The position numbers and the translations under genes were made by a program. Source: an uncultured Bacilli bacterium (GTDB taxonomy: Bacteria; Bacillota_I; Bacilli_A; RF39; UBA660). Taken from it: 40,081 nt of DNA. Positions 1 through 40,081 of the stretch are shown here, piece by piece. The stretch covers positions 1 through 40,081 of the forward strand of contig CANQIL010000012.1 of NCBI GenBank assembly GCA_947624045.1, written 5' to 3'. The first letter of the stretch is position 1. Every line of letters starts with the position of its first letter. The notes below the pieces were generated by a model that was not told where the DNA came from, ran no database searches, and saw nothing but the letters and a program-made list of their open reading frames with translations.

Positions 1-31
1 ATTAAATCAACTCTCTTTTTATCTTGATCTA

Positions 32-40
32 ATTATACCA
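32..40 (-). promoter_or_regulatory. Extended -10 promoter of a divergent gene off the left edge
   Basis: Read on the minus strand this is TGGTATAAT, an extended -10. It is followed leftwards by AAGAGAG, which could be a ribosome binding site, just before the window edge. It probably drives a leftward gene outside the window. No good -35 is visible, which is tolerable with an extended -10. Confidence 0.45.
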
Positions 41-136
41 CTATTTGTTTATATTTTTTTAAGCGATTGCCATACAAATATTATAATGAATTTAGCGCGA
101 AATTAACCCCTAATTTAGGGATATTTTTTTCTTTTT

Positions 137-166
137 TTGTCATACTTTTAAAAATTATGATAAAAT
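137..166 (+). promoter_or_regulatory. Promoter of tex
   Basis: TTGTCA (137-142), an 18-base spacer, then TAAAAT (161-166). The tex ATG lies 30 bases further on, behind GAAAGAGGT. Confidence 0.6.
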
Positions 167-195
167 GTTATTGTCTAAAAGAAAGAGGTATTAAA

Positions 196-2343
196 ATGAA
201 CGAATTAATTATAAATGAAATAGCAAGTAATCTTAACATAACTAAAAAGCAAGTAAGTGTTGTTTTAACTTTACTTAGTGAGGGAAATACTATTCCTTTT
301 ATAGCTAGGTATCGTAAAGAAGCAACTAATGCTTTAAATGAAGAAACTATAAAAGCTATTAGTGAGGTTTATCTTTATCAAGAAAACTTATTAAAAAGAA
401 AAGAAGATGTTATCAGACTAATTGATGAAAAAGGTCTTCTAACGGAAGAGTTAAAAAATTCGATTCTTAATTGTACGAAGTTAGTTGAAGTAGAAGATTT
501 ATATAGACCCTACAAAGAAAAGAAAAAGACTAAAGCTACAGAGGCAATTGCCTTAGGTTTAGAGCCCCTTGCTAAAATGATGATGAGTTTTCCACTAAAT
601 GGCACTGTCGAAGAATTAGCTAAGCAATTTATTAAAGACGACTTAAATCTTGATAAATGTATTGAAGGAGCTAAATATATAATAGCCGAATGGGTTAGTG
701 ATAATGCTTTTTATCGTAAGTGGATTAGAAGCTATGTATACAAAAATGGCATTATTATCACAAAAGTTAAAAAGACTAATCCTGATGTAAAAAAAGTTTA
801 TGAAATGTATTATGATTTTAATGAAGCTATTAAATATATAAAACCACATCGCGTTTTAGCTATCAACCGAGCTGAAAGTGAAAAAGTTCTTACTGTTAAT
901 ATTGATATTAATAAAGATGAGATAATTAGTTATTTAGAAAAAAAGATTATTAAAAATGATAAAAGTTTTGTTACTAGTTATGTTAAAGAAGCTATAAGTG
1001 ATGCTTATAAAAGATTAATCTTTCCCTCTATTGAAAGAGAAATTAGAAGTGAGTTAACCGAAAAAGCCGAAGAAGCTGCGATTGATAATTTTGGTAAAAA
1101 CTTAGAAGCTTTATTATTGACACCACCTATGAAAGAAAAAGTTGTTTTAGCTTTTGACCCCGGTTTTATTAATGGGTGCAAGCTTGCGGTAGTTGATAAA
1201 AATGGTAAGTACCTAGACTCTTGTGTCATTAAGCCTTTTTTAAGTAACATTAGTGAGAATGCTTTAAAAAAGTGTAAGGAAGAGGTTGTTTTTCTAATTA
1301 ATAAATATCACGTTGAAATTATTGCGATAGGTAATGGTACTGCTTCACGTGAATCTGAAAAGTTTTGTAGTGAAATGATTAAAGAATATAAGCTAAATTG
1401 TAAATACGTAATTGTATCCGAAGCCGGTGCCTCTATCTATAGTGCTTCTCCTGTTGCCATAGAAGAATTTCCTGATTTAGCCGTTGAAAAAAGAAGTGCC
1501 GTAAGTATCGGTAGAAGACTACAAGACCCATTAGCCGAGTTAGTTAAAATTCCCCCTGAGGGTATAGGTGTCGGTTTATATCAACACGATGTATCCCAAA
1601 AGAAATTATCTGACTCCTTAGATTTTGTAGTAGAAAAATGTGTTAATAGTGTAGGTGTAAATGTTAATACAGCTTCCAATTCTTTATTAAAATATGTTTC
1701 TGGTATAACAAAAACGGCCATTAAAAAGATTATTGATTATCGTGAGAAAAATGGCAAAATAAAATCAAGAGATGAGATAAAAAAGCAAAAGCTTTTAACT
1801 GATAAAGCCTATGAGCAAGCTATTGGTTTTTTAAGAATAAGTGACGGTGATAATGTCTTAGATAGAACTGCTATCCACCCTGAAAGTTACGAAGTTGCCT
1901 TAAAATTACTTAACAAAACTAATGCTACTTTAAATGATGTTGGTACTGACAAACTAAAAGAAGCCCTAGACAAACTAAATGTAGAGGCAACGGCTAAAGA
2001 ACTTGATACTGACACTTTCACTTTAGAAGATGTTATTGCTTCTTTGAAAAAGCCTAATCTAGACCCTCGTGATGATATGCCACAACCTATTTTAAAAAGC
2101 GATGTTTTAGATATTAAAGACTTAACTATCGGTATGAAATTACAAGGTACCGTTCGTAATGTCGTTGACTTTGGGGCCTTTATCGACATTGGTCTTCATA
2201 ATGACGGCCTTGCCCATATATCTAAATTAACTAATAAATATATAAAACACCCAAGCGAAGTACTTAGTGTTGGTGATATAGTCGATTGCTATGTCATAGA
2301 TATTTCTCTAGAAAAAGAAAAAGTAAGTTTAAGCCTAATCTAA
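196..2343 (+). CDS. tex: Tex family S1 RNA-binding protein
   Basis: Tex is a cytoplasmic nucleic-acid-binding accessory factor linked to transcription. I start it at ATG 196 (715 aa) because AAAGAGGT at 183-190 sits just upstream; an in-frame reading can extend to 67, but that part covers the promoter and has no family resemblance. Domain order is typical of Tex: helical N-terminal part; YqgF/RNase H-like domain starting near residue 315 (VVLAFDPGF); helix-hairpin-helix region near 490-560; C-terminal S1 domain from about 646 (motif VDFGAFIDIG). Length matches the family. It stands alone, with its own promoter and a terminator overlapping the stop codon. Identification rests on recognisable family sequence throughout and is secure. 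Confidence 0.96.
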   Translation: MNELIINEIASNLNITKKQVSVVLTLLSEGNTIPFIARYRKEATNALNEETIKAISEVYLYQENLLKRKEDVIRLIDEKGLLTEELKNSILNCTKLVEVEDLYRPYKEKKKTKATEAIALGLEPLAKMMMSFPLNGTVEELAKQFIKDDLNLDKCIEGAKYIIAEWVSDNAFYRKWIRSYVYKNGIIITKVKKTNPDVKKVYEMYYDFNEAIKYIKPHRVLAINRAESEKVLTVNIDINKDEIISYLEKKIIKNDKSFVTSYVKEAISDAYKRLIFPSIEREIRSELTEKAEEAAIDNFGKNLEALLLTPPMKEKVVLAFDPGFINGCKLAVVDKNGKYLDSCVIKPFLSNISENALKKCKEEVVFLINKYHVEIIAIGNGTASRESEKFCSEMIKEYKLNCKYVIVSEAGASIYSASPVAIEEFPDLAVEKRSAVSIGRRLQDPLAELVKIPPEGIGVGLYQHDVSQKKLSDSLDFVVEKCVNSVGVNVNTASNSLLKYVSGITKTAIKKIIDYREKNGKIKSRDEIKKQKLLTDKAYEQAIGFLRISDGDNVLDRTAIHPESYEVALKLLNKTNATLNDVGTDKLKEALDKLNVEATAKELDTDTFTLEDVIASLKKPNLDPRDDMPQPILKSDVLDIKDLTIGMKLQGTVRNVVDFGAFIDIGLHNDGLAHISKLTNKYIKHPSEVLSVGDIVDCYVIDISLEKEKVSLSLI

Positions 2344-2355
2344 ACTTATTTTTTT
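2324..2355 (+). terminator. Intrinsic terminator of tex
   Basis: Stem TAAGTTTA (2324-2331) pairs with TAAACTTA (2341-2348), with a 9-base loop, followed by seven T. The right arm contains the tex stop codon. Confidence 0.75.
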
Positions 2356-2380
2356 CTACACCCTGCTAATTTTGTTTTAA

Positions 2381-2422
2381 TTGCATTATCTACTAAAATG
2401 GTATATAATATGGTATAGGAGA
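2381..2422 (+). promoter_or_regulatory. Promoter and RBS of the AAA-ATPase-like gene
   Basis: TTGCAT (2381-2386), exactly 17 bases, TATAAT (2404-2409), then AGGAGA (2417-2422) nine bases before ATG 2432. Confidence 0.8.
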
Positions 2423-2431
2423 TGATGTTAA

Positions 2432-4114
2432 ATGAAAAGAATACCTTATGGAATAATAAATTATAAAACTTTAATTGAAGAGAATTATATATATGTAGAT
2501 AAGACAATGTACTTAGAAAAATTAGAAAATGTAAGTAATGCGGTATTTTATTTTAGACCTAGAGTTTTTGGAAAAAGTTTATTTACTAATATGATGAGTT
2601 ATTACTATGATATTAATAGTAAAGATTTGTTTGATAGTTTGTTTAAAGATACTTGTGTTTATGAGAATCCAACAAAAGAGAAAAATAGTTATTATGTTTT
2701 GAAATTTGATTTTTCGGCAATAGAAAGTGCTGATAAAAGTAATAAAGAATTAGCCGTTGCTTTTAAAGATAAAGTGATATCAGGAATAAAGGGTTTTAAT
2801 AATCAGTATGATACTAACATTATAGTTGATGAAAGTAAGGATACTGCTAAAATTTTAGATAGTTTCATTAGGCAATTTCAAGCTTTAAAATTAAATCATA
2901 AAATATATATAATAATTGATGAATACGATAATTTTTTAAATTATATTTTAGAGGGAAGTGCGTATAGATTTAAGAGTGTAGTAGAAGATGAAAGAATATT
3001 AAAAAAATTTTATGAGGCTGTTAAAATCTATATTGAAAAAGGCATAATAGGGCGTTTTTTCGCAACAGGTATTTGTTCTATAACATTTGATTCTATAAAG
3101 ACAAGTTTTAATATAGCTAAAGATTTATCATTTGATTTAGAATTTAATTCTATGGCAGGACTTACTGACAAAGAAGTAAGGGAATTATTAGAAAAAATAG
3201 TAGATGAAAAAGATAGAGATAATATCTATAACTTAATGGTTAGAAATTATGGTGGTTATTCATTTAATAAAAATGCATCTGAGAAAGTATTTAATACTAC
3301 ATTAATAATGTATTTATTAAATTATTATGAAAGATTTAAAGATGTTCCTGATAAAATGGAGGATAAAAATGTAGTTAGTAATTATCATAAAATTGAGCAT
3401 TTCTTAAAATTAAAAAATAATGAAATTTATAAAGATATTTTAGATAAGTTATTAAAATCAAATGAAATAGTTGGGCAGTTAGTGACAGATTTTAACTTAT
3501 TAATTGATTTGAATGAAAATGATTTGATAAGTTTACTTTATTATTTTGGCTATTTAACAATAAAAGAATACGATTCAGTTAAAGATAAAATGATATTTAA
3601 AATACCAAATGAAGTAATAAAGGAAACTTATAATGATTACTTTATTAAAATATTAAATAAAATGAAAATAACTATAGATAATAAAAGGATGGAAGCTATT
3701 TTCAATGAAACAATATTATCAAGTAAAATTACAGAATTAAGTGAATATGTAAGTGACTTATTAAAAAGTACAGATAATAGAATCTTTATGAAATTTGATG
3801 AAAAATATATAGCATTAATATATTATACCCTTTTAAGACATCCATTAATGGCAATATATTTAGAATATCCGTGTAAAAATGGTTATATAGATATTTACTT
3901 ACAAAGTCAGAATAAAGAAATAATGAAGAAAAATATCATTATAGAATTAAAATATATAAAGAAGCAAGATTATACTGATAAATTATTAGAAGAAAAAAGA
4001 AAAGAAGCTAAAGAACAATTACTTAATTATAGTGAAGATGAAAGATTAGGGGATGTATGTAGATATTTAGTAGTCTTTGTAGGTAATGATTTAAAAATAT
4101 TAGAAGAAGTATAA
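2432..4114 (+). CDS. AAA-ATPase-like protein with C-terminal PD-(D/E)XK nuclease domain
   Basis: 560 aa. The N-terminus (IPYGIINYKTLI, then YVDKT) is the signature of the AAA-ATPase_like family (PF09820), usually fused to a PDDEXK_9/DUF1703 domain, as here. The P-loop region is RPRVFGKSL at 42-50; relatives normally read RPRRFGKS, so one conserved Arg is Val here. Walker B-like IIIDEYD has its acidic pair at 163-164. The C-terminal nuclease core shows D487 (GYIDIYL) and E505-x-K507 (IIELKYIK), so the catalytic triad looks intact. The biological role of this family is not established; copies are numerous in gut anaerobes and behave like accessory genes. It is a single-gene unit with its own promoter and terminator. 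Confidence 0.88.
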   Translation: MKRIPYGIINYKTLIEENYIYVDKTMYLEKLENVSNAVFYFRPRVFGKSLFTNMMSYYYDINSKDLFDSLFKDTCVYENPTKEKNSYYVLKFDFSAIESADKSNKELAVAFKDKVISGIKGFNNQYDTNIIVDESKDTAKILDSFIRQFQALKLNHKIYIIIDEYDNFLNYILEGSAYRFKSVVEDERILKKFYEAVKIYIEKGIIGRFFATGICSITFDSIKTSFNIAKDLSFDLEFNSMAGLTDKEVRELLEKIVDEKDRDNIYNLMVRNYGGYSFNKNASEKVFNTTLIMYLLNYYERFKDVPDKMEDKNVVSNYHKIEHFLKLKNNEIYKDILDKLLKSNEIVGQLVTDFNLLIDLNENDLISLLYYFGYLTIKEYDSVKDKMIFKIPNEVIKETYNDYFIKILNKMKITIDNKRMEAIFNETILSSKITELSEYVSDLLKSTDNRIFMKFDEKYIALIYYTLLRHPLMAIYLEYPCKNGYIDIYLQSQNKEIMKKNIIIELKYIKKQDYTDKLLEEKRKEAKEQLLNYSEDERLGDVCRYLVVFVGNDLKILEEV

Positions 4115-4121
4115 TAAAATT

Positions 4122-4169
4122 AACATCATTTGATGTTGGGTGTAAAAAAATTTTTTACATTCTTTTTTT
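4122..4169 (+). terminator. Double hairpin terminator
   Basis: Perfect short hairpin AACATCA/TGATGTT (4122-4137), then a second stem TGTAAAAAA/TTTTTTACA (4141-4159), ending in a T-rich tail. Confidence 0.75.
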
Positions 4170-4198
4170 CAAAACTTATTTTAATTATTACTAATTTA

Positions 4199-4223
4199 TG
4201 TTATAGTAAAAGCTACTAGGGGG
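4199..4223 (+). promoter_or_regulatory. Extended -10 promoter and unusual AGGGGG RBS
   Basis: TG-T-TATAGT (4199-4207) is an extended -10 with a weak -35 (TTTTAA). The RBS is AGGGGG (4218-4223), seven bases before ATG 4231. The leader AGGGGGAATTTATAT recurs at 35675. Confidence 0.6.
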
Positions 4224-4230
4224 AATTTAT

Positions 4231-6660
4231 ATGGGACTAACACAAGAAGAACAACTTCGTGCACAAGAAGTATTAAAATTATTTGATGAAATCGACAATC
4301 TAACAAAGGACTTAAGACAACAAATTACTTTAGAAGATTTAAAGTTAACAAAAAAGTACCTAAATAAAAAAATATCAATGTTAACAACTTTAAAAAAAGC
4401 TTATTTCCAAAATGATAAATTTGCCGAGTATGAAAAATGTAAAGAAGAAATTATTGCTTATAAAAATAGATATCGTACTTTAAAAAGCTTTGAACAAGAA
4501 TATATTACTAAGACAAGTGAAACAATAAAAAAACTAAATGTTGATAAAATAAAACATACTATTAATAATATTTTAATGTTAGATTTCTACTTTTCTAAAG
4601 AAGATAAAGAATTATTTTCTAATTATCTAGAAGATACAGATTATTTTAAAAGAATAGAAATTCTCTATAAACTAAGAGAAATCTATCTAGCCGCAACTTA
4701 TTATTTATATCGTAGTAAGAAAAAAGTAACAGAAGAAGCTTTTAAAATTATCTCTCGAGAAAATGGAATTGACGGCAAACTTAAGAAAAATAAAAAAGAG
4801 TTTTTCTATTTACTAAGCCAAGATAGATATAAAGAATTAAAAGATAAAGTAAGACTCATCAAAGAGCAATACAATAAAAGTAAAAGATTTTTAGAAGAAC
4901 TAGAAAAGCTTATTAAATATGAAAACTTTCAATATAAAAGTTCTATTCCTAAGAAAATACCAGAAATTGAAGACACTAATTATAAAGAAATAATTGAAAG
5001 TAAAAGTATAAGTGATGAGCTTATTAGAAGACTTGAAAATATTAAAGACGGCAAATACATAAGAAAATATGGCTTAGGTTTAGAAAAGTTTATTCCTAAA
5101 GAAATAACTACTTTCTTTGCTGATGTTGAAAAATTAGATGATGAAGCTTTAGAAGAATTTTCCCTATTAGGAATAGATGTATCTAAAAACAAATTAAAAT
5201 CTCTTAAAAAAGGTCAAAACTGTTATGATGATGTTGAAAGAGCTTTCTTAAAAAAGATTATTAAAAGATTTGAAAAGATAAGACCAATTGAGGTATATAC
5301 TGATAAAAAAGATACAACTATTTATTATGAAATACTAAATTGTTTAGTAGATAATGATAATAATTTCTCTTATATAGAAAAGTTAATTGAAGAAATACCT
5401 CTAATGAAAGAATCAAGAAAAGATGATAAGCATATAATAATTAATTTAATAGATAAATTTATTCTTAATTATAAATTAAAATTAGCTAATCAAGGTTTTA
5501 ATTATATCGAGCCTAACTTTTATAAAGAAATAATTAAATGTTTTTATAAGAATAATGTTGTCTTAACAGATGAAGAAGAAAAGTTAATTCAAACTAGATT
5601 AGATGAATTTTTAGAATATGCAACAACAAGAAAATATGCTTCTTTAAAGAATATAAAAGATGATGTTGATGAGTTAAAGACAAAAAGAAGTATAGAAAAA
5701 AGTTCTATTGATAAAGAAAAAATATCGCAAGAGTTAAAGTTTTTAGATATATCTAAAGATAGTGTTATAAGTAAATATTTGAATAAACAACCTATATATG
5801 TAAGTAATAATACTAGTAGTGTATTTATGATAAAAGGTATAAATAATTGTTGTTTTTCTATTGATTATAAAAATTATGAAGATATTACCTTTGGTATTCA
5901 TTTTCTAGATACTTCTAAGTTAATAGATAATGATAGTGAAATTATTAAAAGTGCTTTAGAAGAAAAGAGTTATCTTCCTAAGTTACAAATGAATGAGTAT
6001 GAGCCTGTTATGAGTTTTACTTATCAATTTAAAGATTTTAGACATATTACTGATTTAAGATTTTCTAAAGGCTTAGTTTATGTAGATAAAATGTATGATG
6101 AAAATGATATAGATAAATATCGTGATAAAGAAGATTTAAAGAATATGTATATTTTTATTAATAATTTTAAAAGTAAAGATAATATTAATAATATTTATAC
6201 AATTAATGGTATTAAAGAAGTTTTATTTAATACTTTAGGTAATGATTTAAAAAGAAAGTTTTATAATTATAAAATACCTTTCATATATGAAAGATGTCAA
6301 GAAGAAGCAGATGACTTAATTAGATTAAATCATAATGCTATTTGTGATAAGCTAAGTAAAATACCTAAAGAAGAAGCTCATAAGATATTTAGGATATTAG
6401 ATGAAAAGATAGATAAGTATTATGTACCTGATAGTAATAATGCTAATGTAGTATTTGATAGTAGTACATTTTTAGGTTATTATTTAATGTTTACTATTAA
6501 TATGATTATGAGTGGTAAGTATGATATAGATAAAGAAAGTGAAAATTTAAAAGTATATTTAGAGAAGTTAAATAGTAAAAGAGCTTATTTACCAGCTAAT
6601 ATTATTAAAAGTAATGAAAATAAAATAAAAAGAATAGTAAGAAGATATAAGAAAAGATAA
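4231..6660 (+). CDS. Large coiled-coil protein with a degenerate RNB (RNase II/R)-like C-terminal half
   Basis: 809 aa, no signal peptide or membrane segment, so cytoplasmic. The first ~500 residues are charged, Lys/Glu-rich and helical, and I do not recognise them. From about 531 the pattern follows the RNB exoribonuclease domain: FGIHFLDTS (554-562) matches the LGVHIADVSH block; a later VMSFTYQF segment matches LTMSCEMEI; FDSSTFLGYYLMF (742-754) matches the FTSPIRRYPDLLVH block. The metal-binding motif that precedes the first block in active enzymes (DxxxxDFDDA) reads KGINNCCFSI here (535-544), so the four catalytic Asp are absent. If homologous, it is an inactive RNA-binding or scaffold derivative. 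The RNB reading is my inference from spacing and short motifs; the gene itself is certain. It is monocistronic. Confidence 0.6.
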   Translation: MGLTQEEQLRAQEVLKLFDEIDNLTKDLRQQITLEDLKLTKKYLNKKISMLTTLKKAYFQNDKFAEYEKCKEEIIAYKNRYRTLKSFEQEYITKTSETIKKLNVDKIKHTINNILMLDFYFSKEDKELFSNYLEDTDYFKRIEILYKLREIYLAATYYLYRSKKKVTEEAFKIISRENGIDGKLKKNKKEFFYLLSQDRYKELKDKVRLIKEQYNKSKRFLEELEKLIKYENFQYKSSIPKKIPEIEDTNYKEIIESKSISDELIRRLENIKDGKYIRKYGLGLEKFIPKEITTFFADVEKLDDEALEEFSLLGIDVSKNKLKSLKKGQNCYDDVERAFLKKIIKRFEKIRPIEVYTDKKDTTIYYEILNCLVDNDNNFSYIEKLIEEIPLMKESRKDDKHIIINLIDKFILNYKLKLANQGFNYIEPNFYKEIIKCFYKNNVVLTDEEEKLIQTRLDEFLEYATTRKYASLKNIKDDVDELKTKRSIEKSSIDKEKISQELKFLDISKDSVISKYLNKQPIYVSNNTSSVFMIKGINNCCFSIDYKNYEDITFGIHFLDTSKLIDNDSEIIKSALEEKSYLPKLQMNEYEPVMSFTYQFKDFRHITDLRFSKGLVYVDKMYDENDIDKYRDKEDLKNMYIFINNFKSKDNINNIYTINGIKEVLFNTLGNDLKRKFYNYKIPFIYERCQEEADDLIRLNHNAICDKLSKIPKEEAHKIFRILDEKIDKYYVPDSNNANVVFDSSTFLGYYLMFTINMIMSGKYDIDKESENLKVYLEKLNSKRAYLPANIIKSNENKIKRIVRRYKKR

Positions 6661-6675
6661 TACTATTCTTTTTTT
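6631..6675 (+). terminator. Intrinsic terminator overlapping the gene end
   Basis: AGAATAGTA (6631-6639) pairs with TACTATTCT (6661-6669) across a 21-base loop that contains the stop codon; the T run reaches 6675. Confidence 0.65.
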
Positions 6676-6708
6676 ATGGTCAAATTTATAAAAAAAATTA
6701 AAAAGTTC

Positions 6709-6744
6709 TTGACAATACCCAATGGGGGGGGGGTATGCTATAGT
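6709..6744 (+). promoter_or_regulatory. Promoter with G10 tract in the spacer, candidate phase-variation switch
   Basis: Consensus -35 TTGACA (6709-6714) is followed by ATACCCAAT, ten consecutive G (6724-6733), and overlapping -10 candidates TATGCT (6734-6739) and TG-C-TATAGT (6736-6744). Spacer length is 19 bases to TATGCT and 24 to TATAGT. In such AT-rich DNA a G10 run is striking, and slippage would change the -35/-10 spacing directly. ATACCC and GGGTAT on either side are also an inverted repeat. Confidence 0.75.
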
Positions 6745-6786
6745 TAGGTAAAAATATAATTTGTGGAAAAAAGGTGTTTGAAAATA

Positions 6787-9519
6787 ATGGAAAAGTATAA
6801 TAAATATATCTTAATCTTAATAGCAGTAATTGTAATAGGTATGAGTATAGGTTATTCTGCCTTAAATAGTGATTTAAAAATAAGTGGAGAAGTAAACTAT
6901 CGACCTCAAGAAGATGTTAGGGTAACTAACTTTACGGCTAATAGTAAACCGGATAATATTACCATAGAATACTCAGACTATTCTAAAAATCAAGTAAAGT
7001 TAGGATATACAACTACAGGGGCTTGTAGTATTACTTATACAGTTGAAATTACTAATTATTCTACAGTAAATATGGGTATTTTAGAAATTTATGGTCTTGA
7101 TGAAAATGTAGAAGTACAAGAAAATATAATAGGTACTAAATTAGTAGGCTCAGGTGGTATTAAAGAATTTAATATTACATTTAATTCTACTACACCTGAA
7201 ACTAAAACGTATTTATTAACTTTTGAATTTGTCCCTATTTATACCGTTACTTATAATGGTCTAGGAAATACTGATGATTACGTACAAGAAACTTTGGAGG
7301 GAGGGCAATTAAAACAAGACTTAGGAAAAGATTCAGAAGTATGTAGTGTAACAATGGACGGAAAAAATTATACTGATTATACTTTTTCTAATGGAACTAT
7401 AATAATTGAAAATATAACAGGTGATATAGTTATAAATGGATATGCCCCAACAGTAGAGAAGCCAACTACACCAAATCCACCAGAATTAAATGGCGATATG
7501 ATACCGGTCTATTATCATAAAATAGACGATAAAACAGGTGAGTGGCGGAAAGCCGATGAAAGTAACTTAGATAATAAATGGTATGACTATGCTAGTCAAA
7601 AATGGGCCAATGTAGTTACTGTAATGGAAAATAGTTATGCGCCAAAGTCTAATGGTATTGAAGGAGTTAATTTTGTAAATCAAGTTTATAATTCATATAA
7701 AAGTACAAATCAGGGAAAAGATAGTACAACAAGTAATTTAACATTGAAATTCAAGACAGGTTCTACAGGAGGAACATTATCTTTTGATTATCAAGTTTCA
7801 AGCGAAAGCTATGATAAATTAACTATTAAAGTAAATGATGAAACAATTGCGAACAAAATAAAAGGAAATAAAAGTGATAATTATTCTAAGGATTTGGAAG
7901 CAAATACTAGTTATACTATTATAGCTGATTATGTAAAAGATATTAGTGGCAAAAGTAACGATGATACGGCATATATAAAAAATTTGGTGGTACCAAGTGA
8001 TTTAGCAGAACCTTTAACAGTAGATTCAACTGGTAATTATCAGTGGGTTCAAATGTATGAATATGAAGTTGCTTCAAGTTATGAAATCGATGTAACTTCT
8101 GGAATTTTTTCATTAAATAATCTAGAGGGACATTACTTTAGTTCAGATGATGTAGATAAGTATATGTGTAGTGACGGAGTATCAACGAGTTGTAATGAGT
8201 TATATAAAATAACTAATGTAGATGAAAATACTGTAAAAGAAGTAGAAAAATATGGTACAGAATCTGTTGATAGAAATTATTATAAAAATTTAAGTGTGGA
8301 TTCAGAAATACCAATGTATGTAATAAATACGATGTGGGTATGGATACCAAGATATTCCTATACAATAAAAAGTGAAAACGGAGGAACAAATTATTATGGT
8401 AAAAGGTCATCTTGTACAATGCCAACAAGAGAATTACCTGGAGAAATAGATGTAAAATTTATTTCCAAAAATATGGAAAGTGAAAAAGGAAAAGCACAGT
8501 ACATAGGCGATAAAGCAAGTGGTTGGTATACCAATGAAGCATTTGATTTTCCTGAAACTGATGAAGAAGAAAAGAATACTCCAACAAAAAGAGGAGGAAT
8601 ATGGGTAAGCAAATTTGAGCCAACAGGCACTTCCCCAAGTTGTACCAATACAAGTTGTAATGTAAGTAGTGTAACGGTAAAACCGGGTATAGCTTCAATA
8701 AAAAGTAAAACAGTAAGCAATTTCTACTTTATGTCAAGAAGTATGCAACTACATAATGCAAGTACTTATGGATTTGATGAGAATAATGGCGACTTGCATA
8801 TGATGAAAAATGATGAATGGGGAGCAGTAGCATATCTATCACAAAGTAGATATGGTAAATATGGAAACAGTGAATATACAGGGGCTAATAAAGAAGTATA
8901 TGTGAGTGGTGATTCAAATTATATAACAGGGGACACTAAAGGAAACATTAATGGAATTGGGACAACAACATATGCCTATAATGATATGACAAATTTAGGA
9001 AAAGGAAAAGGTCAAGCTGGCCCTGGAGCCTCAACAACAGGAAATATATACGGAATATATGATATGAGCGGAGGAGCATATGAATATGTAATGGGAGTAT
9101 TAGAGTATGATGAGCAGGGAGTAGAAGATAATGAAGGGAAAATCTTAACAGGTTCATCAGGATTTAAAGGGTTAAGTAGTAGTGGAAGTGCAACCGGAAG
9201 CTATGACTTGCCAAATGAGAAATACTATAACAAATATAAAAGTGCTAATCCAACGTCAGATAATTTTGCAAATGCAAAACCGGAATTAGCTTGTAACGGA
9301 GGGATATGTTACGGGCACGCTTTAAGTGAAACTTATGGGGCAAGTAGTGGAAACGGAGGCTGGTACATTGATTATGCTTACTTTGTTAACCGTAGTAGTT
9401 CTTGGTTTGCTTGTGGCGGACGATTCAACAGTGGTAATAATGCAGGTGTGTTCAGTATGTACTACGGTGCTGGTGGTTCCAGCCAATACTTCTCAACTCG
9501 CCTAGTCCTAACCCCCTAA
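6787..9519 (+). CDS. Surface-anchored protein with FGE/C-type-lectin-like C-terminal domain
   Basis: I start at ATG 6787 (910 aa), eleven bases after AAAAAGGTG; an upstream in-frame GTG lies before that RBS. Residues 5-28 form a hydrophobic signal or anchor ending GYSALNSDL, a type common in surface proteins of gut Firmicutes. Beta-rich Ig-like regions follow to about 230, then a Pro-rich linker (EKPTTPNPPELNG). From about 510 the protein resembles formylglycine-generating-enzyme/sulfatase-modifying or C-type lectin folds: MWVWIPRYSY, NDEWGAVAYLSQ, GIYDMSGGAYEY, and a terminal block WFACGGRFNSGNNAGVFS. Such folds are used as ligand-binding or variable adhesin heads; the role here is inferred. 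The last ~200 bases are visibly richer in G and C than the rest. Expression is probably controlled by the G10 promoter. Confidence 0.8.
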   Translation: MEKYNKYILILIAVIVIGMSIGYSALNSDLKISGEVNYRPQEDVRVTNFTANSKPDNITIEYSDYSKNQVKLGYTTTGACSITYTVEITNYSTVNMGILEIYGLDENVEVQENIIGTKLVGSGGIKEFNITFNSTTPETKTYLLTFEFVPIYTVTYNGLGNTDDYVQETLEGGQLKQDLGKDSEVCSVTMDGKNYTDYTFSNGTIIIENITGDIVINGYAPTVEKPTTPNPPELNGDMIPVYYHKIDDKTGEWRKADESNLDNKWYDYASQKWANVVTVMENSYAPKSNGIEGVNFVNQVYNSYKSTNQGKDSTTSNLTLKFKTGSTGGTLSFDYQVSSESYDKLTIKVNDETIANKIKGNKSDNYSKDLEANTSYTIIADYVKDISGKSNDDTAYIKNLVVPSDLAEPLTVDSTGNYQWVQMYEYEVASSYEIDVTSGIFSLNNLEGHYFSSDDVDKYMCSDGVSTSCNELYKITNVDENTVKEVEKYGTESVDRNYYKNLSVDSEIPMYVINTMWVWIPRYSYTIKSENGGTNYYGKRSSCTMPTRELPGEIDVKFISKNMESEKGKAQYIGDKASGWYTNEAFDFPETDEEEKNTPTKRGGIWVSKFEPTGTSPSCTNTSCNVSSVTVKPGIASIKSKTVSNFYFMSRSMQLHNASTYGFDENNGDLHMMKNDEWGAVAYLSQSRYGKYGNSEYTGANKEVYVSGDSNYITGDTKGNINGIGTTTYAYNDMTNLGKGKGQAGPGASTTGNIYGIYDMSGGAYEYVMGVLEYDEQGVEDNEGKILTGSSGFKGLSSSGSATGSYDLPNEKYYNKYKSANPTSDNFANAKPELACNGGICYGHALSETYGASSGNGGWYIDYAYFVNRSSSWFACGGRFNSGNNAGVFSMYYGAGGSSQYFSTRLVLTP

Positions 9520-10142
9520 CCCCTCTTTAGAAAGGTTATCTTACGACCTTCTTTTTTTATGATTTTATCCTTTTCTAAATTAGAAAGCTCCCTCATAAAA
9601 TTACTCCTATCAATTAATAAATAATCCGCAATAGCCTTATAAGACGTAGTTACTAAAAAGACTCCATATTCATTAATACGACTCTTTAAAAAGAAAAGAA
9701 TCTTACTTCTAACAGTCCTCTTCGAAAGAAGCTCAATTTTTTCATTTAACTCCTTATCATCTTTAATTAACAAATCAAAAAGATTTAAAACTAACTGATT
9801 ATGGAAAGGACAATTCATCGAACAGTCCTTTAAAATAGCATAATAATTTATAAAAACTACTTCCGTAATATTACTATTTGAAACTACATATATCTCATCT
9901 TCTGAATCAACATAAAACAAATTAGAAAAAATATCATTTTCCTTTAACTCTCTTAAAACAACCTTATTACCATTCTCATCTAACTTAATAATAGTAGCTC
10001 TACCATAAGTAATAAAAGCCATTTGCTTAATACGCGTATTCAAATTTAAAATAAGCTCTCTATTGTAAAATGTTTTACAAGTAGTATTGACACATTTAGA
10101 CAAATAATTTTTTAACTGTAAATTTTCAGTAGTATCAAACAT
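9516..10142 (-). CDS. Crp/Fnr family transcriptional regulator
   Basis: 208 aa from ATG 10142, chosen because AGGTGG (complement of 10149-10154) lies six bases upstream; an open frame runs further but covers the promoter. It has an N-terminal cyclic-nucleotide-type beta-roll (YGRATIIKLDENGNKVVLREL), then a long dimerisation helix after CSMNCPFHNQL, then a Crp-type winged helix near residues 163-195 (YKAIADYLLIDRSNFMREL). Cysteines in the N-terminus and in CSMNCPF are compatible with redox or metal sensing, but no specific ligand can be assigned. It is divergent from nrdD with a palindrome between them, so it may control the nrd genes and itself. Its 3' end overlaps the upstream surface gene tail to tail by 4 bp. 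Confidence 0.9.
   Translation of the reverse strand: MFDTTENLQLKNYLSKCVNTTCKTFYNRELILNLNTRIKQMAFITYGRATIIKLDENGNKVVLRELKENDIFSNLFYVDSEDEIYVVSNSNITEVVFINYYAILKDCSMNCPFHNQLVLNLFDLLIKDDKELNEKIELLSKRTVRSKILFFLKSRINEYGVFLVTTSYKAIADYLLIDRSNFMRELSNLEKDKIIKKEGRKITFLKRG
9529..9558 (+). terminator. Terminator of the surface gene, inside the regulator's coding region
   Basis: AGAAAGGT pairs with ACCTTCT (one bulged A), followed by seven T. On the minus strand the same bases encode the last residues of the Crp-family protein. Confidence 0.6.
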
Positions 10143-10164
10143 TTTAGACCACCTCATCACTTTC

Positions 10165-10193
10165 ATTATAGCAACTTTTATTTTTTGTTGCAA
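10165..10193 (-). promoter_or_regulatory. Promoter of the Crp/Fnr family gene
   Basis: On the minus strand TTGCAA, 17 bases, TATAAT (complement of 10165-10170). The -35 lies inside the palindrome at 10187-10200. Confidence 0.75.
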
Positions 10194-10200
10194 ATGCAAC
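10187..10200. promoter_or_regulatory. Palindromic operator candidate
   Basis: GTTGCAAATGCAAC is a perfect dyad (GTTGCA-AA-TGCAAC on one strand). It overlaps the -35 of the regulator and sits next to the -35 region of nrdD, where an autoregulating Crp-family protein would be expected to bind. Confidence 0.6.
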
Positions 10201-10256
10201 AGTAAAAAACACTAAAATACGTTTAAAATGAAGTGCATAGGATAGGAGTAAAAATT

Positions 10257-12398
10257 ATGAGTAAACAAGAAAAAGATATAATGATAGTAAAAAGAAATGG
10301 CAACTTAGAAAAATTTGACCCTGAAAGAATAAAAAAAGCCATAACAGCATCAGCTGAAAGAGTAATGGTCGACTTAACCGAAGAAGCGACTCAAGACGTT
10401 ATTACTAGAGTAAAAAAATTACTAAGTACCCAAACAACAAATCCAACTGTAGAACAAGTTCACAGTTGTTGCGAAGCAGCCCTAGAACAAGTAAACCCAC
10501 TTGTTGCTAAGAGTTACCGAGAATATCGTGACTATAAAAAAGATATTGTTCATATACTAGACAAGGTCTATAAAAAAGCCCAAGTAATTACTTATATAGG
10601 TGATAAAGAATGCGCTAATATGGATAGTGCCTTAGTAACTACTCAAAGATGTTTAATCTATAATAGCTTAAATAAAGAACTATACAAAAAGTTTTTCTTG
10701 ACACCTGCTGAAATAGAAGCTTGTAAAGATGGCTATATCTATATTCACGATATGAGTGCTAGAAGAGATACTATGAATTGTTGTTTATTTGATATGGCTA
10801 ATGTCTTAAAAGACGGTTTTGAAATGAGCAATATTTGGTATACTGAGCCCAAAACTTTAGGAACGGCTTTTAACGTAATGGGCGATGTAATTAATAATAC
10901 AACAGCTATGCAATATGGCGGTTTTACAGTACCAGAAGTTGATACTACTTTGAAAAAATATGCTAAGATGAGCTATGATAAATATTATGAAGAATACTTA
11001 GATATAAAGGGTAAGAAATATACTGATGAAGCTAAAGATTATGCTTGGAAAAAAGTAAAAAGAGAATGTGTACAAGGTTATCAAGGTATTGAATATAAAC
11101 TAAATACCGTTAGCTCTAGTAGAGGAGATTATCCTTTTGTTACCTTTACTTTTGGAGTTGATAAAGACCCTTTTGCTGTTATGATTGCTCAAACAATATT
11201 GAATGTTCATAAAGAAGGCCAAGGCAAAAAAGGTTTCAAAAGACCAACCCTATTTCCTAAATTAGTCTTCTTATATGATAAAAACTTACACGGTAAAGGT
11301 AAAGAATTAAGAGATAGTTTCTTATGCGCTATTGAGTGTAGTAAAAAAACAATGTATCCTGATTATCTTTCATTAACAGGTGAGGGTTATGTACCAGAGA
11401 TGTATAAAAAATATGGTAGAATTGTTAGTCCTATGGGTTGTCGTGCTTTTCTTTCACCTTGGTATGAAAAAGGTGGTATGAAGCCTGCTGATAAAAATGA
11501 TAAGCCAATATTTATAGGTAGATTTAATATAGGAGCTATTTCCCTACATTTACCAATGATTTTAGCTAAGTCTAGAGAAGAACAAAAAGATTTTTATGAA
11601 GTATTAGATTACTACTTAGAAATGATTCGAAAAATCCATATTCGTACATATCGTTATTTAGCTAAAAGAAAAGCTTCAACGAATCCACTTTCCTATTGTC
11701 AAGGAGGTTTTTATGGCGGACATTTGAAACCGGAAGAAGCAATTGAGCCTATCTTAAAATCATCAACGGCCTCTTTTGGAATAACAGCTTTGAATGAGTT
11801 GCAAGTCCTATACAATGGTAAAAGTATTGTTGAAGATGGACAGTTTGCTTTAGATGTCTTAAAATATATTAATGATAAAACTACAGAATTTAAAGAACAA
11901 GACCATATCTTATATGCTATTTATGGAACACCTGCGGAAAACTTATGTGGTTTACAAATCCAACAATTTAGAAAAAAATATGGCGTTGTCGAGGGTGTAA
12001 GCTCTAGAGAGTATGTTTCTAATAGTTTCCATTGTGGCGTTTGGGAAGATATAACCGGTATCGAAAAACAAGACTTAGAAGAAAGATTCTGGGAATTATG
12101 TAAAGGTGGTCGTATTCAATATGTTAGATATAATCTAAGTTATAATACCGAAGCTATGTTAACCTACGTTGAAAGAGCTATGGAAAAAGGCTTTTATGAG
12201 GGAGTTAATTTATCATTAGCTTACTGTAATCACTGTGGTCACGAAGAATTAGATATGGACGTTTGTCCAAAATGTGGTAGTAGTGATTTAACTAAGATAG
12301 ATAGAATGAATGGTTACCTTTCATATTCTAGAGTCCACGGCGATACTATGCTAAGTAATGCTAAAATGGTCGAAATTTCAGAAAGGAAGTCTATGTAA
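10257..12398 (+). CDS. nrdD: Anaerobic (class III) ribonucleoside-triphosphate reductase, complete
   Basis: 713 aa from ATG 10257, behind AGGAG at 10244-10248. It reduces ribonucleotides to deoxyribonucleotides under anaerobic conditions using a glycyl radical made by NrdG. Seen: N-terminal ATP-cone (IVKRNGNLEKFDPERI); catalytic barrel with NCC at 174-176 and MGCR at 393-396; zinc site C657, C660, C670, C673; glycyl-radical loop RMNGYL with Gly686. Everything needed is in one chain, unlike the second copy at 13754. The stop TAA is directly followed by the ATG of nrdG, so the two are co-translated. A possible promoter uses TTGCAA in the palindrome and TAAAAT at 10213-10218, with a long 19-base spacer. 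Confidence 0.96.
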   Translation: MSKQEKDIMIVKRNGNLEKFDPERIKKAITASAERVMVDLTEEATQDVITRVKKLLSTQTTNPTVEQVHSCCEAALEQVNPLVAKSYREYRDYKKDIVHILDKVYKKAQVITYIGDKECANMDSALVTTQRCLIYNSLNKELYKKFFLTPAEIEACKDGYIYIHDMSARRDTMNCCLFDMANVLKDGFEMSNIWYTEPKTLGTAFNVMGDVINNTTAMQYGGFTVPEVDTTLKKYAKMSYDKYYEEYLDIKGKKYTDEAKDYAWKKVKRECVQGYQGIEYKLNTVSSSRGDYPFVTFTFGVDKDPFAVMIAQTILNVHKEGQGKKGFKRPTLFPKLVFLYDKNLHGKGKELRDSFLCAIECSKKTMYPDYLSLTGEGYVPEMYKKYGRIVSPMGCRAFLSPWYEKGGMKPADKNDKPIFIGRFNIGAISLHLPMILAKSREEQKDFYEVLDYYLEMIRKIHIRTYRYLAKRKASTNPLSYCQGGFYGGHLKPEEAIEPILKSSTASFGITALNELQVLYNGKSIVEDGQFALDVLKYINDKTTEFKEQDHILYAIYGTPAENLCGLQIQQFRKKYGVVEGVSSREYVSNSFHCGVWEDITGIEKQDLEERFWELCKGGRIQYVRYNLSYNTEAMLTYVERAMEKGFYEGVNLSLAYCNHCGHEELDMDVCPKCGSSDLTKIDRMNGYLSYSRVHGDTMLSNAKMVEISERKSM

Positions 12399-12944
12399 AT
12401 GCGGTATCATAATATTACCAAAGCAGATATGCTTAATGGTGAGGGGTTAAGAGTGGTACTTTGGTGTAGTGGTTGTTCTCATCATTGTATGGCCTGTCAA
12501 AATGCTATTACGTGGGACAAAAATGACGGCTTAGTCTTTGATGAAGCGGCTAAAGAAGAAATCTTTACTGAATTAGAAAAAGACTGGTGTAGTGGCCTAA
12601 CCTTATCCGGAGGTGACCCACTATTTCTAGATAATAGAAAAGATATTGCTAAATTAGTAAAAGAAGTCAAAGAAAAATTCCCTAATAAAACTATTTGGAG
12701 TTATACCGGTTTTACTTGGGAAGAATTACTTGAGCAAAAGAAAAAAGATAAAGACTTAGAAACAATTCTTAATAATATAGATGTCTTACTAGACGGAAAA
12801 TTTGTTTTAAAATTAGCTTTAGAAAAACTTCATTATGTAGGTAGTACTAATCAATGCATAATAGATGTAAAAAAAAGCTTAGAAGAAAATAAGAAAATTT
12901 TATATATAGATAATAGTAATATAATAGGAGAGTGTGAAGTATGA
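12399..12944 (+). CDS. nrdG: Anaerobic ribonucleotide reductase activating enzyme (radical SAM)
   Basis: 181 aa. It uses S-adenosylmethionine and a [4Fe-4S] cluster to install the glycyl radical on NrdD. The CxxxCxxC motif is C26, C30, C33 (CSHHCMAC), and the Gly-rich SAM motif is LSGGDPL. It starts at the base after the nrdD stop, with AAAGGAAG upstream inside nrdD, and overlaps dut by 4 bases (ATGA). Its partner is most simply the NrdD at 10257, but it could also act on the split system downstream. Confidence 0.95.
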   Translation: MRYHNITKADMLNGEGLRVVLWCSGCSHHCMACQNAITWDKNDGLVFDEAAKEEIFTELEKDWCSGLTLSGGDPLFLDNRKDIAKLVKEVKEKFPNKTIWSYTGFTWEELLEQKKKDKDLETILNNIDVLLDGKFVLKLALEKLHYVGSTNQCIIDVKKSLEENKKILYIDNSNIIGECEV

Positions 12945-13396
12945 AACATAGAGGATTTGAAGTAGTAAAAGGTTATGAAGATAAAAATATAAATATACCA
13001 GTTAGAAAAACTGCTCATTCAGCAGGGTATGATGTTGAAGCAGCCGAAGATATTGTTATCCCAAAATATTATCCAGGCATAAAGCCAACCTTAGTACCAA
13101 CCGGCTTAAAAGCTTATTGTGAAGATGATGAATGCTTCTTATTACTAAATAGAAGTAGTGGACCTAAAAAAGGCTTTATATTAGCTAATAGTGTAGGACT
13201 AGTTGATTCTGATTATTATGGAAATATTGATAATGACGGACACTTTTTCTTTGCTTATTTTAACTGTAGTGATAAAGATATTCAAGTTAAAAAAGGTGAT
13301 GTAATAGGACAAGTCGTTTTTACAAAATATCTAGTAGCCGATGATGACAATGCTACAGGTATTAGAACAGGTGGCTTTGGTTCAACTGATAAATAA
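12941..13396 (+). CDS. dut: dUTP diphosphatase (dUTPase)
   Basis: 151 aa trimeric-type dUTPase. It hydrolyses dUTP to dUMP and diphosphate, preventing uracil incorporation and feeding dTMP synthesis. Conserved motifs are visible: AGYDVEAAEDI (motif 1), RSSGPKKGFILANSVG then DSDYYG (motifs 2-3), GDVIGQVVF (motif 4), and the C-terminal arm GGFGSTDK (motif 5). Motif 2 usually reads RSSLGKKG; here the order is RSSGPKKG. The ATGA overlap with nrdG makes an nrdD-nrdG-dut operon, a coherent dNTP-supply unit. Confidence 0.92.
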   Translation: MKHRGFEVVKGYEDKNINIPVRKTAHSAGYDVEAAEDIVIPKYYPGIKPTLVPTGLKAYCEDDECFLLLNRSSGPKKGFILANSVGLVDSDYYGNIDNDGHFFFAYFNCSDKDIQVKKGDVIGQVVFTKYLVADDDNATGIRTGGFGSTDK

Positions 13397-13753
13397 ATAA
13401 TTAAAAAGCAAAATTAAAAAAATAGTGAAAAATAAAGAAAATTTAAAAAGTGATTTTTTAGATTTTCTTATTTTTTTCAAAAACAAAATTTAAAAAACAT
13501 TGAAAAATAAAGAAAACAGTAAAAAAGAAATATTGAAAAATGCAAAAAATGAAATTTATAACTTTTTTATTTTTTAAAAAATGTATAAAAATGTAAATTG
13601 TCGTAAATCGAACAAAAAAATTTTTTTAGTAGATTCTTTATATATCAATGAATTGAAAAAATTTCCAAAAAATGTATAAAAAAACAGTATTGCATTTTGG
13701 AAAAATAGCTCTTAAAATTGACTTAAAGAGTTAAGAAATGTGAGGTAAAAATT
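13397..13753. other. Long, almost purely A/T leader between dut and the second nrdD
   Basis: 357 bases without a credible gene. It contains a 16-base direct repeat TGAAAAATAAAGAAAA (13426-13441 and 13501-13516) and a second pair AAAAAATGTATAAAAA (13576-13591 and 13667-13682), plus a weak TAAAAA/TTTTTA hairpin near 13445-13460 that may terminate dut. The nrdD2 promoter is at its right end. Confidence 0.6.
13690..13718 (+). promoter_or_regulatory. Promoter of the second nrdD operon
   Basis: TTGCAT (13690-13695), 17 bases, TAAAAT (13713-13718). The -35 region reads TTGCATTTTGGAA, which partly resembles the palindrome TTGCATTTGCAA between the Crp gene and nrdD1, so a shared regulator is possible. 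The RBS GAGG at 13742-13745 precedes ATG 13754. Confidence 0.65.
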
Positions 13754-16072
13754 ATGGCAGAAGTAAGTGAAATTTTAGAAGATTTAAAAGTAGTAAAAAG
13801 AAGTGGTAAAAAAGTTGATTTTGATGGTAAAAAAATAGCTATAGCCATAAAAAAGGGATTTGATAGTGTAGAAGTAGATACTGATGAGGAAGAAAAAGAG
13901 AAAAAGTATTCAAGTAAAGATGTTCAAAAAGTCTATCAAGCTGTTTTAAAAAGATTAGAAAAAGAAGCTAAAGATAAAGATAAAATTCAAATTGAAGAAA
14001 TACAAGATTTAATTGAAGAAGAATTATCTAATAAAGGTTATGAAGATGTTCATAAAAGTTTTTCTGAATATAGAGATAGAAGAAATGCTTCTCGTCAATC
14101 ATTCTTTGCTGATAAAAAGACTCATAAATTTTTAAAATCACTTGAAAATTTAGGTTTAAAATCAGCTAATGAAGAAGATGCTAAAAGAGAAAATGCTAAT
14201 ATTGATGGTAATTCTCCAATGGGAACAATGCTTCAATATGGCGCAACAGTATCAAAAGAATTTGCTAAAGCTTATTTAATGAAACCTGAATATGCTAAAA
14301 TGCACGATGAGGGAACTATCCACATTCACGATATGGATTTCCTAGCTATGGGTACAACAACATGTTGCCAAATAGATTTATCAAGACTATTTAAAAATGG
14401 TTTTGATACCGGACATGGCTTTGTAAGACCTCCTCAAGATATTAGTACTTATGGTTCCCTAGCTGCTATTGTTATTCAAGCTAATCAAAACGACCAACAC
14501 GGTGGTCAAGCTATACCAGCACTTGATTATTACTTAGCACCTGGTGTTTTAAAAACATTTAAAAAACAATTTAAACAAACTATATATGATTTTCTAGATT
14601 TAGACGGTTTCTTAGAACATATTAACGTTGATAGAATAATTAGAGAAATCGATAAATTAGAAAGCATAGAATTTGATATAGAAACTCTTACTGATTATCA
14701 AAAAGCATCAAATAGAGTAAAAGAAATATTCAAAAAAGCTTATGAAAAGGCACTTCAAAAAACAGATAGAGCTACTCAACAAGCTATGGAAGCATTTATT
14801 CATAATTTAAATACAATGCATTCTAGAGCTGGAGCTCAAGTACCATTTTCATCAGTTAACTTTGGAACAGACACATCACCTGAGGGAAGAATGGTAATTA
14901 AAAACTTCTTACTATCAGCTGATAGAGGCTTAGGTAAAGGAGAAACACCAATTTTCCCGGTATCAATATTTAAAGTAAAAGAGGGCGTTAACTATAATAA
15001 GGAAGATAAGAACTATGACTTATTTAGATTAGCTTGTAAAGTTTCCGCAAAAAGACTTTTCCCTAATTTCTCATTTATTGATGCACCATTCAATTTACAA
15101 TACTATAAACCAGGAAATCCAGCTACGGAAATAGCTTATATGGGTTGCCGTACAAGAGTAATTGGTGATGTAACAGCTCCTGATAATGAAGTAGTTGTAG
15201 GAAGAGGTAATCTTTCTTGGACAACAATTAACTTACCAAGATTAGGAATTAAATATGGTATTGCTTTAAAAGAAAGAGATAAAGCTGATATAAAAGGCTT
15301 CTATGCTGAACTTGATTCTTTAATGGAAACAGTTAAAGATCAATTACTTGAAAGATTTGAAGTCCAATGTAATAAACGTTGCTACAACTTCCCATTCTTG
15401 TTAGGTCAAGGTGTTTGGACAAATGGTGAGAAATTAAAACCTACAGACAGACTTAGAAAAGTATGGAAACACGGCTCACTTTCAATTGGTTTTATCGGTC
15501 TTGCTGAATGTTTAAAAGCTTTGACAGGTAAACATCACGGCGAAAGTGAAGAAAGTCAAAAACTAGGCTTAGATATTGTTAAATTTATGCGTAAAAAATG
15601 TGATGAATTTGCTCAAGAGTACCATTTGAACTTTGCTTGTTTAGCAACACCAGCCGAAGGTTTATCTGGTAGATTTACAGCTATTGATAAAGCTATCTAT
15701 GGCAAGATTAAGGGTGTTACTGATAGAGAATATTACACAAATTCATTCCACGTACCAGTATATTATCATATAAGCATTCATGATAAACTATATACAGAAG
15801 CTCCATACCATGCTTTAACGAATGGTGGTCATATTTCATACATAGAATTAGATGGAGATGCTGCTTCTAATGTTGATGCCTTTGAAAGAGTTATTCATAC
15901 TATGAAAGATGCTGGTATAGGCTATGGAGCAGTAAATCACCCTGTTGACCGTGACCCAGTTTGTGGTTATGTAGGAGTTATTAATGATGTTTGTCCAGGT
16001 TGTGGACGTAAGGAATTCGAAGGAGTTCCAATTGAAAGAGTATCTTCTATTGATACAAAATGTTGTGAATAG
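13754..16072 (+). CDS. nrdD: Class III ribonucleotide reductase catalytic chain lacking the glycyl-radical loop
   Basis: 772 aa. ATP-cone at about 10-105 (VVKRSGKKVDFDGKKI); barrel with TTCCQIDL (C204, C205) and MGCR at 463-466; RGNLSWTTINLPRL active-site segment. It belongs to a different NrdD subgroup from the copy at 10257. The C-terminal zinc region reads DPVCGYVGVINDVCPGCG: C737, C747 and C750 are present, but the position where I expect the first Cys is D734. In full-length relatives the text after GVPIERV continues into the RRxTGYL glycyl-radical loop; here it diverges to SSIDTKCCE and stops at TAG 16070. The missing loop is encoded separately at 16117-16290. The chain alone cannot carry the catalytic radical, so it should need that small protein. 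Confidence 0.93.
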   Translation: MAEVSEILEDLKVVKRSGKKVDFDGKKIAIAIKKGFDSVEVDTDEEEKEKKYSSKDVQKVYQAVLKRLEKEAKDKDKIQIEEIQDLIEEELSNKGYEDVHKSFSEYRDRRNASRQSFFADKKTHKFLKSLENLGLKSANEEDAKRENANIDGNSPMGTMLQYGATVSKEFAKAYLMKPEYAKMHDEGTIHIHDMDFLAMGTTTCCQIDLSRLFKNGFDTGHGFVRPPQDISTYGSLAAIVIQANQNDQHGGQAIPALDYYLAPGVLKTFKKQFKQTIYDFLDLDGFLEHINVDRIIREIDKLESIEFDIETLTDYQKASNRVKEIFKKAYEKALQKTDRATQQAMEAFIHNLNTMHSRAGAQVPFSSVNFGTDTSPEGRMVIKNFLLSADRGLGKGETPIFPVSIFKVKEGVNYNKEDKNYDLFRLACKVSAKRLFPNFSFIDAPFNLQYYKPGNPATEIAYMGCRTRVIGDVTAPDNEVVVGRGNLSWTTINLPRLGIKYGIALKERDKADIKGFYAELDSLMETVKDQLLERFEVQCNKRCYNFPFLLGQGVWTNGEKLKPTDRLRKVWKHGSLSIGFIGLAECLKALTGKHHGESEESQKLGLDIVKFMRKKCDEFAQEYHLNFACLATPAEGLSGRFTAIDKAIYGKIKGVTDREYYTNSFHVPVYYHISIHDKLYTEAPYHALTNGGHISYIELDGDAASNVDAFERVIHTMKDAGIGYGAVNHPVDRDPVCGYVGVINDVCPGCGRKEFEGVPIERVSSIDTKCCE

Positions 16073-16116
16073 TTAATTATAAATAAAAAGAAAAAAAGAA
16101 AGAGAGGAAATAATTT

Positions 16117-16290
16117 ATGGAAAAAATAGTAGGAGAAGGACAAGGATTCGAAAGAATAAGAAGAGTTACAGGATATCTTGCAGGAGATGTTTCTAGATTT
16201 AACAATGGTAAAAGAGCTGAAGAAAGAGACCGTGTAAAGCATAGCGGCTTAAATGATTTAAAAAAAGAAGATAAATGCAATGAAAATTAG
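16117..16290 (+). CDS. Free-standing glycyl-radical domain of NrdD (57 aa)
   Basis: Starts at ATG 16117 behind AGAGAGG (16101-16107), in a different frame from the upstream nrdD and 44 bases after its stop. The product begins MEKIVGEGQG and continues FERIRRVTGYLAGD, then NNGKRAEERDRVKH: this is the C-terminal glycyl-radical loop of class III reductases, with the radical-bearing Gly at position 19 (RRVTGYL). About six residues (GQGFERI) recapitulate the last canonical part of the upstream chain (GVPIERV). Its end overlaps nrdG2 by 11 bases, so order and coupling are nrdD-loop-nrdG. By analogy with YfiD/GrcA, the spare glycyl-radical part for pyruvate formate-lyase, it should assemble with the 772-residue chain and be activated by NrdG. 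Confidence 0.88.
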   Translation: MEKIVGEGQGFERIRRVTGYLAGDVSRFNNGKRAEERDRVKHSGLNDLKKEDKCNEN

Positions 16291-16831
16291 ACTAGCTGCT
16301 TCTTTACAACCAGATTCAATTGTTGATGGTGAAGGCATAAGGACAGTTGTGTGGACTCAAGGTTGTCCTCATAATTGTCCGGGTTGTCATAACCCTGGTA
16401 CCCACGATTTTAATGCTGGTGCCTTAGTAGATGTTGATGAAGTTATAGCTGAATTAAAAACAATAGAAAATCAAGATGGTATAACTTTATCAGGAGGCGA
16501 CCCTGTTTGCCAAAGTGAAGCTTGTACGGAAATTGCCAAAGCTGCTCATGAAATGGGTCTAAACGTTTGGTGCTATACGGGTTATACTTATGAAAAAATG
16601 CTTGCTAATGCAAGTCACCATAAGTTACTAGAAAACGTAGATGTTTTGGTTGATGGAAAGTTTATTCTAGAAGAAAAAAGCTATGATTTATATTTTAAAG
16701 GCTCTAGAAATCAAAGAATTATTGATGTTAAGAAAAGCTTAGAAACAAATCAAGTTGTTTTAGTAGACAAATATAAAGAGGAAAAAGATAACTCTAATCA
16801 TTATGAAAAACCCAGTTATATGTTTGTCTAA
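16280..16831 (+). CDS. nrdG: Second NrdG activating enzyme (radical SAM)
   Basis: 183 aa. The radical SAM cluster motif is C29, C33, C36 (CPHNCPGC), with LSGGDPV as the Gly-rich SAM-binding motif. Its start lies inside the last codons of the 57-residue glycyl-radical gene, which implies translational coupling to its own substrate domain. It differs substantially from the first NrdG, so each probably serves its own NrdD. A weak hairpin follows. Confidence 0.95.
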   Translation: MKIRLAASLQPDSIVDGEGIRTVVWTQGCPHNCPGCHNPGTHDFNAGALVDVDEVIAELKTIENQDGITLSGGDPVCQSEACTEIAKAAHEMGLNVWCYTGYTYEKMLANASHHKLLENVDVLVDGKFILEEKSYDLYFKGSRNQRIIDVKKSLETNQVVLVDKYKEEKDNSNHYEKPSYMFV

Positions 16832-16837
16832 AATCAA

Positions 16838-16866
16838 AAAAGTGGTAGTAAATATCATTTTTTTCT
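16838..16866 (+). terminator. Weak terminator after nrdG2
   Basis: AAAAGTGGTA pairs with TATCATTTTT, including two G-T pairs, around a 5-base loop (GTAAA), followed by a T-rich stretch. Confidence 0.45.
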
Positions 16867-16919
16867 TTATTTTATAGTAAATTGGATAAAATATTTCCCT
16901 TTTAACTAAGAAAAAAATA

Positions 16920-16944
16920 TGTTACAATATATGGCAAAGAGGTG
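16920..16944 (+). promoter_or_regulatory. Extended -10 promoter and RBS of the XRE gene
   Basis: TG-T-TACAAT (16920-16928), with TTTAAC as a weak -35 sixteen bases upstream; the RBS AGAGGTG is at 16938-16944. Confidence 0.6.
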
Positions 16945-16951
16945 AAAATGT

Positions 16952-17248
16952 ATGAAAAAAGATAAGTATCCTATGGAAAAAGCAAAGATACTACAAGACC
17001 TAGAATATGATTTAATTTGTGATTTCATTAGAATTAGAAAAGAAAAAAAATTATCTCAACAAAAATTAGCTGATATGTCAGGCGTTATAAGAGAAAAAAT
17101 TACAAAAATCGAAAATAGATTAAATTCACCACAAATTAATTCATTGATAGAAATTTTAGAGCCAATCGGCTATACTTTAAAAATCGTCCCAATCAAAAAG
17201 AAAAAAGACGTAGATGAAGCAAAAGCTGCTGAAGAAAAAGCAGCATAA
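16952..17248 (+). CDS. Small XRE-family helix-turn-helix regulator
   Basis: 98 aa. One XRE/Cro helix-turn-helix at about 28-75: IRKEKKLSQQKLADMSGV followed by REKITKIENRLNSPQINS. This is the classic pattern of Cro/C1-type repressors and of HigA/HipB-like antitoxins. The last 20 residues are charged and Ala/Glu/Lys-rich. No toxin partner is adjacent: the gene is monocistronic, with its own promoter and strong terminator. Its target cannot be told from the sequence. Confidence 0.88.
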   Translation: MKKDKYPMEKAKILQDLEYDLICDFIRIRKEKKLSQQKLADMSGVIREKITKIENRLNSPQINSLIEILEPIGYTLKIVPIKKKKDVDEAKAAEEKAA

Positions 17249-17286
17249 TAAAACAGGAAATTCAAAAATCCTGTTTTATTTTTTTA
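17249..17286 (+). terminator. Strong terminator between convergent genes
   Basis: TAAAACAGGA (17249-17258) pairs perfectly with TCCTGTTTTA (17269-17278), followed by a T run. The minus-strand PASTA gene stops at 17284, so the same hairpin probably serves both directions. Confidence 0.85.
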
Positions 17287-19359
17287 TCCTGCCACTTTAA
17301 TTACATATGGTGTTGAGTTACAACTTTTTACTTCATCACTTGGCTTAAGGCCACCAATATAACTACCACTAGAAGCATTACCAGCTTCATCACCTGTAAC
17401 TTTTACAACAGATACTTTTACATTTAAACTGTTAAAGTAACTAATTAAAGCATTTTTTACTTCATCAAAGCTGTTATTGTTTCTAAAGATATCGTTCATT
17501 TTCCTTAATTTTTCTCCAGGAATTATTTCCTCCTTACAATTTTGCTCTGTATTTGCATTTGTATTGTTAGAAGAACTACCATTAGAAGAAGTAGTTTTTT
17601 TATTGTCAGGTTCACTTTCATTATTTTTACCTTTACTTATTGTAACAGTAATTGTTGTATTAGCTGATATTTCACTACCAGCACTAATTGACTGACTAAT
17701 AACTAAGTTTTCTTTAACACTATTACTATATTTATATACGAAAGAATATTTTAAGCCAAGCTTACTAAGCTTACTTTCTACTTGACTCTTAGTAAGACCA
17801 TCTAAAGCTGGAACTTTAACAGCCTCTCCATCAGAAATAGTTACTATGATAACATCATCATTTTTTATAACATCACCTGTCTTATAAGAATAACTTATAA
17901 CCTCACCAGCTTTTACATCACTATTAAATTCATGCTTCTCTTCATATTTTATTTCATACTTATCAGCCCATTCTCTAAAGTCCTCATAGGAAGAGAACTT
18001 AGGCATCTTTAAGCTACCTTTAGAAATAACTACTTTTATTGTATCTCCTTGTTCTACTTTATCATTTTCTTTATGACTAGCACTTATTACTTTATTAGCT
18101 TTTACTTTTTCATCATATTTATCACTAAACTCTAATTTTAATCTATTCTCAATTACCCATTCTGTTATCTCACTCATAGACATATTTAAAAGATTAGGTA
18201 CTTTAATTTCTTTTCCTTTACTAAAAGTAACTTTAACTTTTTCATCATCTACCTTTACAAGCGTACCTGGCTTTTTATCTTGTTCCATAGCTAAATTTCT
18301 TTTAATTTTATTAGAAAATTCTCTTGCAAATTCATAATTTAGATGATGTTGTTTCATATAAAACATTACTTCAAATTCTGTCTTTTCTGTAAAGTCTATT
18401 AACTTAACTTCATCATAACCTAATTCTTCTCCATAAGAGAAAGTAAGTTTTAATTCTTCATCTCTTTTTATATTACCAGCTTTACTTTGTTCTATTACGG
18501 TATCAACGGCTTTATCAGATTCAACAAATTCAACATCAACATTTGATAAATAATTTTTTTCAACAAATTCAATAACTCTATCACAATCCCAAGATACCAT
18601 ATTAGGAATGATTATTTCTTTATAAGGGTTAGGTCCTTCACTCACAACAACAGTTAGTTCTTTAACTTTTTTTAAGTTTGTGCCTGCTTTTATATCTTGA
18701 TTTATTATCTCATATTCTCCAACCATATCACTAAATTCATATTCTTGTTTTAATGATATATTATTTTTTTCAGCCCACTTAACAACATCAGTTAAATTTT
18801 TATTAGTAAAATCTTTCATTCCACTAGAATATGTTGCGACAGTTGGCGTAGATGACAAGCTTGAATATATTCCAAAACCAAAATAGCTTCCTAGCAAAAG
18901 GGCACATATAAACAATAAAACTTTATTTTTGCTCTTTAAACCTATAGGTACAAAACAAATTGTAAATAACATTAAGAGTAGGGAACTAATAATATTAAAA
19001 ATATTTATATCGTTTCTATCTATATATAGAGTAAGTAAGAAAAAGCCTAAACCTATTAAAAGAACGAAACATAAAAAGAAATTTACAAAGACACGTCCAT
19101 TTTTATTTTCCATTTTAAATTCATCCTTTCTAGTTGATGTCACTAAATCAGTCTTATCATTATTAATTTTATTCTTAGACATCAAATCTTTTTCCACAAA
19201 ATCTGTTGATAAAGTTTTATCTTCTGTTAATTCTTTTTTAGTTAAAGTTTTTTCCGTAGTAGTTTTTTTTGTATTATTTTTTTTAGTATTACTATTCTTT
19301 TTACTACGATATTCAGTTTGTCTAGTTACTTCTGTAGACTCATTTTTCTTTTTTGCCAA
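17284..19359 (-). CDS. Membrane protein with six PASTA-like repeats
   Basis: 691 aa, read from TTG 19359 because AGAGGTGG lies five bases upstream; an in-frame GTG at 19368 falls inside that RBS. About 85 Lys/Thr-rich cytoplasmic residues come first, then three membrane segments (about 90-113, 118-141, 146-165), then an external region of six PASTA-like repeats of about 65 residues (for example VPALDGLTKSQVESKLSKLG ending TVTISKG), a Ser/Asn linker, and an ~80-residue C-terminal domain. PASTA repeats bind cell-wall muropeptides in Ser/Thr kinases (PrkC/PknB) and some penicillin-binding proteins; no kinase or transpeptidase domain is present. A wall-sensing or wall-anchoring role is likely but inferred. 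Confidence 0.85.
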   Translation of the reverse strand: MAKKKNESTEVTRQTEYRSKKNSNTKKNNTKKTTTEKTLTKKELTEDKTLSTDFVEKDLMSKNKINNDKTDLVTSTRKDEFKMENKNGRVFVNFFLCFVLLIGLGFFLLTLYIDRNDINIFNIISSLLLMLFTICFVPIGLKSKNKVLLFICALLLGSYFGFGIYSSLSSTPTVATYSSGMKDFTNKNLTDVVKWAEKNNISLKQEYEFSDMVGEYEIINQDIKAGTNLKKVKELTVVVSEGPNPYKEIIIPNMVSWDCDRVIEFVEKNYLSNVDVEFVESDKAVDTVIEQSKAGNIKRDEELKLTFSYGEELGYDEVKLIDFTEKTEFEVMFYMKQHHLNYEFAREFSNKIKRNLAMEQDKKPGTLVKVDDEKVKVTFSKGKEIKVPNLLNMSMSEITEWVIENRLKLEFSDKYDEKVKANKVISASHKENDKVEQGDTIKVVISKGSLKMPKFSSYEDFREWADKYEIKYEEKHEFNSDVKAGEVISYSYKTGDVIKNDDVIIVTISDGEAVKVPALDGLTKSQVESKLSKLGLKYSFVYKYSNSVKENLVISQSISAGSEISANTTITVTISKGKNNESEPDNKKTTSSNGSSSNNTNANTEQNCKEEIIPGEKLRKMNDIFRNNNSFDEVKNALISYFNSLNVKVSVVKVTGDEAGNASSGSYIGGLKPSDEVKSCNSTPYVIKVAG

Positions 19360-19373
19360 GTTAACCACCTCTA

Positions 19374-19535
19374 TTATTAAATATTATATAATAGATAAAG
19401 AAAAATATAAATAACTACAAGAAGTATTGTGTCAAAAAATGTCTATTTATGTGTAAATAAAGTCTGAATTAGTTTAATTGATATTACTCGTATTTATAAA
19501 GAATGTGTAAAGTGAAAAATATATTAAAGTTTTAC
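19374..19535. other. Intergenic stretch upstream of the PASTA gene and first structured RNA
   Basis: A minus-strand TATAAT (complement of 19383-19388) is a plausible -10 for the PASTA gene, with no clear -35. I see nothing else defined here before the RNA promoter at 19536. Confidence 0.4.
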
Positions 19536-19564
19536 TTGAAAAATAGTTTAAAATATAGTACCAT
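19536..19564 (+). promoter_or_regulatory. Promoter of structured RNA 1
   Basis: TTGAAA (19536-19541), 17 bases, TACCAT (19559-19564). Same architecture and same distance to AGCAAG as the promoter at 20787. Confidence 0.65.
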
Positions 19565-19570
19565 ATATTT

Positions 19571-19673
19571 AGCAAGGAAACTTGCTTAGAAAATATTCAT
19601 TATTGGTGAATGTCTGCCATAAATATTTTCTATTATTGACACTATTGAACGGAACACATAGTGTTCCTTTTTT
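19571..19673 (+). ncRNA. Structured RNA 1, orphan relative of the type I antitoxin-like RNA
   Basis: About 103 nt with its own promoter and terminator and no open frame. Structure: hairpin AGCAAG-GAAA-CTTGCT at the 5' end; a 9-bp stem AGAAAATAT/ATATTTTCT enclosing an inner hairpin ATTCA/TGAAT and the conserved GTCTGCCA; then GGAACAC-ATA-GTGTTCC with six T as terminator. The overlapping pair ACACTAT/ATAGTGT offers an alternative fold. It is related to the RNA at 20822 by the shared 5' hairpin, by GAATGTCTGCCA and by TGACACTATT. No small toxin gene is found opposite it; instead the Panacea operon occupies that place. Confidence 0.72.
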
Positions 19674-19687
19674 CTAAAACAAAAATA

Positions 19688-19715
19688 AAAGGATAAATCT
19701 TATAATCTATCCTTT
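19688..19715 (-). terminator. Terminator of the Panacea operon
   Basis: AAAGGATA (19688-19695) pairs with TATCCTTT (19708-19715). Read leftwards, the hairpin is followed by a T-rich tail. It stops the operon about 95 bases past its last gene and before structured RNA 1. Confidence 0.7.
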
Positions 19716-19810
19716 ATATGCTAAATGATTTCTATCGAACCAAACTATATAAAAAAATTGTTCTTGTCTATAGCCAATTATTCTAAATTTGTCAGAGATT
19801 CTTAATGAAC

Positions 19811-20080
19811 TTAGCGTAATATCTTTTTTATTTCATTGGGCTTTTTTATTTGAGGAATAATTTCAAATTTTAAGCCATTATATGTTTTTATAGTTCTCCA
19901 AGGTAGACTTTCAAATATTTTTGCAAAAGATATGAAAGCCTTTAATTCTTCTTTTTGCAATTCATGAAGAGGATATTTTTCATCGCATTGAGAAAATTTC
20001 AATAATCCTGTTTTATCATCGTTATTTTCACAATTTAATTTATAATTAAATTCTTTTATATTTCCAAATTCATACTTCAT
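19811..20080 (-). CDS. Small partner of the Panacea antitoxin, candidate toxin
   Basis: 89 aa, no membrane segment or signal. I do not recognise a named family. Visible features are a short beta-rich start (MKYEFGNIKEFNYKL), a Cys in KFSQCDEKYPLHEL, and a C-terminal half ESLPWRTIKTYNGLKFEII with conserved-looking Trp and Gly-Leu-Lys. Its ATG overlaps the end of the Panacea gene by 11 bases and has no RBS of its own, so it depends on coupling. Panacea/DUF4065 genes usually sit beside a toxin (PanAT systems), so the toxin role is inferred from position only. Confidence 0.65.
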   Translation of the reverse strand: MKYEFGNIKEFNYKLNCENNDDKTGLLKFSQCDEKYPLHELQKEELKAFISFAKIFESLPWRTIKTYNGLKFEIIPQIKKPNEIKKILR

Positions 20081-20537
20081 TTATTACTGATTTGAAAAAT
20101 TCCTTCATACTATCTTTTGTTATAATAACTTGGCATTTTGCCTCAGGCGCATATCCTTTTCTTGCATCAATCCATGGCTTTTCTTTGTGAGTTTGTTCTT
20201 CTAAAAACTTACCATCATAAATTCCGAAAGTTTCCCAAATATCACTCAAAAAATTACATAGTGAATCTTCTATTTCAGGAATTTCTTCAGTGGGACTTGG
20301 TATAGAACATAACCAATAATCTTTATATTTTTCGTATATTTCTTCATTTGCTGGTCCATGTGTCCAAGCTTGAAAATCTTCAGAAAATAATTCTTTATCG
20401 TAATACGCTAAGTGATAACCTTGTGCATAATATAATATTTTTTGTAATTTCAAGGGAGTAATTGTACTTCCCAAATCTCTATCAACAATTTTAAGAAAAA
20501 AATTAGCTACATCAAAAATTGTTAAAGTATTGTTCAT
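20070..20537 (-). CDS. Panacea (DUF4065/SocA-like) antitoxin
   Basis: 155 aa from ATG 20537; GGAGGTGG (complement of 20543-20550) is five bases upstream, whereas the longer frame would start inside the RBS. Panacea signature: ITPLKLQKILYYAQGYHLAY, then FQAWTHGPANEEIYEKYKDY, and later EEQTHKEKPWIDARKG. Panacea domains neutralise diverse toxins in PanAT toxin-antitoxin systems and are also known as SocA-type antitoxins. It is the first gene of a two-gene operon and is co-translated with the 89-residue partner. A local -10 TATAAT lies just upstream, and a second promoter copied from the peptide-toxin promoter lies at 20713-20741. Confidence 0.88.
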   Translation of the reverse strand: MNNTLTIFDVANFFLKIVDRDLGSTITPLKLQKILYYAQGYHLAYYDKELFSEDFQAWTHGPANEEIYEKYKDYWLCSIPSPTEEIPEIEDSLCNFLSDIWETFGIYDGKFLEEQTHKEKPWIDARKGYAPEAKCQVIITKDSMKEFFKSVINEV

Positions 20538-20546
20538 ATTTACCAC

Positions 20547-20705
20547 CTCCTATGGATATTATAATTTGACATTTATGAATGATATCAAGCTATGCAATAA
20601 TTTATTATTTTATAAATTATGTGGTTCTTATAAAAATTTTTAGTCAGTTTTATATTAACTTCTTTTCTTTGATAAATTTGATTAATTTTCACTACATGCA
20701 TTCCC
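20547..20705 (-). promoter_or_regulatory. Leader of the Panacea operon
   Basis: On the minus strand TTGATA, 19 bases, TATAAT lies close to the Panacea start. The rest is an AT-rich untranslated leader if the upstream promoter at 20713-20741 is used. I see no open frame in it. Confidence 0.5.
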
Positions 20706-20758
20706 TGAAAATAGTATACAATAGAATACTAAAAAATGCAAATCTGTAAAAAATACGT
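20698..20758 (-). repeat. Relic copy of the peptide-toxin promoter
   Basis: This stretch repeats 21129-21187 in the same orientation, with a shared core TATACAATAGAATACT. On the minus strand it keeps TTGCAT, 17 bases, TATACT, and a predicted start AGGGAA, matching the promoter and first transcribed bases of the toxin at 21078. It now points at the Panacea operon. Confidence 0.75.
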
Positions 20759-20786
20759 AAAGAAAAAAGAAATAGCAATTTTTTTC

Positions 20787-20815
20787 TTGAATATAAGTTT
20801 GAAATATGGTACTAT
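20787..20815 (+). promoter_or_regulatory. Promoter of structured RNA 2
   Basis: TTGAAT (20787-20792), 17 bases, TACTAT (20810-20815), preceded by TG for an extended -10. Transcription should start at about 20822. Confidence 0.75.
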
Positions 20816-20821
20816 GTATAT

Positions 20822-20995
20822 AGCAAGACAACTTGCATAAAATAAAATGGGAACATTCAGTGAGGATGAATGTCTGCCAAATAAAAGCTATAAGGCAACT
20901 TGCATAAAATAAAATGGGAGCATTTAGTTGGGAAGAATGTCTGCCATGAAATTGTTTCGATGACACTATTCAACCGAACCTAGTGTCATTTTTTT
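20822..20995 (+). ncRNA. Structured RNA 2, candidate type I antitoxin
   Basis: About 174 nt, non-coding on its own strand. It contains two copies of a 67-nt module (periods 20829-20895 and 20896-20962). Each copy has CAACTTGCATAAAATA, a hairpin and GTCTGCCA. Hairpin 1 is ACATTCA/TGAATGT with loop GTGAGGA; hairpin 2 is GCATTT/GAATGT with G-T pairs, so pairing is kept though bases differ. TATAGC/GCTATA closes module 1. The terminator is TGACACTA/TAGTGTCA (20961-20988) with a T run. The 3' end is antisense to the last codons and stop of the 30-residue peptide gene, as in convergent type I pairs such as txpA/RatA or par/fst. Confidence 0.75.
20961..20995 (+). terminator. Terminator of RNA 2, containing the toxin stop codon on the other strand
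   Basis: TGACACTA (20961-20968) and TAGTGTCA (20981-20988), with a 12-base loop and seven T. On the minus strand the right arm begins with TGA, the stop of the small peptide gene. Confidence 0.85.
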
Positions 20996-21078
20996 ATTGC
21001 AATAATCAATAAGATTATTAGTAATAAAATGATACAAATGTATCTAAAAACTTTTATAATAAAAATTCTTTTTGCCAT
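20986..21078 (-). CDS. 30-residue hydrophobic peptide, candidate type I toxin
   Basis: ATG 21078 to TGA 20986. The product starts MAKRIFIIKVFRYICII and continues as an almost uninterrupted Ile/Leu segment, ending AIKK: one membrane span with basic ends, typical of type I toxins such as TxpA, Fst or Ibs. A very strong Shine-Dalgarno, AGGAGGAGG, lies ten bases upstream; its 5' part belongs to the self-complementary UCCUUUAAAGGA, which could mask it. The promoter is at 21145-21173 and the leader repeats the GTCTGCCA module. The 3' end overlaps structured RNA 2. Sequence similarity to a named toxin was not established; the call rests on size, hydrophobicity, RBS strength and convergent RNA. Confidence 0.72.
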   Translation of the reverse strand: MAKRIFIIKVFRYICIILLLIILLIIAIKK

Positions 21079-21102
21079 TTATATCAAACCTCCTCCTTTA
21101 AA

Positions 21103-21139
21103 GGATTTGGCAGACACTCTAGGTACTAAATGTTCCCTA
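21103..21139 (-). other. Leader module of the toxin mRNA
   Basis: Read leftwards the predicted mRNA starts AGGGAACATTTAG and reaches GTGTCTGCCAAAT. It forms hairpin ACATTT/GAGTGT with loop AGTACCTA. The same module occurs in both structured RNAs on the opposite strand, but their loops carry GG where this one carries CC. Confidence 0.65.
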
Positions 21140-21144
21140 AAAAC

Positions 21145-21173
21145 AGTATACAATAGAATACTAAAAAATACAA
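21145..21173 (-). promoter_or_regulatory. Promoter of the peptide-toxin gene
   Basis: On the minus strand TTGTAT, 17 bases, TATACT (complement of 21145-21150). The predicted start is near 21138. Confidence 0.75.
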
Positions 21174-21196
21174 ATTTTCAAAAAACGTATCTTTCA

Positions 21197-21256
21197 TTTA
21201 CTATTAATCTTTCTATATGATATAATTTAATAAATAAAAACATTTAGAAAAGAGGG
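21197..21256 (+). promoter_or_regulatory. Promoter and RBS of the polysaccharide cluster
   Basis: TTTACT (21197-21202), 18 bases, extended -10 TG-A-TATAAT (21218-21226), then AAGAGGG before ATG 21264. Confidence 0.7.
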
Positions 21257-21263
21257 TATAGGT

Positions 21264-23558
21264 ATGAAGAATATAAGAAAAAATATAAATATTTATTTAG
21301 CTAGTTTTTTACTTTTTCAACCATTTTTAGATTTAATAACAGGTCTTAATATTCATCTATTAAATAGTAGCCTAACAGTAGGTATTGTTTTGAAAGTATT
21401 ATTTATGCTTTCCTTAGTATACATAACATTATTTGTTTATAAGAAGAAAAAAAACCTAATACCATACTTGTTAATTGGTTTATATTGTGCCTTTTTCTTA
21501 CTAGGAAAAATTATTTATCCGACAAACATTATGAAAGAAATTCAAGAATTAGTTAAAATATTCTACTTTCCAATAATTCTTATTTCTCTATATTCTATTA
21601 AAGATGAGATAAAAATTAGTAGAATGACCTTTTTTGCAACCCTTTTTCTCTATCTAATTTGTATATTCATTCCCTTAATTTTTCATACCGGTTATAAAAC
21701 TTATGAAATAACAAAAGCGGGAACACTAGGCTTTTACAATTCAGCTAATGAAATAAGTGGCATAATTTCTCTACTAACACCATTTATGTTTATTATATTA
21801 GTTGAAAAGAAAAATATTTTTTCACTATTAACTATTTTTATTTATCTAGCCGTTATTTTAATGGTAGGTACTAAAACACCTCTACTAGCTTTAATCATCA
21901 CTTTAGCATTATCCCTTATTTATCTATGGATAAAAAGTTTCAAAGAAAAAACTTATAAAATAATAGTCATATCTTTAATACTTTTATCTATAGCTTCACT
22001 AAGTATGGTTATCATTTTACCTAAAACAAATTTTTATAAGAATATCAAAACACATCTAGACTTTTTAGAATTAGATAGTATTACAGAAGTATTTGAAGAT
22101 GAAAAATTAGTAGACCATTTTATCTTTAGTGAGCGTCTAACTTTCTTAGCAAGAAAACAAAAAATATATGAAAAAGCACCAATCTATCAAAAAATATTTG
22201 GTATAGGATATTACCAAAAACAAAAAAGAATGAAAATGATAGAAATGGATTATTTTGATATTTTATATTCAAATGGTTTATCAGGCTTTTTAATATACTT
22301 TGGAATTGTTCTTTATGTAATAATAAAAGTTTTAAAAAATTCTCTAAGTCTAAATTACCAAAGCTATATGATGTATGTTAGTTTTTCCTTAATTATCTTC
22401 TTAAGCTTTTTTACAGGACATATAATGACAGGCCCATCAGTTAGTTTACTTGCAAGTTTAATAATTATCTCTTTAAATAAACATAAGAAAAAAGAGCTAT
22501 TATTTGCGGATGTCAACTTAGATATCGGTGGAATAGAAAAAGCCCAAGTAATTTTACTTGATAATATTAATTATGATAAATATAATGTAACTTTAGTCTT
22601 AGAAGAAAAGAAAGGTAGATTTTTAAAAGACTTAAATGAAAATGTTATTTTAAGAGAAGTAAGGGTAAGTACTAATAATTTTGTTTTATTAAGAAAAGCC
22701 ATTAATTATTTGAGAAAAATATTCTTTTCTATATATAATTACCAAAATTATGATTTTAGTTGCTGCTACACAACATATAGTTATAGCTCAAATAAATTAG
22801 TAAAAATAGCTTCAAGTAATACCTGTTTATATGTTCATAATAATTATGGCGATATTTATAAAGAAGAAGAATTTAGAGAATTTTTTGATAGTAGACAAGT
22901 AGAAAAATTTAAACACATAATTTTTGTATCTAATGAATCAGCTAACTCTTTTATAAAGTTTTATCCTAACTTAAAAGAAAAAGTAGAAGTATTTAATAAT
23001 TTTATTGATACGAAAAAAATCCAAGAAAGTAGTCTAGAAAAAATAACAATACAGCATCCTAAAGATAAAAAATTATTATTATTTGTTGGTAGACTAGATG
23101 AGGGACAAAAAAGATTATCAAGAGCTATTAATTTAATGAAAGAAATAGATTGCGAATTGTGGATAGTAGGCTCTGGTCCAGATGAAAATATGTATCAAGA
23201 TATGGTTAAAGAATTAGGCTTGACAGACAAAATACTTTTCTTAGGACCTAAATCAAATCCATATCCCTATATGAAAGAAGCTGACTATTTATTACTTACC
23301 TCTGAATATGAGGGTTTCCCTGTTGTTTACTTAGAAGCTATTGCCCTTAAAAAAGTATATATAACAACAATAGATGTAAGTGATGATAATATAAATTTTG
23401 GCAAAGACTATGCCCATATTATTTCTAAAGATGAAAAAGTTATGATTAAAGAAGTTAAGAAAATACTAAAAGGCAATAAAAAATTTAAAGATATTGATAT
23501 TGATAAAATACAAAATCTTCGTATTAAGAAATTAGAAAAAATATTTGATGAGGTGTAA
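21264..23558 (+). CDS. O-antigen polymerase/ligase-like membrane protein fused to GT4 glycosyltransferase
   Basis: 764 aa. Residues 1 to about 405 are a polytopic membrane region of the O-antigen ligase/polymerase type, with many segments and a large loop around 270-345 (SERLTFLARKQKIYEKA, then FGIGYYQKQKR). From about 408 a soluble GT-B enzyme of family GT4 begins (KKELLFADVNLDIGGIEKAQ). It carries FVGRLDEGQKR, LWIVGSGPDE and the C-terminal nucleotide-sugar motif SEYEGFPVVYLEA. Fusing polymerisation/ligation to sugar transfer in one chain is unusual, as these are normally separate genes. It probably polymerises or attaches a surface polysaccharide at the membrane. The next gene follows after one base. 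Confidence 0.85.
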   Translation: MKNIRKNINIYLASFLLFQPFLDLITGLNIHLLNSSLTVGIVLKVLFMLSLVYITLFVYKKKKNLIPYLLIGLYCAFFLLGKIIYPTNIMKEIQELVKIFYFPIILISLYSIKDEIKISRMTFFATLFLYLICIFIPLIFHTGYKTYEITKAGTLGFYNSANEISGIISLLTPFMFIILVEKKNIFSLLTIFIYLAVILMVGTKTPLLALIITLALSLIYLWIKSFKEKTYKIIVISLILLSIASLSMVIILPKTNFYKNIKTHLDFLELDSITEVFEDEKLVDHFIFSERLTFLARKQKIYEKAPIYQKIFGIGYYQKQKRMKMIEMDYFDILYSNGLSGFLIYFGIVLYVIIKVLKNSLSLNYQSYMMYVSFSLIIFLSFFTGHIMTGPSVSLLASLIIISLNKHKKKELLFADVNLDIGGIEKAQVILLDNINYDKYNVTLVLEEKKGRFLKDLNENVILREVRVSTNNFVLLRKAINYLRKIFFSIYNYQNYDFSCCYTTYSYSSNKLVKIASSNTCLYVHNNYGDIYKEEEFREFFDSRQVEKFKHIIFVSNESANSFIKFYPNLKEKVEVFNNFIDTKKIQESSLEKITIQHPKDKKLLLFVGRLDEGQKRLSRAINLMKEIDCELWIVGSGPDENMYQDMVKELGLTDKILFLGPKSNPYPYMKEADYLLLTSEYEGFPVVYLEAIALKKVYITTIDVSDDNINFGKDYAHIISKDEKVMIKEVKKILKGNKKFKDIDIDKIQNLRIKKLEKIFDEV

Positions 23559-23559
23559 G

Positions 23560-24477
23560 ATGGTTAAATTTAGTATAATCATTCCTGTTTATAATGTTGA
23601 AAATTATATAGATAGATGCTTAAAAAGTGTTTCAGAGCAAACATATAAAGACTATGAAGTTATAATAATTAACGATGGCTCAACAGATAAAAGCATAGAT
23701 ATTGCGAAAAAATATCCTTACAAAATAATTTCTCAAAAAAATCAAGGCTTATCTGCTGCTAGAAACAGAGGAATAAAAGAAGCTAAGGGTGAATACTTAC
23801 TATTTTTAGATAGTGATGATTATTGGGAAAAAGACTTATTAAAAGAATTAGCGAAGAATCTTAAAGATTCGCCCGATGTAGTAAGATTTCAGATACAAAC
23901 TGTTGATAATAACTATAATGTTATAAAGTACGAAGAAAAACCTTTTACTACTAAAAGTGGAAAAGATGCGTTTTCTTTAATTACTAAATATCACTTTGTG
24001 GAAACAGCTTGGTGTTATTCTTATAAAAGAAGCTACTTTTCAGAAGAGAATTTTAAATTTAAAGAAAAAACATTTCATGAAGACTTTGGCTTAATTCCCT
24101 TAGTCATAATGAAAGCAAATAGAGTAAAATCTATTTCATATGTTGGTTATGATTACTATCAAAGAACAGGTAGTATAATGAATATTACTGATTATGAAAA
24201 AACTAAAAAGAAAGTAAAAGACTTATATTCCCACTATTTATTTTTAATTGAAGAAATTGATAAAACAAAGATAGATTCTAAAATATTTAAAAGCTTTATA
24301 GCTAATTCAGCAATCTTAAAAATTTGTGAATTAAAGGGAAAAGATTATAAAGAATATAAAAGAAAATTAAAAAAAGATAAGGTCTATGATAATATTTTGA
24401 CGGATACTTTCTCAAGAAAAGTAAAGTTTAGAATTTTAAAAGTTAGTCCCAAAATATATCATAAATTAGTAAAATAA
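23560..24477 (+). CDS. GT2 family glycosyltransferase
   Basis: 305 aa from ATG 23560; GAGGTG inside the end of the previous gene is the RBS. GT-A fold signatures: FSIIIPVYNVENYIDRCL, IINDGSTDKS, NQGLSAARNRG and the metal-binding LFLDSDDYW. The C-terminal part resembles capsular/exopolysaccharide transferases that add a sugar to a lipid-linked repeat unit. Sugar and acceptor cannot be told. It is coupled to the upstream fusion protein. Confidence 0.93.
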   Translation: MVKFSIIIPVYNVENYIDRCLKSVSEQTYKDYEVIIINDGSTDKSIDIAKKYPYKIISQKNQGLSAARNRGIKEAKGEYLLFLDSDDYWEKDLLKELAKNLKDSPDVVRFQIQTVDNNYNVIKYEEKPFTTKSGKDAFSLITKYHFVETAWCYSYKRSYFSEENFKFKEKTFHEDFGLIPLVIMKANRVKSISYVGYDYYQRTGSIMNITDYEKTKKKVKDLYSHYLFLIEEIDKTKIDSKIFKSFIANSAILKICELKGKDYKEYKRKLKKDKVYDNILTDTFSRKVKFRILKVSPKIYHKLVK

Positions 24478-24545
24478 CTAAGCTTTTATAGACTAAAAAA
24501 ATAATTTAAGTTAAAATATTATATAGAGTGAAAGAGGTGCTTTCG

Positions 24546-25520
24546 GTGAAAAAAGTAAAAGAAAAAATATCTATCATAGTACCGTGCTATAACGAGGAAG
24601 AATCACTACCAATATTTTATAAAGAAATAGGTAAAATTGCTGATGAAATGAATTATGTTGATTTTGAGTTTCTTTTTATTGATGATGGTAGCAAGGATAA
24701 AACTTTAGAATATTTGAAAGACTATGCTAGAAAAGATAAACGTGTTAGATTTATTTCTTTTTCAAGAAATTTTGGTAAAGAAGCAGGTATGTATGCTGGT
24801 CTTGAAAATGCTACAGGTGATTATGTTGCGATAATGGATGCTGATATGCAAGATTCACCAAGTATGATTAAAGAAATGTATAAGTATATCACAGAAGATG
24901 GTTATGATTGTGCGGCTTTATATACTAAAAATCACAAAGATTATTCATTATTAAGAAAATTTTTTACGAAATGTTGGTACTTGTTAATCAAAAAAATATC
25001 TTCTACCAAACAAGTTTCAGGTGCAAGAGATTTTCGCTTGATGAAAAGAAAAATGGTTAATGCTATTTTAGATATGGATGAATATAATCGCTATTCTAAA
25101 GGCATTTTTAGTTTTGTAGGTTTTAAAACAAAATGGATAGAGTATGAAACAAATGATAGGGTAGCAGGAAAATCAAAATTCAATTTTTTCAAATTATTTA
25201 AGTATGCTTTAGAAGGAATTTTAGCTTTTTCCACAACACCTTTAGTTGCTGCAGCCTTAGTTGGATTAATTTTTTGCTTTGTTGCTTTCGTTGCTATTTT
25301 ATTCATAATTTTTAAAACATTAATATATGGTGATCCTGTAGGTGGTTGGCCTTCACTTGCTTGTATAATAATTTTTACAAGCGGAGTACAATTATTCTTT
25401 TTTGGAATTATGGGCATGTACTTATCAAAAACATATTTAGAAGTAAAAAAACGACCAATATATATTATTAGGGAAACAGACCAAGATCAAGAACCTCTTT
25501 TTAAAGGTGAAAAGCTATGA
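24546..25520 (+). CDS. Polyprenyl-phosphate glycosyltransferase (GtrB/DPM1-like GT2)
   Basis: 324 aa from GTG 24546, six bases after AGAGGTG; the longer frame would start upstream of that RBS. GT2 catalytic domain: ISIIVPCYNEEESLP, FIDDGSKDKT, MDADMQDSP. Two C-terminal membrane segments follow (about 230-260 and 275-300), in the arrangement of GtrB and related enzymes that load a sugar onto undecaprenyl phosphate. The lipid-linked sugar would then serve GT-C enzymes such as those at 26494 and 29074. Its stop overlaps the next gene (ATGA). Confidence 0.92.
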   Translation: MKKVKEKISIIVPCYNEEESLPIFYKEIGKIADEMNYVDFEFLFIDDGSKDKTLEYLKDYARKDKRVRFISFSRNFGKEAGMYAGLENATGDYVAIMDADMQDSPSMIKEMYKYITEDGYDCAALYTKNHKDYSLLRKFFTKCWYLLIKKISSTKQVSGARDFRLMKRKMVNAILDMDEYNRYSKGIFSFVGFKTKWIEYETNDRVAGKSKFNFFKLFKYALEGILAFSTTPLVAAALVGLIFCFVAFVAILFIIFKTLIYGDPVGGWPSLACIIIFTSGVQLFFFGIMGMYLSKTYLEVKKRPIYIIRETDQDQEPLFKGEKL

Positions 25521-26473
25521 AACAAAAAAAATTATTTAATATTAGTATTATAATACCAGCTTATAATTGTGAAAAAACAATTAAAAAATGTCTTGAGTCT
25601 ATAATTAATCAAAGTAAAAAGGAAATTGAAATTATCGTTATTAATGATGGCTCTACTGATGATACTGAAAAAATAATTAAAAGGTTTAATGATGAAAGGA
25701 TAAAATATTTTAAAAATAAAAATCAAGGTATTGGCAAAACAAGAAATTTTGGTATTGAAAAAGCAATGGGTGATTATTTATTGTTTGTAGATAGTGATGA
25801 TTATTTAGCCCCTGAAGCTTGTGAAAAACTTTATCAAAAGGCAATAAATGAAAATTTAGATATTGTCATAAGTGACCTTTGTAAAAAATATCAAAATGGA
25901 AATACTGAAGAAGTTAAGACCGCTAATTTTATAAGTTCCTCATTAAAGGAAAATCCAGATATTTTAACAGAGAATTTAGGCCCTTGTGGAAAACTATACA
26001 ATAGAAAAATGATTATTTCTAATAACATAAAATTTGTAGAAAATTTAAAGTATGAAGATGCTCCTTTTGTAGTAGAAGCCTTGTGCAGTGCTAAAAAAAT
26101 AGGTAAAGTAAATGATTTTTTATATTACTATGTAATTCATGATAACAGTGAAACAACTATTAGAGATGAAAGATGTTTTGATATTTTAAAAATTATCGAT
26201 ATAATTAGAAAGTATTGCGCTACAAAGACTTATTTAAAAGAAAAAATTGACATGCTTACAGTGCGCATAGTAACTAATTATACTATTCAACAACGCATGC
26301 AAAAAGATAAAAAAATAGGAATGCACTTTATTGATGAAGCCTTTAACTATCTACAAAAAGAAGTTCCTGATTATAAAAACAATAAGTATTATAAAGACAG
26401 AAGCTTTTTTAAAAGAATAATTGAAAAAAATAAATTATTAACTAAAATTTATTGTCGCTTTTATATAAGCTAA
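25517..26473 (+). CDS. GT2 family glycosyltransferase
   Basis: 318 aa, starting in the ATGA overlap with the previous gene. GT-A motifs: ISIIIPAYNCEKTIKKCLES, VINDGSTDDT, NQGIGKTRNFG, LFVDSDDYL. The C-terminal region (YEDAPFVVEAL, then YYYVIHDNSET) is typical of capsule repeat-unit transferases. Donor and acceptor are unknown. Confidence 0.93.
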   Translation: MKQKKLFNISIIIPAYNCEKTIKKCLESIINQSKKEIEIIVINDGSTDDTEKIIKRFNDERIKYFKNKNQGIGKTRNFGIEKAMGDYLLFVDSDDYLAPEACEKLYQKAINENLDIVISDLCKKYQNGNTEEVKTANFISSSLKENPDILTENLGPCGKLYNRKMIISNNIKFVENLKYEDAPFVVEALCSAKKIGKVNDFLYYYVIHDNSETTIRDERCFDILKIIDIIRKYCATKTYLKEKIDMLTVRIVTNYTIQQRMQKDKKIGMHFIDEAFNYLQKEVPDYKNNKYYKDRSFFKRIIEKNKLLTKIYCRFYIS

Positions 26474-26493
26474 GTTTAAAGGAGGTATAAATT

Positions 26494-27975
26494 ATGCTAA
26501 AAAAGATGAATAATATTTTTACTAAAAATAAAGTTTTAATATTTCTTATATTACTAACAATTTTTCTTCTTGTTCCAATTATATGGGCTTCTCTTTATTC
26601 TTACCCATCAGCTGATGATTTTTCTTATGGAACTTTTACGATTAATGTTTTAAATAATAAAGGAATATTTGCTCTTTTAAAAGGAGTTGGCAGGCAAATT
26701 CATAAGTCTTATTATGGTTGGCAAGGAACATTTAGTGCCGTTACTTTATTTTCTTTAAATCCTAGCGTTTTTGGAGGTTCTAATCTTAAATGTTATTTCT
26801 TAACTCCAATTATTATCATAACGCTTTTATTTATTGGACTTTATTGTTTATTTAAACAAGTAATTAAACTAATTAAGTCTAAGAGTATAAATTTATGGTT
26901 TCTTACTTTAGGATTTTTTCTTCTAATTCTGCAAACTTTACCTGATAAAACACAAGGATTGTTTTGGTGGAATGGAGCTTCTTACTACATGATATTTTGT
27001 TCTTTAGAACTAGTAGAAATAGCTATACTTATAAAAAGATATTTTTTGAATAAAAAAACTAAACTTAATTATTTCATCTTATCTTTTTTAGCTTTTTTTA
27101 TAAGTGGTGGCAATTACATAACAGCTCTACAACAAGTAATAATACTAGTTCTTTTAAATCTTTATTTATTTTTCATCAAAAAAGATAAAAGTCTTTTATT
27201 TGTATTAGCCTTAGCAATAATTGGTTTTGCTATAAGTATTATTGCTCCAGGCAATGCTGTAAGAGCACGTGGTGTAGAAAGCATGAGTGCCATTAGAGCT
27301 ATTATAATGTCATTTGGTTTTGGTCTAAAAAAAGCATATGAGTGGTTTACTCCATTAAACTTTATAGTTTTATTTTTACTTATAATTTTATTAATTCCTA
27401 CATATAAAGAAAATAAATTTACTTTTAAATATCCACTTTTAGTAATCCTTTTAATATACTGTATATTTTCTGCTGAATTTACGCCAACTTTATATGCAAC
27501 TTCTAATATAGGAGAAGGTCGTCTTTGGAATATTATGTACATAAGTTATCTTCTTTTTATGTTTTTCATAATGTATTATTTGATAGGCTTTTTTAGAAGA
27601 AAGTTAATTGAAAGGAAAGTCTTTACTACTAATGCCTTAGAAAATACTATTTCTATAGTTAAAAATTATAGCTTCGTAATTGGTCTTTCTTTAGTCGCAG
27701 TCATATCTACCATACTAATAACTAATAAATATAGTATGACAAGTTATAATACTTATCGTATTTTAAGAAATGGTGAAGCTAAAACTTATAGTGAAGAATA
27801 TAAAAAACGTATTAGTATTTTAAATGATGAAAAGATAAAAGATGTTACTTTTGAAAAATTATCTAATTATCCTTATCCAATTTTTTATACTGATTATAGT
27901 ACTGATGCCGATAGTTGGTTAAATGAGCCTGTTACTAAAATATTTAATAAAAACTTTGTAAAAGTAAAAGAGTAA
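26494..27975 (+). CDS. Polytopic membrane protein, DUF6056-like (probable GT-C type transferase)
   Basis: 493 aa with a perfect RBS (AAAGGAGG). The first membrane segment is followed by an external loop YPSADDFSYGTF, whose acidic pair fits the catalytic position of GT-C enzymes and matches the DUF6056 family. About ten further membrane segments follow, with another conserved loop SNIGEGRLWNIMY. Such proteins are found in surface-polysaccharide clusters and probably transfer sugars from polyprenyl-phosphate donors outside the membrane; here the DPM1-like enzymes nearby could supply the donor. The family assignment is from memory of its motifs. Confidence 0.72.
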   Translation: MLKKMNNIFTKNKVLIFLILLTIFLLVPIIWASLYSYPSADDFSYGTFTINVLNNKGIFALLKGVGRQIHKSYYGWQGTFSAVTLFSLNPSVFGGSNLKCYFLTPIIIITLLFIGLYCLFKQVIKLIKSKSINLWFLTLGFFLLILQTLPDKTQGLFWWNGASYYMIFCSLELVEIAILIKRYFLNKKTKLNYFILSFLAFFISGGNYITALQQVIILVLLNLYLFFIKKDKSLLFVLALAIIGFAISIIAPGNAVRARGVESMSAIRAIIMSFGFGLKKAYEWFTPLNFIVLFLLIILLIPTYKENKFTFKYPLLVILLIYCIFSAEFTPTLYATSNIGEGRLWNIMYISYLLFMFFIMYYLIGFFRRKLIERKVFTTNALENTISIVKNYSFVIGLSLVAVISTILITNKYSMTSYNTYRILRNGEAKTYSEEYKKRISILNDEKIKDVTFEKLSNYPYPIFYTDYSTDADSWLNEPVTKIFNKNFVKVKE

Positions 27976-28113
27976 AGTTTTAGTAAATTTATTGAAATAA
28001 ATATTATCTTTTTGATAGAATTAAATAAAGAACTCAAAATAAATTTAAAATATAAAAAAATTGATAGAAAGGACTAATCGAAATTATTAATATTGGTATT
28101 AGAGGTAAAAATG

Positions 28114-29067
28114 ATGAAAGAAGCAGTATTATATGTAGTTGTTCCATGCTACAATGAAGAAGAAGTTTTAGAAGAAACAACTAAGCAATTAAAATTAAAA
28201 ATGGAGGATTTAATTAATAAAAAAGTTATATCTTCTAAAAGTAAAGTTATGTATGTAAATGATGGAAGTAAAGATAAGACTTGGGAAATTATTAAAAATA
28301 TTAATAAGAAAGAAAAATTATTTACAGGAATATCTCTATCAAGAAATAGAGGCCATCAAAATGCTTTACTAGGTGGTTTAATGACGGCTAAGGAATATGC
28401 TGATGTTGTTATTAGTATGGATGCTGATTTACAAGATGATATTAATGCTATGGATGAAATGCTAAAAAAGTATAAAGAGGGTAATGATATTGTCTACGGT
28501 GTTAGAAGTGCAAGAAAAAAAGATACTTTCTTTAAAAGAGTAACAGCTGAGGGATTTTATAAGTTTATGAAAGTTTTAGGAGTTGATTGTGTTTATAATC
28601 ATGCCGATTATCGTTTAACTTCTAAAAGAGTTTTAGATGAATTTGCTAATTTTAAGGAAGTAAACTTATTTTTACGCGGAATGTTCCCTTTAGTTGGTTT
28701 TAAATCAGATGTTGTTTATTATGAAAGAAATGAAAGGTTTGCTGGAGAGTCAAAATATCCATTAAAGAAAATGCTTAATTTTGCTTGGGATGGAATTACA
28801 TCTTTTAGTGTAAAACCACTAAGATTTATTTGTACTTTAGGCTTTTTAATATTATTAGTAAGCTTTGGTATTATGATTTATTCTTTAGTTCGAAAATTAA
28901 CTGGTAATACAGTAGATGGTTGGACATTCTTATCTATATCAATTTGGTTTATAGGTAGTCTTCAAATGATAAGTATAGGTATTATTGGCGAATATGTTGG
29001 TAAAATATATAGTGAATCTAAAGCTCGACCTAGATTTATAATTAGCGAAAACTTAGAAAGAAAGTAG
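28114..29067 (+). CDS. Polyprenyl-phosphate glycosyltransferase (GtrB/DPM1-like GT2), second copy
   Basis: 317 aa. There are two adjacent in-frame ATGs at 28111 and 28114; AGAGGT at 28101-28106 favours 28114 (7-base spacing). Motifs: VVPCYNEEEVLEETT, YVNDGSKDKT, LSRNRGHQNALLGG, MDADLQDD. Two C-terminal membrane segments follow (about 240-265 and 275-300). It differs clearly from the copy at 24546, so two lipid-linked sugars are likely made. It probably works with the membrane transferase that starts 6 bases after its stop. Confidence 0.92.
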   Translation: MKEAVLYVVVPCYNEEEVLEETTKQLKLKMEDLINKKVISSKSKVMYVNDGSKDKTWEIIKNINKKEKLFTGISLSRNRGHQNALLGGLMTAKEYADVVISMDADLQDDINAMDEMLKKYKEGNDIVYGVRSARKKDTFFKRVTAEGFYKFMKVLGVDCVYNHADYRLTSKRVLDEFANFKEVNLFLRGMFPLVGFKSDVVYYERNERFAGESKYPLKKMLNFAWDGITSFSVKPLRFICTLGFLILLVSFGIMIYSLVRKLTGNTVDGWTFLSISIWFIGSLQMISIGIIGEYVGKIYSESKARPRFIISENLERK

Positions 29068-29073
29068 GATAAT

Positions 29074-30807
29074 ATGAATAATAATATTTTAACAAAAATA
29101 GATAATTTTATGAGCTTTTTTTATCAAGTGGCTTTATATCTATTTATCTTCATCTCAACAACTTTAGTTCTTACTAATGTATTATTTATATGCAAAGTAA
29201 GTATAACTAGTCTACATTTATTATTAAGCTTTATTGTTTCATTTATAATTTACTTTTTCTTAAGAAAAAGAGAAAAACGAAGCTTTTTAACTGTAATTAT
29301 ATCAGTATTAATATTTTTACTTTTTACTTATGGAGTAGGTATGACATATGACTCAACTTCTGATGGCAATACCTATCATAAATTAGCAGTAGGTGCTATG
29401 AAAAATGGTTGGAATCCAGTATATGAAAGTGTAGGGGATTTTAATAAAGATAAAGGAAATCCTTTTGATATTTATGAAGATAATGTAAATATTAATTGGG
29501 TTGACCATTATGCTAGAGGTACAGAAACTTTTGGAGCAGTTGTTTATGCCGCAACTGGTAAAATAGAAAGAGGAAAAGTTTTCAATATATTATTTATGTT
29601 TATAGGCTTCTTTCTACTTTTTAATATTTTTAAGCAAATGAAAATCAAAACATTAAAAAGTCTTTTCTTAGCCATAGTTTTAGCTTTTAATCCTATAACT
29701 ATAGTTCAATTATCTAATTTTTATTTAGATGGAGTACTAACTATAAGTTTATTTATGATAATTTTACTTTGTCTTTTACCATTTAACAAAAAGACTTATT
29801 TTGATAATTATCTTATTTTAGGAATGAGTCTTATTTGGTGTATTAATGCTAAATTCACAGGTCTTGCTTATAGTGCTATATTTTGCTTAATACTTTATTT
29901 ATATAGACATATTAAAAACTATTTTCAAGATAAAAAACACTTTAAAAATTTTCTTATTAAAGAAACAATCTATTATGTAGTTGTAGTTGTTATTTCAATA
30001 TTAATTGTTGGTAGTAGTACTTATACTAAAAATTTCCTTGACCATGGACATCCATTATATCCTTTATATGGTAAGAATCATGTTCCTAATTTAGTAATGA
30101 TGGAAATGCCTAAATCTATGCAAGAATATAGTTCATTAAGAATTTTTTTGACTAGTATATTTGCTAAAGGTGAAAATGTTTCAGCTAGTTATTCAAAAGA
30201 AGTAAATGACCCAGACATAAAAATTCCATTAACTATATCAAAAGAAGAAATAAAAAATTATTCTATTCCCGATATTAGAATGGGAGGCTTTGGGCCTTTG
30301 TTTAGTGGAATCTTTATCTTAACTTTAATTGGGACTATTTTTATAATTATTCAGTTAATAAAGAATAAAGATAAAGAAAAATTAATACCATATATTCTAG
30401 TTGTAGCGGTAACTTTTGGTTTAGTTATTTTCTTAGATGGAAGTTATTGGGCAAGATATATTCCTTATGTGTTCTTATTACCAATTTATGTGTTGATTTA
30501 CTTTTTTCAAAAAGATAACAAAAAGATTGTAAATATTTTATGCTATTTTACGATTATTCTCTTTATAGTAAATGCTTTATTAATTTCTATAGTGCAATTA
30601 AACGAGATGAAAGATAGCCGTACTTATGTAAATTATCATAAAGAATTATTTCAAAATTATGCATCAAGTCATAAAAATGTAAAAATAAAATTAAGCCATC
30701 ATGGAGCTCAAGGTGTTTTATATAATCTAGATGATTGGGATATTAATAATTATATTTTAACTGATGATGACTCCTTAACTAAAGATGCTTATTTGTTTAC
30801 ATATTAA
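29074..30807 (+). CDS. Polytopic membrane glycosyltransferase-like protein (GT-C type)
   Basis: 577 aa, RBS AGGAT close to the start. It has about eleven membrane segments. After the third comes an external loop TYDSTSDGNTYHK with acidic residues where GT-C enzymes keep their catalytic Asp, then INWVDHYARGTE. Later LDHGHPLYPLYG and LDGSYWARYIPY resemble ArnT/PMT-like GT-C proteins. The C-terminal ~75 residues are soluble and outside. It is tightly linked to the preceding DPM1-like enzyme, a common donor/acceptor pairing. The exact family is not certain. Confidence 0.72.
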   Translation: MNNNILTKIDNFMSFFYQVALYLFIFISTTLVLTNVLFICKVSITSLHLLLSFIVSFIIYFFLRKREKRSFLTVIISVLIFLLFTYGVGMTYDSTSDGNTYHKLAVGAMKNGWNPVYESVGDFNKDKGNPFDIYEDNVNINWVDHYARGTETFGAVVYAATGKIERGKVFNILFMFIGFFLLFNIFKQMKIKTLKSLFLAIVLAFNPITIVQLSNFYLDGVLTISLFMIILLCLLPFNKKTYFDNYLILGMSLIWCINAKFTGLAYSAIFCLILYLYRHIKNYFQDKKHFKNFLIKETIYYVVVVVISILIVGSSTYTKNFLDHGHPLYPLYGKNHVPNLVMMEMPKSMQEYSSLRIFLTSIFAKGENVSASYSKEVNDPDIKIPLTISKEEIKNYSIPDIRMGGFGPLFSGIFILTLIGTIFIIIQLIKNKDKEKLIPYILVVAVTFGLVIFLDGSYWARYIPYVFLLPIYVLIYFFQKDNKKIVNILCYFTIILFIVNALLISIVQLNEMKDSRTYVNYHKELFQNYASSHKNVKIKLSHHGAQGVLYNLDDWDINNYILTDDDSLTKDAYLFTY

Positions 30808-30824
30808 AATTTTTTAAAAATCAT

Positions 30825-30850
30825 AACAGGCAAAATAGTCTGTTTTTTTT
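30825..30850 (+). terminator. Intrinsic terminator
   Basis: AACAGGC (30825-30831) pairs with GTCTGTT (30838-30844), one G-T pair, 6-base loop, then a T run. It ends the transcript that starts at 21.2 kb or an internal promoter. Confidence 0.8.
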
Positions 30851-30859
30851 CTTTTTTTC

Positions 30860-30888
30860 TAGACAATAAAAATTTATTAAGGTAAAAT
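30860..30888 (+). promoter_or_regulatory. Promoter of the acyltransferase gene
   Basis: TAGACA (30860-30865), 17 bases, TAAAAT (30883-30888), downstream of the terminator. The RBS AAGGTGAG is at 30903-30910. Confidence 0.6.
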
Positions 30889-30914
30889 GAGTATAAGAGG
30901 GTAAGGTGAGTTCA

Positions 30915-32006
30915 ATGGTAAAAGTTAGAGAATCTAATTTTGAATTGATGAGAATAATTTCTATGTTTTTTATTGTAGTTTATCATATATTACTTGGCAC
31001 AGGTGGTAGTTTAATTGCGCACACTAGTGGTTGTCTTCAGATAATATTAAGATTTATTTCCATTATATGCATGGTTCATGTAAATTCATTTATTTTAGTA
31101 TCAGGCTATTTTCAGTATGATAAGAAGCTTAGAGCTAAAAAAATAATTTCTATGTTCTTAATGGTATGGTTTTATAAAATAGTAATAGGTGCCATAGCTT
31201 ACTTTTTCTTTTATGAAAAATACACAACTTTAGAAATAGTAAAAATATTTTCTCCTTTAGATTTTGATAATCTTTGGTTTGTTAAGACATATTTAGCTTT
31301 ATACATATTAAGTCCATACATCAATATTCTTATTAAAAATTTGACTCAAAAAGCTCATCGAAATTTAATTATTTTATTAATTGTAATGTTTTCACTTGTT
31401 GCTACTATGAGTGGACAAGCAACTTTTGCTAATACTGGTTTTGGTTTAATTCATTTTGTCTTTTTGTATATAGTTGGTGCCTATCTTCATAAATATCCAA
31501 TTGCCGAAAATTATCATTTTAGTAAATTTTCAGCTAAGAAAAAGTTTTTTATATTTTTAGCTATCTTCTTTTTCATGGGTACGTTTAACTTTTTATTAAA
31601 TGAATTTTGTTTAAATATTAGAAACAACACTACTAACAATTTTTTAGCATACGTAACTAATTTTATTACTGAAAATATGAGTTATTATCAAAATCCTATT
31701 CTCTTAATTCAAAGTATTTCCTATTTTTTACTTTTTGAAACATTTACTTTTAAATCAAAGCTTATTAACAAAGTAAGTTCAGCTATATTTGCTGTTTATG
31801 TCATTACGGAAAATAATTTTATAAGACTTCATATTTATAAGTGGCTTCATATTTATACTAAAAATATTATTACTAATAAATTAATATTATTATATATTCC
31901 TATTTGGGCTATAGGGATAATGCTATTTTGTGTAGTTATTGAATTAATAAGAAAATTCATTATAAATATTTTTTTAACGTTAAAGAAAAAAGTTTACAGT
32001 AATTAA
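30915..32006 (+). CDS. Acyltransferase family 3 membrane protein
   Basis: 363 aa from ATG 30915, behind AAGGTGAG; an upstream GTG would lie inside that RBS. Ten or so membrane segments. The N-terminus RESNFELMRIISMFFIVVYH carries the conserved Arg and His of the acyltransferase-3 family (OafA/OatA/WecH type), which O-acetylate surface polysaccharides or peptidoglycan outside the membrane. No extracellular SGNH domain is fused, but a separate secreted SGNH protein is encoded next. It starts a new transcription unit. Confidence 0.92.
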   Translation: MVKVRESNFELMRIISMFFIVVYHILLGTGGSLIAHTSGCLQIILRFISIICMVHVNSFILVSGYFQYDKKLRAKKIISMFLMVWFYKIVIGAIAYFFFYEKYTTLEIVKIFSPLDFDNLWFVKTYLALYILSPYINILIKNLTQKAHRNLIILLIVMFSLVATMSGQATFANTGFGLIHFVFLYIVGAYLHKYPIAENYHFSKFSAKKKFFIFLAIFFFMGTFNFLLNEFCLNIRNNTTNNFLAYVTNFITENMSYYQNPILLIQSISYFLLFETFTFKSKLINKVSSAIFAVYVITENNFIRLHIYKWLHIYTKNIITNKLILLYIPIWAIGIMLFCVVIELIRKFIINIFLTLKKKVYSN

Positions 32007-32028
32007 AAATTATTTTTATTGTCGAATC

Positions 32029-32057
32029 TTGTCAAATTAAAAAGTAATTAGTATAAT
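32029..32057 (+). promoter_or_regulatory. Promoter of the SGNH hydrolase gene
   Basis: TTGTCA (32029-32034), 17 bases, TATAAT (32052-32057). Confidence 0.8.
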
Positions 32058-32075
32058 ATCTATGGAAGTGAAAAA

Positions 32076-32780
32076 ATGAAGAAGTATTACGTTTTAATTT
32101 GTGCCTTATTAATAACCAATATTGTTTGTTTATATAACATTAATAAAAATGTTTGTTCTAATGCTTGTGCCATTGAAAAAACTGAAGAAGTAACTACTGA
32201 AGAAAGTATAAAGCCATGGGAAGCAACTGTTAAGAAAAATGATAACTTTGTTTTTTTAGGTGATTCAATTTTTGATTGGTATCCAATTGATGAAATGTAT
32301 GATAGTAGTATTCCTATTGTTAATAGTGGTAGAGCTGGTTATGAAACTCATGATATACTAGATAGAATGGAAGAAATGGTTTATCAATATAACCCAAGCA
32401 AAGTTTTTATTTTAATTGGAACTAATGATTTAAAGTATGAAGATGATGACGAACAAGAAGTTGCTGATAATATAGAAAAAATTGTTGAACAAATCAAGGA
32501 AAATAGACCTAATACTAAAATTTATCTACAATCTATTTATCCCGTTAATAGAGAAATAAAAAATCATGCTGCTGAAGAAAGATATAATGAAGAAATAGAA
32601 GAAGTTAATTCTAGATTAAAAGATTATTGCAAAAAAAATGATGTTACTTATATAGATATGTATAGTGTTTTACAAGATGATGATGGTAACTTTAAAGAAG
32701 AATATACTAAAGATGGCTTGCACCCTAGTACACTAGGATATATTGCCATAACTAAAAAATTAATGGAGTATATGAACTAA
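32076..32780 (+). CDS. Secreted or membrane-anchored SGNH/GDSL hydrolase
   Basis: 234 aa. An N-terminal hydrophobic segment (residues 4-20) anchors or exports it, followed by an acidic linker. SGNH blocks: FLGDSIFDW (Ser nucleophile), SGRAGYET (Gly), IGTNDL (Asn), DGLHPSTLGY (Asp and His). These enzymes remove or transfer acyl groups on extracellular glycans. It lies between two acyltransferase-3 genes; in OatA-type enzymes acyltransferase and SGNH parts are one chain, and here they may be separate partners. It has its own strong promoter. Confidence 0.92.
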   Translation: MKKYYVLICALLITNIVCLYNINKNVCSNACAIEKTEEVTTEESIKPWEATVKKNDNFVFLGDSIFDWYPIDEMYDSSIPIVNSGRAGYETHDILDRMEEMVYQYNPSKVFILIGTNDLKYEDDDEQEVADNIEKIVEQIKENRPNTKIYLQSIYPVNREIKNHAAEERYNEEIEEVNSRLKDYCKKNDVTYIDMYSVLQDDDGNFKEEYTKDGLHPSTLGYIAITKKLMEYMN

Positions 32781-32804
32781 AATAAATTTTAGGAGTAGAA
32801 GCTA

Positions 32805-33914
32805 ATGAAAGAAAGAGTTAAATATTGTGATGCCTTAAGATTTATTGCTATGATAATGGTTATAGGTCTACATTGTTTTAGTCTTATTCGCGATACTTTC
32901 GTTAATACGAATAAGACTTATTACTTTTTATTAACTTTTTGTGATTCTTTTTTAAGGTCAGCTGTTCCTATTTTTTTTATGCTAACAGGAGCTTTCTATT
33001 TGAGTAGAAAAGAAAAAATAAATTATAAAAGTTTTATTAAGAAAAATATTCCCAAATTATTAATACCCTTTTTTATTATTAGTATCATTTATTATTTAGT
33101 TGATTGTTTTTATTTTAAAACGCTAACTTTTTCTCTTTATGATTTTTTTGAGAAGTTTTTCACAAATGGTATTAAATATCATTTTTGGTTTATGTATAAC
33201 ATAATTATAATATATTTATTTATCCCATATTTGAAAGTCTTAGTGCAAAATATAAGTAAAAAAGAATTACTAACACTAATTATTTTAATTTTTATTTTTG
33301 GTAATTTTATAACTACTAATAATAATTTTACTGTAAGATTTGCAAATTTTTCCTTAAGTGCTTTTGGTATACCAAACCTTTTAATGTATATTAACTATCT
33401 ATTCTTAGGCTATTATATTTATAATACTGATGTAAATAAAAAGATAAGATTTATAATTATTGCGTTAGGGATTGTTTCTACTTTATTAATATCAATTTCA
33501 GATATTATACTTATAAATTATAATTCACATAATGATGCTATGTTAGCGCCAACTTCTATATTTTTATTTTTTCCTGGCTTAGCTGTTTTTGTCATTTTTA
33601 AATACTATTATCAGAAAATGCATTTTTTACCTAAATTAGAGAAATTATTTGTAAATAATAATAAACTTATATTCTATATTTATATGTTTCATGTATTAGT
33701 TATGTCATTTATTCAAAAGCAAATAGCTAAATATGTTGCAAATGACCGTTTAATAAAATGTTTATTTTCATTCGTTATTACTTATATTTTAACTTGTATA
33801 TTAACATATTTGTTATCTTTTATATTTGAAAAAGTTTATAATTTTTTTCACGAAGCAATAATGAAAATGTGGAAAAAAATTTTTAAAAAAGAAGAAAAAA
33901 TAAAAATGGCTTAG
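32805..33914 (+). CDS. Acyltransferase family 3 membrane protein, second copy
   Basis: 369 aa, RBS TAGGAG. The N-terminus RVKYCDALRFIAMIMVIGLHCF has the Arg and His typical of acyltransferase-3 proteins; then SAVPIFFMLTGAFYL and about ten membrane segments, ending in a Lys-rich tail. It likely acetylates or otherwise acylates the polysaccharide made by this cluster, together with the SGNH protein 24 bases upstream. Confidence 0.92.
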   Translation: MKERVKYCDALRFIAMIMVIGLHCFSLIRDTFVNTNKTYYFLLTFCDSFLRSAVPIFFMLTGAFYLSRKEKINYKSFIKKNIPKLLIPFFIISIIYYLVDCFYFKTLTFSLYDFFEKFFTNGIKYHFWFMYNIIIIYLFIPYLKVLVQNISKKELLTLIILIFIFGNFITTNNNFTVRFANFSLSAFGIPNLLMYINYLFLGYYIYNTDVNKKIRFIIIALGIVSTLLISISDIILINYNSHNDAMLAPTSIFLFFPGLAVFVIFKYYYQKMHFLPKLEKLFVNNNKLIFYIYMFHVLVMSFIQKQIAKYVANDRLIKCLFSFVITYILTCILTYLLSFIFEKVYNFFHEAIMKMWKKIFKKEEKIKMA

Positions 33915-33969
33915 AATTATTTTGTTGAGAAAAATATAATGAAAACTAGCCAAATATAAAAAAATTATG

Positions 33970-33997
33970 TATAATTATAAAGGAAAAGAGGTAAACT
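33970..33997 (+). promoter_or_regulatory. Promoter and RBS of the ABC exporter genes
   Basis: TATAAT (33970-33975), with a poor -35 (TAGCCA) 17 bases upstream; AAGAGG precedes ATG 33998. Confidence 0.5.
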
Positions 33998-34741
33998 ATG
34001 GAGAAAAATATAGCTATTAAAGTAACACATGTTTCTAAAACGTTTAAACTATATTATGATAAAGCTCATACTTTAAAAGAAAAAATCCTTTTTTTCTCAA
34101 AGAAGAATAAAGCTAAAAATGATATTTTAGAAGTATTAAAAGATATAAATTTGACTATTGAAAAAGGTGAAAGCGTTGCCTTAATTGGGACAAATGGTAG
34201 TGGTAAATCAACACTATTAAAACTTATGACTAAAATAATTTATCCAAATAAAGGCAAAATCACAACCAATGGCAAATTAACATCGCTTCTTGAATTAGGA
34301 GCTGGGTTTCATGATGACTTTACTGGTAGAGAGAACATTTATTTTAATGCCTCTATCTTTGGCTTAACGAAAGAAGAAATTGATGCTAAAATTGATGAAA
34401 TTATTGCTTTTTCTGAATTAGGTGATTTCATTGATAATCCGGTTAGAACTTATTCATCAGGAATGTATATGCGTCTTGCTTTTTCTGTTGCGATTAATGT
34501 TCAAGCCGAAATTCTTTTGATAGATGAAATACTTGCCGTTGGCGACCAACATTTTCAAGATAAATGTTTTAATAAATTAATAGAGTTAAAAAATTCTGGC
34601 AAGACTATCGTTATTGTTACTCATAATATGGACCAAGTAAGAAAGTTTTGTAATCGAGCTGTTTGGCTATATAAAGGTGAAATACGAAAAGACGGCAACG
34701 TTTCCGATGTTTTAAAAGAATATTTAGAAATTTGTGGGTGA
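33998..34741 (+). CDS. Polysaccharide/teichoic acid ABC exporter, ATP-binding subunit (Wzt/TagH-like)
   Basis: 247 aa. Walker A GTNGSGKST, ABC signature YSSGMYMRLAFS, Walker B ILLIDEILAVGD, His switch VTHNM. The FKLYYDKAHTLKEK start and the SLLELGAGFHDDFTGREN segment identify the polysaccharide/polyol-phosphate exporter subfamily. It powers export of a finished lipid-linked glycan. It has no C-terminal carbohydrate-binding domain, unlike some Wzt proteins. The permease follows six bases later. Confidence 0.95.
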   Translation: MEKNIAIKVTHVSKTFKLYYDKAHTLKEKILFFSKKNKAKNDILEVLKDINLTIEKGESVALIGTNGSGKSTLLKLMTKIIYPNKGKITTNGKLTSLLELGAGFHDDFTGRENIYFNASIFGLTKEEIDAKIDEIIAFSELGDFIDNPVRTYSSGMYMRLAFSVAINVQAEILLIDEILAVGDQHFQDKCFNKLIELKNSGKTIVIVTHNMDQVRKFCNRAVWLYKGEIRKDGNVSDVLKEYLEICG

Positions 34742-34747
34742 TAAAAG

Positions 34748-35521
34748 ATGAACGTTTTTAAAGAGTTATATAATTACCGAGAATTACTAAAAACAAATAT
34801 AAAGAAAGAAATAAGAGGAAAATATAAAGGCTCATGGTTAGGTATCCTTTGGACTTTCTTAAATCCTTTATTAATGCTTGCGGTATATGCTTTTGTTTTT
34901 CCATATATTTTAAGAGTCAATGTTGAAAACTATACTATTTTTATGATAGTTGCTTTAATTCCCTGGAACTTTTTTACGATTGCTATCCAATCAGGAACAG
35001 GTTGTGTTGTAGCTAATGGTAATATTTTAAAGAAAGTTTACTTTCCAAGAGAAATAATACCTATTTCTATTACGACAAGTCAATTAGTTAACTTTTTAAT
35101 TACTTGTATTATTATGTTTTTATTTATATTGTTTAGTGGCGTAGGTTTTTCAGTTCATTTAATATTTTTCCCATTACTCGTCCTTATTCAATATATTATT
35201 ACATTAGCTTTTACATTTGTTTTAAGTGCTATAACCGTTTTTGTTCACGATGTTGACCATTTTGTAAGTGTCTTTTTAACTTTAGGTTTTTATGCAACGC
35301 CAATAGTTTATCAAGCTAGTATGTTACCTCAAAAGTTTCAATGGGCTATGAAAGTAAATCCTATGGCTCAGTTAGTTGAAGCATACCGGGCAATTCTTTA
35401 TTATCATGAAAATCCTAATTTTACTAGTCTATTTATATGGGGAATATTAAGTTTAGTTCTTCTAGTTATAGGCTTCGCAATATTTAAAAAACTTGAAAAG
35501 TCATTTGTTGAAGAATTATAA
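34748..35521 (+). CDS. Polysaccharide/teichoic acid ABC exporter, permease (Wzm/TagG-like)
   Basis: 257 aa with six membrane segments and the ABC2-type permease signature: IRGKYKGSWLGILWTFLNPL near the N-terminus and FYATPIVY with NPMAQLVEAYRAIL near the end. It forms the membrane channel with the ATPase just upstream. Together they imply export by the ABC route, consistent with no Wzx flippase being visible in this window. Confidence 0.95.
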   Translation: MNVFKELYNYRELLKTNIKKEIRGKYKGSWLGILWTFLNPLLMLAVYAFVFPYILRVNVENYTIFMIVALIPWNFFTIAIQSGTGCVVANGNILKKVYFPREIIPISITTSQLVNFLITCIIMFLFILFSGVGFSVHLIFFPLLVLIQYIITLAFTFVLSAITVFVHDVDHFVSVFLTLGFYATPIVYQASMLPQKFQWAMKVNPMAQLVEAYRAILYYHENPNFTSLFIWGILSLVLLVIGFAIFKKLEKSFVEEL

Positions 35522-35549
35522 CAAAATTAAAATAAATAATTAGAGTTAC

Positions 35550-35581
35550 ATCAGTATTTTTAAGAAGTACTGATTTTTTTT
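35550..35581 (+). terminator. Intrinsic terminator after the exporter
   Basis: ATCAGTA (35550-35556) pairs with TACTGAT (35568-35574), 11-base loop, followed by an unbroken T run. Confidence 0.85.
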
Positions 35582-35669
35582 GCTTAAAAAATATAAAAAA
35601 ATAACAAATTTTAAAAGTCATCGCTAATAATACATATGAGAGGATAAATCGTGGGTTAATTATCTTTTA

Positions 35670-36599
35670 ATGATAGGGGGAATTTATATAAAAAAGAAAG
35701 ATGATTTTTACACAGCTAAACGTGATATTGTTTTTAAAACAATTTTTTGCGATGAGGACAAGCCGGATTTATTAATCGCTTTATTATCAAGTATTTTAGA
35801 AATTAAGATTAATAAGTTTCTATTTTTAAATACTGAACTTAAAATTACTTATATAGGAGAAAGGAGAAAAATAGTAGATTTATTTGTTTTAGTAAATGAC
35901 AATATGTATGTACATTTAGAAGTTAATGGTGAAACAACTATAGAAACCATTTTTAGAAATTATGCCTTTTTTTATCATCAGATAGCTACAAAGACCTTAA
36001 AAAGTGAAGATTATAATTTGGATGATGAATTTATTCATATTGATTTAAGTTATGGCCTAGGTAAAAAGGAATATGATATTAAAGAAGTATATACATTCAA
36101 AAATGAAACAGGAGAAATTGAGCGATTAACAAATGTCAAAGGATATGAATTTAATATGGACAAAATAAGCGACATGTGGTATAGTGAAGATGAAGAATTT
36201 AAAAGTAAGTATAAATATTTAGTAATGTTAGATATGAATAAGGAAAAATTAGAAGAGTTAAGTGAAAAATATAAAGGAGATGAAGTAATTATGGCTTATA
36301 AAACTGAGGTAATTAAATTAAATGAGAGTGAAAGATTTGCAAGTTTAGTAACATATGAGCAGGATATACAGTTTATGGGAAATACTCAGAGAAATTTGGG
36401 ACGTAAAGAAGGTTTAAATGAAGGAATTAGTATTGGACGAGTTGAAGGAATTAGTATCGGTCGAGATGAAGGTCTAAATGAAGCTAAACAAAAATTTGCT
36501 ATATCATTATTAGCAGATGGAGTTCCTATCAATAAAATTGCAAAATATACTTCATTATCTAAAAAAGAAATAAAAGCCTTAAAAGCAAATAAAGATTAA
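35670..36599 (+). CDS. Rpn-family PD-(D/E)XK nuclease / transposase-like protein
   Basis: Up to 309 aa. Family core: KDDFYTAKRDIVFKTIFC, RRKIVDLFVLVND and MYVHLEVNGE (the D...E-x-N/Q nuclease pattern), then the typical SDMWYSEDEEFKSKYKYL. Rpn proteins are PD-(D/E)XK nucleases often annotated as putative transposases. Near the C-terminus an 11-residue unit EGISIGRxEG is repeated (DNA repeat around 36415-36475). The start is odd: ATG 35670 has no RBS, whereas AGGGGG (35675-35680) stands seven bases before an in-frame ATA at 35688, just where homologues begin. Either the ATG was lost or a non-standard start is used. It is an accessory gene interrupting the polysaccharide cluster. Confidence 0.85.
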   Translation: MIGGIYIKKKDDFYTAKRDIVFKTIFCDEDKPDLLIALLSSILEIKINKFLFLNTELKITYIGERRKIVDLFVLVNDNMYVHLEVNGETTIETIFRNYAFFYHQIATKTLKSEDYNLDDEFIHIDLSYGLGKKEYDIKEVYTFKNETGEIERLTNVKGYEFNMDKISDMWYSEDEEFKSKYKYLVMLDMNKEKLEELSEKYKGDEVIMAYKTEVIKLNESERFASLVTYEQDIQFMGNTQRNLGRKEGLNEGISIGRVEGISIGRDEGLNEAKQKFAISLLADGVPINKIAKYTSLSKKEIKALKANKD

Positions 36600-36625
36600 A
36601 TATTTAAAAAAATTTTCTTATTTGT

Positions 36626-36655
36626 TTGTATTTTACATATAAGTTTTGATATAAT
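36626..36655 (+). promoter_or_regulatory. Promoter of the pyruvyltransferase-FrhB fusion
   Basis: TTGTAT (36626-36631), 18 bases, TATAAT (36650-36655) with TG-A in front (extended -10). The RBS GGTGGTGAG precedes ATG 36685. Confidence 0.75.
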
Positions 36656-36684
36656 TTATATATAAGATACAGGGTGGTGAGAAA

Positions 36685-39135
36685 ATGAAAAAAAGAATTT
36701 TATTCTATGGGGTTGGCACTTTTAAAAATAGAGGTGTCGAAGCTTTAGTTCAATCCACTTTAAAACAAATCGACAAATCTAAATATGATGTTAGCGTTGC
36801 AACATTTGATTATGACTTAAATAAAAATTTTTATGCGGGAAAAGTTAAGTATATTAAGCACTATAAAAAATCAGATGAGCTTGATGAAAATGATAAAAAA
36901 TTAGAAGAACAATATAAAAAAGAAGAGTTTGATTATGACAAGTTTGAATTACTTTATCAAAAAGAAGTTGTTAAAGAAATAGAATCTTCTGATATTTGTA
37001 TTTCTATTGGTGGTGATAATTATTGTTATGACTACTGTACTTGGCTATACTCACTCGATAAGAAAAGTCATCAGAATAATAAAAAAACTATTCTTTGGGG
37101 AGCTTCCTTATTTGAAGAAATAAATGACTTAGAGCTTATAAATGATTTAACAAACTTTGATGTTTTAGTTATGCGTGAAAGTATCAGTTATAATGCTGTA
37201 AAAAAAATTATTCCTGAAGAAAAACTTATCTTAACAGTCGATCCAGCTTTTGCTTTAGAAAAGAAAAAAGTTGAGTTAAATAAATGGTATAAAGATAAAA
37301 AATATATTATCTTAAATATAAGTCCTTTAACTATAAAAACGGAAAGTCAGTTTGCTGGCGTTATAAAATTAATAAAACATATCCTTAAAGATACGGAATA
37401 TTCCATTTGCTTACTACCACACGTAACTACCGATGATTGTAATGACTTAGATGGCTTAACGAAACTTAAAGAAAAATTTAAAAATGAAAAACGCCTTTTT
37501 TTAGAAAAAGGAAATTATAATTGTAACGAACTTAAATATATCATTTCTAAAAGTGAATTAGTTGTTAGAGCTAGAACACATGCTTCCATTGCGGCTTATT
37601 CAACATGTGTACCAACACTTGTTATTGGCTATAGTGTTAAATCCAAAGGTATTGCTAAAGATATTTTTGGAACTTATGATAATTACGTTATATCCGCAAG
37701 TCTTGTAAAAGATGATGCTCTTTGCCAAAAATTTGATTATATAAATGAGCATAAACAAGAAATAAAAACTATTTTAGAAGAAAAAATGCCTATTTATAAT
37801 GCTAAAGCTAAAAATATATTTAATCAAGTTTTAGAAAAATTAACTGAACAAGAACAATCAAAAATTTGTTCTTTCTCTAAATGTATAGGTTGCGGACTTT
37901 GTAAAGCAAAATGTCCAAAAGAAGCTATTGAAATGAAAGAAGATGAAAATGGCTTTGTCTATCCAAAGATCGATTTAACAAAATGTATTCACTGCGACTT
38001 GTGTCGTAAGAGTTGCCCTATTAATGAACATCAAAAAATAGAAGATTTTGAAAAAGAGTACTATATTAGTAAAAATAAAAACAAAAAAGAACAGCTAGAA
38101 GGAACATCAGGTGGTCTATGCCATATTTTTGCTAAAAAAACTATTCAAAATAATGGTGTAGTTTACGGTTGTGAAATGTATGAAAATAAAGCTAGACATA
38201 TTAGAATTGATAAAGAAGAACAACTTGAAAGAATTAAAGGCTCTAAATATCTTCAAAGTGACGTAACTACTATTTTTTCTTTGCTAGAAGCTGATTTAAA
38301 AAATAAAAAAGAAATATTGTTTATAGGTACACCTTGTCAAATAGGAGTTATTAAAAATTCTCTAGGAAAAGATTATGAAAACTTAGTAACAGTATCTGTT
38401 ATATGTCATGGAGTTATGAATGATAAAATTTTTGAAAAATATATAAAAGAAATAGAACAAGAAAAAAATGGTAAAGTAACTAATTTTAAGTTTCGCTCCA
38501 AAGAAAATGGCTGGCAAACAGCAAGTATTGAATACGAAATTAATTCTGAAAAATATGTTAAGAAATTTACAGATGATGCCCTAATGTATTTATATTTAAA
38601 AAATTTAATACTAAGAAAATCTTGCTTTAAATGCCAATATAAAGGAAAAGATAATATTAGTGATATCATCGTTGGGGATTGTTGGGGAATAGAAGTAACT
38701 AACCCAGAGCTCTTTGATAATAATGGCATTTCTTCACTAATAATAAATACTGAAAAAGGAAAAGCATTTTTAGACAAAATAAAATTTTCTAAAGAAGCTT
38801 ATGTTTATGATGGACAATATTCAGATATTATTAAGTATAATTCTCCACTAGAAACATCAGTTGTAGAGCCTAAAGAAAGACTATTAGCATTAAAAGAGAT
38901 TACAGAGAATAAATTTAATTTTGTTTATAATAATTATAAAAGATTATATGAAAATAAAGACTTACAAGCTAAGATTAGAGAACTTACTACAGAACAAGAA
39001 TACTTAAGTTTAAGATTAAATGAAATAGTTAATAGTAAAAGGTGGAAACTTGTTGATAAACTGTTTAATATTCTTAATAAATTTCGTCACAATAAACAAG
39101 TAGAAGTTGAAGTAATAAAAGATGATATTGAATAA
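36685..39135 (+). CDS. Polysaccharide pyruvyltransferase fused to ferredoxin and FrhB-like iron-sulfur domains
   Basis: 816 aa. Residues 1 to about 385 match the polysaccharide pyruvyltransferase family (RILFYGVGTFKNRGVEAL, ISIGGDNYCYDY, VVRARTHASIAAYSTCVP), which adds ketal pyruvate to surface glycans. Then two [4Fe-4S] motifs: C400, C403, C406, C410 (KCIGCGLCKAKCP) and C434, C437, C440, C444 (KCIHCDLCRKSCP). Residues ~465-735 resemble the coenzyme F420 hydrogenase beta subunit family (EGTSGGLCHIF, IGTPCQIG at 547-553, IVGDCWGIE), found near pyruvyltransferases in polysaccharide clusters. A coiled C-terminal tail ends SKRWKLVDKLFN. The joined form suggests a redox step tied to pyruvylation; the exact reaction is unknown. 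Confidence 0.88.
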   Translation: MKKRILFYGVGTFKNRGVEALVQSTLKQIDKSKYDVSVATFDYDLNKNFYAGKVKYIKHYKKSDELDENDKKLEEQYKKEEFDYDKFELLYQKEVVKEIESSDICISIGGDNYCYDYCTWLYSLDKKSHQNNKKTILWGASLFEEINDLELINDLTNFDVLVMRESISYNAVKKIIPEEKLILTVDPAFALEKKKVELNKWYKDKKYIILNISPLTIKTESQFAGVIKLIKHILKDTEYSICLLPHVTTDDCNDLDGLTKLKEKFKNEKRLFLEKGNYNCNELKYIISKSELVVRARTHASIAAYSTCVPTLVIGYSVKSKGIAKDIFGTYDNYVISASLVKDDALCQKFDYINEHKQEIKTILEEKMPIYNAKAKNIFNQVLEKLTEQEQSKICSFSKCIGCGLCKAKCPKEAIEMKEDENGFVYPKIDLTKCIHCDLCRKSCPINEHQKIEDFEKEYYISKNKNKKEQLEGTSGGLCHIFAKKTIQNNGVVYGCEMYENKARHIRIDKEEQLERIKGSKYLQSDVTTIFSLLEADLKNKKEILFIGTPCQIGVIKNSLGKDYENLVTVSVICHGVMNDKIFEKYIKEIEQEKNGKVTNFKFRSKENGWQTASIEYEINSEKYVKKFTDDALMYLYLKNLILRKSCFKCQYKGKDNISDIIVGDCWGIEVTNPELFDNNGISSLIINTEKGKAFLDKIKFSKEAYVYDGQYSDIIKYNSPLETSVVEPKERLLALKEITENKFNFVYNNYKRLYENKDLQAKIRELTTEQEYLSLRLNEIVNSKRWKLVDKLFNILNKFRHNKQVEVEVIKDDIE

Positions 39136-39158
39136 AGCGTTATGAAAAGAGGTATAAT

Positions 39159-40081
39159 ATGGATTTTAAAAAATGGCCAGGAAAAGAATTAATAAAAAGA
39201 ACAAAAGTTTTAAATGAAGAAAAACCAATTATTAGTATAGTATCACCATTTTATAATGGGCATGAAGAATTAGAGGAAACTTTTAATTCAATTATGAATC
39301 AAACTTACCCTTATTTTGAGTGGATTATTGTTAATGATGGTTCTACTAATAAAGAGTCAAATAAAATTGTTGAAAACATTTCTAAAAAAGATAAAAGAAT
39401 AAAATATTTTAAAATAGAAAATTCAGGACCAGCTGTCGCTAGAGATTATGGAATATCTAAAGCAGCTAAATCAACTAAATATGTTTTCTTTTTAGATAGT
39501 GATGATGTAATTGACCCAACAACTTTAGAGTGTTTATATTGGGCATTAGAAACTCATGAAGACGCATCATTTGCTTATCCTACTTGTGTTAACTTTGGAA
39601 CTAAAGAATTTTTATGGGAAAAATATTTTACTGTAGAAAGAGAAAAATATGAAAACTTATTAACAATATCAGCTTTAGTTAGAAAAGATGATTTATTAGA
39701 AGTAGGTTGTTTTGGTATCAAAGAAAAAGCTATGTACGAAGATTGGAACTTATGGTTAAAATTGATTAAGGCAAATAAGAAGCCATTAAGAGTAAGTGCA
39801 CCTCTTTTTTGGTATAGACAAACAGGTAAGGGTGAATTTTCAAGAGCCAAAAAAAATGATGATGAAGCTATGAAATATGTAAGAAAAACGGCTAGTGAGA
39901 TTAAAGATGACCAAGTAGAAGTAATTCAATATCCAAGATATGGTGATACTTATGCTACTTGTAAAGAATATGATATGATTTTGCCTGATTATGAAAAAGA
40001 TAAAAGAAAAACAATTCTTTATATTTTTCCATGGATGGTAGTTGGAGGAGCGGACTTCTTTAATTTAGATTTAATTAAAAG
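39159..40081 (+). CDS. GT2 glycosyltransferase, cut by the window end (probable GT2-GT4 fusion)
   Basis: Partial: 307 codons from ATG 39159 (RBS AGAGGT) to the window edge with no stop. The GT2 domain begins IISIVSPFYNGHEELEET, then IIVNDGSTNKES, NSGPAVARDYG and FFLDSDDVIDP, and continues through YEDWNLWLKLI. After about residue 285 the sequence turns into ILYIFPWMVVGGADFFN, which looks like the first strand and Gly-rich loop of a GT4 (GT-B) domain, so the full protein is probably a two-domain transferase. It follows the pyruvyltransferase fusion by 23 bases and is likely cotranscribed. Confidence 0.85.
   Translation, partial: MDFKKWPGKELIKRTKVLNEEKPIISIVSPFYNGHEELEETFNSIMNQTYPYFEWIIVNDGSTNKESNKIVENISKKDKRIKYFKIENSGPAVARDYGISKAAKSTKYVFFLDSDDVIDPTTLECLYWALETHEDASFAYPTCVNFGTKEFLWEKYFTVEREKYENLLTISALVRKDDLLEVGCFGIKEKAMYEDWNLWLKLIKANKKPLRVSAPLFWYRQTGKGEFSRAKKNDDEAMKYVRKTASEIKDDQVEVIQYPRYGDTYATCKEYDMILPDYEKDKRKTILYIFPWMVVGGADFFNLDLIK

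Follow-up and report, generated by a model that had tools for sequence, protein, structure and literature searches.

Promoters with a poly-G spacer upstream of a hypervariable surface-protein family in an uncultured Bacilli bacterium

Most known cases of transcriptional phase variation by homopolymeric spacers involve a small number of pathogen genes. At the porA and fetA genes of Neisseria, as described in PMC5320596 and in the discussion of PMC7864442, a homopolymeric G or C tract lies between the −35 and −10 elements, and its length alters both their spacing and transcription of the surface protein. In Treponema pallidum, poly-G tracts of 8 to 10 residues were tested for an effect on transcription of tprL, which belongs to a family of paralogous surface proteins (PMC7864442). 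The TvpA-type multi-target diversity-generating retroelements (DGRs) of Treponema denticola comprise a reverse transcriptase (RT), a template repeat and two to seven remote targets with FGE-like C-termini, along with leftover targets (PMC4891356). Here we analyzed a 40,081-nucleotide stretch of DNA (the window) from an uncultured Bacilli bacterium, which, like Neisseria porA and fetA, contains a promoter with a pure homopolymer between its −35 and −10 elements.

Anatomy of the promoter and its genomic copies

The window promoter lies on the forward strand at positions 6709 to 6744. It opens with the −35 hexamer TTGACA (6709–6714), identical in 32 of 32 genomic copies, followed by nine bases, ATACCCAAT (N9; 6715–6723), a tract of exactly ten G (6724–6733), which is the proposed slippage switch, and our preferred −10 hexamer, TATGCT (6734–6739), at a spacer of 19 bp from TTGACA; this hexamer reads TATGAT in 19 of the 32 copies. 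An alternative extended −10, TGC-TATAGT (6736–6744), overlaps TATGCT and has a spacer of 24 from TTGACA. The conserved 5′ leader (6745–6786) carries the ribosome-binding site AAAGGTG (6770–6776), and the promoter stands 53 bp upstream of the ATG of a gene encoding a 910-aa membrane-anchored protein. The preceding gene ends at 6660 and is separated from the promoter by a terminator-like inverted repeat (6627–6639/6661–6673), whose downstream arm and T run (6661–6677, forward strand) probably form the terminator of that gene. Runs of seven or more G occur at one place only in the window, 6724–6733 (four overlapping matches; 0.22 expected from shuffles, with 0 of 100 shuffles reaching four).

The original prediction had placed a G10 tract between a perfect −35 and a −10 element at a spacer of 19, and the sequence confirmed both coordinates and spacing. 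A hairpin formed by the flanking ATACCC and GGGTAT had also been suggested. The inverted repeat is present, but it folds no better than shuffled sequences (z = −0.44), and the ATACCC arm, found in only 10 of the 32 copies and absent from 22, is not conserved because N9 diverges freely among copies; the hairpin was therefore rejected. Phase variation by an invertible promoter was also rejected, as no long inverted repeat flanking 6709–6744 was found within 6600–6900.

The genome (1.65 Mb in 83 contigs) contains 36 tracts of eight or more G, all of which were read. In 32 of these the tract sits in the same promoter context, with the consensus TTGACA-N9-Gn-TATGMTATA, and the same pattern read backwards, used as a control, was found 0 times. 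The anatomy shared by the 32 copies is TTGACA-N9(or 10)-G9..11-TATGMTATANTTAG..TAAAAATA..GTGGAAAA, with the start codon ∼42 to 54 bases after the tract, and the leader that follows the tract is strongly conserved. A search allowing three mismatches revealed a 33rd copy, with the interrupted tract GGGGGTGGGG, at C10:40363. From composition, ∼0.012 runs of at least ten G are expected genome-wide. Nearly all of the ∼33 promoter copies precede genes of one hypervariable surface-protein family.

G tracts were also seen in other settings. Two of the remaining four tracts, on contig C69 (L060, positions 352 and 2276), belong to a second promoter type, TTGACTTA-G10, which precedes two genes, and the product of one shares the lectin-like C-terminus; this contig may be from another organism. 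The other two, G10 and G9 tracts on contig C35 (L076, 3224 and 14500), lie within two polysaccharide-locus genes, one acetyltransferase-like, whose reading frames are interrupted. There the frame of the continuation begins with a stop directly behind the tract, and simple one-base slippage therefore offers no explanation. Finally, truncated promoter copies (−35/G-tract) are joined to AGRCTGTCYGAGAATGA, perhaps the end of an insertion element, in two species (L079, 15625, reverse strand; L242, 2162, forward strand).

The surface-protein family and its retroelements

The window gene (6787–9519, forward strand) is predicted to encode a 910-aa membrane-anchored surface protein that belongs to a paralogous family and has a C-terminal FGE/C-type-lectin-like domain. 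The best start codon is the ATG at 6787, which has AAAGGTG in front of it; the mechanical ORF instead opens with the GTG at 6763. The paralogs are mostly 660 to 915 aa long, with an N-terminal anchor and the C-terminus W..RGG....AG.F....G....RLTLTP; a few are short genes of 187 aa, one of which precedes a DGR target on contig C22. The N-terminal membrane anchors of the window gene, its paralogs and its relatives were recognized by eye in the translations. The C-terminus of the window gene matched PF03781 below threshold (E = 0.0035), and a paralog matched with an E value of 9.7 × 10⁻⁵. AlphaFold2 run without an alignment on the window C-terminus gave a pLDDT of 30, which is unusable as fold evidence, and a profile search of the family C-termini against PDB sequences gave no matches. 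The protein had been called adhesin-like; the reading as an anchored surface protein stood, but an anchored protein with a DGR-target-like C-terminus is the better label. Convergent with this gene is a gene for a CRP/FNR-like regulator (9516–10199, reverse strand). Apparent NrdD-like, NrdG-like activase and dUTPase-like genes, read by eye, occupy 10233–16072, and a second anaerobic ribonucleotide reductase beside them was confirmed by Pfam.

Three DGR loci were found in the genome, with target, template repeat, Avd (NF033474, PF22296) and RT. In the variable regions of five family members, differences from the template fall almost only at adenines. Specifically, 23 of 42 adenines and one other base were changed in the first region, 21 adenines and three other bases in the second, 10 adenines and no other base in the third, 19 and one in the fourth, and 15 and none in the fifth. 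The RT on C22 (L074, 4597–5630) is split by stops, yet the differences between template and variable region there are cleanly adenine-only. A further RT, in two pieces, lies on C62 (L090, 1655–2504). The core DGR target on contig C29 has an ordinary promoter with an 18-bp spacer and no G tract, and so provides a natural control.

Within the window gene, a variable-region-like segment (9376–9505, forward strand) matches the DGR template TR1 without gaps at 61% identity. Its mismatches (A, 25 of 42; C, 17 of 37; G, 6 of 27; T, 3 of 24) are in excess at template adenines (p = 0.002), but changes occur at all bases, and this segment lacks the almost adenine-only pattern of the five paralogs. Judged from its sequence, the window gene looks like a variable region that is older and has drifted, and it is not proven to be a current DGR target.

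Tract length, promoter spacing and the proposed switch

We propose that the ten G in the spacer of this σA-type promoter act as a contingency switch, where slipped-strand mispairing at replication would add or remove G residues; slippage at any one locus is inferred. The G count would set the −35/−10 distance (17 bp for G8, 18 bp for G9, 19 bp for G10 and 20 bp for G11) and thereby change the transcription rate, an inference made in the absence of expression data. Because ordinary TTGAC-TATAAT pairs in the DNA fetched from this genome most commonly have a spacer of 17, G10 is long and G8 to G9 are nearer the optimum. G10 (19 bp) would then be a weak state and G8 to G9 stronger, the ON lengths being inferred. 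With ∼33 genes, nearly all paralogs, behind the same promoter, strong expression in any one cell would be limited to part of the family, and some members would additionally be rewritten by the DGRs of the same genome. By this inference, the most likely situation is a low state for the majority of family members and a higher one for the three G9 copies.

Among the 32 copies, tract length is G10 in 28, G9 in three and G11 in one, and the spacer is 18 bp in three, 19 bp in 26 and 20 bp in three, two copies having one additional base ahead of the tract. All 54 flanking bases compared are identical between L061 and L067, which differ solely in having G10 versus G11. The copies align without gaps, by substitutions only, over the first ∼23 bases after the tract, and thus the length changes sit at the tract and its upstream edge. 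N9, beside the tract, shows 0.40 pairwise differences per site among copies, and only one copy has an interrupted tract; given this pure tract next to a diverging N9, the sequence comparison indicates that the homopolymer itself is maintained. All these lengths are metagenome-type assembly consensus, with no read-level or strain-level lengths at single loci behind them.

Among 193 genomes from this family, 60 contained the pattern TTGAC-gap-G8-T and two contained the reversed control; in a sample drawn across the class, no genome outside the family had more than five such sites. The exact window motif is absent from 59 relatives because N9 differs, and the looser pattern finds the promoter. 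Genes behind tracts in related genomes mostly encode an N-terminal anchor, and a few are pilin-like. Among copies whose pre-tract flanks are identical or almost so, tract length runs from 8 to 13 in genome G125, 9 to 14 in G019 and 11 to 16 in G183. When 19 genomes from 19 genera were compared, with TATAAT as the anchor and with rows partly de-duplicated by hand, the numbers of bases before and after the tract were anticorrelated (Spearman rho = −0.78, p = 8 × 10⁻⁵). The total −35/−10 distance had a standard deviation of 2.1, versus 4.3 if the two were independent, and was mostly 15 to 21, most commonly 19. Such a trade-off with a kept total is what a promoter spacer predicts. A search for same-species promoter copies in viral contigs gave only a chance match inside a phage gene. 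Among the matches listed, poly-G between TTGACA and TATG also occurs in Spirochaetaceae, Treponema, Mucispirillum and Clostridia MAGs, before predicted lipoprotein or signal-peptide genes, and this promoter type may be widespread; the broad contig scan behind these examples mixes likely chance matches with real-looking lipoprotein promoters and serves as background only.

The −10 element is not experimentally fixed, and the extended alternative is not excluded. The working −10 could be TGN-TATANT, 24 bp from TTGACA, with slippage acting otherwise, through upstream contacts, melting or regulator access. TGMTATANTT is kept in 31 of the 32 copies, and the tract-free C29 paralog has TATAATTTAGATAAGAATA at spacer 18, which resembles the second hexamer plus leader. 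However, the homologous leader of G001, a genome of the same genus, often has TATAAT directly after the tract, copy L074 retains TATGAT but has lost the second hexamer, and TTGACA never varies, even though at a distance of 24 bp it could contribute little. We consider this reading unlikely but still to be reckoned with. Somewhat less plausible is a fixed structural or regulator-binding element, in which poly(dG) geometry or a regulon factor selects a length near ten and nothing switches. In its favor, 28 of the 32 tracts are exactly G10, so length may be constrained rather than free; the leader is strongly conserved as well, and in genome G110 nearly all copies among the matches listed share the same total spacing. 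Against it, lengths differ between copies with identical flanks and span the ranges given above in other genera, and the tract occupies different positions within the spacer in different genera, which would be unusual for a binding site at a fixed distance. That the promoter copies are mere passengers of recent gene duplication or of a mobile element, their G tracts without regulatory role, is very improbable: the family has clearly undergone duplication, upstream DNA is common to some copies, and truncated −35/G-tract copies run into AGRCTGTCYGAGAATGA in two species, but coding regions and N9 have strongly diverged while tract and hexamers were kept, and in other genera, other surface genes carry the tract at a different place without loss of the spacing.

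Slipped-strand phase variation of the porA/fetA type, acting on a hypervariable surface-protein repertoire, is the explanation we favor with good confidence, slippage, its transcriptional effect and surface exposure all being inferred. The data, which include neither reads nor expression measurements, strongly suggest that G-run slippage turns family members up and down. Observed directly were the promoter family, length variation at the level of paralogs, conservation of spacing across genera, and three DGR loci, with five family members showing A-directed variation. The central idea of the original prediction, a slippage-prone spacer that makes transcription of a surface protein switchable, drew support from the 33-copy family, from length differences between otherwise identical copies, from near-perfect tract purity beside a diverging N9 and from a −35/−10 distance that is kept across genera while tract position is not; phase variation itself remains an inference.

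Across the family genomes, DGR-like RTs and poly-G promoters were not associated (13 shared, p = 0.55), indicating that the two systems are independent. G001 has 42 TTGAC-gap-G8 sites and no match to a DGR-like RT, which together with the lack of a DGR link across the family points to the switch as a general device of the group. In the present genome, the poly-G switch is laid over the DGR target repertoire. Whether two independent diversity generators serve one family, with DGRs rewriting the ligand-binding tips of some members and poly-G slippage picking the expressed members of ∼33, is in our judgment an even call.

Comparison with known systems

The arrangement occurs in 60 of the 193 genomes of the family and has the appearance of a system operating genome-wide in uncultured bacteria with small genomes. 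If DGRs and poly-G tracts act together, an uncultured bacterium would have a mutable and selectable surface-protein repertoire. The poly-G switch is directly testable in existing metagenome reads, and the promoters, with their naturally differing spacer lengths and tract positions, lend themselves to studying how promoter strength depends on spacing and on G-tract DNA. A search of titles and abstracts found no paper joining DGRs with homopolymeric-tract phase variation, which is weak evidence of novelty.

At tprL of T. pallidum, the tract overlaps the −10 region and leaves the −35/−10 spacing unchanged, whereas the tract described here lies in the spacer; the extended −10 alternative parallels the non-spacing route discussed for tprL. 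Like the TvpA-type DGRs, this genome has an RT, a template repeat and several remote targets with putatively FGE-like C-termini, as well as leftover targets. Unlike them, it has ∼30 family members, nearly all behind a poly-G promoter and only five with current A-directed variation, and the words "promoter" and "phase variation" are absent from the paper on TvpA-type DGRs (PMC4891356). Neisseria porA and fetA represent few genes per genome, whereas ∼33 mostly paralogous genes share one design in this 1.65-Mb genome. They also differ in that the present bacterium is unrelated and uncultured, that some of its genes belong to a DGR system and that the effect of length is here inferred. On the evidence of sequence, then, the type of switch appears to be one already known, and what sets it apart is its unusual scale and its combination with DGR targets.
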